Assembly: GCA_014323825.1 (NCBI GenBank)
Contig: JACONI010000073.1
Location: forward strand, 25,683-64,892
Reading direction: 5' to 3'
From: Ekhidna sp.
Lineage (GTDB): Bacteria > Bacteroidota > Bacteroidia > Cytophagales > Cyclobacteriaceae
DNA: 39,210 nt
Part shown: positions 1 to 39,210 of the stretch, in pieces
Position numbering within the stretch: position 1 is the first letter of the stretch
How the letters are laid out: the number at the start of each line of letters is the position of its first letter
Position numbers and translations under genes: made by a program
Notes under the pieces: generated by a model
Database searches by the model: none
The model's input: the letters and a program-made list of their open reading frames with translations, nothing else
What the model was told of the DNA's origin: nothing

Positions 1-189
1 GGGGGGTATATTTATTGTACGTGAAAATTGATTTTAAATGCATTATTTTGGTTATAAATTTTGATTTCATTTTTCTTTTATGTTAAGTTCAAATATAAAT
101 GTCAAACACAAATATATAAAAAATCTACAAATAAAAATACACTTTTTTGAGATAAAACTAAACGGGGAGAAGAACTGCCTGAGTGTGAG

Positions 190-302
190 AGAAGGTTAGT
201 GTAATTTGTATTTTCACTAGCTTTAGAAGTTAATTTTTGCGCAAATTTACGCTAATTTGTTCTTTTTGAAGAAGTTAGAAATCATACTTTTATAACAACA
301 CC
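190..302 (-). mobile_element. Remnant of an IS1-family element (right end)
   Basis: This stretch aligns by eye with the transposase-start end of the two IS1-type copies at 14.2-15.0 kb and 22.1-22.9 kb. The shared blocks are TTAGTGTAATTTGTATTTTC, TAATTTTTGCGCAAATTTA, GTTCTTTTTGAAGAAGTTA and the terminal AAATCATACTTTT. Read on the minus strand it starts with GGTGTTGTTATAAAAGTATG, which resembles the left end of the full copies (GGTGTACTAC-AAAGTATGAT) better than their own right ends do. The transposase start would be GTG rather than ATG, and the rest of the element is absent. It differs from the full copies in the same way as the fragment at 35074, so it belongs to a second, older variant. Confidence 0.75.
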
Positions 303-556
303 TGGTTTTTATTTTTTTTGTATTATTTCGTTTTTGTCAATGAAGATTCAATTCTCTTTTTCAAACAAAATATTCCAGCCCTGTACCATCCGGTATTGTC
401 AAACAAATCGACCTCAATAAGTGATTCAGAAGGTATATTTTTACCTATATTGCTTTTCCATTTACTCGCTGAGGTGACTGCATCTTTTTTAAGAAATTTG
501 TTAAAAAAACATCTAACAAAAGAGGGATCGAAATGTTTTTATTGAAATTTAAGCTG

Positions 557-838
557 ATGAAAGCTATTTGGAATGATAAAATGATTGCAGAGAGCAATGA
601 AACGGTAGTCGTAGAAGGGAATCATTACTTCCCGCCTTCTTCTATCAAAAAGGAGTTTTTCAAAGAAACAGCAACGCATACAACCTGTCCTTGGAAAGGT
701 AAAGCAAGCTATTATACTCTTGAGGTTGATGGACGGGAAAATAAAGATGCGGCATGGTATTACCCTCAAGCCAGCGACCTCGCTAAAAATATTGAAGGGT
801 ACATCGCTTTCCGGAAGGGAGTGCAAATAGTGCAATAG
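557..838 (+). CDS. DUF427 domain protein
   Basis: A 93-residue protein of the DUF427 family, small stand-alone domains common in bacteria. Visible family features are the N-terminal MKAIW, the VVVEGNHYFPP segment, THTTCPWKGKASYYTL in the middle, and AWYYPQAS followed by YIAFRKGV near the end. Length fits the family (about 90-95 residues). The open frame could begin 8 codons earlier at 533, but the ATG at 557 gives the usual family N-terminus. The biochemical role of the family is not settled, and no partner gene is visible. It lies between an IS remnant and unassigned DNA, so it may be an isolated survivor in a rearranged region. Confidence 0.85.
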   Translation: MKAIWNDKMIAESNETVVVEGNHYFPPSSIKKEFFKETATHTTCPWKGKASYYTLEVDGRENKDAAWYYPQASDLAKNIEGYIAFRKGVQIVQ

Positions 839-1080
839 TTTATGATCTACTTAGCGGGGATGTCCGTAATACCGGAAAGGAACTAAACGTCAAAACCCAT
901 TTTGATACTATGGAAAAGAGGTAAGGATTGAAACCCGAAATTTTAAAGAAAAACCTTTGGGTTTTACAGGGGAAATCCTATCCTGAAACCTGAATTGCAA
1001 CAAGAGGGTAGGGAATAACTTTGTGAGACTTAACAGATATGGACTAATATTGTAGAAAGGAGACATGATATAGAGATTTT
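839..1080. other. Intergenic, no gene recognised
   Basis: I see no convincing coding sequence. There is an imperfect hairpin (AAACCC at 931-936 with GGGTTT at 959-964). A purine-rich AAAGGAGA at about 1056 precedes the next gene but is spaced 17 nt from its ATG, so it is not a normal ribosome site. Confidence 0.5.
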
Positions 1081-1719
1081 ATGCAAAGTTATCGGAAGAA
1101 CGTTTTTTCCGGGGAAGACCCAAAAATCGAAGTTCAAATTGAATTTGACAGCAAATTCGAAGTCTTTACTTTCCAAGGCAGGTTTGAGGATTTTGAGGCA
1201 AAGTTTAGGGCCTGGATAACTCGGAATACACTGGAACTATTGAAAGGCGACTATTTTCTACAGCTAGAGTTTAAGAAGAATGAAAAGGAAGTAGCGGATT
1301 ATTTCGCTTATTTGCCGTATTGTGTGAATCTGAATAGTCAAATATTTTTGCGAGATTGGCTTACATGCAATGTGAAATCATATCAAACAGTCCAAGAACA
1401 ATTAAAAATCTTCTTTGAAAATGGGAGAAGCTTGGATTTTGAAAAATTTGATGCAAAGACTAAACAACATCTGGAGGTTTTAATATTCGGATATTTTACT
1501 TTCAAAAGATTCACGGATTTTTTGAAAAGAAATTTTGAAAATTTTTATTACGAAATTCAGAATTATGGAGGTAAGCCGGCCTCTGAGATAATGGATGTAT
1601 TTAAAAGTGCCAATATGTCTTTGGAAGAACTAAAATTAGAACTCACAAAAGCCGTGAGTCGTGAAGACTTTGAGAGAGCAACTTTTTTAAGAGATAAGAT
1701 CAGACAAATGCAGTCCTAG
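1081..1719 (+). CDS. Hypothetical protein with C-terminal UVR motif
   Basis: A 212-residue protein I do not recognise over most of its length. The last 35 residues (about 177-211) read as a UVR (UvrB/UvrC) motif: LKLELTKAVSREDFERA followed by T-F-L-R-D-K-I-R, the antiparallel helical hairpin that UvrB and UvrC use to bind each other and that also occurs in ClpC/McsA-type adaptors. The N-terminal 170 residues are rich in F, K and E, with an FTFQGRFEDFEAKFRAW segment, and contain no membrane helix or signal peptide. It stands alone, 90 nt before the tcmP pair, with its own terminator. A role as an adaptor that docks on another UVR protein is only an inference. Confidence 0.6.
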   Translation: MQSYRKNVFSGEDPKIEVQIEFDSKFEVFTFQGRFEDFEAKFRAWITRNTLELLKGDYFLQLEFKKNEKEVADYFAYLPYCVNLNSQIFLRDWLTCNVKSYQTVQEQLKIFFENGRSLDFEKFDAKTKQHLEVLIFGYFTFKRFTDFLKRNFENFYYEIQNYGGKPASEIMDVFKSANMSLEELKLELTKAVSREDFERATFLRDKIRQMQS

Positions 1720-1732
1720 GCATTTGCTTTTT
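1705..1732 (+). terminator. Intrinsic terminator overlapping a stop codon
   Basis: A perfect 7-bp stem, CAAATGC (1705-1711) with GCATTTG (1720-1726), has an 8-nt loop that contains the TAG stop of the UVR-tailed gene. It is followed by C and a T5 run. The stem begins inside the last codons, so transcription should end almost at the stop codon. Confidence 0.7.
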
Positions 1733-1809
1733 CAAATATTTAAGTAAATAGCTTACCTGGGTATTTAAGCAAAAAATAAAAGTGGTCTTAAAAGCATCAT
1801 TTTAAAAAT

Positions 1810-2907
1810 ATGTCAGTTAAAGACCTACATGATAAGCCTTTCGATGAAGGCACAATTGCCAAACTGGAAATCTTTGAAGCCTATACCCAAGCCTGGCTTC
1901 CTACTTTTGTAATGGTAAAGAAGCCTACAATATGTATTTTCGACTTTTTCGCAGGAACAGGTTATGATAAAAATGGTGTTGGGGGGAGTCCAATTAGAAT
2001 CTTAAATAAGATAAAGGAACAGACCGATAATATACGTCAAAAGAATTTCAGGGTTAAGGTCTTTTTCAATGAGTATAAAAAGGGAAAGTATGGACTGCTG
2101 AGTAAAACATGTGAACAATATCTAGAGACCAATAAAGATGTCAGGAAGGCAACTGATATTCGTTATTACAATGAAGATTTTACAGAACTTTTTCCCAAGC
2201 TTTTGAATGAAATTAATGACAATCCCTCTCTTGTTTTTCTGGATCAAAACGGCATTCAATTTTCGTCTCCCGAATGTCTCTCAAAATTGGAAAATACCAC
2301 AACTACCGACTTTCTGTATTTTTTGTCAGTCTCATATCTTTGGAGATTTGGAAATCAGAAAGGGTTCAAGGATCATTTAGCTATTGATATGGACTTGGTG
2401 AAACAGAATCCATATAAACTCATTCACAGAAGTATTATTGAGCAACTGAGAAAAAAACTTCCTGCATCTTCTCAACTAAAACTATACCCGTATTCTATCA
2501 AGAAAAAATCCGGCATATATGGAATAATATTCGGAGCAAAACATCCTCTTGCCGTTGATAAGTTTCTGAATATCGCCTGGAAGAGAAACGCTATAAACGG
2601 AGAGGCCAATTATGATTTGGATGATGATGTTGAGAAAACTCAACTACTCCTTTTCGGCAATAAAAAGTTGACTAAGCTTGAGAAATTCGAGAGCAGTTTC
2701 AGAGAAAAAGTTCTTAATGGTAAAATAGGTGATAACAGGAATGCCTTAGATTTCGCTTACAGTCAAGGGCATATTGCAAAACACGCTGCTGACGTGTTAA
2801 GAAGCATGAAGAAGGAAGGTTTAGTCTCTTATGATTCAAATTCCCCTTATGTGACGTATGAAAATGTTTATAAGAACAAAAAGAGTGTATCATATTCAAC
2901 TAACTAA
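1810..2907 (+). CDS. tcmP: Three-Cys-motif partner protein TcmP
   Basis: A 365-residue protein of the TcmP family, named because it regularly accompanies a three-Cys-motif (Gp37/Gp68) protein, as it does here. Residues 44-51 read FDFFAGTG, followed by GVGGSPIRIL, a glycine-rich loop like the SAM-binding motif I of Rossmann methyltransferases. VFLDQNG at about 140 is a typical later strand. The C-terminal part (about 290-350) looks like a winged-helix segment. The ATG at 1810 follows an AT-rich leader, and the stop overlaps the next start (TAATG, 1-nt overlap), implying translational coupling. Function is not established. The location beside restriction-modification and toxin genes suggests a mobile or defence role, but that is inference. 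Confidence 0.85.
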   Translation: MSVKDLHDKPFDEGTIAKLEIFEAYTQAWLPTFVMVKKPTICIFDFFAGTGYDKNGVGGSPIRILNKIKEQTDNIRQKNFRVKVFFNEYKKGKYGLLSKTCEQYLETNKDVRKATDIRYYNEDFTELFPKLLNEINDNPSLVFLDQNGIQFSSPECLSKLENTTTTDFLYFLSVSYLWRFGNQKGFKDHLAIDMDLVKQNPYKLIHRSIIEQLRKKLPASSQLKLYPYSIKKKSGIYGIIFGAKHPLAVDKFLNIAWKRNAINGEANYDLDDDVEKTQLLLFGNKKLTKLEKFESSFREKVLNGKIGDNRNALDFAYSQGHIAKHAADVLRSMKKEGLVSYDSNSPYVTYENVYKNKKSVSYSTN

Positions 2908-3638
2908 TGGCTAACTCTTCTATTGAATGGACAGAAATGACCTGGAACCCTGTTACGGGATGTTCAAAGATTTCTCAGGGTTGCAAATTCTGTTATGCAG
3001 AAATAATGGCTTGGCGGCTTCAGGCGATGGGAGTAGAAAAGTACAAAAACAACTTCAAAGTGACACTACATCCAAAAGAACTTAACACACCTTATAAATG
3101 GAGAAAGTCAAAGATCGTGTTTGTAAACTCTATGAGTGATCTCTTCCATGACGAAGTGCCGCTAACATTCATCCAACAAGTGTTTGAGGTGATGACCGAT
3201 AATCCGCAGCATGTTTTTCAGGTGCTGACGAAAAGAGCAGAAAGATTATTTGAGTTAAACAGCGTATTGAAGTGGAGCCATAATATATGGATGGGGGTTT
3301 CTATTGAAGATGAAAGCGTCAGATATAGAATGGATTTTTTAAGGGAAATGAATGCAAAAGTTAAATTTCTTTCCCTTGAACCTTTAATTGGCCCTTTGCC
3401 AAACCTAAATCTTGATAAGATTGACTGGATCATTGTTGGAGGAGAAAGTGGATTCAAAGCAAGACCCATGAGTTCCGAATGGGTAGTTGATATTCAAAAG
3501 CAATGTGAAAAGCAGGATGTTAAGTTTTTCTTTAAGCAGTGGGGCGGTAAGAACAAAAAAGCAGCAGGTCGAATGCTAAACGGACGGACTTATGATGAAA
3601 TGCCGGAGATCAGATCGCAAATAAATCAAAAAATGTAG
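2907..3638 (+). CDS. Phage Gp37/Gp68-like (DUF5131) three-Cys protein
   Basis: A 243-residue protein of the Gp37/Gp68 (DUF5131) family, distant relatives of radical-SAM enzymes. Near the N-terminus is the three-cysteine cluster GCSKISQGCKFCYAE (C19, C26, C29), spaced C-x6-C-x2-C rather than the canonical C-x3-C-x2-C. Other family blocks are IEWTEMTWNPVTGC at the start, FVNSMSDLFHD (about 72), VLTKRAERL (about 107), the GVSIEDES segment, FLSLEPLIGP, and WIIVGGESG (about 175) with FFFKQWGG near the end. The cysteines probably hold an iron-sulfur cluster. It is coupled to tcmP by a TAATG overlap. The substrate is unknown. Confidence 0.88.
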   Translation: MANSSIEWTEMTWNPVTGCSKISQGCKFCYAEIMAWRLQAMGVEKYKNNFKVTLHPKELNTPYKWRKSKIVFVNSMSDLFHDEVPLTFIQQVFEVMTDNPQHVFQVLTKRAERLFELNSVLKWSHNIWMGVSIEDESVRYRMDFLREMNAKVKFLSLEPLIGPLPNLNLDKIDWIIVGGESGFKARPMSSEWVVDIQKQCEKQDVKFFFKQWGGKNKKAAGRMLNGRTYDEMPEIRSQINQKM

Positions 3639-3779
3639 TGTTGGACGGGCATAACCCCAAAACATACCTCCATTGGCTACCATAAAACTCACAAAATGAT
3701 TTCCTGAACCAACGCATCTATCGCTTCCATCTCCTTTGAAAGGTGCTTTTTGATGTCCAGACGAACCTTGCCGAGACGG

Positions 3780-4263
3780 AGGCCGGAGACAACTTTCACC
3801 TACTCCACTAGTGGAGGGTCGGACAGGAGCAGTTTTAGCCTTGACCAAAATAGCGGTGCTTTGACGTTCAATACGGCCCCAGACTTTGAAGCCCCCGGCA
3901 GTACGAATAATACCAATATCTACGTTGTAGCCGTAACAGCAAGCGACGGGGACAACAGCGTCTCGTAGACCATTACCGTTACGGCCACCAATGACCCGGA
4001 TGATGATGTGCTAGGTGTTCCCTCTGCCGAAGGTGTAGTCCTCTACCCGAACTCTGCCTCCGGCCACTTCAGACTGACGGGTATTTCGGGGCGGTTAAGC
4101 GGAGTAAAGCTCATCGGCACAAGCGGACAAACAGTCAGGAGCTATCCCATCTCAAAGTCCGGATTGTATGATCTTTTAGGGTTGAACGAGGGTCTCTTTT
4201 TCATTTTTCACTGAAGGAGACGGAGGACGTAAGTCCGTAGGCAGGATCGTGATAAGGAGTTGA
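3780..4263 (+). pseudogene. Decayed C-terminus of a T9SS-secreted cadherin-type protein
   Basis: The + strand translates into the tail of a Bacteroidota surface protein. First comes a cadherin-like domain (FTYSTSGGSDRSSFSLDQ, then GALTFNTAPDFEAPG, YVVAVTASDG, TITVTATN). Then comes a type A T9SS sorting domain (VVLYPNSASGHFRLTG, LNEGLFFIF, with GRIVIRS at the very end). It is broken at least twice: an in-frame TAG at 3966-3968 between the two domains, and a frameshift in the T-rich tract near 4198-4215, after which the final residues to the TGA at 4261 are in another frame. A further indel near 3785 is likely. There is no start and no upstream body, so this is an orphan tail left by rearrangement. 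Base composition is visibly more GC-rich than the flanks. Confidence 0.8.
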
Positions 4264-4308
4264 GAAAGTGCCATTAAGGCATCAGCAGCTCCGGCATTTT
4301 ATATATCA

Positions 4309-7266
4309 TTATTTGTTCCGGTTGTCCCTAAGAGTAACAGTCCTGTTAAAGATCAGATGGTCTTGAGTCGATTCTTCATCAAAAGTGGGGTACCAGTAGG
4401 TCACACTTTCCACAATAAAAGTCAACTCCAGTGCTGACCTCTTCACCACTACGGTATTGGCATCCTTAGCGGAGGAGTTATAGAGGACAAGGTAAGGTGC
4501 ACCGAGGGACTGTTTTGTCAGTTTATTCTGCCAGTTCAGATAACTGACAGCGTTCATTTCTTTATTATTTTTAAGTTGATTCGTTAAGCCTCTTTGAAAA
4601 TTTAGTCGGCTCAAAGAAGTCATTTTTTTGGACTTCTCCGTTTTCAATTGATCCCATAGGTTGGAGACATTTCTGAACCAGTTGCTCGCTTTTATAAAGC
4701 CTTCCCGTTTTAGTTCTTCCCAGGTATGAAGGCTGATTTGCTTATCATCTACGGTAGCCGGGAGGGTTATTAGTTCCGTCCCGTGCAGTGCAAAGGGCAA
4801 AATGTTTTTGGAAAGGGCTGTACAAAAAAGCATTTCACCTTCCATCAGCCCCTTCAGGTTAATGTCCTTCCAGGGCGGCTTTGCTTCTTTTATACTTGCT
4901 TCGCTTGTGCGTATGCTTACTTCACGGCCTTTCAGATCTTCGGGCAGCGGATGGTCTGCCTGCACGAAATAAAAGTTTCTTGGAACGATGGTAGCCCCCT
5001 GCCTGAAATGTTTATGATAGTAACTCACCCCTACAGACTTCCCCATTTTGAAAGGCGCATAAGCAGTGCTCTTGCCAAGCTTGCTGTAATAGAAAGTGGA
5101 GTCGGAAAAAGTGACCCGATCCTTCACCCGAGTCCAGTTTGCATTGTGTTCTTTGGGTGTTCCCCTCCAGGTTTTACCTTTTATCCCTTCAGGGTCAGGT
5201 TTGGACACTCCGGATACCGATACTCCAAAGATCACGCAGGCGGGCACCCGAAACAGGGGGCTCACTTCGTCCAAATCCCACAATTCGGAGATTTTCAGCC
5301 CGGCGGCCTTACCGCCTCTTGTTTCATCGTGATGGTCAGCAGAGAAGAAACTTCGGGGTAAAACGAAAGCGACTTTCCCGGCTTCCTTCAGGAAGTAGGT
5401 GGTGCTGTGAGCCAGAAATATTGCAGCAATTTCAAGATGCGGCATGTTCGCTTTACCGGCCGGCAGTACACCATATCGGTGTGCCAGTTCGTAAAGATTT
5501 TCCTGATACGCTTCATTCTTTACTGAACTGTAGGTAAACCAGGGCGGGTTGCCTATCACATAGTCGAACTTCTTTTTATGAAAGAAGGGACGATAGTAGT
5601 TTTGAACAACGTATCGCCAGATGCCGTTTCTATCCGTTTCTTTCGCTTTTTTAAAGGCCTTATAGATTTCGTAGAAATTGTCCAGATATTTTTTATCAAG
5701 TATTTCACCGGTTTTTCGTTCAATGATCGTTGAAAATGTTTTTGGATCCTCCGGTTTTTTATGTTTAGTAGACTCTGCCAGTTCATCCGCCAGACTGACG
5801 GCCACATCAAATACATCCGGTTTTGATAATATTTTTTCACTCAGCCGGTACTTCCCGCTGTCAATGGATAGCTTGAAGGTTTTGCCAAACAACTCAAGCG
5901 ACTTGCCGCCTATGGTTTCATCTTCGGGGAGCAAAACCGAATTTGAAAGATATACGTGGAGATAAACGGGTCTTTTTGCTTTTCTGACCCTATCCCCGTA
6001 GGCAACCAAAAGAGTGGTCTTAGCAATCTGAACGGATAACGGGTGAATATCTATACCATAGATTTGATCATTGATCTCACGAATATCTCTCCCGGGATGC
6101 TGTGCAATTAAGCGGTCAGCAATTACCCGCAGGAATGAACCACTCCCACAGGCCGGATCAAGGATTTTATCGTTTTCTTTGAATGAATATTGGTCGACCA
6201 CTGCTTCACATAACCAGTCGGGAGTGTAGTATTCGCCCAAGGCATGTCTGGTATCAAGGTCAATGAGATCCTGATACACTCCTTTTAGCACATCCTCGTC
6301 TACACTCCTGAAATCATAAGTGCTTATCTGTTGGGCTATCCGTCGAAAAACTTTTTTGAGTTTAGCGAAATTGCCCCGGAGCGAAACCCAATAGTAAAAG
6401 TCATGATTGATGAAGTTTCTGACATTCAATTGGTCGAATATCTGACCGTTGGCAATTCGCTCAATATCATCATCTTCAATGATCTTACCTCCTTTCAGGA
6501 TGGAGTATGCCAGCATCCTGGAAAATATGCTTAAATAAGTATGGACTAAATATTTGTCTTCAGAAGATTCATAAGTTCCATAAGCAATACTCAAAAATCG
6601 CTTCCATTGCTTATAAGCAACTTTTACCTCGCCATACTTTTTTGCTTCATTGAAATAGAATTTTAGCTGCCGAATACTTTCAATAAAGGTTTGTGACCCT
6701 ATTCCAAAGTCCTGTTTTATGCTATTAAGCGTTGCTCTTTTGTCTGTCTCCCGAAATAATATCCTGTCCAGGTAGTAGTAAAACTCTTCGGTATTTCTTT
6801 CGGTCAAAACAAAGGACTCATCCCTTTTTTCTTCAAGAGATATATCGGAAACTTTTAATCTATCCCCTTCAAATGAGTCAATGGAAGGCGCATAAACTTT
6901 CCAATTAATAAAATCCGAAACGATCAAAAGAAAATGATAGCCTTCTCCGGAGTTATAGGCACCTGATAGATATTCGGCTAACTGTTCAATTGCATGTTGC
7001 TCAGACTTTTTTAAATCATTTTCAAATTCAATGATTACCTTATTAAACCAGGTATCTGCGGAGCCCCTCTTGCTCCTATCCTCAAGTTCTATGTTGAGTA
7101 TCGTTCGTTCCGCACCCAAACTAATTTTGTCAACAATTTCAAGCATTTCGTTTGAATCTGCATAAAGTCGATTGAGCAAGTCTTTAAAAGCTTCTTTTTT
7201 TGTCAGTTCTTTATTAGCCTTTTTTACTTTCTTGAGATACTCTTCAATTAATTCGGATTTGAACAT
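4309..7266 (-). CDS. Type IIG-like restriction/N6-adenine methyltransferase
   Basis: A 985-residue single-chain enzyme. The N-terminus (about 50-110) resembles a PD-(D/E)xK-type nuclease: GSADTWF then VIIEFEND, with candidate acidic residues D71, E80 and E82, though the usual E-x-K lysine is not obvious. The methylase core follows: GEYYTPDWL at 344-352, SAM motif I DPACGSGSF at 370-378, and the catalytic adenine motif NPPWF at 573-577. The remaining 400 residues should hold the target-recognition region, with FVLPRSFFS as a typical post-motif strand. No separate S or R gene is adjacent, as expected for Eco57I/type IIG enzymes that join cutting, methylation and recognition. Length (about 1000) fits. 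It could be a solitary methylase if the nuclease part is inactive. Confidence 0.82.
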   Translation of the reverse strand: MFKSELIEEYLKKVKKANKELTKKEAFKDLLNRLYADSNEMLEIVDKISLGAERTILNIELEDRSKRGSADTWFNKVIIEFENDLKKSEQHAIEQLAEYLSGAYNSGEGYHFLLIVSDFINWKVYAPSIDSFEGDRLKVSDISLEEKRDESFVLTERNTEEFYYYLDRILFRETDKRATLNSIKQDFGIGSQTFIESIRQLKFYFNEAKKYGEVKVAYKQWKRFLSIAYGTYESSEDKYLVHTYLSIFSRMLAYSILKGGKIIEDDDIERIANGQIFDQLNVRNFINHDFYYWVSLRGNFAKLKKVFRRIAQQISTYDFRSVDEDVLKGVYQDLIDLDTRHALGEYYTPDWLCEAVVDQYSFKENDKILDPACGSGSFLRVIADRLIAQHPGRDIREINDQIYGIDIHPLSVQIAKTTLLVAYGDRVRKAKRPVYLHVYLSNSVLLPEDETIGGKSLELFGKTFKLSIDSGKYRLSEKILSKPDVFDVAVSLADELAESTKHKKPEDPKTFSTIIERKTGEILDKKYLDNFYEIYKAFKKAKETDRNGIWRYVVQNYYRPFFHKKKFDYVIGNPPWFTYSSVKNEAYQENLYELAHRYGVLPAGKANMPHLEIAAIFLAHSTTYFLKEAGKVAFVLPRSFFSADHHDETRGGKAAGLKISELWDLDEVSPLFRVPACVIFGVSVSGVSKPDPEGIKGKTWRGTPKEHNANWTRVKDRVTFSDSTFYYSKLGKSTAYAPFKMGKSVGVSYYHKHFRQGATIVPRNFYFVQADHPLPEDLKGREVSIRTSEASIKEAKPPWKDINLKGLMEGEMLFCTALSKNILPFALHGTELITLPATVDDKQISLHTWEELKREGFIKASNWFRNVSNLWDQLKTEKSKKMTSLSRLNFQRGLTNQLKNNKEMNAVSYLNWQNKLTKQSLGAPYLVLYNSSAKDANTVVVKRSALELTFIVESVTYWYPTFDEESTQDHLIFNRTVTLRDNRNK

Positions 7267-7363
7267 CAGGCAATGTTAGTGATTAACGCCTTAATTAACG
7301 TCCAAAAGACTTAAACGATAGAGGCTCCTTTTTTCACAGTGAGCCATGAGTCTAGGGTTTTTC

Positions 7364-7414
7364 TTTGTTTTACCTGGTGTAACGTGTAGCTTTACACATA
7401 GCAATAACGTTATT
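7364..7414 (+). promoter_or_regulatory. higBA promoter and probable operator
   Basis: TTTG at 7364-7367 and TAGCTTTA at 7387-7394 are 19 nt apart and match the Bacteroidota promoter pattern (TTTG, then TAnnTTTG) with one mismatch. Overlapping the -7 box is an inverted repeat GTGTA-gctt-TACAC (7384-7397). A perfect 12-bp palindrome AATAACGTTATT (7403-7414) sits where transcription should begin, 22 nt before higB. Palindromes at this position are typical HigA operators. Confidence 0.55.
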
Positions 7415-7436
7415 CGGATTATGCGTTGTTTAGATT

Positions 7437-7715
7437 ATGATTGAAAGTTTTCGAAGCAAGCCTCTTAGGTTGTTCTTTGAAAAAGATGATCCATCGAAGA
7501 TCAAGCCGGATCATATTGGAATTGTAAGACAAATATTGTCAAGGTTAGATGCTGCTATTGAATTTAAAGATATGAATGCTCCTAGTTTGAAACTTCATCC
7601 CTTAAAAGGAGATAGAAAAGGAGAATGGGCAGTGACAGTTAAGAAGAACTGGAGAGTAACTTTCAAGATTGAGAACGGAAAAGTATTTGATGTTGATTAC
7701 GAAGATTATCACTGA
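7437..7715 (+). CDS. higB: HigB-like toxin of a toxin-antitoxin pair
   Basis: A 92-residue RelE/ParE-fold toxin of the HigB (plasmid killer) type, expected to cleave mRNA on the ribosome. Family features are the start MIESFRSKPLRLFFE, a central LSRLDAA helix, LHPLKGDRKGEWAVTV, and the end NWRVTFKIENG followed by VDYEDYH, including the basic and aromatic residues typical of the active site. The toxin gene precedes the antitoxin, the usual HigBA order. The stop TGA is separated from the higA ATG by a single base. The upstream promoter carries palindromes suited to repression by HigA. Confidence 0.92.
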   Translation: MIESFRSKPLRLFFEKDDPSKIKPDHIGIVRQILSRLDAAIEFKDMNAPSLKLHPLKGDRKGEWAVTVKKNWRVTFKIENGKVFDVDYEDYH

Positions 7716-7716
7716 T

Positions 7717-8022
7717 ATGGAAAGAGGAATAAAACCTGTACATCCGGGAGAGATTATCCGATATGATTATTTAGAGCCATTGGGTCTTACTATCGGAGCT
7801 TTAGCCGACTCTTTGGGAGTCACCAGACCTACACTATCTGCGGTAGTTAATGGGAGGTCTGCCGTAAGTCCGGAAATGGCATTACGTCTGGCAAAAGCAT
7901 TTGATACGACCTCTGATTTGTGGTTGGGAATGCAGAAAAACTATGATCTTTATCAGGCAAGATTGAAATTCAATCCTGATGGTATTGTGAAGCAAATTTA
8001 CAAAACGGAATTAGTATTATAA
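7717..8022 (+). CDS. higA: HigA-family antitoxin
   Basis: A 101-residue antitoxin with a helix-turn-helix domain at about 24-60 (LTIGALADSLGVTRPTLSAV, then NGRSAVSPEMALRLAKAF), the classic HigA/XRE pattern with the N-terminal KPVHPGEII signature. The start is the ATG at 7717 (MERGIKP), not the earlier in-frame codon at 7669, which lies inside higB. It should neutralise HigB and bind the palindromes in front of higB. A hairpin followed by a T7 run ends the operon. Confidence 0.93.
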   Translation: MERGIKPVHPGEIIRYDYLEPLGLTIGALADSLGVTRPTLSAVVNGRSAVSPEMALRLAKAFDTTSDLWLGMQKNYDLYQARLKFNPDGIVKQIYKTELVL

Positions 8023-8040
8023 TATGACTGACAAACCCCA

Positions 8041-8075
8041 CTTACCACTATCGGGTAGAGGTAAGCGATTTTTTT
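8041..8075 (+). terminator. Intrinsic terminator after higBA
   Basis: Stem CTTACC (8041-8046) pairs with GGTAAG (8060-8065) and is followed by CGA and seven Ts. It separates the toxin-antitoxin operon from the ATPase gene downstream. Confidence 0.65.
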
Positions 8076-8123
8076 AGATATCATTGCGTTATATTTATCT
8101 ATTGGTTCGTTCAAATCAACTCT

Positions 8124-9314
8124 ATGAAAATCGAACAGATTAAAATACAAAATTTTAAGGTCTTCCATAAAACTGAGGTGAAGGATATCCCTTCCATGTC
8201 GGTTTTTTTAGGAATGAACGGCTCGGGGAAAACGACATTTTTTGATGTATTTGGTTTTTTAAGTGATGCCTTGAAGTACAACGTCACCACCGCTGTAAAT
8301 CGCAGGGGAGGATATAATGAATTAGCCTCTAAGGGACACCTCAATGAAAACATAGCGATTGAAATTAAATTTCGCTCTCAAGAGCAAGGCTCCCACCCCC
8401 CGCTGGTGACTTACTCTCTGGAGATAGGTCGGGATAATGGTAAAATTGTTATCTTTAAAGAACTCCTGAAATACAGAAGAGGTAATCGAGGGAGGCCCTG
8501 GCATTTTCTGGAATTTGAGAAGGGAAGCGGCAAGGCCGTCAAAAATGAGGAAGACTATGGTAAGGAAGGCGTACAGGAGGAAAGGGAATATCAGGAATTA
8601 GATAATCCCGACATTTTGGCTATCAAAGGGCTGGGACAGTTTAAGCAGTTCAAGTCGGTAAGTAATTTCAGGCAGTTACTGGAGCGATGGTATGTATCTA
8701 ATCTCAGGATTGATGCGGCACAAAGTATCCCTGATACGGGAATAAGCCAGCATCTTTCGACCACAGGTGACAACCTGTCTCAGGTCACAAAATATATTTA
8801 TGAGCATCACAGGGATATTTTCAATTCGATTATTGAGAAAATGAAAAGCTGGATCAAGGGTATTGAAGATGTGAAAGCTGCTGAGACGGAAGATGGTCGC
8901 ATTGTCCTGAAGTTTCAAGACGGAAGTTTCAAAGACCCGTTTATTGCACGATACGTATCTGACGGCACCATCAAAATGTTCGCCTATCTGATCTTATTAA
9001 ATGAGCCTGAAAAGCATCCGCTGCTTTGTATAGAAGAACCCGAAAATTACCTGCACCCGGCCTTACTTTGGGAGTTAGTGGATGAAATGAGAGAATATGC
9101 AAAAAAGGGAGGGCAAATTTTCATTTCTACGCATTCGCCCGATTTGGTCAATGCCTTAGCACTTCATGAACTTTTCTGGATGGTAAAAGAAGGTGGCTTC
9201 ACCCATATCAAACGTGCGAAGGATGATATTAAGGTAGGCAACCTGGTAGCCGAAGGAGACCAACTGGGCTATCTGTGGAATCAGGGGTACTTGATCGGAA
9301 GCTCACCGGCATGA
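8124..9314 (+). CDS. AAA family ATPase (SMC/OLD-like) of a probable defence pair
   Basis: A 396-residue ABC/SMC-class AAA ATPase. The N-terminus MKIEQIKIQNFKVF leads to the Walker A loop GMNGSGKTT (30-38). Walker B with the paired acidic residues is LLCIEEPENYLHP (about 300), and the switch histidine lies in FISTHSPDLVNAL (about 335). DGTIKMFAYL just before Walker B replaces a classical signature motif. This is the AAA_15/AAA_21 type found in OLD, RloA, PARIS AriA and similar anti-phage ATPases. Its stop overlaps the DUF4276 start by ATGA, so the two are coupled. Expected role: sensor ATPase that controls the partner effector. Confidence 0.85.
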   Translation: MKIEQIKIQNFKVFHKTEVKDIPSMSVFLGMNGSGKTTFFDVFGFLSDALKYNVTTAVNRRGGYNELASKGHLNENIAIEIKFRSQEQGSHPPLVTYSLEIGRDNGKIVIFKELLKYRRGNRGRPWHFLEFEKGSGKAVKNEEDYGKEGVQEEREYQELDNPDILAIKGLGQFKQFKSVSNFRQLLERWYVSNLRIDAAQSIPDTGISQHLSTTGDNLSQVTKYIYEHHRDIFNSIIEKMKSWIKGIEDVKAAETEDGRIVLKFQDGSFKDPFIARYVSDGTIKMFAYLILLNEPEKHPLLCIEEPENYLHPALLWELVDEMREYAKKGGQIFISTHSPDLVNALALHELFWMVKEGGFTHIKRAKDDIKVGNLVAEGDQLGYLWNQGYLIGSSPA

Positions 9315-9922
9315 GGTTGGAGTTAGAATTTTTAGTGGAAGAGCAATCCATGAAACTTTTTTTGGAAGGGTTGCTGCCTAAAGTGCTTCCCGACCCATTT
9401 TACCTTTATGAAAATACTTTTATCCGTCCGCATCAGGGAAAACAAGACCTACAAAGATCAATACCTATAAAAGCGAAGGCTCTTTCTAACAAAAACTCAT
9501 CGGTACTCATCGTCGTGATTCACGATCAGGATAGTAACAATTGCAAATTGTTGAAAAAAGACCTTGTCACTCTTTGCAAAAAAGGGACTTGTCCTTATCT
9601 CGTTTGCATAGCCTGTAGAGAACTTGAGGCATGGTACATAGGAGACGTGGATGCCTTGGGCAAAATCTATCTCAATTTCAAACCCAAGAAGTACAGAGAC
9701 AAGAAACTGTTTAAAAATCCCGATAACTGCCAAGCCTCCGAAGAATTAAAGAAGGTTATTCCGGATTTCAAAAAAGGTTATGCAGCCCAACATATAGCCT
9801 CACAAATGACTATATCCCAAAATACCTCTGCCAGTTTTAAGCATTTTATCAGTGGTCTGGAGAAGTTTTTGCAGAATGAGCTAAAAAAGCGATCGATGCT
9901 TAACACTATTTTTTACCCTTAA
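9311..9922 (+). CDS. DUF4276 protein, Toprim-like partner of the ATPase
   Basis: A 203-residue DUF4276 protein. The N-terminal FLVEEQSMKLFLEGLLPK matches the family start, and HQGKQDLQRSIP (41-52) is another family block. A Toprim-like set of acidic residues can be seen: E10/E11, the D-x-D pair D72/D74 in VVIHDQDSNN, and E104/E106 in ACRELEAW. The start is the ATG at 9311, which shares ATGA with the ATPase stop; an upstream in-frame codon at 9275 would overlap the ATPase by 40 nt. Toprim nucleases paired with AAA ATPases recur in OLD, PARIS and RloAB systems, so a nuclease effector is likely. This is inferred by analogy. Confidence 0.8.
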   Translation: MRLELEFLVEEQSMKLFLEGLLPKVLPDPFYLYENTFIRPHQGKQDLQRSIPIKAKALSNKNSSVLIVVIHDQDSNNCKLLKKDLVTLCKKGTCPYLVCIACRELEAWYIGDVDALGKIYLNFKPKKYRDKKLFKNPDNCQASEELKKVIPDFKKGYAAQHIASQMTISQNTSASFKHFISGLEKFLQNELKKRSMLNTIFYP

Positions 9923-10063
9923 ATGTTATCATTCCGTGTGAAGAACACATGATGAGTCGTCCCAACAACTCCCAACTGTTGCACTACTGCGAACGGTCTT
10001 TACAATGCTTCGGGATTTTATTTTAGAATCATTGAGATTACTCAATAATTCTTTTCAAACGTT

Positions 10064-10272
10064 CGGAAGTTATTTTTGTTCATTCCGGGGTTATTGCAGA
10101 GCGATCCGCAGGCATTTTTATTCAAGACGAGGTCATTTTCTTCCAATACGGGGTTGTTTTTCTCTAGTACGAGGTCATTTTCTTCCAATACGGGGTTGTT
10201 TTTTTCTAGTACGAGGTCATTTTCTTTCGATACGAGGTTGTTTTTTCTAGTACGAGATTATTTTTATTTGGT
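10064..10272 (+). repeat. Tandem array of about ten 21-bp units
   Basis: Units begin near 10064, 10085, 10106, 10127, 10148, 10169, 10190, 10211, 10232 and 10252. The central units alternate two types, ACGAGGTCATTTTCTTCCAA and ACGGGGTTGTTTTTCTCTAG, so the higher-order period is 42 bp. The outer units are more diverged. Because 21 is a multiple of three, several frames stay open (10005-10250 and 10076-10306) and would encode heptapeptide repeats such as RGHFLPI. I do not regard these as proven genes. The array sits between the ATPase/DUF4276 pair and the end of glyS. The rest of 9923-10487 holds no gene that I can see. Confidence 0.85.
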
Positions 10273-10487
10273 CAGGAGGCATTTTTTTCATTTTGACACT
10301 TTTTAGTGGCTACCTATTTCAGGACCGATTGCTTCAAGGAGTTACCTCATCGTTCTTATTTTGCCTAACTCGTTAATATACTTCATAATATACAACTTTA
10401 ATTTTATACTCGATCTTGGAGACCTGTAAGGCTTCGCTTTGGAAAAATAAATAGAAGAAAGTTTTTATAGACGGGGTCTGAGGCAAA

Positions 10488-12035
10488 TCACAACGATTTA
10501 AGGAGAGGCTTCATATCTACCTTTTCATGAAGTGTATGAACCAGTTGTTCAACGGATACCCGCTCCTGCTTCATAGAGTCCCTTTCCCTTAGCGTTACGG
10601 TATTATCATCCAATGTTTGATGATCTATGGTTATACAATACGGAGTACCTATGGCATCCTGCCTCCGGTAACGTCTTCCAATTGCATCTTTGGCATCATA
10701 CTGAAAGCTGAAATCAAAACGAATTGCGTTAAGGATGTCTTCAGCTTTTTCAGGAAGCCCGTCCTTATTGACCAATGGTAAGACCGCTGCTTTGTTTGGT
10801 GCTAAAGCGGGAGGGATTTTTAAAACGGTTCGCTCACTGCCGTTATCCGGTTTCTCTTCAGTGTAAGCAGCAGACATGACGGCCAGAAACATTCTGTCCA
10901 GCCCAATTGAAGTCTCTATCACATAAGGGACGTAACTTTCACCGGAAGTCTGGTCAAAAAACTGAAGTTTTTTACCGGAATACTCTTCATGTGCTTTTAA
11001 GTCAAAGTCTGTTCTTGAATGGATGCCCTCCAGTTCTTTGAAGCCCATGGGGAAATTGAATTCAATGTCACACGCTGCATTAGCATAGTGAGCGGGATTG
11101 ATGTGATCATGGAATTGATAATTTTCTTCTCCCAGTGCCAGAGATTTGTGCCATTTGATTCTTTTTTCTTTCCATCGTTCATACCACTCCATCTCGCTGC
11201 CCGGCTTCACGAAGAACTGCATTTCCATTTGCTCAAATTCCCGCATCCTGAAAATAAACTGTCTGGCGACGATCTCGTTCCTGAAGGCCTTTCCAATCTG
11301 AGCGATCCCAAAGGGTGGTTTCATTCTTGAGGTTTTCTGAACATTGAGATAGTTTACAAAGATGCCCTGAGCCGTTTCAGGGCGTAAGTAAATTTTTTCG
11401 GCCCCGTCAGCTAATGAGCCTAATTCCGTTGAAAACATCAGATTAAACTGGCGGACATCGGTCCAGTTTTTAGAGCCGGAGACAGGGTCTGCGATCGCTA
11501 GTTCCTCAATCAATGCGCTGACGGCAGGAAGATCTCCCGAACCCAGGGCACTGCCCAGGCGATCCTCTATTTCCTTCATTTTCTTTGTGTATCCGACCAC
11601 TCTTGGGTTGGTAGAAACGAATTGTTCCTTATCAAAGGAACGGCCAAATCTTCCGGCAGCTTTCGTTACTTCTTTGTCAATTTTTCCCTGAACCCCGGCG
11701 ATATACTCTTCAATCAGAACATCCGCTCTGTATCTCTTTTTTGAGTCTTTGTTATCAATAAGCGGGTCGTTAAAAGCATCAATATGTCCGGAGGCTTTCC
11801 AGGTTGCGGGGTGCATAAAAATGGCCGCATCAATACCAACGATGTTTTCATGCATCCGAACCATAGCTGTCCACCAGTATTGTTTGATGTTATTTTTAAG
11901 CTCAACACCGTTAGGGCCATAATCGTAAACGGCACCAGGTCCATCATAAATTTCACTTGAAGGATAGATAAAACCGTATTCTTTACAATGAGAGATGATT
12001 TTTTTAAGAGCACCTCCTTCTGCTGAATTGCTCAT
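10488..12035 (-). CDS. glyS: Glycyl-tRNA synthetase (dimeric class II)
   Basis: Charges tRNA-Gly in the cytoplasm. The 515-residue protein is the single-chain (alpha2) class II enzyme, not the GlyQ/GlyS tetramer type. Visible blocks are GFIYPSSEIYDGPGAVYDYG near the N-terminus, RPETAQGIFVNYLN, class II motif 2 with FRNEIVARQFIFRMREFEQ, the ETSIGLDRMFLAV motif 3, and a C-terminal anticodon-binding domain starting near APNKAAVLPLV. I place the start at the ATG at 12035 (MSNSAEGG). The open frame runs 3 codons upstream to a TTG at 12044, but that codon lies inside a promoter-type box. It follows the antiporter gene on the same strand by 42 nt. Confidence 0.95.
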   Translation of the reverse strand: MSNSAEGGALKKIISHCKEYGFIYPSSEIYDGPGAVYDYGPNGVELKNNIKQYWWTAMVRMHENIVGIDAAIFMHPATWKASGHIDAFNDPLIDNKDSKKRYRADVLIEEYIAGVQGKIDKEVTKAAGRFGRSFDKEQFVSTNPRVVGYTKKMKEIEDRLGSALGSGDLPAVSALIEELAIADPVSGSKNWTDVRQFNLMFSTELGSLADGAEKIYLRPETAQGIFVNYLNVQKTSRMKPPFGIAQIGKAFRNEIVARQFIFRMREFEQMEMQFFVKPGSEMEWYERWKEKRIKWHKSLALGEENYQFHDHINPAHYANAACDIEFNFPMGFKELEGIHSRTDFDLKAHEEYSGKKLQFFDQTSGESYVPYVIETSIGLDRMFLAVMSAAYTEEKPDNGSERTVLKIPPALAPNKAAVLPLVNKDGLPEKAEDILNAIRFDFSFQYDAKDAIGRRYRRQDAIGTPYCITIDHQTLDDNTVTLRERDSMKQERVSVEQLVHTLHEKVDMKPLLKSL

Positions 12036-12041
12036 AGGCCG

Positions 12042-12049
12042 CAAAGATA
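12042..12049 (-). promoter_or_regulatory. Promoter -7 box for glyS
   Basis: On the minus strand TATCTTTG matches TAnnTTTG exactly and ends only 6 nt before the glyS ATG. Transcription would start at or next to the start codon, giving a leaderless or nearly leaderless mRNA. No good TTTG element lies at the usual distance upstream. Confidence 0.4.
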
Positions 12050-12077
12050 TATTTGAGTGCTGATTATTGGGTTTTGC

Positions 12078-14009
12078 TTACTTATCAAATTTAAGCTGCA
12101 TCTCATCAAGGCTTTTAATAGAGCCGACAGCGGTAATCGTATCCCGGATTCTAAGTCTTGTGTAGCCATGCGTAATGATGGTCTGACCTCCCCTTACTAC
12201 GGACAAAATGATAACATCTGCCGGTAATCTCAAGTCTCTTAGTGTGATACCGTGAAGGTCCGGATTCATCAGTTCGATATCTCTGGTATCCTGCCCCTTT
12301 TCCATCCCCAAAAGCAATGAAGCAGCCTGAGGTGAACGAACAAAATGATCAAGCAGGCTTACGATGGCTGTAGAAGGATCAACGATCAGTGAACCAAGGG
12401 CATGGAACTTCTGTGAGTTATACCGCCGGTTAAGTCTTACAATGACATCTTTGGTCCCTATTTGCTGATAAATCATTTCTGCAATCTCAAGATTCTCCTC
12501 ATCGGACAGCATAAGAACGATAGCTTCGGACTTATCTGCCTGGATCGCAATAAACTCTTTGTATGAGCATTTTTTCATGTATCTCACCGGAATCTCCTCC
12601 GGCTCTTCAAAGGCTCCCTGCTCTTTCTTTGTTGCAATTTGAACTTCCCAGCCATTTTCTTTCAGTTGTCTTGCGAGTGCCACGGACTGACTTTCATACC
12701 CAACAATTATGGCATCCCTTATTCCGTCAAATTCCGGTGTTTGCGCACGGCTTCTATCTTCACCCACCCGATAGATCGCCCACTTGAACAAAGGAGGACC
12801 AATGAACTGATTAATAATAATGAGTGCTATAATGACCGTTGCAAACTGCTGACCCCAGGATGGAAAGGTGTTTGCTACCACCGTAGCTAAACCCAATGCG
12901 ACACCTGCCTGTGTGATGTAAGGCATCCAGCCCAGATGATTAAACTTCGCAGGGTCTTTTGCAAGAAACCCTCCCGTATATCCGCCAATAATCATTGTAA
13001 AGATTCTTATTGAAAAAAGAAGCAGGGCTACCCCAATAACTTCAGGGACTACATGCAGTGCGAAAGATGCACCGGTAAGGGTAAAGAAAGCCACATAAAC
13101 AGGGGTTCCCGTATCTTTTAGTATTTTAAGAAATTCCGGCCTTGAGGTGCTGTAATTCGTGACATGGAAGCTTGCCAGTATGCACACTAAAAGAGGTTCT
13201 AGGAATATTTTATGTCCGAACTCGGTTTTAGTGTAATCTGCTATCTGATGCGAAAAGTAATAAGCAGAATATCCTGCGATCAGGATAAATAATACTTTGA
13301 TCACTCTTCTGATGCTCCATTTTAAAACAGTCCTGAGAAAAAATCCATAAACATAAAAGCCCACAGCGAAGGATAAGCCCAGTTCAATGAGGAGAATCAG
13401 AAGCTCCATGTATTTAAAATCCTGACCTTCAATCAAAACCTGCGATAGTGAAAGGCAGATTGAAAAAAGAACAATGACCAGAAAATCCTTCACCACTGTT
13501 ACGCCCATTACCGTTTGGACAAAGGGGCCTTTAGCCCTGAGTTCGTTGATGACGGCAATGGCTGAGGCCGGAGATCGAGCTACAAAAACGGCCGCTGTAA
13601 GTATCGAAACAGAAACTTTTGCAGCATCATTCAGTCCCGCCATGTACGGGATATAGCTTGCTGCAAAGTATATCAAAACCGATCCCAGCACAAAAGTCAC
13701 CACTAATTGACCGAATGTGTTCCATTTGATGGAATGTATTCTGCTCCTTAGTTCTTTAAAGTAAAGCTCTGCACCTGCGGCGAAAGCGATAAAAGAAAGA
13801 GCGACTTCATTGATGAAGCTGAGCGATGACTTTGCGCCGACAGGAATCAATCCAATTACATACGGGCCGGTGATTATGCCTGTAAAAATCAGTCCCGTAA
13901 TCAAAGGCAGTCTGATTTGTTGAAACTTTCTGGCTATTTGATTCGCAGCAATAGAAACGACAGAAAAGCCCGTGATAAGCAATATGATTTCGTGGTTTAC
14001 ATTAGGCAT
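12078..14009 (-). CDS. CPA2-type cation:proton antiporter with TrkA-N domain
   Basis: A 643-residue inner-membrane protein of the Kef/NhaP (CPA2) type. Residues about 5-400 form some 12 hydrophobic helices (LPLITGLIFTGIITGPYVIG is the typical TM2). SVSILTAAVFVARSPASAIA carries the region where the family usually has its ion-binding acid. From about 425 the cytosolic part begins with the Rossmann strand DAIIVGYESQSVALARQL, a TrkA-N (KTN/RCK) domain, followed by a TrkA-C-like domain near ELMNPDLHGITLRDL. Exports K+ or Na+ in exchange for H+ under nucleotide control. The substrate ion cannot be read from sequence. It lies upstream of glyS without a visible terminator. Confidence 0.88.
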   Translation of the reverse strand: MPNVNHEIILLITGFSVVSIAANQIARKFQQIRLPLITGLIFTGIITGPYVIGLIPVGAKSSLSFINEVALSFIAFAAGAELYFKELRSRIHSIKWNTFGQLVVTFVLGSVLIYFAASYIPYMAGLNDAAKVSVSILTAAVFVARSPASAIAVINELRAKGPFVQTVMGVTVVKDFLVIVLFSICLSLSQVLIEGQDFKYMELLILLIELGLSFAVGFYVYGFFLRTVLKWSIRRVIKVLFILIAGYSAYYFSHQIADYTKTEFGHKIFLEPLLVCILASFHVTNYSTSRPEFLKILKDTGTPVYVAFFTLTGASFALHVVPEVIGVALLLFSIRIFTMIIGGYTGGFLAKDPAKFNHLGWMPYITQAGVALGLATVVANTFPSWGQQFATVIIALIIINQFIGPPLFKWAIYRVGEDRSRAQTPEFDGIRDAIIVGYESQSVALARQLKENGWEVQIATKKEQGAFEEPEEIPVRYMKKCSYKEFIAIQADKSEAIVLMLSDEENLEIAEMIYQQIGTKDVIVRLNRRYNSQKFHALGSLIVDPSTAIVSLLDHFVRSPQAASLLLGMEKGQDTRDIELMNPDLHGITLRDLRLPADVIILSVVRGGQTIITHGYTRLRIRDTITAVGSIKSLDEMQLKFDK

Positions 14010-14217
14010 AAGTCGCTAAACTAATCTGAGTTTCATGTAATAATAAGCACCAAAGCGATAAATCGGATGATTGGGTACTTTAAAACTCATTTTAAGCGAA
14101 GACTTCTTCCTTCCTCGGAGACCCCTCCGGCAAGCTGCTAAACAATTCCAAGACAAAAATTTCTCAAAAAAAAGAAAAAAAATATAAACCTTGTATAACA
14201 ATTCAAAAAAAATTGGA

Positions 14218-15030
14218 GGTGTACTACAAAGTATGATAGTTTAAATATGCCCGTAATTGATGTAATAAAAAGCTAATTCAAAGGCTTTGATATGATTTTC
14301 CATCTTTTTTGAGAAACAACACGTTCGCCTAAAGGCTCTCCTGATCCGGTGCCTTAACCGACAGTTGTTTCCTTCAATGCCCTTAGTGCCCCTCTTTGCC
14401 TATCACGTGATGGGTGTCACTAAATGCCCGCTTAAAACGCTTCCAATTATCCGTCAATAGCCCGCCCCATTTTATGCCTAGTGCCTCCATTTTACACCAT
14501 AAATCTCTGACAGTCTTTGTATTACGTTTGCCAAAGACCCAGGCAACGATCTCTCCACTCTCCCGATGATAAGCATAAATTAACCAGAGTTTATGACGCT
14601 TCTTGCCTACATAAGTCCAAAACTCATCGACTTCCAATTTATCGTAAAAGCTATGCTTGGGTTGGAGAACTACCTGCTATTTTTCTAAGGTTTTTAACAC
14701 TTTCGCTAAGCGAGATGTTCAAAATAACGCTTATAGCTCTGATATCGCAACCTCTCACCAACATCCTAGTAATCAGGGTAATCGTGTTAGAATGAGCTCC
14801 TTTATAGCTCAAAGCATGGTCGCCGATAAACTGGCGAGAGCAGGCATTACATAACTAATTTTGCTTTTTAGCTTTTTTCTTCCCGTTTTTAACTACATTT
14901 GTACTCTTACATTGAGGGCAGGTTAGTGTGATTTGTATTTTCATTAGCTTTAGAAATTAATTTTTACGCAAATTTACACTAACTTGTTCTTTTTGAACAA
15001 GTTATAAATCATACTTTTTGGAACAGTATC
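14218..15030 (-). mobile_element. IS1-family insertion sequence, degenerate copy
   Basis: About 813 bp. The left end reads GGTGTACTACAAAGTATGAT. The right end, read inward on the minus strand, is GATACTGTTCCAAAAAGTAT followed by GATTTATAA, sharing the AAAGTATGAT core. Size and the single IS1-type transposase fit the IS1 family. No flanking 8-9 bp duplication can be found. The right end abuts a truncated EcoRI-type methylase, while the left flank does not carry the missing half, so sequence was lost here. Confidence 0.85.
14241..14944 (-). pseudogene. IS1-family transposase, inactivated
   Basis: Collinear with the transposase of the copy at 22.1 kb, but dead. It starts normally (MKIQITLTCPQCKSTNVVKN), then has a TAG stop inside the zinc-finger region just before LCNACSRQF. 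A frameshift follows after the helix-turn-helix part, near 14690, and another with an extra G in the run near 14388. The middle 84 residues keep the DDE block VDEFWTYVGKK and the second aspartate LLTDNW. The end MENHIKAFELAFYYINYGHI is intact. The frame is open through the A-rich tract where the other copy is shifted. Confidence 0.85.
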
Positions 15031-15969
15031 GTTTTTTGCAATTGTGATGATGCTCGTATCAGTAATTTTTTTAAATACTTTGCGGAGAATTTTAAAGAAT
15101 TAGGTCTTAAAAAACTAATATCTGCTTGTTATAAAAAACAAGAACGTGATTTATTTAATACCGAAGGATCAGTAAACGGTTCCTTCTATGAATATACAGG
15201 AACGAAAGAAAATAAAATCAAGCCAAGTTCAAAAGATATTATTTATTTTAATGGAGACGGAGATTTCCGAAGTGTTGAAAGCATAGAATTGCTAAAACAA
15301 TCTGATATTATTGTTACAAACCCACCTTTTTCGCTATTCAGAGAATTTGTTGCTCAATTAGTAAAAAACGACAAGAAATTTTTAATTATAGGCAACATTA
15401 ATGCAATTACTTATAAAGAAATATTTAAGTTAATCAAAGAAAATCAAGCTTGGTTAGGTATAAATCTTGGTAGAGGTATTTCCGGATTTATTGTTCCCGA
15501 ACACTACGAACTTTACGGAACAGAAGCTAGAATTGATAATTTTGGAAATAGAATAGTTTCACCAAACAATTGTTTATGGTTGACCAATTTGGACAATTTT
15601 AAAAGACACGAAGATATTGAATTGACAAAGAGATATTTTGGAAATGAAACTGAATATCCTCAATATGACAATTACGATGGTATTAATGTTAATAAAACCA
15701 AAGACATCCCTTTAGATTACAAAGGTTATATGGGAGCTCCTATAACGTTTTTACATAAATTCAATCCTGAACAGTTTGAGATAATAAAGTTCAAAAAAGG
15801 AAATGATGATAAAGATTTATCTATAAATGGAAAATGTCCATATTTCAGAATTTTAATAAAAAATAAACGAATACAAACTGAATCTGTTGATTTAACTAAA
15901 AAGAAAAAAAGCCAGCAGGTAACAAAGGCTATACGTAATTTGGGAATTAGTGATAGTCAGCAAGCCTAG
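15031..15969 (+). pseudogene. EcoRI-family adenine methyltransferase, 5' end lost
   Basis: Open frame from the IS junction to the TAG at 15969, about 312 codons. It begins V-F-C-N-C-D-D-A-R, the block that in EcoRI-type N6-adenine methylases follows a roughly 50-residue N-terminus, then NFFKYFAENFKELGLKKLI, the catalytic NPPFSLFREFV (about residue 92 of the fragment), LIIGNINAITYKEIF and GAPITFLHKFNPEQFEII. The first ATG/TTG-type start inside the frame would drop more of the fold (an internal one lies at 15289, just before NPPF). The gene is cut exactly at the IS end and probably inactive. It is much more AT-rich than its neighbours, suggesting acquisition. No EcoRI-like endonuclease gene is present. 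Confidence 0.82.
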
Positions 15970-16280
15970 GCAAGTAAATAACATTCGCAGTAAATTGAAA
16001 ATTAATCGTTTTAAAAGCCCAAACTACGAATAGCTAAACTGGTATATGGCTCCACTGCGAGCTAATCATCTGCGAAAATCAGCGACATCTGCGGGCAAAC
16101 AATTACCAAAAATTGCACAATAAAAAGAGGTAACAATAACCCTGCGTGCGGCAAAAGATGAGTAGCCGGCAGGCAGCAACGATATAGTATGTTTTGTGGA
16201 TATGTGTGTGCTTCAGATTCTTCCTGTCATCCGTATAGAGAGAAATATCTGATTATCCATTTACGATCCGAAAGGGGAAG
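15970..16280. other. Intergenic, no gene recognised
   Basis: No coding sequence is evident. Around 16066-16100 the heptamer ATCTGCG occurs twice, in a context (AAAATCAGCGACATCTGCGG) that looks like a dispersed intergenic repeat unit. I see no second copy in the window. Confidence 0.4.
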
Positions 16281-17507
16281 TTAAATCCTTGCAGCCATAA
16301 AAAGGCTCAAATCTTTGTAGCCCAAGTTGAATCGTTTTGCAATATTCAGGTTGGTGAGTGTTCCATTGTAAGAATAAACACCTTTTTGTAGCCATGGCTT
16401 TTGATAGATCATTTCGTCAAACCCTCCCATCTCTCCGGCTTCCTGCAATATTGGCATAAATATATTTGAGATTGCTAAAGAAGCAGTCTGCGCAACTCTC
16501 GAAGCAATGTTTGGAACACAATAATGTATTACTTCGTGTCTTACAAATACGGGATTATCATGGCTGGTCATCTCAGAGGTCTCAATGCAGCCACCCTGAT
16601 CAATACTTACATCAATGATCACCGATCCCGGCTTCATTTCCATCACCATATCCTCACTTATGATGATTTTGTTTTTCCCCCTTTCCATTCGTATTGCACC
16701 TACAATAACATCTGCTTCTCTTGCTTCCTTACCAAGTAGCGAAGCATCAAATGTAGAAGTATGTATTTCATGCCCAATGGTATGTTTTAGCCTCCTCATT
16801 TTGTAAATGTTATCATCAAAAACACGTACTTCAGCTCCATGACCAAGCGCAGCCCTTGCTGCAAATTCGGCAACTGTACCTGCACCAAGGATCATCACTT
16901 TTGTTGGAGGCACCCCGGTAATACCTCCAACAATAATACCCCTGCCATTATTAGCACTACTTAGATATTCCGCTGCAATAATCATCACATTACTTCCTGC
17001 AATTTCACTCATTGCTCTTACCAGAGGAAGCCCGCCTTCATTGTCTTGAATAAATTCATACCCTATTGCGATGAGCTTTTTCTTATTGATTGCTTCTAAA
17101 TATTTTACCTTTTGTTTCCCAACCTGAAAAGCTGAAAGTAACGTACTTCCGGGCTTCATTAATTCGATTTCTTTCAAAGAAGGAGGTTCTACTTTTAAAA
17201 TCGTATTGCATTCAAAAACCTTCTTAGCACTGTACACTACTTGAGCTCCGGCTTCACTGTATTCCTGATCAGAAAAGTTTGACGGAATACCTGCTTCACT
17301 CTGGATGATAATTTCGTGACCACTTGCAACCAGCACTCCAACTGAAGCCGGTTTAAGGGGAACTCTTTTTTCCTGCTTTGCTACTTCTCGTGGAACTCCT
17401 ATCTGTAAAGCATTTGGTTTTTTGGCTGTTTTGGCCGGAACTTCCTGCGGATAAAGATTCTGCTCTCCAGCCAGTTGGGCAAATCCGGGTTTTGAGATGT
17501 CATTCAT
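16281..17507 (-). CDS. ald: Alanine dehydrogenase family protein
   Basis: A 408-residue member of the alanine dehydrogenase/PntA family, which deaminates alanine to pyruvate with NAD. Family conservation starts at about 33 (ALQIGVPRE), so there is a 32-residue extension. By hand alignment with Mycobacterium Ald, R48 and K105 match the substrate-binding Arg15 and Lys75, the NAD loop is LGAGTVAEFAARAA (207-220), and SIDQGGC (301-307) carries the catalytic Asp. The position of the catalytic His96 is Gln here (SAFQVGKQ, Q128), so substrate and activity are less certain. It is the last gene of the porX-tsaE-ald cluster, its start overlapping tsaE by 4 nt. Confidence 0.82.
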   Translation of the reverse strand: MNDISKPGFAQLAGEQNLYPQEVPAKTAKKPNALQIGVPREVAKQEKRVPLKPASVGVLVASGHEIIIQSEAGIPSNFSDQEYSEAGAQVVYSAKKVFECNTILKVEPPSLKEIELMKPGSTLLSAFQVGKQKVKYLEAINKKKLIAIGYEFIQDNEGGLPLVRAMSEIAGSNVMIIAAEYLSSANNGRGIIVGGITGVPPTKVMILGAGTVAEFAARAALGHGAEVRVFDDNIYKMRRLKHTIGHEIHTSTFDASLLGKEAREADVIVGAIRMERGKNKIIISEDMVMEMKPGSVIIDVSIDQGGCIETSEMTSHDNPVFVRHEVIHYCVPNIASRVAQTASLAISNIFMPILQEAGEMGGFDEMIYQKPWLQKGVYSYNGTLTNLNIAKRFNLGYKDLSLFMAARI

Positions 17508-17923
17508 TCAGGTATTGCGGTTAGCGATCGGGCTTTATCACTTACTAAATTAATGTTTATTTTTAGGTAATCTTCAGGCAGTAGCGGTACTATCAACCCC
17601 GGCCATTCTATCAGACAAAGCTCGCCCGAGTAAAGATAATCCTCAACTCCAATATCAATTGCTTCTTCAATACTTTTCAAGCGATAGCAATCGAAATGAT
17701 AAATAATTCCTTTTTTTTTGCTTTCATACTCATTTATAATTGAAAATGTAGGTGAACTCACTTTATCAACAACAAGCAACTCCTTCCCTATTTCTTTAAT
17801 TAGGGTAGTTTTACCTGAGCCTATTTCGGCATAAAAGCACCAGACATTTAGATTCTCAAAGTTTAAAATTAACTTTCTTGCAATCTCTTGCAACTCTGCT
17901 TCCATATAGTATGGAATGTTCAT
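17504..17923 (-). CDS. tsaE: tRNA t6A biosynthesis ATPase TsaE
   Basis: A 139-residue P-loop ATPase that, with TsaB and TsaD, completes the N6-threonylcarbamoyl modification of A37 in ANN-decoding tRNAs. Walker A is AEIGSGKTT (32-40). Other TsaE blocks are SSPTFSIINEY, YHFDCYRL and CLIEWPG. Length is normal. It overlaps porX upstream and ald downstream by 4 nt each, so all three are probably co-translated. Confidence 0.95.
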   Translation of the reverse strand: MNIPYYMEAELQEIARKLILNFENLNVWCFYAEIGSGKTTLIKEIGKELLVVDKVSSPTFSIINEYESKKKGIIYHFDCYRLKSIEEAIDIGVEDYLYSGELCLIEWPGLIVPLLPEDYLKININLVSDKARSLTAIPE

Positions 17924-19470
17924 TTGGTGCCCAACACTACTAATGGAATTAGCATTTCTTCCATTGATATACCGCCATGCTGAAAGGTATCTTTGTAGTA
18001 CCTCACATAGTGATTGAAATTATTAGGATATGCAAAAAAATGATCCTCAAGAGCAAAAACAAATGTGCTACTTATGTGAGGTTTTGGTAATCCTATTTTT
18101 TCTGCATTTCTGTGAAAATAAACCTTCTCTTTATTGAAAGCTAAGTTATTTCCTACCTTATACCTAAGATTTGTATTGGTTTTTCGATCTCCCACAATTT
18201 TCTGAGCTTTAATTACCCTGATCGTCCCATGATCTGTTGTAATCGCTACCTTAACTCTTTGGTTTGACAGAGCCTTCAAAATATCATACAGAGATGAATG
18301 TGTAAACCATGATTTTGTAATAGAGCGGTAGGCGGACTCATCAGGTGCCAGTTCCCGGATCATTTGCATATCCGTTCTGGCATGTGAGAGCATATCCACG
18401 AAGTTAAAAACAATGGCGTTCAATCTGTTTGACATTAGATTGGAAATACCTTCACTTAGATGTTTACCCTCATCAGGTTTCAAAATTTTATAGTAAGAAA
18501 AGCGTTCTTTTATTCTATTTCTTTCAAGATTAGATGCTAAAAGCTCCTCTTCGAACTGATTTTTTTTATCATCGCTCTCCTCATCAATCCAGAGATCAGG
18601 AAAACGATTTGCTATTTCAAAAGGAGTAAGTCCGGCAAATAATGCGTTTCTGGCATAGGAGGTCGTGGTGGGCAGGACAGCGTAGTAAAGTTCTTCCGAT
18701 TCTATTGAAAAAAGTTCAGCAATATCAGGTTCAATGATTTTCCATTGATCAAATCTTAAGTTATCAATTACGATTAAAAAAACCGGATCATCCTGAATTA
18801 AGGGAAATATTCTGTTTTTAATTAAATAATGAGATAGCAGGGGCCGATCAATATCCGGATCGCTGATCCAACTCTCGTAATTTTTCATTATAAAGTCAGA
18901 AAAATTGCCCTCTGCCTCAACTTTCTGAGCATTTAATACCTCTGCCATGCTCTTATCCTCGGTTCCATCTATCTCCATCTCCCAATAGACTAATTTTTTA
19001 TATATCTCCGCCCAATCTTCGTGATTCTGGGCTTCCATTACATTCATGGAAAGTTTTTGAAATGCTCTCTGGTAACTTAAATTCGTTTTCTCAGAAATAA
19101 TTCGTTTATTGTCCAGAATTTTTTTTACTGACAGTAATACCTGATTTGGATTCAACGGCTTTATCAAATAATCAGCAATTTTAGCTCCGATGGCCTCCTC
19201 CATAATTTCCTCTGCCTCGTTTTTGGTGATCATCACAACCGGCAGATTAGGATGAGTAGATTTGATATAATTTAATGTTTCAAGCCCGCTCATCCCCGGC
19301 ATATTTTCATCTAGAAAGACAATGTCAAAATGATTGTGATCAATTTCTTCAAGTGCATCAGACCCACTGTTTACCGGAGTAAGGTTATAGCCCTTTTGTT
19401 CAAGAAATAAAATGTGCGGTTTTAGTAATTCTATTTCATCGTCCGCCCACAAGATTTTATATTGCTGCAT
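17920..19470 (-). CDS. porX: PorX, T9SS regulator (receiver + PglZ domain)
   Basis: A 516-residue two-domain regulator. Residues 1-125 form a CheY-like receiver with the acidic pair D10/D11, phospho-acceptor D54 in VFLDENMPG and the lysine in YLIKPLNP. From about 200 a PglZ/alkaline-phosphatase-superfamily domain follows: FLIVIDNLRFDQW, LPTTTSYARNALFAGL, FVDMLSHAR, ITTDHGTIRV and QHGGISMEEMLIPL supply metal ligands and the catalytic threonine. In Porphyromonas and Flavobacterium, PorX with the kinase PorY controls the type IX secretion system, and its PglZ domain cleaves oligonucleotides. No porY is in the window. Divergent from the HD gene with 29 nt between starts. Confidence 0.95.
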   Translation of the reverse strand: MQQYKILWADDEIELLKPHILFLEQKGYNLTPVNSGSDALEEIDHNHFDIVFLDENMPGMSGLETLNYIKSTHPNLPVVMITKNEAEEIMEEAIGAKIADYLIKPLNPNQVLLSVKKILDNKRIISEKTNLSYQRAFQKLSMNVMEAQNHEDWAEIYKKLVYWEMEIDGTEDKSMAEVLNAQKVEAEGNFSDFIMKNYESWISDPDIDRPLLSHYLIKNRIFPLIQDDPVFLIVIDNLRFDQWKIIEPDIAELFSIESEELYYAVLPTTTSYARNALFAGLTPFEIANRFPDLWIDEESDDKKNQFEEELLASNLERNRIKERFSYYKILKPDEGKHLSEGISNLMSNRLNAIVFNFVDMLSHARTDMQMIRELAPDESAYRSITKSWFTHSSLYDILKALSNQRVKVAITTDHGTIRVIKAQKIVGDRKTNTNLRYKVGNNLAFNKEKVYFHRNAEKIGLPKPHISSTFVFALEDHFFAYPNNFNHYVRYYKDTFQHGGISMEEMLIPLVVLGTK

Positions 19471-19499
19471 AATTACTGCTAATTAAATCACTTAATCCC

Positions 19500-20732
19500 T
19501 TGAACAAAAGGAAAATCCTAAATGATCCGATTTACGGATTTATAAATATCCCAAATGATCTCTTATTTGATATTATTGAACATCGTTATTTTCAGCGATT
19601 AAGGAGAATAAAACAACTAGGTCTTTCTGATTTTGTTTACCCGGGAGCATTGCATACCCGCTTTCACCACGCACTTGGTGCAATGAACTTAATGAGAAGA
19701 GTTTTAAATTCTCTGGAAGAAAAGGGAATTGATATTTCCGATGAAGAACGAAAGGCCGGTTTGTTAGCAATTCTCCTTCATGATATAGGTCACGGACCCT
19801 TTTCGCATACCTTAGAATTTTCTCTATTCAAGAAAATCAGCCATGAACAAGTAAGCATTTGGATGATGGAAAGGCTTAATAACGAGTTTAATGGCTCTTT
19901 AGACCTTACAATTAAAATTTTCAAAAATCAATACAGCCGATCATTTTTCCATCAATTGGTATCAAGCCAATTAGACATCGACCGATTAGATTATTTGAAA
20001 AGAGATTCGTTCTTTACCGGGGTCTACGAGGGAGCTATCGGTTCTGAACGCATTATAAAGATGCTAAACGTAATCAGTGAGCAATTGGTAGTGGAAGAAA
20101 AAGGCATTTACAGTATTGAAAACTTTTTAAGTGCAAGACGACTGATGTACTGGCAGGTTTATTTGCATAAAACAGCCGTAAGTGCCGAAGTAATGCTCAT
20201 AAAGCTTATTGAAAGAGCAAAAAAATTGGTTCAGGCAGGCCGAGATCTAATGGCTACTCCCGCACTAAGCATTTTCCTTAAAAGAAATATTACCACAAGA
20301 GATTTTGAAGAAGACCCGGATATACTGGAAGTCTATGCTAAACTGGATGACAGTGATATTTGGGGTTCCATCAAGTTTTGGCAAAACCATGAAGACATCG
20401 TTTTGAGAATGCTAAGTCAAATGCTGTTGGAAAGAAGATTGCTGGGCATCTCTTTCTCTAATGATGAAGTTGGAAGAGTAGTTACAGATAACCTTACCCA
20501 AAAAGTGATGAATCGGTGGAAAATAAATAAAGAAGAGGCCTCTTTTTTTATCAAGACCGGATTCGTTAGCAATTCGGCTTACATTTCATCCGGTCAATCC
20601 ATAAAGATTTTGCGCAAAAACGGCAGTGTGGTTGATATTGCAGAAGCCTCTGATTTGCCGAATATTAAAGCAATGCGCCAAATCGTGAAAAAACATTACC
20701 TATGTGCACCGAAATCAATTAAACAGCTTTGA
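19500..20732 (+). CDS. HD-domain phosphohydrolase (SAMHD1/dGTPase-like)
   Basis: A 410-residue HD-superfamily hydrolase. Metal-binding residues are visible in HTRFHHALG (52-60), the HD pair in LLHDIGHGPFSHTLE (94-95), and the distal aspartate in LDIDRLDYLKRD (about 160). This arrangement is that of dNTP triphosphohydrolases and related SAMHD1-like proteins, though the true substrate is unknown. The start is TTG at 19500: it gives MNKRKILNDPIYGFI, the N-terminus expected for the family, and no ATG lies upstream before the in-frame stop at 19470. The end overlaps the ABC ATPase start by 4 nt. Confidence 0.85.
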   Translation: MNKRKILNDPIYGFINIPNDLLFDIIEHRYFQRLRRIKQLGLSDFVYPGALHTRFHHALGAMNLMRRVLNSLEEKGIDISDEERKAGLLAILLHDIGHGPFSHTLEFSLFKKISHEQVSIWMMERLNNEFNGSLDLTIKIFKNQYSRSFFHQLVSSQLDIDRLDYLKRDSFFTGVYEGAIGSERIIKMLNVISEQLVVEEKGIYSIENFLSARRLMYWQVYLHKTAVSAEVMLIKLIERAKKLVQAGRDLMATPALSIFLKRNITTRDFEEDPDILEVYAKLDDSDIWGSIKFWQNHEDIVLRMLSQMLLERRLLGISFSNDEVGRVVTDNLTQKVMNRWKINKEEASFFIKTGFVSNSAYISSGQSIKILRKNGSVVDIAEASDLPNIKAMRQIVKKHYLCAPKSIKQL

Positions 20733-21316
20733 ACATACGTGCTGAGTTTATCGGAAAAAGATATGGGAAAAATTGGGTTTTTAGAAATCTGAATTTTGAG
20801 GTCATTAAAGGTTCTAAGGTTGCATTGACAGGGAAGAATGGCTCCGGAAAATCTACCCTTTTGCAAATTTTGAGTGGTTATCTGACCCCCTCAGAGGGAA
20901 CTGTAATATACAGTAATAAAAAAGCAGATATGAAAAAGCCGAATGCTGCCTACATTGGACCTTACACGGAAATAATAGAAGAGATGACCGTAAGAGAATT
21001 TTTGTCCTTTCACGCTCATTTCAAAAAACCATTAATAAATATAGATGAGATGGCTCGGAAAGCTTCTCTGCCTCTTGATAAGTTTATATCAGAGCTCTCC
21101 ACGGGAATGAAACAACGCGTTAAACTGATAACAGCATTCCACTTCGAAAACGAAATAATTTTTATGGATGAGCCTACTGCAAACCTTGACAACGAGGGAT
21201 TTGTTTGGTGGAAAGAGGAAATTCAACAACTGGAAAGTACTTTTTTACTGGCTTCTAATGACAAAACGGAAAGTTCTAATTGTATGTTAAAAATAAATTT
21301 AAAAAAAAATGCTTAA
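20729..21316 (+). CDS. Short ABC transporter ATP-binding protein
   Basis: A 195-residue ABC ATPase: Walker A GKNGSGKST (35-43), signature LSTGMKQRVKL (about 128), Walker B IIFMDEPTANLD (about 150). The switch histidine after the D-loop is replaced by asparagine (LLASNDKTE). It is short, resembling CcmA-size ATPases, and no permease gene is adjacent, so its transport partner must be elsewhere. The start appears to be TTG, overlapping the TGA of the HD gene (TTGA). With the HD gene it forms a coupled pair. Confidence 0.85.
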   Translation: MNIRAEFIGKRYGKNWVFRNLNFEVIKGSKVALTGKNGSGKSTLLQILSGYLTPSEGTVIYSNKKADMKKPNAAYIGPYTEIIEEMTVREFLSFHAHFKKPLINIDEMARKASLPLDKFISELSTGMKQRVKLITAFHFENEIIFMDEPTANLDNEGFVWWKEEIQQLESTFLLASNDKTESSNCMLKINLKKNA

Positions 21317-21346
21317 CAGATAATTTATTAGAAATTATTCAGTTAT

Positions 21347-21382
21347 ATTTGTAGCAATAATTAAAAAAGGGTTATACCTTTG
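21347..21382 (+). promoter_or_regulatory. Promoter for the 21.4-kb lipoprotein
   Basis: TTTG (21347-21350) and TACCTTTG (21375-21382) match the Bacteroidota -33/-7 elements. The 24-nt spacer is somewhat longer than usual. The expected leader is about 40 nt. Confidence 0.55.
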
Positions 21383-21430
21383 TACAAATTAGTAACAATA
21401 ACAGATTAATAACACTAACAAAATTACATT

Positions 21431-21943
21431 ATGAAAAGAGTATTGAATTTATTTATGGTCTTAGTTTTTGTTTCCCCACTTGTTTTTACGTCATGCGGCG
21501 GAGATGATGATGGAGGACCTGAACAGACTAAAGCCGAAAAAAATGCTTTAGTTCTGAATGGTACATGGACTGAAGACACAAGAGCAAACCTTGGCATAAA
21601 ATTTAATAATGGAGATGCAGAAGGTGACTGGTCCGGTTTCAGACTGACCTTCAGTAATGCTACTAAGGATGGCGGTAAATATGCTGTAACCGGTATTTCC
21701 GATCGTTACGAATCCGGGATATGGAAAGCTACCGGTACTTGGAAATTTGATGATAATGCAGTGAATATTGTTCGAGATGACGGGGTTAGCATGGCTTTAA
21801 CAATACCTGAAACAACTGTAGAATTAGTTGGTGATGAAATTGTACATACCTTGACACTTGTGTTTACAATACCTGACAGTGGGAGCAGGTTATCCGGAAT
21901 TTCCGGTGAAGAATGGATATTCCATTTGAAAAGACCGATTTGA
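21431..21943 (+). CDS. Lipoprotein, lipocalin-like (unknown function)
   Basis: A 170-residue exported lipoprotein. The signal peptide ends in the lipobox FTSC with Cys22, followed by GGDDDGG, an acidic/glycine stretch typical of surface-sorted Bacteroidota lipoproteins. The mature part has LNGTWTEDT, WKATGTWKF and the final EEWIFHLKRPI, the beta-rich pattern of small lipocalin-like DUF proteins. A promoter and a strong terminator frame it as a single-gene unit. Confidence 0.75.
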   Translation: MKRVLNLFMVLVFVSPLVFTSCGGDDDGGPEQTKAEKNALVLNGTWTEDTRANLGIKFNNGDAEGDWSGFRLTFSNATKDGGKYAVTGISDRYESGIWKATGTWKFDDNAVNIVRDDGVSMALTIPETTVELVGDEIVHTLTLVFTIPDSGSRLSGISGEEWIFHLKRPI

Positions 21944-21980
21944 AAAGACCGACTAACTAGATAGATCTTAAATAACAAAA

Positions 21981-22004
21981 AAGCGGCATAAAGCCGCTTT
22001 TTTT
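21981..22004 (+). terminator. Intrinsic terminator after the lipoprotein gene
   Basis: AAGCGGC (21981-21987) pairs perfectly with GCCGCTT (21993-21999) around an ATAAA loop, with As before and seven Ts at 21998-22004. It can work in both directions. Confidence 0.9.
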
Positions 22005-22030
22005 ATTTCCTAATGGGTATTCATTCAATT

Positions 22031-22071
22031 TTTGTAATTCATTGGGGATAACTTCAGGTAATTTATCTTTG
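22031..22071 (+). promoter_or_regulatory. Promoter-like box now cut off from its gene by an IS
   Basis: TATCTTTG at 22064-22071 matches TAnnTTTG. The nearest TTTG is at 22031-22034, further than ideal. Directly downstream the IS1-family copy begins at 22110. The next + strand gene, the lipoprotein at 22960, follows the far end of the IS by 43 nt. Confidence 0.4.
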
Positions 22072-22109
22072 CATTGTGCAACTAGAGGATAAATATTTCT
22101 TTCGAGGGA

Positions 22110-22916
22110 GGTGTATCACAAAGGATGGAAGTTTAAATATGGTCATAATTGATGTAATAAAAGGCTAATTCAAAGGCTTTGATATGATTTTCCATCTTTT
22201 TTGAAAAACAACATATTCGTCTAAAGGCTCGTCTTATTCGGTGCCTTAACCGACAGTTATTGCCTTCAATGCCCTTAGTGCCCGCCTTGCCTATCAGGTG
22301 GTGGGTGTTCCTAAATACCCGCTTAAAACTTTTCCATTTATCCGTCAATAGCCCGCCCCATTTTATGCCTAGTGTCTTTATTTTACGCCATAACGCCGTG
22401 ACTGTCTTTTCATTGCGTTGGCCAAAGACCCAGGCAACGATCTCTCCACTCTTCCGATGATAAGCATAAATCAACCATTGTTTATGGCTCTTCTTACCTA
22501 CATACGTCTGGAACTCATCCACTTCCAATTTATCGTAAAAACTACGCTTGGGCTGTAGGGTTACCTGCTGTCTTTCTAAGGTCTTCAATACTTTTCCAAG
22601 CGATATACCCAAAATAACGTTTATAGCTCTGAGCCCACAACCTCTCACCAACATCCTTATAATCAGGGTAATAGTGGTAGAATGAGCCCCTCTATAGCTC
22701 AAAGCATGGTCGCCGATAAACGGGCGGGAGCAGTCGTTACATAAATAGTTTTGCTTTTTAGTTTTTTTCCATTTTTAACGATATTTGTATGCTTACACTG
22801 AGGGCAGGTTAGTGTGATTTGTATTTTCATCAGTTTTGAAAATTAATTTTTACGCAAGTTTATGCTAACTTGTTCTTTTTGAAGAAGTTATAAATCGTAT
22901 TTTTTGGAACAGTACC
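22110..22916 (-). mobile_element. IS1-family insertion sequence, nearly intact copy
   Basis: About 807 bp with imperfect terminal inverted repeats: left GGTGTATCACAAAGGATGGA, right (inward, minus strand) GGTACTGTTCCAAAAAATAC. It carries one IS1-type transposase on the minus strand. No clear target duplication flanks it (left TTCGAGGGA, right CAAAAATTT). It is closely similar to the copy at 14.2 kb over its whole length. Confidence 0.88.
22133..22830 (-). CDS. IS1-family transposase, frame-shifted at an A7 run
   Basis: The protein has the IS1 InsA/InsB layout joined in one chain. The zinc finger is in two pieces: CPQCKHTNIVKNG before the shift and LCNDCSRPF after it. Then come a helix-turn-helix (MLVRGCGLRAINVILGISL) and the DDE catalytic domain with D in VDEFQTYVG, D in LLTDKW and E in KGIEGNNC. 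The start ATG at 22830 is in a different frame from the rest. A run of seven As (minus strand, 22768-22762) followed by C lies at codon 22, and a -1 slip there restores the whole zinc finger and transposase. Without the slip, translation stops about 24 codons later, and the frame from 22702 lacks the zinc finger. Confidence 0.85.
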
Positions 22917-22959
22917 CAAAAATTTTATGATTGATTTGATAGTTAAGTATTTTTGAACC

Positions 22960-23394
22960 ATGAAAAAAATATCGTTACTCGTCATCACAGTTGTGGTACT
23001 TACGTCATGTAGTTCTCCGTCGAATGAGAATGATCGACCTGCGACCTCAACTGACTCTCCTGATATTTCCTCTGCCGTCTGGATTGGTAACTGGAAGGCA
23101 GAGTGGGAAACACCTCCTGATTCTTACCCTGATTTGAAGGATATGGAGTTCTACATGAATGGAAGATTCGTGTTTTCAAAGGATAGCCTTACTGTTATCA
23201 ATAACGGATATCCCGGATGTATTTTTGCTGCCGACACATTAAAGCATACTCAATCCTGGAAGGTCTCAAATGATACGCTGGTTTCTTACAACGACACCTC
23301 CACTCCGGGAATGATTTATAAAGTAAAATCCTTATCTGAAAATGGCATTGAACTACAGCTAATGGAAGATATTTTTGTTACACTCACGAAATAA
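22960..23394 (+). CDS. Small lipoprotein of unknown function
   Basis: A 144-residue lipoprotein: the signal peptide ends LTSC with Cys17, then a Ser/Asn/Asp-rich linker. The mature domain has SSAVWIGNWKAEWE and a beta-rich pattern ending IELQLMEDIFVTLTK. I do not recognise the family; it may be lipocalin-like. The IS1 element lies 43 nt upstream, so its original promoter may have been displaced. The AsmA gene follows 74 nt later on the same strand. Confidence 0.7.
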   Translation: MKKISLLVITVVVLTSCSSPSNENDRPATSTDSPDISSAVWIGNWKAEWETPPDSYPDLKDMEFYMNGRFVFSKDSLTVINNGYPGCIFAADTLKHTQSWKVSNDTLVSYNDTSTPGMIYKVKSLSENGIELQLMEDIFVTLTK

Positions 23395-23468
23395 CATGAT
23401 TCTCTCAATAAAAAATCTATTTTTAAATACAAAAAGTTTTCTTTAACTTGGTTAAAAATTAAATTCCC

Positions 23469-26192
23469 ATGAAAAAGTTTTTGACCATCATCGGTGCATT
23501 TATTTTCTTATTGATTGCAACGATCATCGTCTTGCCCATCATTTTTAAAGATGATGTTAAAAATGCTTTGGATGAAGCCATGGAAGAAAATCTGAATGCC
23601 CGAGTATTTTATGATGTTAATCAATTTGGACTGTCTCTTATTAAAAGTTTTCCGGACTTCACCGTTAGTATGGGAGGTTTTGGTATTGTCGGAGTTGATG
23701 AATTTGAAAAAGACACGCTGGTTTCCGTTGGATCCTTTGAAGTAACAATAGACATAACGTCGATTATTTCAGGAGATCAAATCAAAATAAAAGAGATTCT
23801 CCTAAACAATCCTAAAATACTAGTTCTTGTGTCGGAAGATGGAAAAGCTAACTATGATATTGCGAAAGCATCAGAGGAGGAAGTTGAGGCGGTAGAAGAA
23901 ACAAATGAAGAAGTATCGGAAACTACCGATAGTGAGTTCAGCATAGGGATAGAAAAATGGGCAATTGTAGACGGGCAAGTTATATACACTGATCTTTCAA
24001 TGAATTTTTACACCCGTCTAACCGGGTTGAACCACGAAGGATCGGGTGACTTTACACTTGATATTTTTGATCTTACGACTAACACTGTGATAGAATCGGT
24101 GTCTTTAGGTTATGACGGAGTAGAGTACGCTTCCAATAAAAAAATAGAAGCAGATGTCACACTTAATATGAACCTTCCTGAAATGCAGTTCAAATTTAAA
24201 GACAATCAAATTGCAGTAAACGATTTTGCTATTTCTGCAAATGGCGACATTAAAATGGCGGGAGACGACATTGACATGAATATCACATTTGAGGGGAGGG
24301 ATATTAACCTAAAGAGTATTTTATCGCTAATTCCGGGAGTCTATGAAGAATACCTGGATGGTGTAACAGCCGATGGCATCATCAATTTTGACGGACTTGT
24401 GAAAGGCACATTTAATGAAAATAGTATGCCTAAAGTAGCAGCAAACCTCTCCATTGATAATGGAAGTATCAGATATTCGGCTTATGACATTCCAATTGAT
24501 GAGATCAACATAAAAACCGATTTCGATTATCCATCGGCTGATTTAAGAGAAACCCGCTTCAATATTAACCAGCTTTCCATGCTTGTAGATGGTGAGAAAT
24601 TCGAGTCTTACTTAAAGTTTAAAGACCTGGAAAACTATACTTGGGATTTTGGATTTGACGGTAATGCGGATTTGGAAAAAATTACCAGGATTGTACCTTT
24701 AGAAGGAATGGAATTAAAGGGTAAAATCAATGCAGGCTTGAGATCATCCGGTAAAATGTCAGTTGTAGAAGCAAAAAAATACCAAGACCTCCCCACCGAG
24801 GGCAGCCTCACCGTTAGTGATTTTTACTTTGCTTCTGCTGATCTTCCTCAGGGTTTGGGCATTTCAAAAGCCAATTTGACTTTTAATCCCGAAGAGATCA
24901 TATTAAGACAGTTCTATGCTACATCCGGGAGCTCTGATTTTTCGCTGACAGGAAAAATCAGCAGTTACATTGGTTTCGTACTTTCCGAAAATGAATTGCT
25001 TACCGGAGCGCTTGATCTTCAATCAAATCTTTTAGATATCAACGAGTTTATTCCTGAAAGTGACGTTACTGAAGAAGAAGTCCCGGAGGATACCTCATCT
25101 ATGGAAGTAGTTAAAATACCGGAGAATATTGATTTCACATTTTCCTCAACTATAAAAAAAATTGCTTTCTCCGATCTTGATCTCAATAACTTCAATGGAA
25201 AAGTCGTAATTAGAGATGGAGTAATTGTACTTGAAGAGAATTCTTTCAATATGATGGATGGTACTCTTGAGATGACCGGTTCTTATGTCACCAAAAACTT
25301 AGATCAACCTAAATATGATTTGGCTTTCAAAATTAAAGAGCTCTCAATTGCAAATGCTTTTGAGTCGTTCTCTACTGTTCAGCAGTATGTCCCTATAGCA
25401 AAGCAAGTGACTGGTAAGTTTTCCACTGAATTTACAGCAAACGGTTTACTTGGAAGTGATATGACACCTATTATGGACGTAATCAATCTTGACGGACTTG
25501 TAAATATTGCGCAAGCTACGCTTAACAGCGGCAGTTTTGTGAATAAATTAAATTCGCTTACTGCATTAAAATCCGGATCAAACTCTTCCGGTATAGAAAA
25601 ATCAGTCTCACTTAAAGATGTTCTTGTTAAGGCAGCAATAAAAGACGGAAGACTTTTTGTCGAACCCTTCAACCTTGAAGTGCAGGGACAAAAAGCCACT
25701 ATCGGAGGAAGCAATACACTGGACGGCAAATTGAACTACTCCATGTTGATAAAAGAAATACCTACCGGAGCGGTTGGAAATGCCTTGAATAGTGCGGTGA
25801 GTTCATTGACCGGAGGTAAGAGTCTCATTTCAAATAAAATGGATATAGATATTGGAATTGGAGGGACTTACGACGATGTGAAAGTAAGTTTGTTGAGTGC
25901 CAGCCCCTCCGGTTCAGATGGACAATCTTCTGCCACTAAAGCATTTAAACAGCAGATTACGTCTAAAGTAGATGAAGAAAAAGCAAAGGCTGAGGCCGAT
26001 TTAGCTAAGAAAAAAGCCGAGGCTGAAGCTAAAGCCAAGGCCGCAGAGGAGAAAGCAAAAGCTGACCTTGAAGTAAAGAAAAAAGCCGTTCAGGATTCTA
26101 TAAAAGCCGCTGAAGCAGCCGCAAAGAAAAAACTGAAAGAAGACGCAAAAAAGAAAGTTAAAAGTCTTTTCAAAAAGGGCGGCGGGAATTAA
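23469..26192 (+). CDS. AsmA-family protein (envelope lipid/assembly)
   Basis: A 907-residue AsmA-like protein, relative of the bridge-type proteins implicated in phospholipid transport and outer-membrane assembly. One N-terminal membrane anchor (about 4-27) is followed by the typical ARVFYDVNQFGLSLIKSFPD start and a long beta-rich periplasmic region with DITSIISGDQIKIKEI. An acidic insertion lies near 135-155. The usual AsmA C-terminal block (LDGLVNIAQATLNSG, FNLEVQGQKATIGGSN) lies at about 675-760. The last 80 residues are an extended Lys/Ala/Glu helix (AKAEADLAKKKAEAEAKAKA and on), an unusual charged coiled-coil tail. It converges on rodA with a 2-nt gap. Confidence 0.88.
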   Translation: MKKFLTIIGAFIFLLIATIIVLPIIFKDDVKNALDEAMEENLNARVFYDVNQFGLSLIKSFPDFTVSMGGFGIVGVDEFEKDTLVSVGSFEVTIDITSIISGDQIKIKEILLNNPKILVLVSEDGKANYDIAKASEEEVEAVEETNEEVSETTDSEFSIGIEKWAIVDGQVIYTDLSMNFYTRLTGLNHEGSGDFTLDIFDLTTNTVIESVSLGYDGVEYASNKKIEADVTLNMNLPEMQFKFKDNQIAVNDFAISANGDIKMAGDDIDMNITFEGRDINLKSILSLIPGVYEEYLDGVTADGIINFDGLVKGTFNENSMPKVAANLSIDNGSIRYSAYDIPIDEINIKTDFDYPSADLRETRFNINQLSMLVDGEKFESYLKFKDLENYTWDFGFDGNADLEKITRIVPLEGMELKGKINAGLRSSGKMSVVEAKKYQDLPTEGSLTVSDFYFASADLPQGLGISKANLTFNPEEIILRQFYATSGSSDFSLTGKISSYIGFVLSENELLTGALDLQSNLLDINEFIPESDVTEEEVPEDTSSMEVVKIPENIDFTFSSTIKKIAFSDLDLNNFNGKVVIRDGVIVLEENSFNMMDGTLEMTGSYVTKNLDQPKYDLAFKIKELSIANAFESFSTVQQYVPIAKQVTGKFSTEFTANGLLGSDMTPIMDVINLDGLVNIAQATLNSGSFVNKLNSLTALKSGSNSSGIEKSVSLKDVLVKAAIKDGRLFVEPFNLEVQGQKATIGGSNTLDGKLNYSMLIKEIPTGAVGNALNSAVSSLTGGKSLISNKMDIDIGIGGTYDDVKVSLLSASPSGSDGQSSATKAFKQQITSKVDEEKAKAEADLAKKKAEAEAKAKAAEEKAKADLEVKKKAVQDSIKAAEAAAKKKLKEDAKKKVKSLFKKGGGN

Positions 26193-26194
26193 AA

Positions 26195-27463
26195 TCACCA
26201 TCTTTGCAGTTCCTGCATCCTATGAGCATCTAACTTTAGGAAAACAAAGAGCAAAATTGTAAATGCCCACAGAGATGAACCTCCATAGCTGAAAAAGGGA
26301 AGAGGAATTCCTACCACCGGAAATAATCCTATTGTCATCGCAATATTTATACTGAAATGGAAAAAGATTATTGATACCACAGAATAGCCAAAAACCCTTG
26401 CAAAAGATGATTTCTGTCGTTCTGTCAGAAAAATTAACCTCAGAAGAAATGTTACAAAAAGAAATATCAGCAAGCTACTTCCTATCCATCCATGCTCTTC
26501 ACCAATCGTGCAAAAAATGAAATCTGTAGATTGTTCCGGCACAAAATCGAATTTTGTTTGAGTCCCCTCTAAAAATCCTTTCCCGAATAAGCCTCCGGAT
26601 CCAATAGCTATTTTGGATTGGTTTACATTCCAACCAATCCCTAGCGGGTCAATATTTGGATTGACAAGAGAGAGTACCCTTTTCTGTTGATAAGGCTTCA
26701 AAACATCAGATAATATAAAGTCCACACTTCTGATCATTAGCACTACGACTACTCCGGTGACTATTATAATCATAATGCGTTTTGATTCTTTCGTATTTAA
26801 CCCAATTGCAAGCAAAATGGCTATTGAGACAATAACGAGTAACAGCGTTTGATTTAAGAGTAATGTGAGTAAAAAAATCAGCAACAGACCGGATACTGAC
26901 ATTAAAATCACAATCGGCATGCCTTCCATAAACAGGGGAATTATCAATGCAGCAAAAACCAGTGCCGTACCAATATCTCCCTGCAATGCGATTAGCACCA
27001 TAGGAACCGCAATCAAAAGCAGTGCTACTATCAAAGATTTTAAGTTTTCCAATTTAGTATCGGCTTTCCCAATGTACCTGGCAAGAACAAGGGCTGTGGC
27101 AAATTTTGCAAACTCTGATGGCTGCAACCCAAAGCTGCCAACACCTATCCAGGATTTAGAACCGGCGACCTCTTTTCCACCAATAAGTACAAAAACCAAT
27201 AAGGCAAGGATGACACCGTAAATGATGTAAGCAAATGAATCAAAAAATTTATAGTCAAATAAAAAAACAGCTGCTATCAAAATTCCTGAGGTACAAATCC
27301 ATACAAACTGCCTGCCGGCACTCGTTGAGAAATCAAAAATTCCCAATTCTAAATCCGGATTATAATTGGCAGCATAGATGTTCATCCAGCCTAGCATCAC
27401 CATAGCCCCAAAGAGAAGTATTGTTACCCAATCAATTTTCTGCGATAGTGATTCCTGACGCAT
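26195..27463 (-). CDS. rodA: RodA, SEDS peptidoglycan glycosyltransferase
   Basis: A 422-residue polytopic SEDS protein, the glycan polymerase of the elongasome working with PBP2. Typical blocks are IDWVTILLFGAMVMLGWMNI at the start, GSKSWIGVGSFGLQPSEFAK (with the conserved loop residues), LQGDIGTALVF, the VNQSKIAIGSGGLFGKGFLE loop, FVPEQSTDFIFCTIGEEHG (extracytoplasmic loop 4) and the final GIPLPFFSYGGSS. About 10 membrane helices. The gene starts 32 nt inside mrdA, so the two are translationally linked. Confidence 0.96.
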   Translation of the reverse strand: MRQESLSQKIDWVTILLFGAMVMLGWMNIYAANYNPDLELGIFDFSTSAGRQFVWICTSGILIAAVFLFDYKFFDSFAYIIYGVILALLVFVLIGGKEVAGSKSWIGVGSFGLQPSEFAKFATALVLARYIGKADTKLENLKSLIVALLLIAVPMVLIALQGDIGTALVFAALIIPLFMEGMPIVILMSVSGLLLIFLLTLLLNQTLLLVIVSIAILLAIGLNTKESKRIMIIIVTGVVVVLMIRSVDFILSDVLKPYQQKRVLSLVNPNIDPLGIGWNVNQSKIAIGSGGLFGKGFLEGTQTKFDFVPEQSTDFIFCTIGEEHGWIGSSLLIFLFVTFLLRLIFLTERQKSSFARVFGYSVVSIIFFHFSINIAMTIGLFPVVGIPLPFFSYGGSSLWAFTILLFVFLKLDAHRMQELQRW

Positions 27464-29255
27464 TACCGGATAAATATCTTTTTTCCATTACATAATCTTC
27501 AAGCCACGGTCGGGATATCTCACCGAAAATGTACCTCTCAGCCAGTAAGCTGGCCACGCTCACTGCTGCACGTCCACCCTGCCCGGCATTCTCTACAAAA
27601 GCTACAATGGATATCTGAGGTTCATCTAACGGAGCAAAGCCCATAAACCCGGAGTGGTCCTCACCATGAGGGTTTTGGATAGTGCTTGTCTTTCCAGCCA
27701 ATCTTAAACTATCCATATAACCTCTTATGCCGGAGCCGGAATTGATTACCTTCTCCATTCCGTCCAGAACTGTTTCATACAAGTCAGCTGAGAACGGGAG
27801 CGTTCTTTTTTTAACATTCGGATTGGGCGAATTACCGATGCTGTCTACAACGTGTGGAGTTATATAGTAACCACGGTTGGCTAAAATTGCTCCAAGGTTA
27901 GCCATTTGTAAAGGTGTAACCAAAAGTTCTCCCTGTCCGATGCTTAGTGATGCAATATTAGAATATTTCCAACGCCCTACTCCATAAAGTTTATCATACC
28001 ACTCTATACTTGGAACATTTCCATTAATCTCATTTGGCATATCCACACCTAGTTTTTCTCCAAGCCCAAACTCTGCTACATAATTCCTCCATTTCTCAAA
28101 CCCAATCCTAGCATCAAGAAACTGACTTTCTTCTACACCTTGCTCTACCATCCTTTTCATAATCAAATAGAAATAGTTGTTTGAAGATTTCTGAATAGCT
28201 CTCGTCATTGTATAGGGGCCGGGAGGAGCCAAATCTCCTATATTGGAACCATCCGTTGTTATTATTTCATTAGAATCTACTACCTGTTCATGCATAGCAA
28301 TGACCCCTTGTATGGTCTTAAACATAGAACCCGGCGGGTATCTCGCTTGCAATGGTCTGTTAAATAAAGGCTTATTTTCATTTTGCTCCAAAAAGGGGAA
28401 ATTCTTACTAAGATTTTTCCCGCTTAAAAGCTGAGGGTCATAAGACGGTGCTGAAACCAGAGTTAATATTTTTCCACTTTGCGGCTCAATCGCAACCACA
28501 CTACCCACTTTTCCATTCATCAGCCTCTCTGCGTATTGTTGCAATTCAAGGTCTATCGTCAAACGTAAATCTTTTCCTGCGACAGACACTGTATCAAAAT
28601 CTCCATCTTTATAAACATCCTTTATTATACCTTGCACATTCACTATTTTATAGCTTACACCTCTTCTTCCTCTGAGCATGGCTTCGTATGATTTTTCTAT
28701 TCCTCCGATTCCAATATAGTCGCCGGATTGATAGTAACCACTGTTGTCATTTCTTAAAAATCTTGAACTTACCTCACCTACATAACCGAGCACGTTTGCC
28801 ATTGATTCGGTGTTGTACGACCGGATAGTCCTGGGCAAAACATAGAAACCCGGATAATTGATCAATTGATCCTGAACTTTCGCAAAAAGTTCATCAGAGA
28901 TTTGCTCTTGAAATTTGGAAGCAAGAATCATTGAGTACTTTTTGGCTTTTGAAATTTTCTCACGAAACTCCTCGGCCGTGATTTCCAGGAGTCTGCAAAA
29001 CCTGGCAGTATCTACAATATTGACCTCTTTGGGAATAACCATCAAATCATAAACAGGAGAATTAAATGTTATTAAGCTGTCATTCCTGTCATATATAAGT
29101 CCTCTAAATGGGTATTGTATCGTTTTTTGAATGACGTTATTTTCAGCAGCGATCTTATAATTTTCCTCAATTATCTGAATATAAAAAAGCCTCGTAATAA
29201 AAATAATTGCTGTTAAAACAATAAGGAACTTTATAATAAAAGATTTTTCAGTCAT
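27432..29255 (-). CDS. mrdA: Penicillin-binding protein 2 (transpeptidase)
   Basis: A 607-residue class B PBP of the rod complex, anchored by an N-terminal helix (about 7-27). A PBP dimer domain with RGLIYDRND follows. The transpeptidase has catalytic Ser310 in PPGSMFKT (S-x-x-K) and the S-x-N motif SSN at 357-359. The third motif, normally KTG or KSG, reads KTS here (522-524, LAGKTSTIQNPHG), an odd substitution at a highly conserved glycine. Its end overlaps rodA, and its start overlaps mreD by 4 nt. It cross-links lateral-wall peptidoglycan. Confidence 0.95.
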   Translation of the reverse strand: MTEKSFIIKFLIVLTAIIFITRLFYIQIIEENYKIAAENNVIQKTIQYPFRGLIYDRNDSLITFNSPVYDLMVIPKEVNIVDTARFCRLLEITAEEFREKISKAKKYSMILASKFQEQISDELFAKVQDQLINYPGFYVLPRTIRSYNTESMANVLGYVGEVSSRFLRNDNSGYYQSGDYIGIGGIEKSYEAMLRGRRGVSYKIVNVQGIIKDVYKDGDFDTVSVAGKDLRLTIDLELQQYAERLMNGKVGSVVAIEPQSGKILTLVSAPSYDPQLLSGKNLSKNFPFLEQNENKPLFNRPLQARYPPGSMFKTIQGVIAMHEQVVDSNEIITTDGSNIGDLAPPGPYTMTRAIQKSSNNYFYLIMKRMVEQGVEESQFLDARIGFEKWRNYVAEFGLGEKLGVDMPNEINGNVPSIEWYDKLYGVGRWKYSNIASLSIGQGELLVTPLQMANLGAILANRGYYITPHVVDSIGNSPNPNVKKRTLPFSADLYETVLDGMEKVINSGSGIRGYMDSLRLAGKTSTIQNPHGEDHSGFMGFAPLDEPQISIVAFVENAGQGGRAAVSVASLLAERYIFGEISRPWLEDYVMEKRYLSGNASGITIAEN

Positions 29256-29767
29256 ATTCTCTTACTGTTCAACTTCACTAAAAGGTTTATTGCGAATATG
29301 ATGATAAAGCTAAATATTGCACTATACAATATTCTGGCAAATAGACTTCCAAATAAATGAAGCCCCCCATTCTCAACAGTAAACAGAATAAAATGATGAA
29401 CAAAAATCAGAGGAAATAAATATCCAAAGAAACCTGTCCTCCTTAAAGTAGCTACATTCAGGTTGGTAAATCCCTGCCATTCATCATTAATCACCATTAG
29501 CCAAAAATTCCGTATAAACATTACAAATACACAAGCTGAAGCATGAATACCCGGAGTATTTGTGAATACATCTACAAAAAGTCCGGAGCAAAAACCAATA
29601 AACATTAAGTAAGATCGACTCAATTTTGTAGGAAGCAAAAGAATGAAGCCTACATAGAAAAAGCCGAATGCTTTATTAAAAAGTGTAACTCTATAGATAA
29701 GAGGTAGTTGCAACAGCATCATAAAAATGAAGTTGAGGACCAGTTCTCTTATATTAATTCGGTTCAT
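29252..29767 (-). CDS. mreD: Rod shape-determining protein MreD
   Basis: A 171-residue hydrophobic protein with about five membrane helices, in the fixed position between mreC and mrdA. Sequence conservation in this family is low; position, size and the LPTKLSRSYLMFIGFCSGLFVD-type middle helix support the call. It overlaps both neighbours by 4 nt. Confidence 0.9.
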   Translation of the reverse strand: MNRINIRELVLNFIFMMLLQLPLIYRVTLFNKAFGFFYVGFILLLPTKLSRSYLMFIGFCSGLFVDVFTNTPGIHASACVFVMFIRNFWLMVINDEWQGFTNLNVATLRRTGFFGYLFPLIFVHHFILFTVENGGLHLFGSLFARILYSAIFSFIIIFAINLLVKLNSKRI

Positions 29768-30564
29768 GGGTACTGAAGAGAATCCTTTTCATTTTTTAAC
29801 AAATCATTAATTACATACAGATTTTTTAGCGAGGTAAAATCCGTAGCTAGTTTGATCTTAGCTTCATAAAATGTCATCTCCTCAGACAATTCAAATTCTT
29901 CAATAACTCCTATAAGAATGTTCTCGGGAAACACTGAGTTAAATCCCGAAGTAACTATTGTATCTCCCTTCTTTATTGATATATGCCTGGGAATGTACTT
30001 CAAACTTGCTTTATCGTAATCCTCCTGATCCCATTGAACGGTAGCCTTTGTGTTGGTTCTCTTGATAAGAGAAGAAACCAGAAGGTTTGGATGCAGCAGG
30101 GAATATACGGTTGCAAAATTCTTAGAAACCGATTTTACCTGACCGACAACGCCGCTTGAAGAGATCACACCCATACCGGGTTCAATGGAATCCCTCTCTC
30201 CTGCTGAAATGGTTATATAATTTATACTTCGGCTAAATGTACTATTTATCACATTAGCGCGGGTAATGGAGAACCGTCCAATCGTGTCTTTATAAGAGAG
30301 TGGCTTTTGCTTTAGTAAGGTTAGTTGCTGTAGAAGTTTCTCGTTTTCATTTACAAGTTTTTCATTGATTTCAGCTAACTGAAAATAGCCGGAAACGTTG
30401 TTTGATACTTGAAAAATTGAAGCGGCCAGCTCATTGCTGGAGTTCAAAAATGAAGCATTGTATCTCCTATTGTAAACAATGAGCAGCCAGATGCTCAATA
30501 TCTCCAGAACCAAGAAGAGACCTGTTTCTCTACGTTTATAAAGAAAATCTAATAGTCGCTTCAT
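29764..30564 (-). CDS. mreC: Rod shape-determining protein MreC
   Basis: A 266-residue periplasmic scaffold with one N-terminal membrane helix (about 15-32), a coiled-coil segment (NEKLVNENEKLLQQLTLLKQ, about 65-85) and the beta-barrel domain with GMGVISSSGVVGQVKSVS and ATVYSLLHPNLLVSSLI. It links MreB and the PBP2/RodA pair. The gene follows mreB by 6 nt. Confidence 0.94.
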   Translation of the reverse strand: MKRLLDFLYKRRETGLFLVLEILSIWLLIVYNRRYNASFLNSSNELAASIFQVSNNVSGYFQLAEINEKLVNENEKLLQQLTLLKQKPLSYKDTIGRFSITRANVINSTFSRSINYITISAGERDSIEPGMGVISSSGVVGQVKSVSKNFATVYSLLHPNLLVSSLIKRTNTKATVQWDQEDYDKASLKYIPRHISIKKGDTIVTSGFNSVFPENILIGVIEEFELSEEMTFYEAKIKLATDFTSLKNLYVINDLLKNEKDSLQYP

Positions 30565-30570
30565 TTAGAT

Positions 30571-31599
30571 TTAAGTCATCAATACGGATTTGTAATGACT
30601 TAGATTTTTTAATGCTGCTCCCGTACCCCTAACAACGGCTCGTAAAGGGTCTTCAGCGATATGAATGGGAAGCTTAGTCTTCATGGAAAGCCGTTTGTCT
30701 AACCCTCTTAACATAGCACCACCTCCTGTCAGGTAGATACCATTATCGTAAATGTCGGCTGATAATTCCGGGGGTGAAATTTCTAAAGCCTTCAGGACTG
30801 CCTCCTCAATCTTAGATACAGATTTATCAATTGCAAAAGCAATCTCAGAATATGATATTTTAATAACTTTTGGAATCCCCGTCATTAAATCACGCCCTCT
30901 GATCTCAAAGTCTTCAGGAACCTCTTCCAATTCAGTTAATGCCGACCCTACTTCAATTTTAACTTTTTCTGCCGTTCTTTCTCCGATTAGAAGATTATGC
31001 TGCCTTCTCATGTAATCCAATATGTCCTTATTAAAGGAATCTCCGGCTACCCGAATAGATTGATCACAAACAATTCCACTTAAAGCAATGACTGCGATTT
31101 CGGTAGTTCCACCACCTATGTCCACGACCATACTACCGACCGGCTGATCAATATCAATTCCTATGCCTATGGCTGCTGCTATTGGCTCATGAATCATATA
31201 AACTTCTTTTGCTCCTGCATGCTCCGCTGAATCCCTTACGGCTCTTTTCTCTACTTCAGTGATCCCTGAAGGGATGCATATAATCATCCGATGAGATGCA
31301 GGTATAAAGCTCTTTTTACCTTTATCTATCATTTTGATCATTCCTCGAATCATGTGTTCTGCAGCATGAAAGTCTGCAATCACTCCATCTTTAAGCGGAC
31401 GGATTGTTTTAATATTTTCATGGGTTTTCTCATGCATCTGCATAGCTCCACGACCAATAGCCAGTATTTTATTATTGTTTTTATCGATCGCAATAATTGA
31501 TGGCTCATCAACCACAACCTTATCTTTACTAATAATCAGTGTGTTAGCTGTTCCTAAATCAATCGCAATATCACTTTGGAAAAAATCAAAAAGACCCAT
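30571..31599 (-). CDS. mreB: Rod shape-determining actin MreB
   Basis: A 342-residue bacterial actin. Nucleotide-binding motifs are IDLGTANTLI (phosphate 1, near 14), VVDIGGGTTEIAVI (phosphate 2, about 158) and GIYLTGGGAMLRGLD (adenosine loop, about 285). EPIAAAIGIGIDI is the connect region. First gene of the mreBCD-mrdA-rodA operon; it directs lateral wall synthesis. Confidence 0.98.
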   Translation of the reverse strand: MGLFDFFQSDIAIDLGTANTLIISKDKVVVDEPSIIAIDKNNNKILAIGRGAMQMHEKTHENIKTIRPLKDGVIADFHAAEHMIRGMIKMIDKGKKSFIPASHRMIICIPSGITEVEKRAVRDSAEHAGAKEVYMIHEPIAAAIGIGIDIDQPVGSMVVDIGGGTTEIAVIALSGIVCDQSIRVAGDSFNKDILDYMRRQHNLLIGERTAEKVKIEVGSALTELEEVPEDFEIRGRDLMTGIPKVIKISYSEIAFAIDKSVSKIEEAVLKALEISPPELSADIYDNGIYLTGGGAMLRGLDKRLSMKTKLPIHIAEDPLRAVVRGTGAALKNLSHYKSVLMT

Positions 31600-31681
31600 T
31601 AGTACTCGTCAAAATTTCAGCACGAATTTAAGTTTGATTTGGCATAAAAACTAAGCCATAATCAGATGTCTGAAATATTAA

Positions 31682-32938
31682 TCAGGAAGCAGCGGCCTTT
31701 GCCTGTAAATTCTTAAGTGTTCTTAACCTGGAACGAAGCTCGTTAATCGTTTCCTTAGACAACTCCATATAAATTCTAAAACTTTCATTTGCAACAAGTT
31801 CCTCACTAATCAACAACTCAAAGGCTTTGTTTTGCGAAGCTTGAATATATCTTACATTTTCAACTATATCATTAATTTTCTTTAAACCTGAAATGGTGTT
31901 TTTAATTTTAATTAAATCTTCATAAAACACGTCAATACGATCCTTCTTCTTTTGAGCCTGCCACTTTATGAGCGAAGCCAAACCGCTCCATATCGCAACT
32001 ATGAGGGAAAGTACGACACCACCTAACTCGGCATATCTCTCAAAAAAACCCGGCTCGTCTCCGTCAAAAAATATCCTGGCACCTTCATGCAGGGGAATGT
32101 TCAACTTCTCCTGATCAAAGTTCTCTTTCATACCATTATAAAGTAGCGGGTCAATTGATGTAAAAATCTGCCTGTTTCTGAGCATCGTCTTTGTAAAATC
32201 ATTAACCGGGACTTCTCCCATAGAAGATCTTACCACCATAATCAAGTCAACAGATAGCGTTACAATTGGCTTTTCCACATATCCCATGTAGGTTCCCTCC
32301 GGAATTAAAAAAGGTGATAACTTAGGATATGTTAATGAGAGTGCTTCAACAACAGAGGAATTGTCATTTTGAGTATTTTCAAAAGAGAACAGTCGATAAC
32401 CGGTATATTGACTTAATCTCTCATCACTTAACAAATTTGTTAACTCTACGACAACATCTCCCCGACTCAACACCTGAGTTATACTAACCCTTGAATAATC
32501 AATGGCATAAAACTCAAACAAGTCTAACATTAAGTTATGGGTTGGTGACCCTTCTTTTCCGATGTATAAGTCCCTGTCATAAACCAAATCCTTAAACGAA
32601 TTGATCTCTTCTTCAGATTTGTAAAAAATCTGAAGAATCTCCGAATAGACAGAAAATACAGAGTTAATCCCTTCCTTAAAGTTTACGTAATTCTCAACCA
32701 GGGCAATGTCTACGGAACCTAACGTAAGACTATCCAGGTTTTCTTCTGTCCCTAAACCTTCAATTAGCACAATATCGGTATTGTAAAATGTAGCTTCAAG
32801 AAGCTCTTCCATCCTCAGAACTATCTCTTTATTAGGCCCTTCGGCATTGTAGATGAATTTGAAGCGGGTAAGAATTGGATTACAGGAAGTAAAGCCAAGT
32901 ATGATTACAAAAATTAGAAAATAAAACTTTCGGTTCAT
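31682..32938 (-). CDS. TAXI-type solute-binding lipoprotein with TM and coiled-coil tail
   Basis: A 418-residue protein. The signal peptide ends in the lipobox GFTSC (Cys19). Residues about 25-290 are a TAXI (TRAP-associated extracytoplasmic immunogenic) solute-binding domain: GSVDIALVENYV, IYKSEEE-like loop, DRDLYIGKEGSPTHNLM, SRGDVVVELTNLL and the hinge region near 225. Unlike plain TAXI receptors it goes on: LHEGARIFFDGDEPGF, a membrane helix at about 305-325, then a charged coiled coil (328-415) that should be cytosolic. No TRAP permease gene is near. The start faces the divergent ion-channel gene 150 nt away. It may be a receptor that signals across the membrane rather than a transporter subunit. 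Confidence 0.8.
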   Translation of the reverse strand: MNRKFYFLIFVIILGFTSCNPILTRFKFIYNAEGPNKEIVLRMEELLEATFYNTDIVLIEGLGTEENLDSLTLGSVDIALVENYVNFKEGINSVFSVYSEILQIFYKSEEEINSFKDLVYDRDLYIGKEGSPTHNLMLDLFEFYAIDYSRVSITQVLSRGDVVVELTNLLSDERLSQYTGYRLFSFENTQNDNSSVVEALSLTYPKLSPFLIPEGTYMGYVEKPIVTLSVDLIMVVRSSMGEVPVNDFTKTMLRNRQIFTSIDPLLYNGMKENFDQEKLNIPLHEGARIFFDGDEPGFFERYAELGGVVLSLIVAIWSGLASLIKWQAQKKKDRIDVFYEDLIKIKNTISGLKKINDIVENVRYIQASQNKAFELLISEELVANESFRIYMELSKETINELRSRLRTLKNLQAKAAAS

Positions 32939-33053
32939 AAATGTATGTTACGAATACGTTAAAAATATTGCTAATATTCTATGTCTTACTCTTGACACAT
33001 CTCATTTTATAGCATAATGATACCTATATCATTATTTTGCAGTATTTTAGACC

Positions 33054-33061
33054 TAGTTTTG
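33054..33061 (+). promoter_or_regulatory. Candidate -7 box for the ion-channel gene
   Basis: TAGTTTTG fits TAnnTTTG and ends 27 nt before the ATG at 33089. The only TTTG nearby (33036-33039) is closer than the usual spacing, so this is a weak call. Confidence 0.35.
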
Positions 33062-33088
33062 TATGTTTAATAATTACATCCAATCTGA

Positions 33089-34999
33089 ATGAAGGAGCAC
33101 ATTTCGTTTACGGACAAACTTAAATACAAATTTGATAATTTCGTTTCGCAAGGAACCATTTCTATGATCAAAGGACTGGGAGTAATAACTTTGATAGTCA
33201 TTACTCTTTTTGGAGGTTTCCTGCTTGCCCTAGGCCTTCATCCCGACCACGAGGATAACTTCAACATTTTTGAATCCGTTTGGGTAAATCTTACTCATGC
33301 ACTTGACCCGGGAGTTTTGGGAAATCATGACGAAAACTGGCCGTTTAGAATATTCATGCTACTCACTACCGTTCTCGGTCTGGTGATTATATCTACTCTT
33401 ATTGGTCTTGTTTCCAACGGTATTTTAACCAAGCTGGAAGTGCTGAGAAAGGGGCGATCTTTCGTTATTGAGGAAGGTCATGTGCTTATTCTTGGCTGGT
33501 CATCCAAAATCTTCACGATCATTCCGGAGCTCGTTGAAGCCAATGAGAATCAAAAAAAGGGTGTTATCGTAATTCTTGCTGATATGGATAAGGTGGTGAT
33601 GGAGGACGAGATCAAAGATAAAGTAGGAGGCACCGGTAATACTCAGGTAATCTGTCGAACAGGAAATCCTATTGATGTGCATGATTTGCAGATTGCGAAT
33701 CCGTTTGAAACAAAGGCAATTGTTATCCTTGATAAGGAAAATGAGAATTCTGACAGCCAGATTATCAAGACAATAGTTGCTATTGTCACCAACCCAAACC
33801 GAAGAGAGGCTCCTTACCATATAACGGCAGAAATAGAAGATAAGAAAAACTTTGATGTTGCTAAGATGGTTGGAAAGGATGAGGTAGAATTGATCTTGTC
33901 TGATGAAATTATTTCAAAGATCATGGTACAGACCAGCAGGCAATCCGGTTTAAGTGTTGTTTATCAAGATTTAATGGATTTTGACGGCGACGAAATCTAC
34001 TTCGAATTTGCATCTTCTCTGGAAGGAAAGACCTTTCGAGAGATTCTTTTTGCTTACGAAGATTCTGCAATCATGGGAATTCAATATGCAGATGGGCATG
34101 TTGATATTAATCCGTCTATGGATACGGTTTTCAGCAAAAATGATAAGGTAATAGGTATTACGGAAGATGATGATACACTTCTTCCCAATGCAGCACCCGA
34201 TACTGATATAAAAGCTCACGAGAGCAAAATTGTATACACTGAATCGGAGCCTATGGAGGCAGAAGAAATCCTCATCGTGGGATGGAATAACAGAGCTAGA
34301 TACATTGTTAGTGAGTTAGATAACTACGTACCAAAAGAATCAACAGTAAAGATTGTTTCAAAGTTTGAAGACGCTGGAAAGACAATCAAAAAACTTAATA
34401 AGAACGTCGAGAATATTACAATTTCTTTTGAAGTACAGGATACAACAGATCGGGAAACCCTTGAAAGTATGCACCTGGAAAACTATGATTATATCATATT
34501 GCTAAGCTACCAGAATTACTTTCCGATTCAGGAGGCTGATGCCCAGTCACTTATTACCCTGCTTCATTTACGAAACTTCACTGAGGTGCATGGAAGTAAG
34601 TATAAGATCGTAAGTGAGATGTTGGATATACGAAATAGACAGCTTGCAGATATTACAAGTGCAGATGACTTTATAGTCAGTGATAAACTAATAAGTCTGT
34701 TAATGAGTCAGGTAGCTGAAGAAAAAGATTTAATGAGAGTATTTGAAGACCTTTTTGATGCAGAGGGTTCGGAAATTTACATTAAACCGGCTAAAGAGTA
34801 TGTACAAGTCGGCCAGTCAATGAACTTTTATACAGTACTTGAATCCGCAGCAAGAAAAAATGAAGTAGCCATTGGTTATCGAAACATTGCCAGAGCTAAA
34901 GATGCAAAGAATCAGTATGGGGTTGTACTAAATCCTAAAAAATCAGAGCTTTTTACTTTGGAAGAGAATGACATGGTTATCGTTCTTTCAGAGGATTAA
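33089..34999 (+). CDS. CASTOR/POLLUX-like ion channel with two RCK-type domains
   Basis: A 636-residue membrane channel. Two helices (about 29-50 and 86-113) flank a pore-loop region (61-80) with LTHALDPGVLGNH, which resembles the ADxGNH filter region of plant CASTOR/POLLUX channels. Two Rossmann-like RCK/TrkA-N units follow, starting at HVLILGWSSKI (about 131) and EILIVGWNNRA (about 392), each followed by a TrkA-C-like beta domain (for example FREILFAYEDSAIMGIQYADG). The cytosolic parts probably bind a ligand or Ca2+ to gate the pore. It is divergently transcribed from the TAXI receptor gene, suggesting they may work together. Ion selectivity cannot be read from sequence. Confidence 0.85.
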   Translation: MKEHISFTDKLKYKFDNFVSQGTISMIKGLGVITLIVITLFGGFLLALGLHPDHEDNFNIFESVWVNLTHALDPGVLGNHDENWPFRIFMLLTTVLGLVIISTLIGLVSNGILTKLEVLRKGRSFVIEEGHVLILGWSSKIFTIIPELVEANENQKKGVIVILADMDKVVMEDEIKDKVGGTGNTQVICRTGNPIDVHDLQIANPFETKAIVILDKENENSDSQIIKTIVAIVTNPNRREAPYHITAEIEDKKNFDVAKMVGKDEVELILSDEIISKIMVQTSRQSGLSVVYQDLMDFDGDEIYFEFASSLEGKTFREILFAYEDSAIMGIQYADGHVDINPSMDTVFSKNDKVIGITEDDDTLLPNAAPDTDIKAHESKIVYTESEPMEAEEILIVGWNNRARYIVSELDNYVPKESTVKIVSKFEDAGKTIKKLNKNVENITISFEVQDTTDRETLESMHLENYDYIILLSYQNYFPIQEADAQSLITLLHLRNFTEVHGSKYKIVSEMLDIRNRQLADITSADDFIVSDKLISLLMSQVAEEKDLMRVFEDLFDAEGSEIYIKPAKEYVQVGQSMNFYTVLESAARKNEVAIGYRNIARAKDAKNQYGVVLNPKKSELFTLEENDMVIVLSED

Positions 35000-35073
35000 C
35001 TGTTATCCATCTGTTGGCATTGTTACTTAACCTTACTTAGTAACATCATTCAATGTGTAATCATCGTTATTTT

Positions 35074-35118
35074 GGTATTGTTATAAAAAGTATGATTTCA
35101 AACTTCTTCAAAAAGAGC
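35074..35118 (+). mobile_element. IS1-family terminal fragment
   Basis: Reads GGTATTGTTATAAAAAGTAT then GATTTCAAACTTCTTCAAAAAGAG. It matches, on the opposite orientation, the end at 302-258 (GGTGTTGTTATAAAAGTATG, then ATTTCTAACTTCTTCAAAAAGAAC) with only a few differences. The rest of the element is missing. The last 18 nt (AACTTCTTCAAAAAGAGC) are also the start of the duplicated gene end described separately. Confidence 0.7.
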
Positions 35119-35211
35119 TTGAGGAGAAAGAGCGCAGGTTGTGATTAGCTTTCGGTTCAGTAGCCTTACCGCCTCTCGGCAGCAGATTTAACTTCCCTTT
35201 CATTAACGATA
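35101..35211 (+). repeat. Direct duplicate of the 3' end of the small membrane gene
   Basis: This stretch repeats 35661-35773 with about ten differences over 111 nt: the last 14 codons of the small membrane protein (ending in the same KELEEKER), its stop region (TGTGATTAGC versus TGTAATTAGC) and the downstream TTCGGTTCAG, CCTTACCGCCTCTCGGCAGC. A second complete gene probably once stood here; its 5' part is replaced by the IS end. Confidence 0.85.
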
Positions 35212-35263
35212 ATATGCTTCCAACTCATATTGAATCAAAAAAAGGGCATGATCCAAAAAATAT

Positions 35264-35271
35264 TATATTTG
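35264..35271 (+). promoter_or_regulatory. Candidate -7 box for the small membrane gene
   Basis: TATATTTG fits TAnnTTTG. It would give a leader of about 150 nt before the ATG at 35432. No convincing -33 element is at the expected distance. Confidence 0.4.
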
Positions 35272-35279
35272 TATAGTTA

Positions 35280-35370
35280 GTCGTTCAGGAAAGATAAAGA
35301 GGCAACGTGGGAACGACCCTGAGAAGAGCCTGAATCTCAAACGGCGAAGACTGCCGGATAGAAGAACTAG
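35280..35370 (+). promoter_or_regulatory. Structured 5' leader of the small membrane gene
   Basis: GTCGTTC (35280-35286) and GAACGAC (35311-35317) form a perfect 7-bp stem around a 24-nt purine-rich loop. Downstream, CGGC-gaagact-GCCG (35343-35357) and GACT/AGTC (35350-35373) can form alternative short helices. Nothing codes here. It could be a regulatory RNA leader, but no known riboswitch class is recognised. Confidence 0.35.
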
Positions 35371-35431
35371 TCTTTCCAAATTAAACTCATCATGGAAGTA
35401 TACTTTAATAGCTAAAGTGAAATCAAGAGAA

Positions 35432-35704
35432 ATGAAGCAAATATTTGACTCCGACACTTTGGCAATATTAGGACTTAGCATTCTGGCTTTTATTGACCGG
35501 GTAGACCCTATGGTAAAACTCGGCATATTGATCGTAGGTATTATGACGTTGATATTTAGGATTATCAAAGACCGTAAAGAAGAGAAAAGAGCCAAAAGAG
35601 CTGAAGAACTTGAAAAAGAAAAGCGTGCTGAGGAACGTGAAGAACATGAATTGAGAATGAAACTTCTTCAAAAAGAGCTTGAAGAGAAAGAGCGCAAGTT
35701 GTAA
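35432..35704 (+). CDS. Small membrane protein with charged coiled-coil tail
   Basis: A 90-residue protein from the ATG at 35432 (MKQIFDSDTL); a GTG five codons earlier (35417) is possible. Two hydrophobic segments (about 8-20 and 28-47) form a hairpin, then a helix made almost entirely of K, E and R (KDRKEEKRAKRAEELEKEKR and on) extends to the C-terminus. The shape recalls small phage-holin-like or bacteriocin-accessory proteins, but I do not recognise a family. A partial duplicate of its 3' end lies 560 bp upstream. Confidence 0.6.
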   Translation: MKQIFDSDTLAILGLSILAFIDRVDPMVKLGILIVGIMTLIFRIIKDRKEEKRAKRAEELEKEKRAEEREEHELRMKLLQKELEEKERKL

Positions 35705-35773
35705 TTAGCTTTCGGTTCAGCAGCCTTACCGCCTCTCGGCAGCACAGATCTAACTTCCTTTTCACTAACGATA
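35661..35773 (+). repeat. Second copy of the direct duplicate (native gene end)
   Basis: Partner of 35101-35211. It covers the final 14 codons of the small membrane gene and about 70 nt downstream, ending near AACGATA. It differs by a 2-nt insertion (GCACAGATC versus GCAGATT) and several transitions, so the duplication is not recent. Confidence 0.85.
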
Positions 35774-36117
35774 GTGTTAGTTTAAATCATTTTCTGACCG
35801 ATTTGCTTCAGCGAGTTTCCGGTAGTGTTCCACCTCCCCTAGGTGTAATTTGCAACTACCCCTTCGTATCTTTGAGAAGGGACAGGATGAACTGCACAAG
35901 CAAAAAACAAAATAGTAAACAGAAGCGGTTATTATGCCGATCTTAAAAAAAATAATTGTTCAAAATGCACAACGGGTAGGTTTTAGTCAAATATTGTGTT
36001 TGATTTACAAAATACAACGGTGAATTAAATCAATAGGTGACCTTTTATTATTTAATATGACCTTTCCGACGCAAAAATCTTAATTTCAACCTTAATATAT
36101 AATAATTTTAAAATATC
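35774..36117. other. Intergenic region before gdhA
   Basis: No gene recognised. It contains an inverted repeat CACCT-cccct-AGGTG (35831-35845), a hairpin CCCTTC/GAAGGG (35860-35881) with TATCTTTG (35867-35874) in its loop that fits a -7 box, and then a short ATG frame of about 19 codons (35887) that stops early. The last 100 nt before gdhA are very AT-rich. Confidence 0.45.
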
Positions 36118-37470
36118 ATGTCAAATCATCTTAAAGAAATAAATGACTTCCTTTCAAGGATTGAAAAGAAGAATCCCAATGAACCGGAATTTTTACAGGC
36201 AGTAAAGGAAGTTGCTGAAACAATAATTCCTTTCATTGCAGATAAGCCAAAATATATAGATTCAAATATTCTGGAGAGTATGTGCGAGCCGGAACGTGTT
36301 TTCATGTTCCGCATACCCTGGCTGGATGATAACGGAAGAATTCAGATAAATCGGGGGTTTCGTGTTCAAATGAACTCTGCTATTGGTCCGTATAAGGGTG
36401 GACTTCGCTTTCATCCGTCTGTTAATTTAAGTATTCTTAAGTTTCTTGCGTTTGAACAGGTATTTAAAAATAGCTTAACCACCTTACCAATGGGTGGAGG
36501 TAAAGGAGGTGCTGACTTTGAACCTAAAGGAAAAAGCGATAATGAAGTCATGCGATTCTGCCAGAGCTTTATGACTGAGCTATCAAAATATATCGGGCAG
36601 TTCACGGATGTGCCTGCGGGAGATATTGGAGTAGGAGGCCGGGAGATTGGGTACATGTTCGGACAGTATAAAAGAATAAGAGGAGAGTTTACCGGAGTAC
36701 TTACGGGTAAGGGCCGTCAATATGGGGGAAGTTTAATTCGTCCGGAGGCAACAGGTTATGGATGTGTCTATTTCAGTGAAGAGGTACTTAAGCATCGAGG
36801 CGATTCACTTGAAGGCAAAGTTTGTGCGGTTTCAGGATCGGGAAATGTAGCGCAGTTTGCTATTGAAAAGCTGATTCAAAAAGAGGCTAAAGTTGTTACT
36901 GTTTCAGACTCCGGAGGGTGCATCTTTGATAAAGATGGGATTGATAAGGAAAAACTGGAGTTCATCAAAGAGCTAAAAAATGTCAAAAGAGTTCGAATTC
37001 GTGAGTACGCCGAGACATTTACGGGAGCCGAATATCACGAAGGAGTAACTCCCTGGAATATAGCCTGCGATCTTGCTTACCCGTGTGCAACACAAAACGA
37101 ACTGCCGTTAAAAGACGCTGAAACCCTAATTAATAATGGATGTTGCGGGATTTTTGAGGGAGCGAATATGCCCGCCACAGCTGACGCAATAGAACTGTTC
37201 AAATCTAAAAAATTAATGTTCAGTCCGGGAAAAGCATCAAACGCCGGTGGAGTGGCGACATCAGGCTTGGAAATGTCACAAAACGCGCTGAGATTATCAT
37301 GGACTGCTAAAGAAGTAGAGGAGAAACTTCATGGAATAATGAAAGAAATCCATCAAAATTGCATTGAGCACGCAGACGCGGACAATAATTACGTTGATTA
37401 CGTGAAAGGTGCCAATATAGCAGGATTTGTCAAGGTAGCTGATGCGATGCTGGCACAGGGAGCCGTGTAA
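36118..37470 (+). CDS. gdhA: NADP-type glutamate dehydrogenase
   Basis: A 450-residue hexameric-type enzyme that makes glutamate from 2-oxoglutarate and ammonia. PYKGGLRFHP (92-100) has the substrate lysine, PMGGGKGGADF (124-134) has the catalytic lysine K129, and DVPAGDIGVGGREIGYMFGQ follows. The Rossmann loop is AVSGSGNVAQFA (about 238). Length and the N-terminal helix are of the 450-residue NADP class found in enterics and Bacteroidota; cofactor choice is inferred from subfamily likeness. It stands alone, with a terminator downstream. Confidence 0.96.
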   Translation: MSNHLKEINDFLSRIEKKNPNEPEFLQAVKEVAETIIPFIADKPKYIDSNILESMCEPERVFMFRIPWLDDNGRIQINRGFRVQMNSAIGPYKGGLRFHPSVNLSILKFLAFEQVFKNSLTTLPMGGGKGGADFEPKGKSDNEVMRFCQSFMTELSKYIGQFTDVPAGDIGVGGREIGYMFGQYKRIRGEFTGVLTGKGRQYGGSLIRPEATGYGCVYFSEEVLKHRGDSLEGKVCAVSGSGNVAQFAIEKLIQKEAKVVTVSDSGGCIFDKDGIDKEKLEFIKELKNVKRVRIREYAETFTGAEYHEGVTPWNIACDLAYPCATQNELPLKDAETLINNGCCGIFEGANMPATADAIELFKSKKLMFSPGKASNAGGVATSGLEMSQNALRLSWTAKEVEEKLHGIMKEIHQNCIEHADADNNYVDYVKGANIAGFVKVADAMLAQGAV

Positions 37471-37534
37471 ATTACATTTTTCTTAGCAAGAAAAAGCTCT
37501 CTGTGCACGCTCATCATGATATGAAACGGTTTTC

Positions 37535-37564
37535 AGGGGTTTGATCGTTGCAACCCCTTTTATC
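37535..37564 (+). terminator. Terminator-like hairpin after gdhA
   Basis: AGGGGTT (37535-37541) pairs with AACCCCT (37552-37558) around a 10-nt loop and is followed by TTTAT. A second stem TTTTTCTT/AAGAAAAA lies just after the stop codon (37477-37495). Confidence 0.6.
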
Positions 37565-37787
37565 ATTTTGTTGTAAAGATCGTCTATCAATAAAAACCTT
37601 GGTTTTAAGTTACGAAATTCAACAGGTCTGTTATTTTTTACCCCCTTTTATGTTATTTAGAAAAAAGAAAGTTTACACTCGGCATAAAGGCACAGCATGA
37701 ATAACGTTCAAAGCAGTCCACCGTTGCGGTTTCCGGGAATTACACACCCTGTTAGCAGACAACCGAAAAAAAATCAAAAAAATAAGA

Positions 37788-37824
37788 TTTGTATATAACA
37801 AATCAAAAAACTTATATACCTTTG
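37788..37824 (+). promoter_or_regulatory. Promoter of the BspA-like gene
   Basis: TTTG (37788-37791) and TACCTTTG (37817-37824) fit the Bacteroidota elements with a 25-nt spacer. The -7 box is identical to that of the lipoprotein at 21.4 kb. The leader would be about 30 nt. Nothing else is recognised in 37565-37787. Confidence 0.55.
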
Positions 37825-37860
37825 CATTTTATGATTTTGTAAAAACTAAAATAAAAAGCT

Positions 37861-39210
37861 ATGAGCACGTTAAATAAAAAAAGATCAAAAGACATCATAA
37901 ACACAGAGAACACGTCACATACGCTGCCGAAAGGGCTGTACGGGCTTAGTTTAATGCCCCCCCCCCTATAGTCTAATCTTATCTCCAAAAAATACCTTTT
38001 TATTCATCTCCATACTGCTCCTCGCTTTCTTAGGACGGGCGCAGGACAACCCGAAACCCTTCATCACCACATGGCAGACGAAAACTCCTGACGAAACCAT
38101 TACCATTCCTACTGTCAGCGGAGAAACCTACAGCTACACCGTAAAATGGGGGGAAGACGAACCTGCCGATAACAAAACCTACACTGGAGATGCTTCCCAT
38201 TCCTACACTAAAGCAGGAACATACACCATTACCATCAGCGGTACCTTCCCGCGTATCCGATTCGGGAAAACTAACATATTCGGGAATGTTACACGCTCCA
38301 CTGCAGCGGAGCAGATACGTACCATCGAACAGTGGGGAGACATTGCGTGGGCTTCCATGAAAAGTGCTTTTGCGGGTTGCCATAACCTGGCCTTCAATGC
38401 TACCGATGTACCGGACCTTTCAAACGTGACAGATATGAAAGACATGTTTGTTAATGCTGATTTTACCGGAGACCTTAGCGAATGGGACGTGAGCAGCGTG
38501 ACAAATATGAATATTATGTTTTATCAGTCTTCCTTCAACGGAGATCTTAGCAAATGGGACGTAAGCAGCGTGACGAATGCAGGGGGCATGTTTAATCAGT
38601 CCTCCTTCAACCAAGACATCAGCAAGTGGGACATCAGCAGCGTGACGAATATGAATAGCATGTTTTTGGATAACTCCTCCATGTCTTCCGAAAACTACGA
38701 TAAGCTCCTCATCGGGTGGAGTACCTTAGATGAATCGGCGGACGAGAGCCAAATCCCCCCTAATATCATTTTCAACGCACCGGATAAGTACTCCTGTAGA
38801 GGAAAAGCGGGAAGGGATGCACTCACCAGCACGCATTCCTGGACTATCTCAGATGATGAGTTAATCTCCATACGGACGGACGCAGCCGCCCTCTCGGCAG
38901 TGACGGCACCGTGTGAAGTCACTAAAGCTGAACTGAACGCCCCCACGGCTAAGAGCAGCTGCACGATGGGAGGAGGAACAACGGTCACGGCTGCGCATGA
39001 TGTCAGCAACTTCCCCATTACCGAAAGCACCCTCGTTACGTGGACTTATACCCATAACGGCAAAAGCATTGTACAAACACAAGCAGTGACCATAGACGAC
39101 ACCATGCCCCCGACAGTTTCAGGGAGCTTAGCTCCGGTTACCGAACAATGTCCGATCAATGCTGAAAATGAACTGACCGAACCTGCTGCACCCGCAGACA
39201 ACTGTGGAGG
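37861..39210 (+). CDS. BspA-like surface protein, out of frame at a C10 tract, 3' incomplete
   Basis: From the ATG at 37861 the frame reads 32 codons to the poly-C tract and stops at a TAG right after it. In the +1 frame, translation from the tract is open without a stop to the window end (about 415 codons). It reads a signal peptide (NTFLFISILLLAFLGRAQ), a PKD-like domain (about 38050-38250, with YTKAGTYTITISG), then DUF285/BspA repeats of 24 residues (72-bp spacing at 38483, 38555, 38627; WDVSSVTNMNIMF type), and Ig/HYR-like repeats (DDTMPPTVSG, EQCP) that continue past the end. That frame has no ATG ahead of the signal peptide; its first ATG is at 38357, so it needs the upstream ATG. Nine Cs would join the two. 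Likely a T9SS-secreted adhesin; the tail is outside the window. Confidence 0.8.
37957..37966 (+). repeat. Poly-C tract, ten Cs
   Basis: The longest C or G homopolymer I see in this AT-rich window. It lies between codon 32 of the BspA-like start frame and the signal-peptide frame. With ten Cs the frames are out of register; with nine they join. Confidence 0.95.

Follow-up and report, generated by a model that had tools for sequence, protein, structure and literature searches.

A run of ten cytosines near the 5' end of a surface-protein gene of a sponge-associated Ekhidna is, as judged from its sequence and with a probability of about 0.88, a slipped-strand translational phase-variation switch, one of about 100 of nearly uniform design in the genome, which would serve a very large repertoire of surface genes through a repeated leader-tract arrangement. 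A poly-C switch of this kind had been proposed in the initial annotation, and the proposal is now supported by the many copies of the arrangement, by the occurrence of all three phases among them, by differences in tract length, and by a copy (L147) whose leader runs in frame into the signal peptide.

The stretch analysed here (the window, 39,210 nt) corresponds to G000:C73:25683-64892 in genome coordinates. The genome, GM202BCY1 (3,008,284 bases, 122 contigs), is a metagenome-assembled genome assigned to Ekhidna, obtained at Guam from the sponge Lamellodysidea herbacea (clade II), and represents a consensus of Illumina HiSeq reads, 2x100 or 2x150 (PMC7313196). PBP2 encoded in the window shares 83% identity with that of Ekhidna sp. 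IRC4_bin_29 and 75% with that of E. lutea.

The tract and its reading frames

Apart from the C10 tract (37957..37966, forward strand), which starts 96 nt 3' of the ATG at 37861, the whole window has no run of C or G that exceeds six nucleotides. The 32 codons up to the tract, MSTLNKKRSKDIINTENTSHTLPKGLYGLSLM (37861..37956, forward strand), constitute a leader, hereafter leader A, which is found in 42 copies in the genome with a median pairwise identity of 0.89 and whose last ATG (37954-37956) directly adjoins the Cs. Upstream lies a putative promoter with a Bacteroidota-type -7 element, TACCTTTG (TAnnTTTG, 37817..37824, forward strand), assigned from the consensus. With the ten Cs of the assembly the leader is translated as ...LSLMPPPL* and ends at the TAG at 37969-37971 (forward strand), a state that we call OFF and that eleven Cs would share. 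With nine or twelve Cs (ON) the frame reads ...LMPPPYSLILSPKNTFLFISILLLAFLGRAQDNPKPF... and is open to the window end for about 415 codons, starting with a signal peptide, YSLILSPKNTFLFISILLLAFLGRAQ (37967..38044, forward strand), recognised by pattern and not by a predictor. The frame reading thus confirms what had been noted of this gene: ten Cs 96 nt after the ATG with a TAG right behind, a signal peptide and more than 400 codons if the Cs are nine, and a long frame whose first ATG, at 38357, lies past the signal peptide. As neither ATG nor GTG or TTG occurs in the ON frame before 38357, the signal peptide has no start of its own.

In the window, accordingly, a gene with surface domains carries a long homopolymer near the 5' end of its coding sequence, and a change of one C toggles between a premature stop and the full-length frame, with no other start ahead of the signal peptide. 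The fit of the frames and the missing alternative start argue for a phase switch, as does the coherent functional class, surface proteins, of the genes that carry tracts.

A second gene of this type (L154) has its 5' end at the left edge of the window on the reverse strand (1..70), where its promoter side and its leader, MKSKFITKIMHLKSIFTYNKYTP, are followed by CCCCCC at the very edge. An N gap that lies immediately beyond the window interrupts the C tract of this gene, and on the far side of the gap a C run, a YSIILSPKNTF signal peptide and DUF285 are found.

The protein encoded beyond the tract

A Pfam scan of the 417-aa ON frame revealed DUF285 (PARCEL-type) repeats at 38354..38689 of the forward strand (PF03382, E=8.4e-30; 103.4 bits against a curated cut-off of 25), and PARCEL-repeat matches are also present in the frame 3' of the tract. 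The rest of the gene within the window (38690..39210, forward strand) runs up to a 20-N gap at the window end (about C73:64893). Past this gap, at about C73:64913-66045, there are HYR/HYR_4C repeats and a T9SS type A sorting domain (TIGR04183, 27.0 bits against a cut-off of 23), which is joined to the N-terminal half across the 20-N scaffold gap. This domain composition makes it most likely that the DUF285-HYR protein sits on the cell surface and reaches it through the type IX secretion system. The label "BspA-like" given to it before is a loose one, the domain being DUF285; the scan of the 417-aa ON frame gave no match to a BspA-type leucine-rich repeat.

Abundance of tracts in the genome and its relatives

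Runs of at least nine Cs, counted with the pattern DCCCCCCCCC, number 108 in the genome studied, against about 7 expected under a first-order Markov model with the composition of the window. For C or G runs of at least ten, the same type of model predicts 0.02 in the window and 1.5 in 3.0 Mb, and the genome holds 102. With this last figure it ranks highest in runs of at least ten Cs both among 79 relatives and among 395 genomes of the phylum, where the next has 42. Three other Bacteroidota (G316, G292 and G377), with 33-42 C runs of at least ten, also stand well above the rest of the 395 sampled. Within the genus, eight of the nine other genomes contain 0-2 runs of at least nine Cs, and IRC4_bin_29 (G009) contains 37.

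Five exact matches to ATG-C10-TATAG are present in the genome. The leader-A motif TTTAATG-C9-15-TATAG had no match in the contigs of other species that were searched, a set from which the genome itself may have been excluded, nor in the viral contigs searched, and there is therefore no sign of spread outside the lineage or by phage.

Phase states and length differences

To describe the frame states, we considered 55 clean tracts, defined by clean flanks, a leader ATG and a signal peptide recognised by pattern, not by a predictor (35 of Sec type, 20 of lipoprotein type), a few near-duplicates being included. Ten of these are ON, 27 have one C too many and 18 one C too few, and in most of the copies with an out-of-frame tract the downstream frame is open for hundreds of codons. 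Tract length differs in 8 of 13 closely matching pairs, which are paralogous copies on different contigs and not alleles of one locus; in one example, L078 has C11 and L093 and L096 have C13, with flanks identical over 324 nt. Variation in length between constant flanks is in this way seen among paralogous copies elsewhere in the genome.

In L147, the leader seen in the window is followed by an interrupted tract (CCCCCTACCCCTCTCCC) and the frame is open from the leader into the signal peptide; this is a locked-ON form, which supports translation of the leader. Homologues with a proper ATG and no tract, which the initial annotation had named as evidence against a switch, do exist, namely the DUF285 genes L151 and L152, which have a plain ATG before the signal peptide; they show only that the DUF285 family has unswitched as well as switched members, and the switch proposed here stands. 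As a separate observation, the body type found in L115, L088 and L153 (RRSMKKAFL / GRRSIKKAFL) has an ATG before the signal peptide in some copies and an Ile codon in others, as though the original start had disappeared once the tract module was in charge.

Repeated leaders

A total of 104 tract occurrences were collected from the stretches around the listed tracts. Leader A (MSTLNKK...GLYGLNLM) precedes 42 of them, leader B (MMFYFII) precedes 22, and smaller groups are preceded by others. The search of the genome for further copies of the N-terminal module with its C run, as suggested earlier, was therefore productive, with 42 copies of the same leader and tens with other leaders. The suggestion that the stretch of 43 residues before the signal peptide is a translated switch module is likewise favoured by this recurrence, and by the in-frame leader of L147. 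A codon test on the leader, with a normalised N/S of 0.74 vs 0.85-0.93 in the other frames, gave at most weak evidence of translation.

Among leader-A genes with the same body type, median identity is 0.89 in the leader, 0.69 in the promoter plus 5' UTR, 0.79 over the signal peptide and 0.67 further in; upstream of about -165 from the tract, the similarity of leader-A copies falls to the level of shuffled sequence. Most leader-A copies have TATAnnTTTG in common at the aligned upstream place, which we take to fit the Bacteroidota -7 promoter consensus. Moreover, one leader may stand before different bodies: leader A precedes two kinds of DUF285 body as well as the lipoprotein L114, and leader D occurs both with the DUF285 body of L005 and with the lipoprotein L040. 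Since leaders are more alike than either the bodies or the upstream DNA, and since the same leader precedes different bodies, we tentatively put forward that promoter, leader and C tract form an exchangeable cassette that recombination or gene conversion has spread, the C tract serving as the joint between leader and body, so that genes would be both switched and re-paired with new surface proteins; we consider this possible rather than probable. The same pattern could arise if the assembler had wrongly joined contigs at C runs.

Proposed mechanism and alternatives

In the switch that we propose, translation would start at the leader ATG (37861, or a later in-frame ATG) and enter the C tract, to which slipped-strand mispairing at replication would add, or from which it would remove, Cs, presumably in a frequent and reversible manner. 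One phase out of three (here 9 or 12 Cs) would fuse the leader through a run of Pro residues to the signal peptide, so that the DUF285-HYR adhesin would be made, exported by the Sec pathway and brought to the surface by the type IX system; in either of the remaining phases, translation would end within a few codons. The product might act as an adhesin facing the host, phages or grazers. Each surface gene is probably switched on and off at random and separately, and, with the leader-tract design standing before tens of surface genes, each cell would display a random subset of them.

Three other explanations have to be weighed. The true tract might have nine Cs, the tenth being an assembly or sequencing error, and the gene would then be simply ON and invariant. 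The genome being a short-read consensus, individual lengths of runs longer than ten are uncertain; in addition, several contigs end inside a C tract, and 17 of the 29 N gaps in the fetched stretches lie at most 60 nt from a tract. Such gaps and contig ends are, however, also expected if the tracts are variable or repeated, and it is certain that the tracts exist, recur and lie where described. Miscounting would not yield 108 long C runs here vs 0-2 in eight of nine sister genomes, the same tract, position and leader recur at tens of independent loci, and paralogues are found in all three phases; we thus regard an error as very improbable. Transcriptional or ribosomal slippage on the C run, which would give constant low expression whatever the length in DNA and make the tract a damper instead of a heritable switch, draws on the 45 out of 55 tracts that are out of frame and yet precede long open frames, since the persistence of those frames indicates that the out-of-frame genes are expressed at least at times. 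Phase variation accounts for the same facts, tract lengths do differ between near-identical copies, and polymerase slippage is best known on A/T runs and not on C runs, all of which leaves this explanation unlikely.

The out-of-frame copies could also be decaying genes, pseudogenes of a shrinking symbiont genome in which neutral C tracts have been spread by duplication. The genome studied is indeed smaller than that of Ekhidna lutea (3.0 vs 4.2 Mb), but hundreds of codons remain open downstream in most out-of-frame copies, the lesion is always at one place, in the C tract that immediately precedes the signal peptide, and the affected genes almost all encode surface or secreted proteins, which makes decay the least probable of the three. 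A mismatch-repair loss as the general cause of the tracts was rejected for the genome studied, in which both mutS and mutL are intact; with MutS and MutL present, there is no general repair defect to speed slippage.

Relation to known systems

The closest precedent for the phase switch proposed here is opa of Neisseria gonorrhoeae. The opa repeat, (CTCTT)n, is part of the sequence that encodes the signal peptide, and frameshifts switch each gene separately. Gonococci carry about 11 opa genes for surface proteins at scattered chromosomal sites, with stochastic expression through phase variation (PMC3745409). Scattered surface genes and phase variation are common to both systems, whereas the opa repeat is a pentamer and the Ekhidna tract is made of C, and the latter is located before the hydrophobic core of the signal peptide and not inside it. 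Furthermore, opa is one gene family, while in the genome studied several unrelated families share the design and the number of genes is several times larger.

In the phasomes of Campylobacter, Helicobacter and Neisseria, tracts are mostly individual to each gene. These phasomes resemble the Ekhidna set in their homopolymer tracts, ON/OFF switching and largely surface-related genes, with 29 tract-associated coding regions in Helicobacter canadensis (PMC2823697) and 115 genes in N. meningitidis, where variation was confirmed by deep sequencing (PMC5084427). Unlike them, the genome studied has one leader before 42 tracts, and it belongs to a sponge-associated member of the Bacteroidota. Within this phylum, surface proteins of Bacteroides, including SusC/SusD, are phase variable by inversion-based switching (PMC11868660). 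The phylum and the class of target are shared with the SusC/SusD and capsule switching of Bacteroides, but there invertases invert DNA, whereas in the genome studied it is tract length that would change, including poly-G in SusC-like genes. In the open-access literature, which leaves most subscription journals uncovered, we found no earlier report of homopolymer phase variation in Ekhidna or in sponge-associated Bacteroidota. The set described here differs from the known systems in that its leader-tract module is repeated, in how many surface genes that module precedes, and in the organism that carries it.

If the tracts do switch, this sponge symbiont would be able to switch a very large set of surface genes independently of one another, by means of a repeated module and of tract length, in a phylum known for switching by DNA inversion, which would suggest that bet-hedging of surface antigens is not confined to vertebrate pathogens. 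As the sponge has innate immunity only, the selective pressure would be likely to come from phages, from grazers or from recognition by the host. The paper describing the genome mentions PacBio reads from the same sponge (cyanobacterial enrichment), so the claim of switching may be testable on existing Illumina and PacBio data (PMC7313196).

Other genes with tracts and the sister genome

The bodies found behind the tracts comprise DUF285/HYR/T9SS proteins, lipoproteins with cadherin or BACON domains, as found in those scanned, and SusC receptors, where the tract is poly-G in the coding sense. These poly-G tracts (11-15) are situated in the N-terminal part of SusC/RagA-type receptors, immediately ahead of the plug domain, where they precede (I/T)LVFSYVGFETQE; they are in frame in L045, L050 and L095 and out of frame in L041, L142 and, in G009, L117. 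A C11 is also present within the coding frame of a methyltransferase-like gene (L108, G000:C104:1-2200, reverse strand), which is out of frame as assembled.

The sister genome G009 (95% complete, about 460 contigs) gave no match to MutS, MutL being present; MutS was found in each of the other genus members searched. At four of its loci (L118, L129, L132 and L133), the tract precedes the start codon of a gene for a lipoprotein or a secreted protein, next to a possible promoter, and may act there on transcription instead of on the reading frame.
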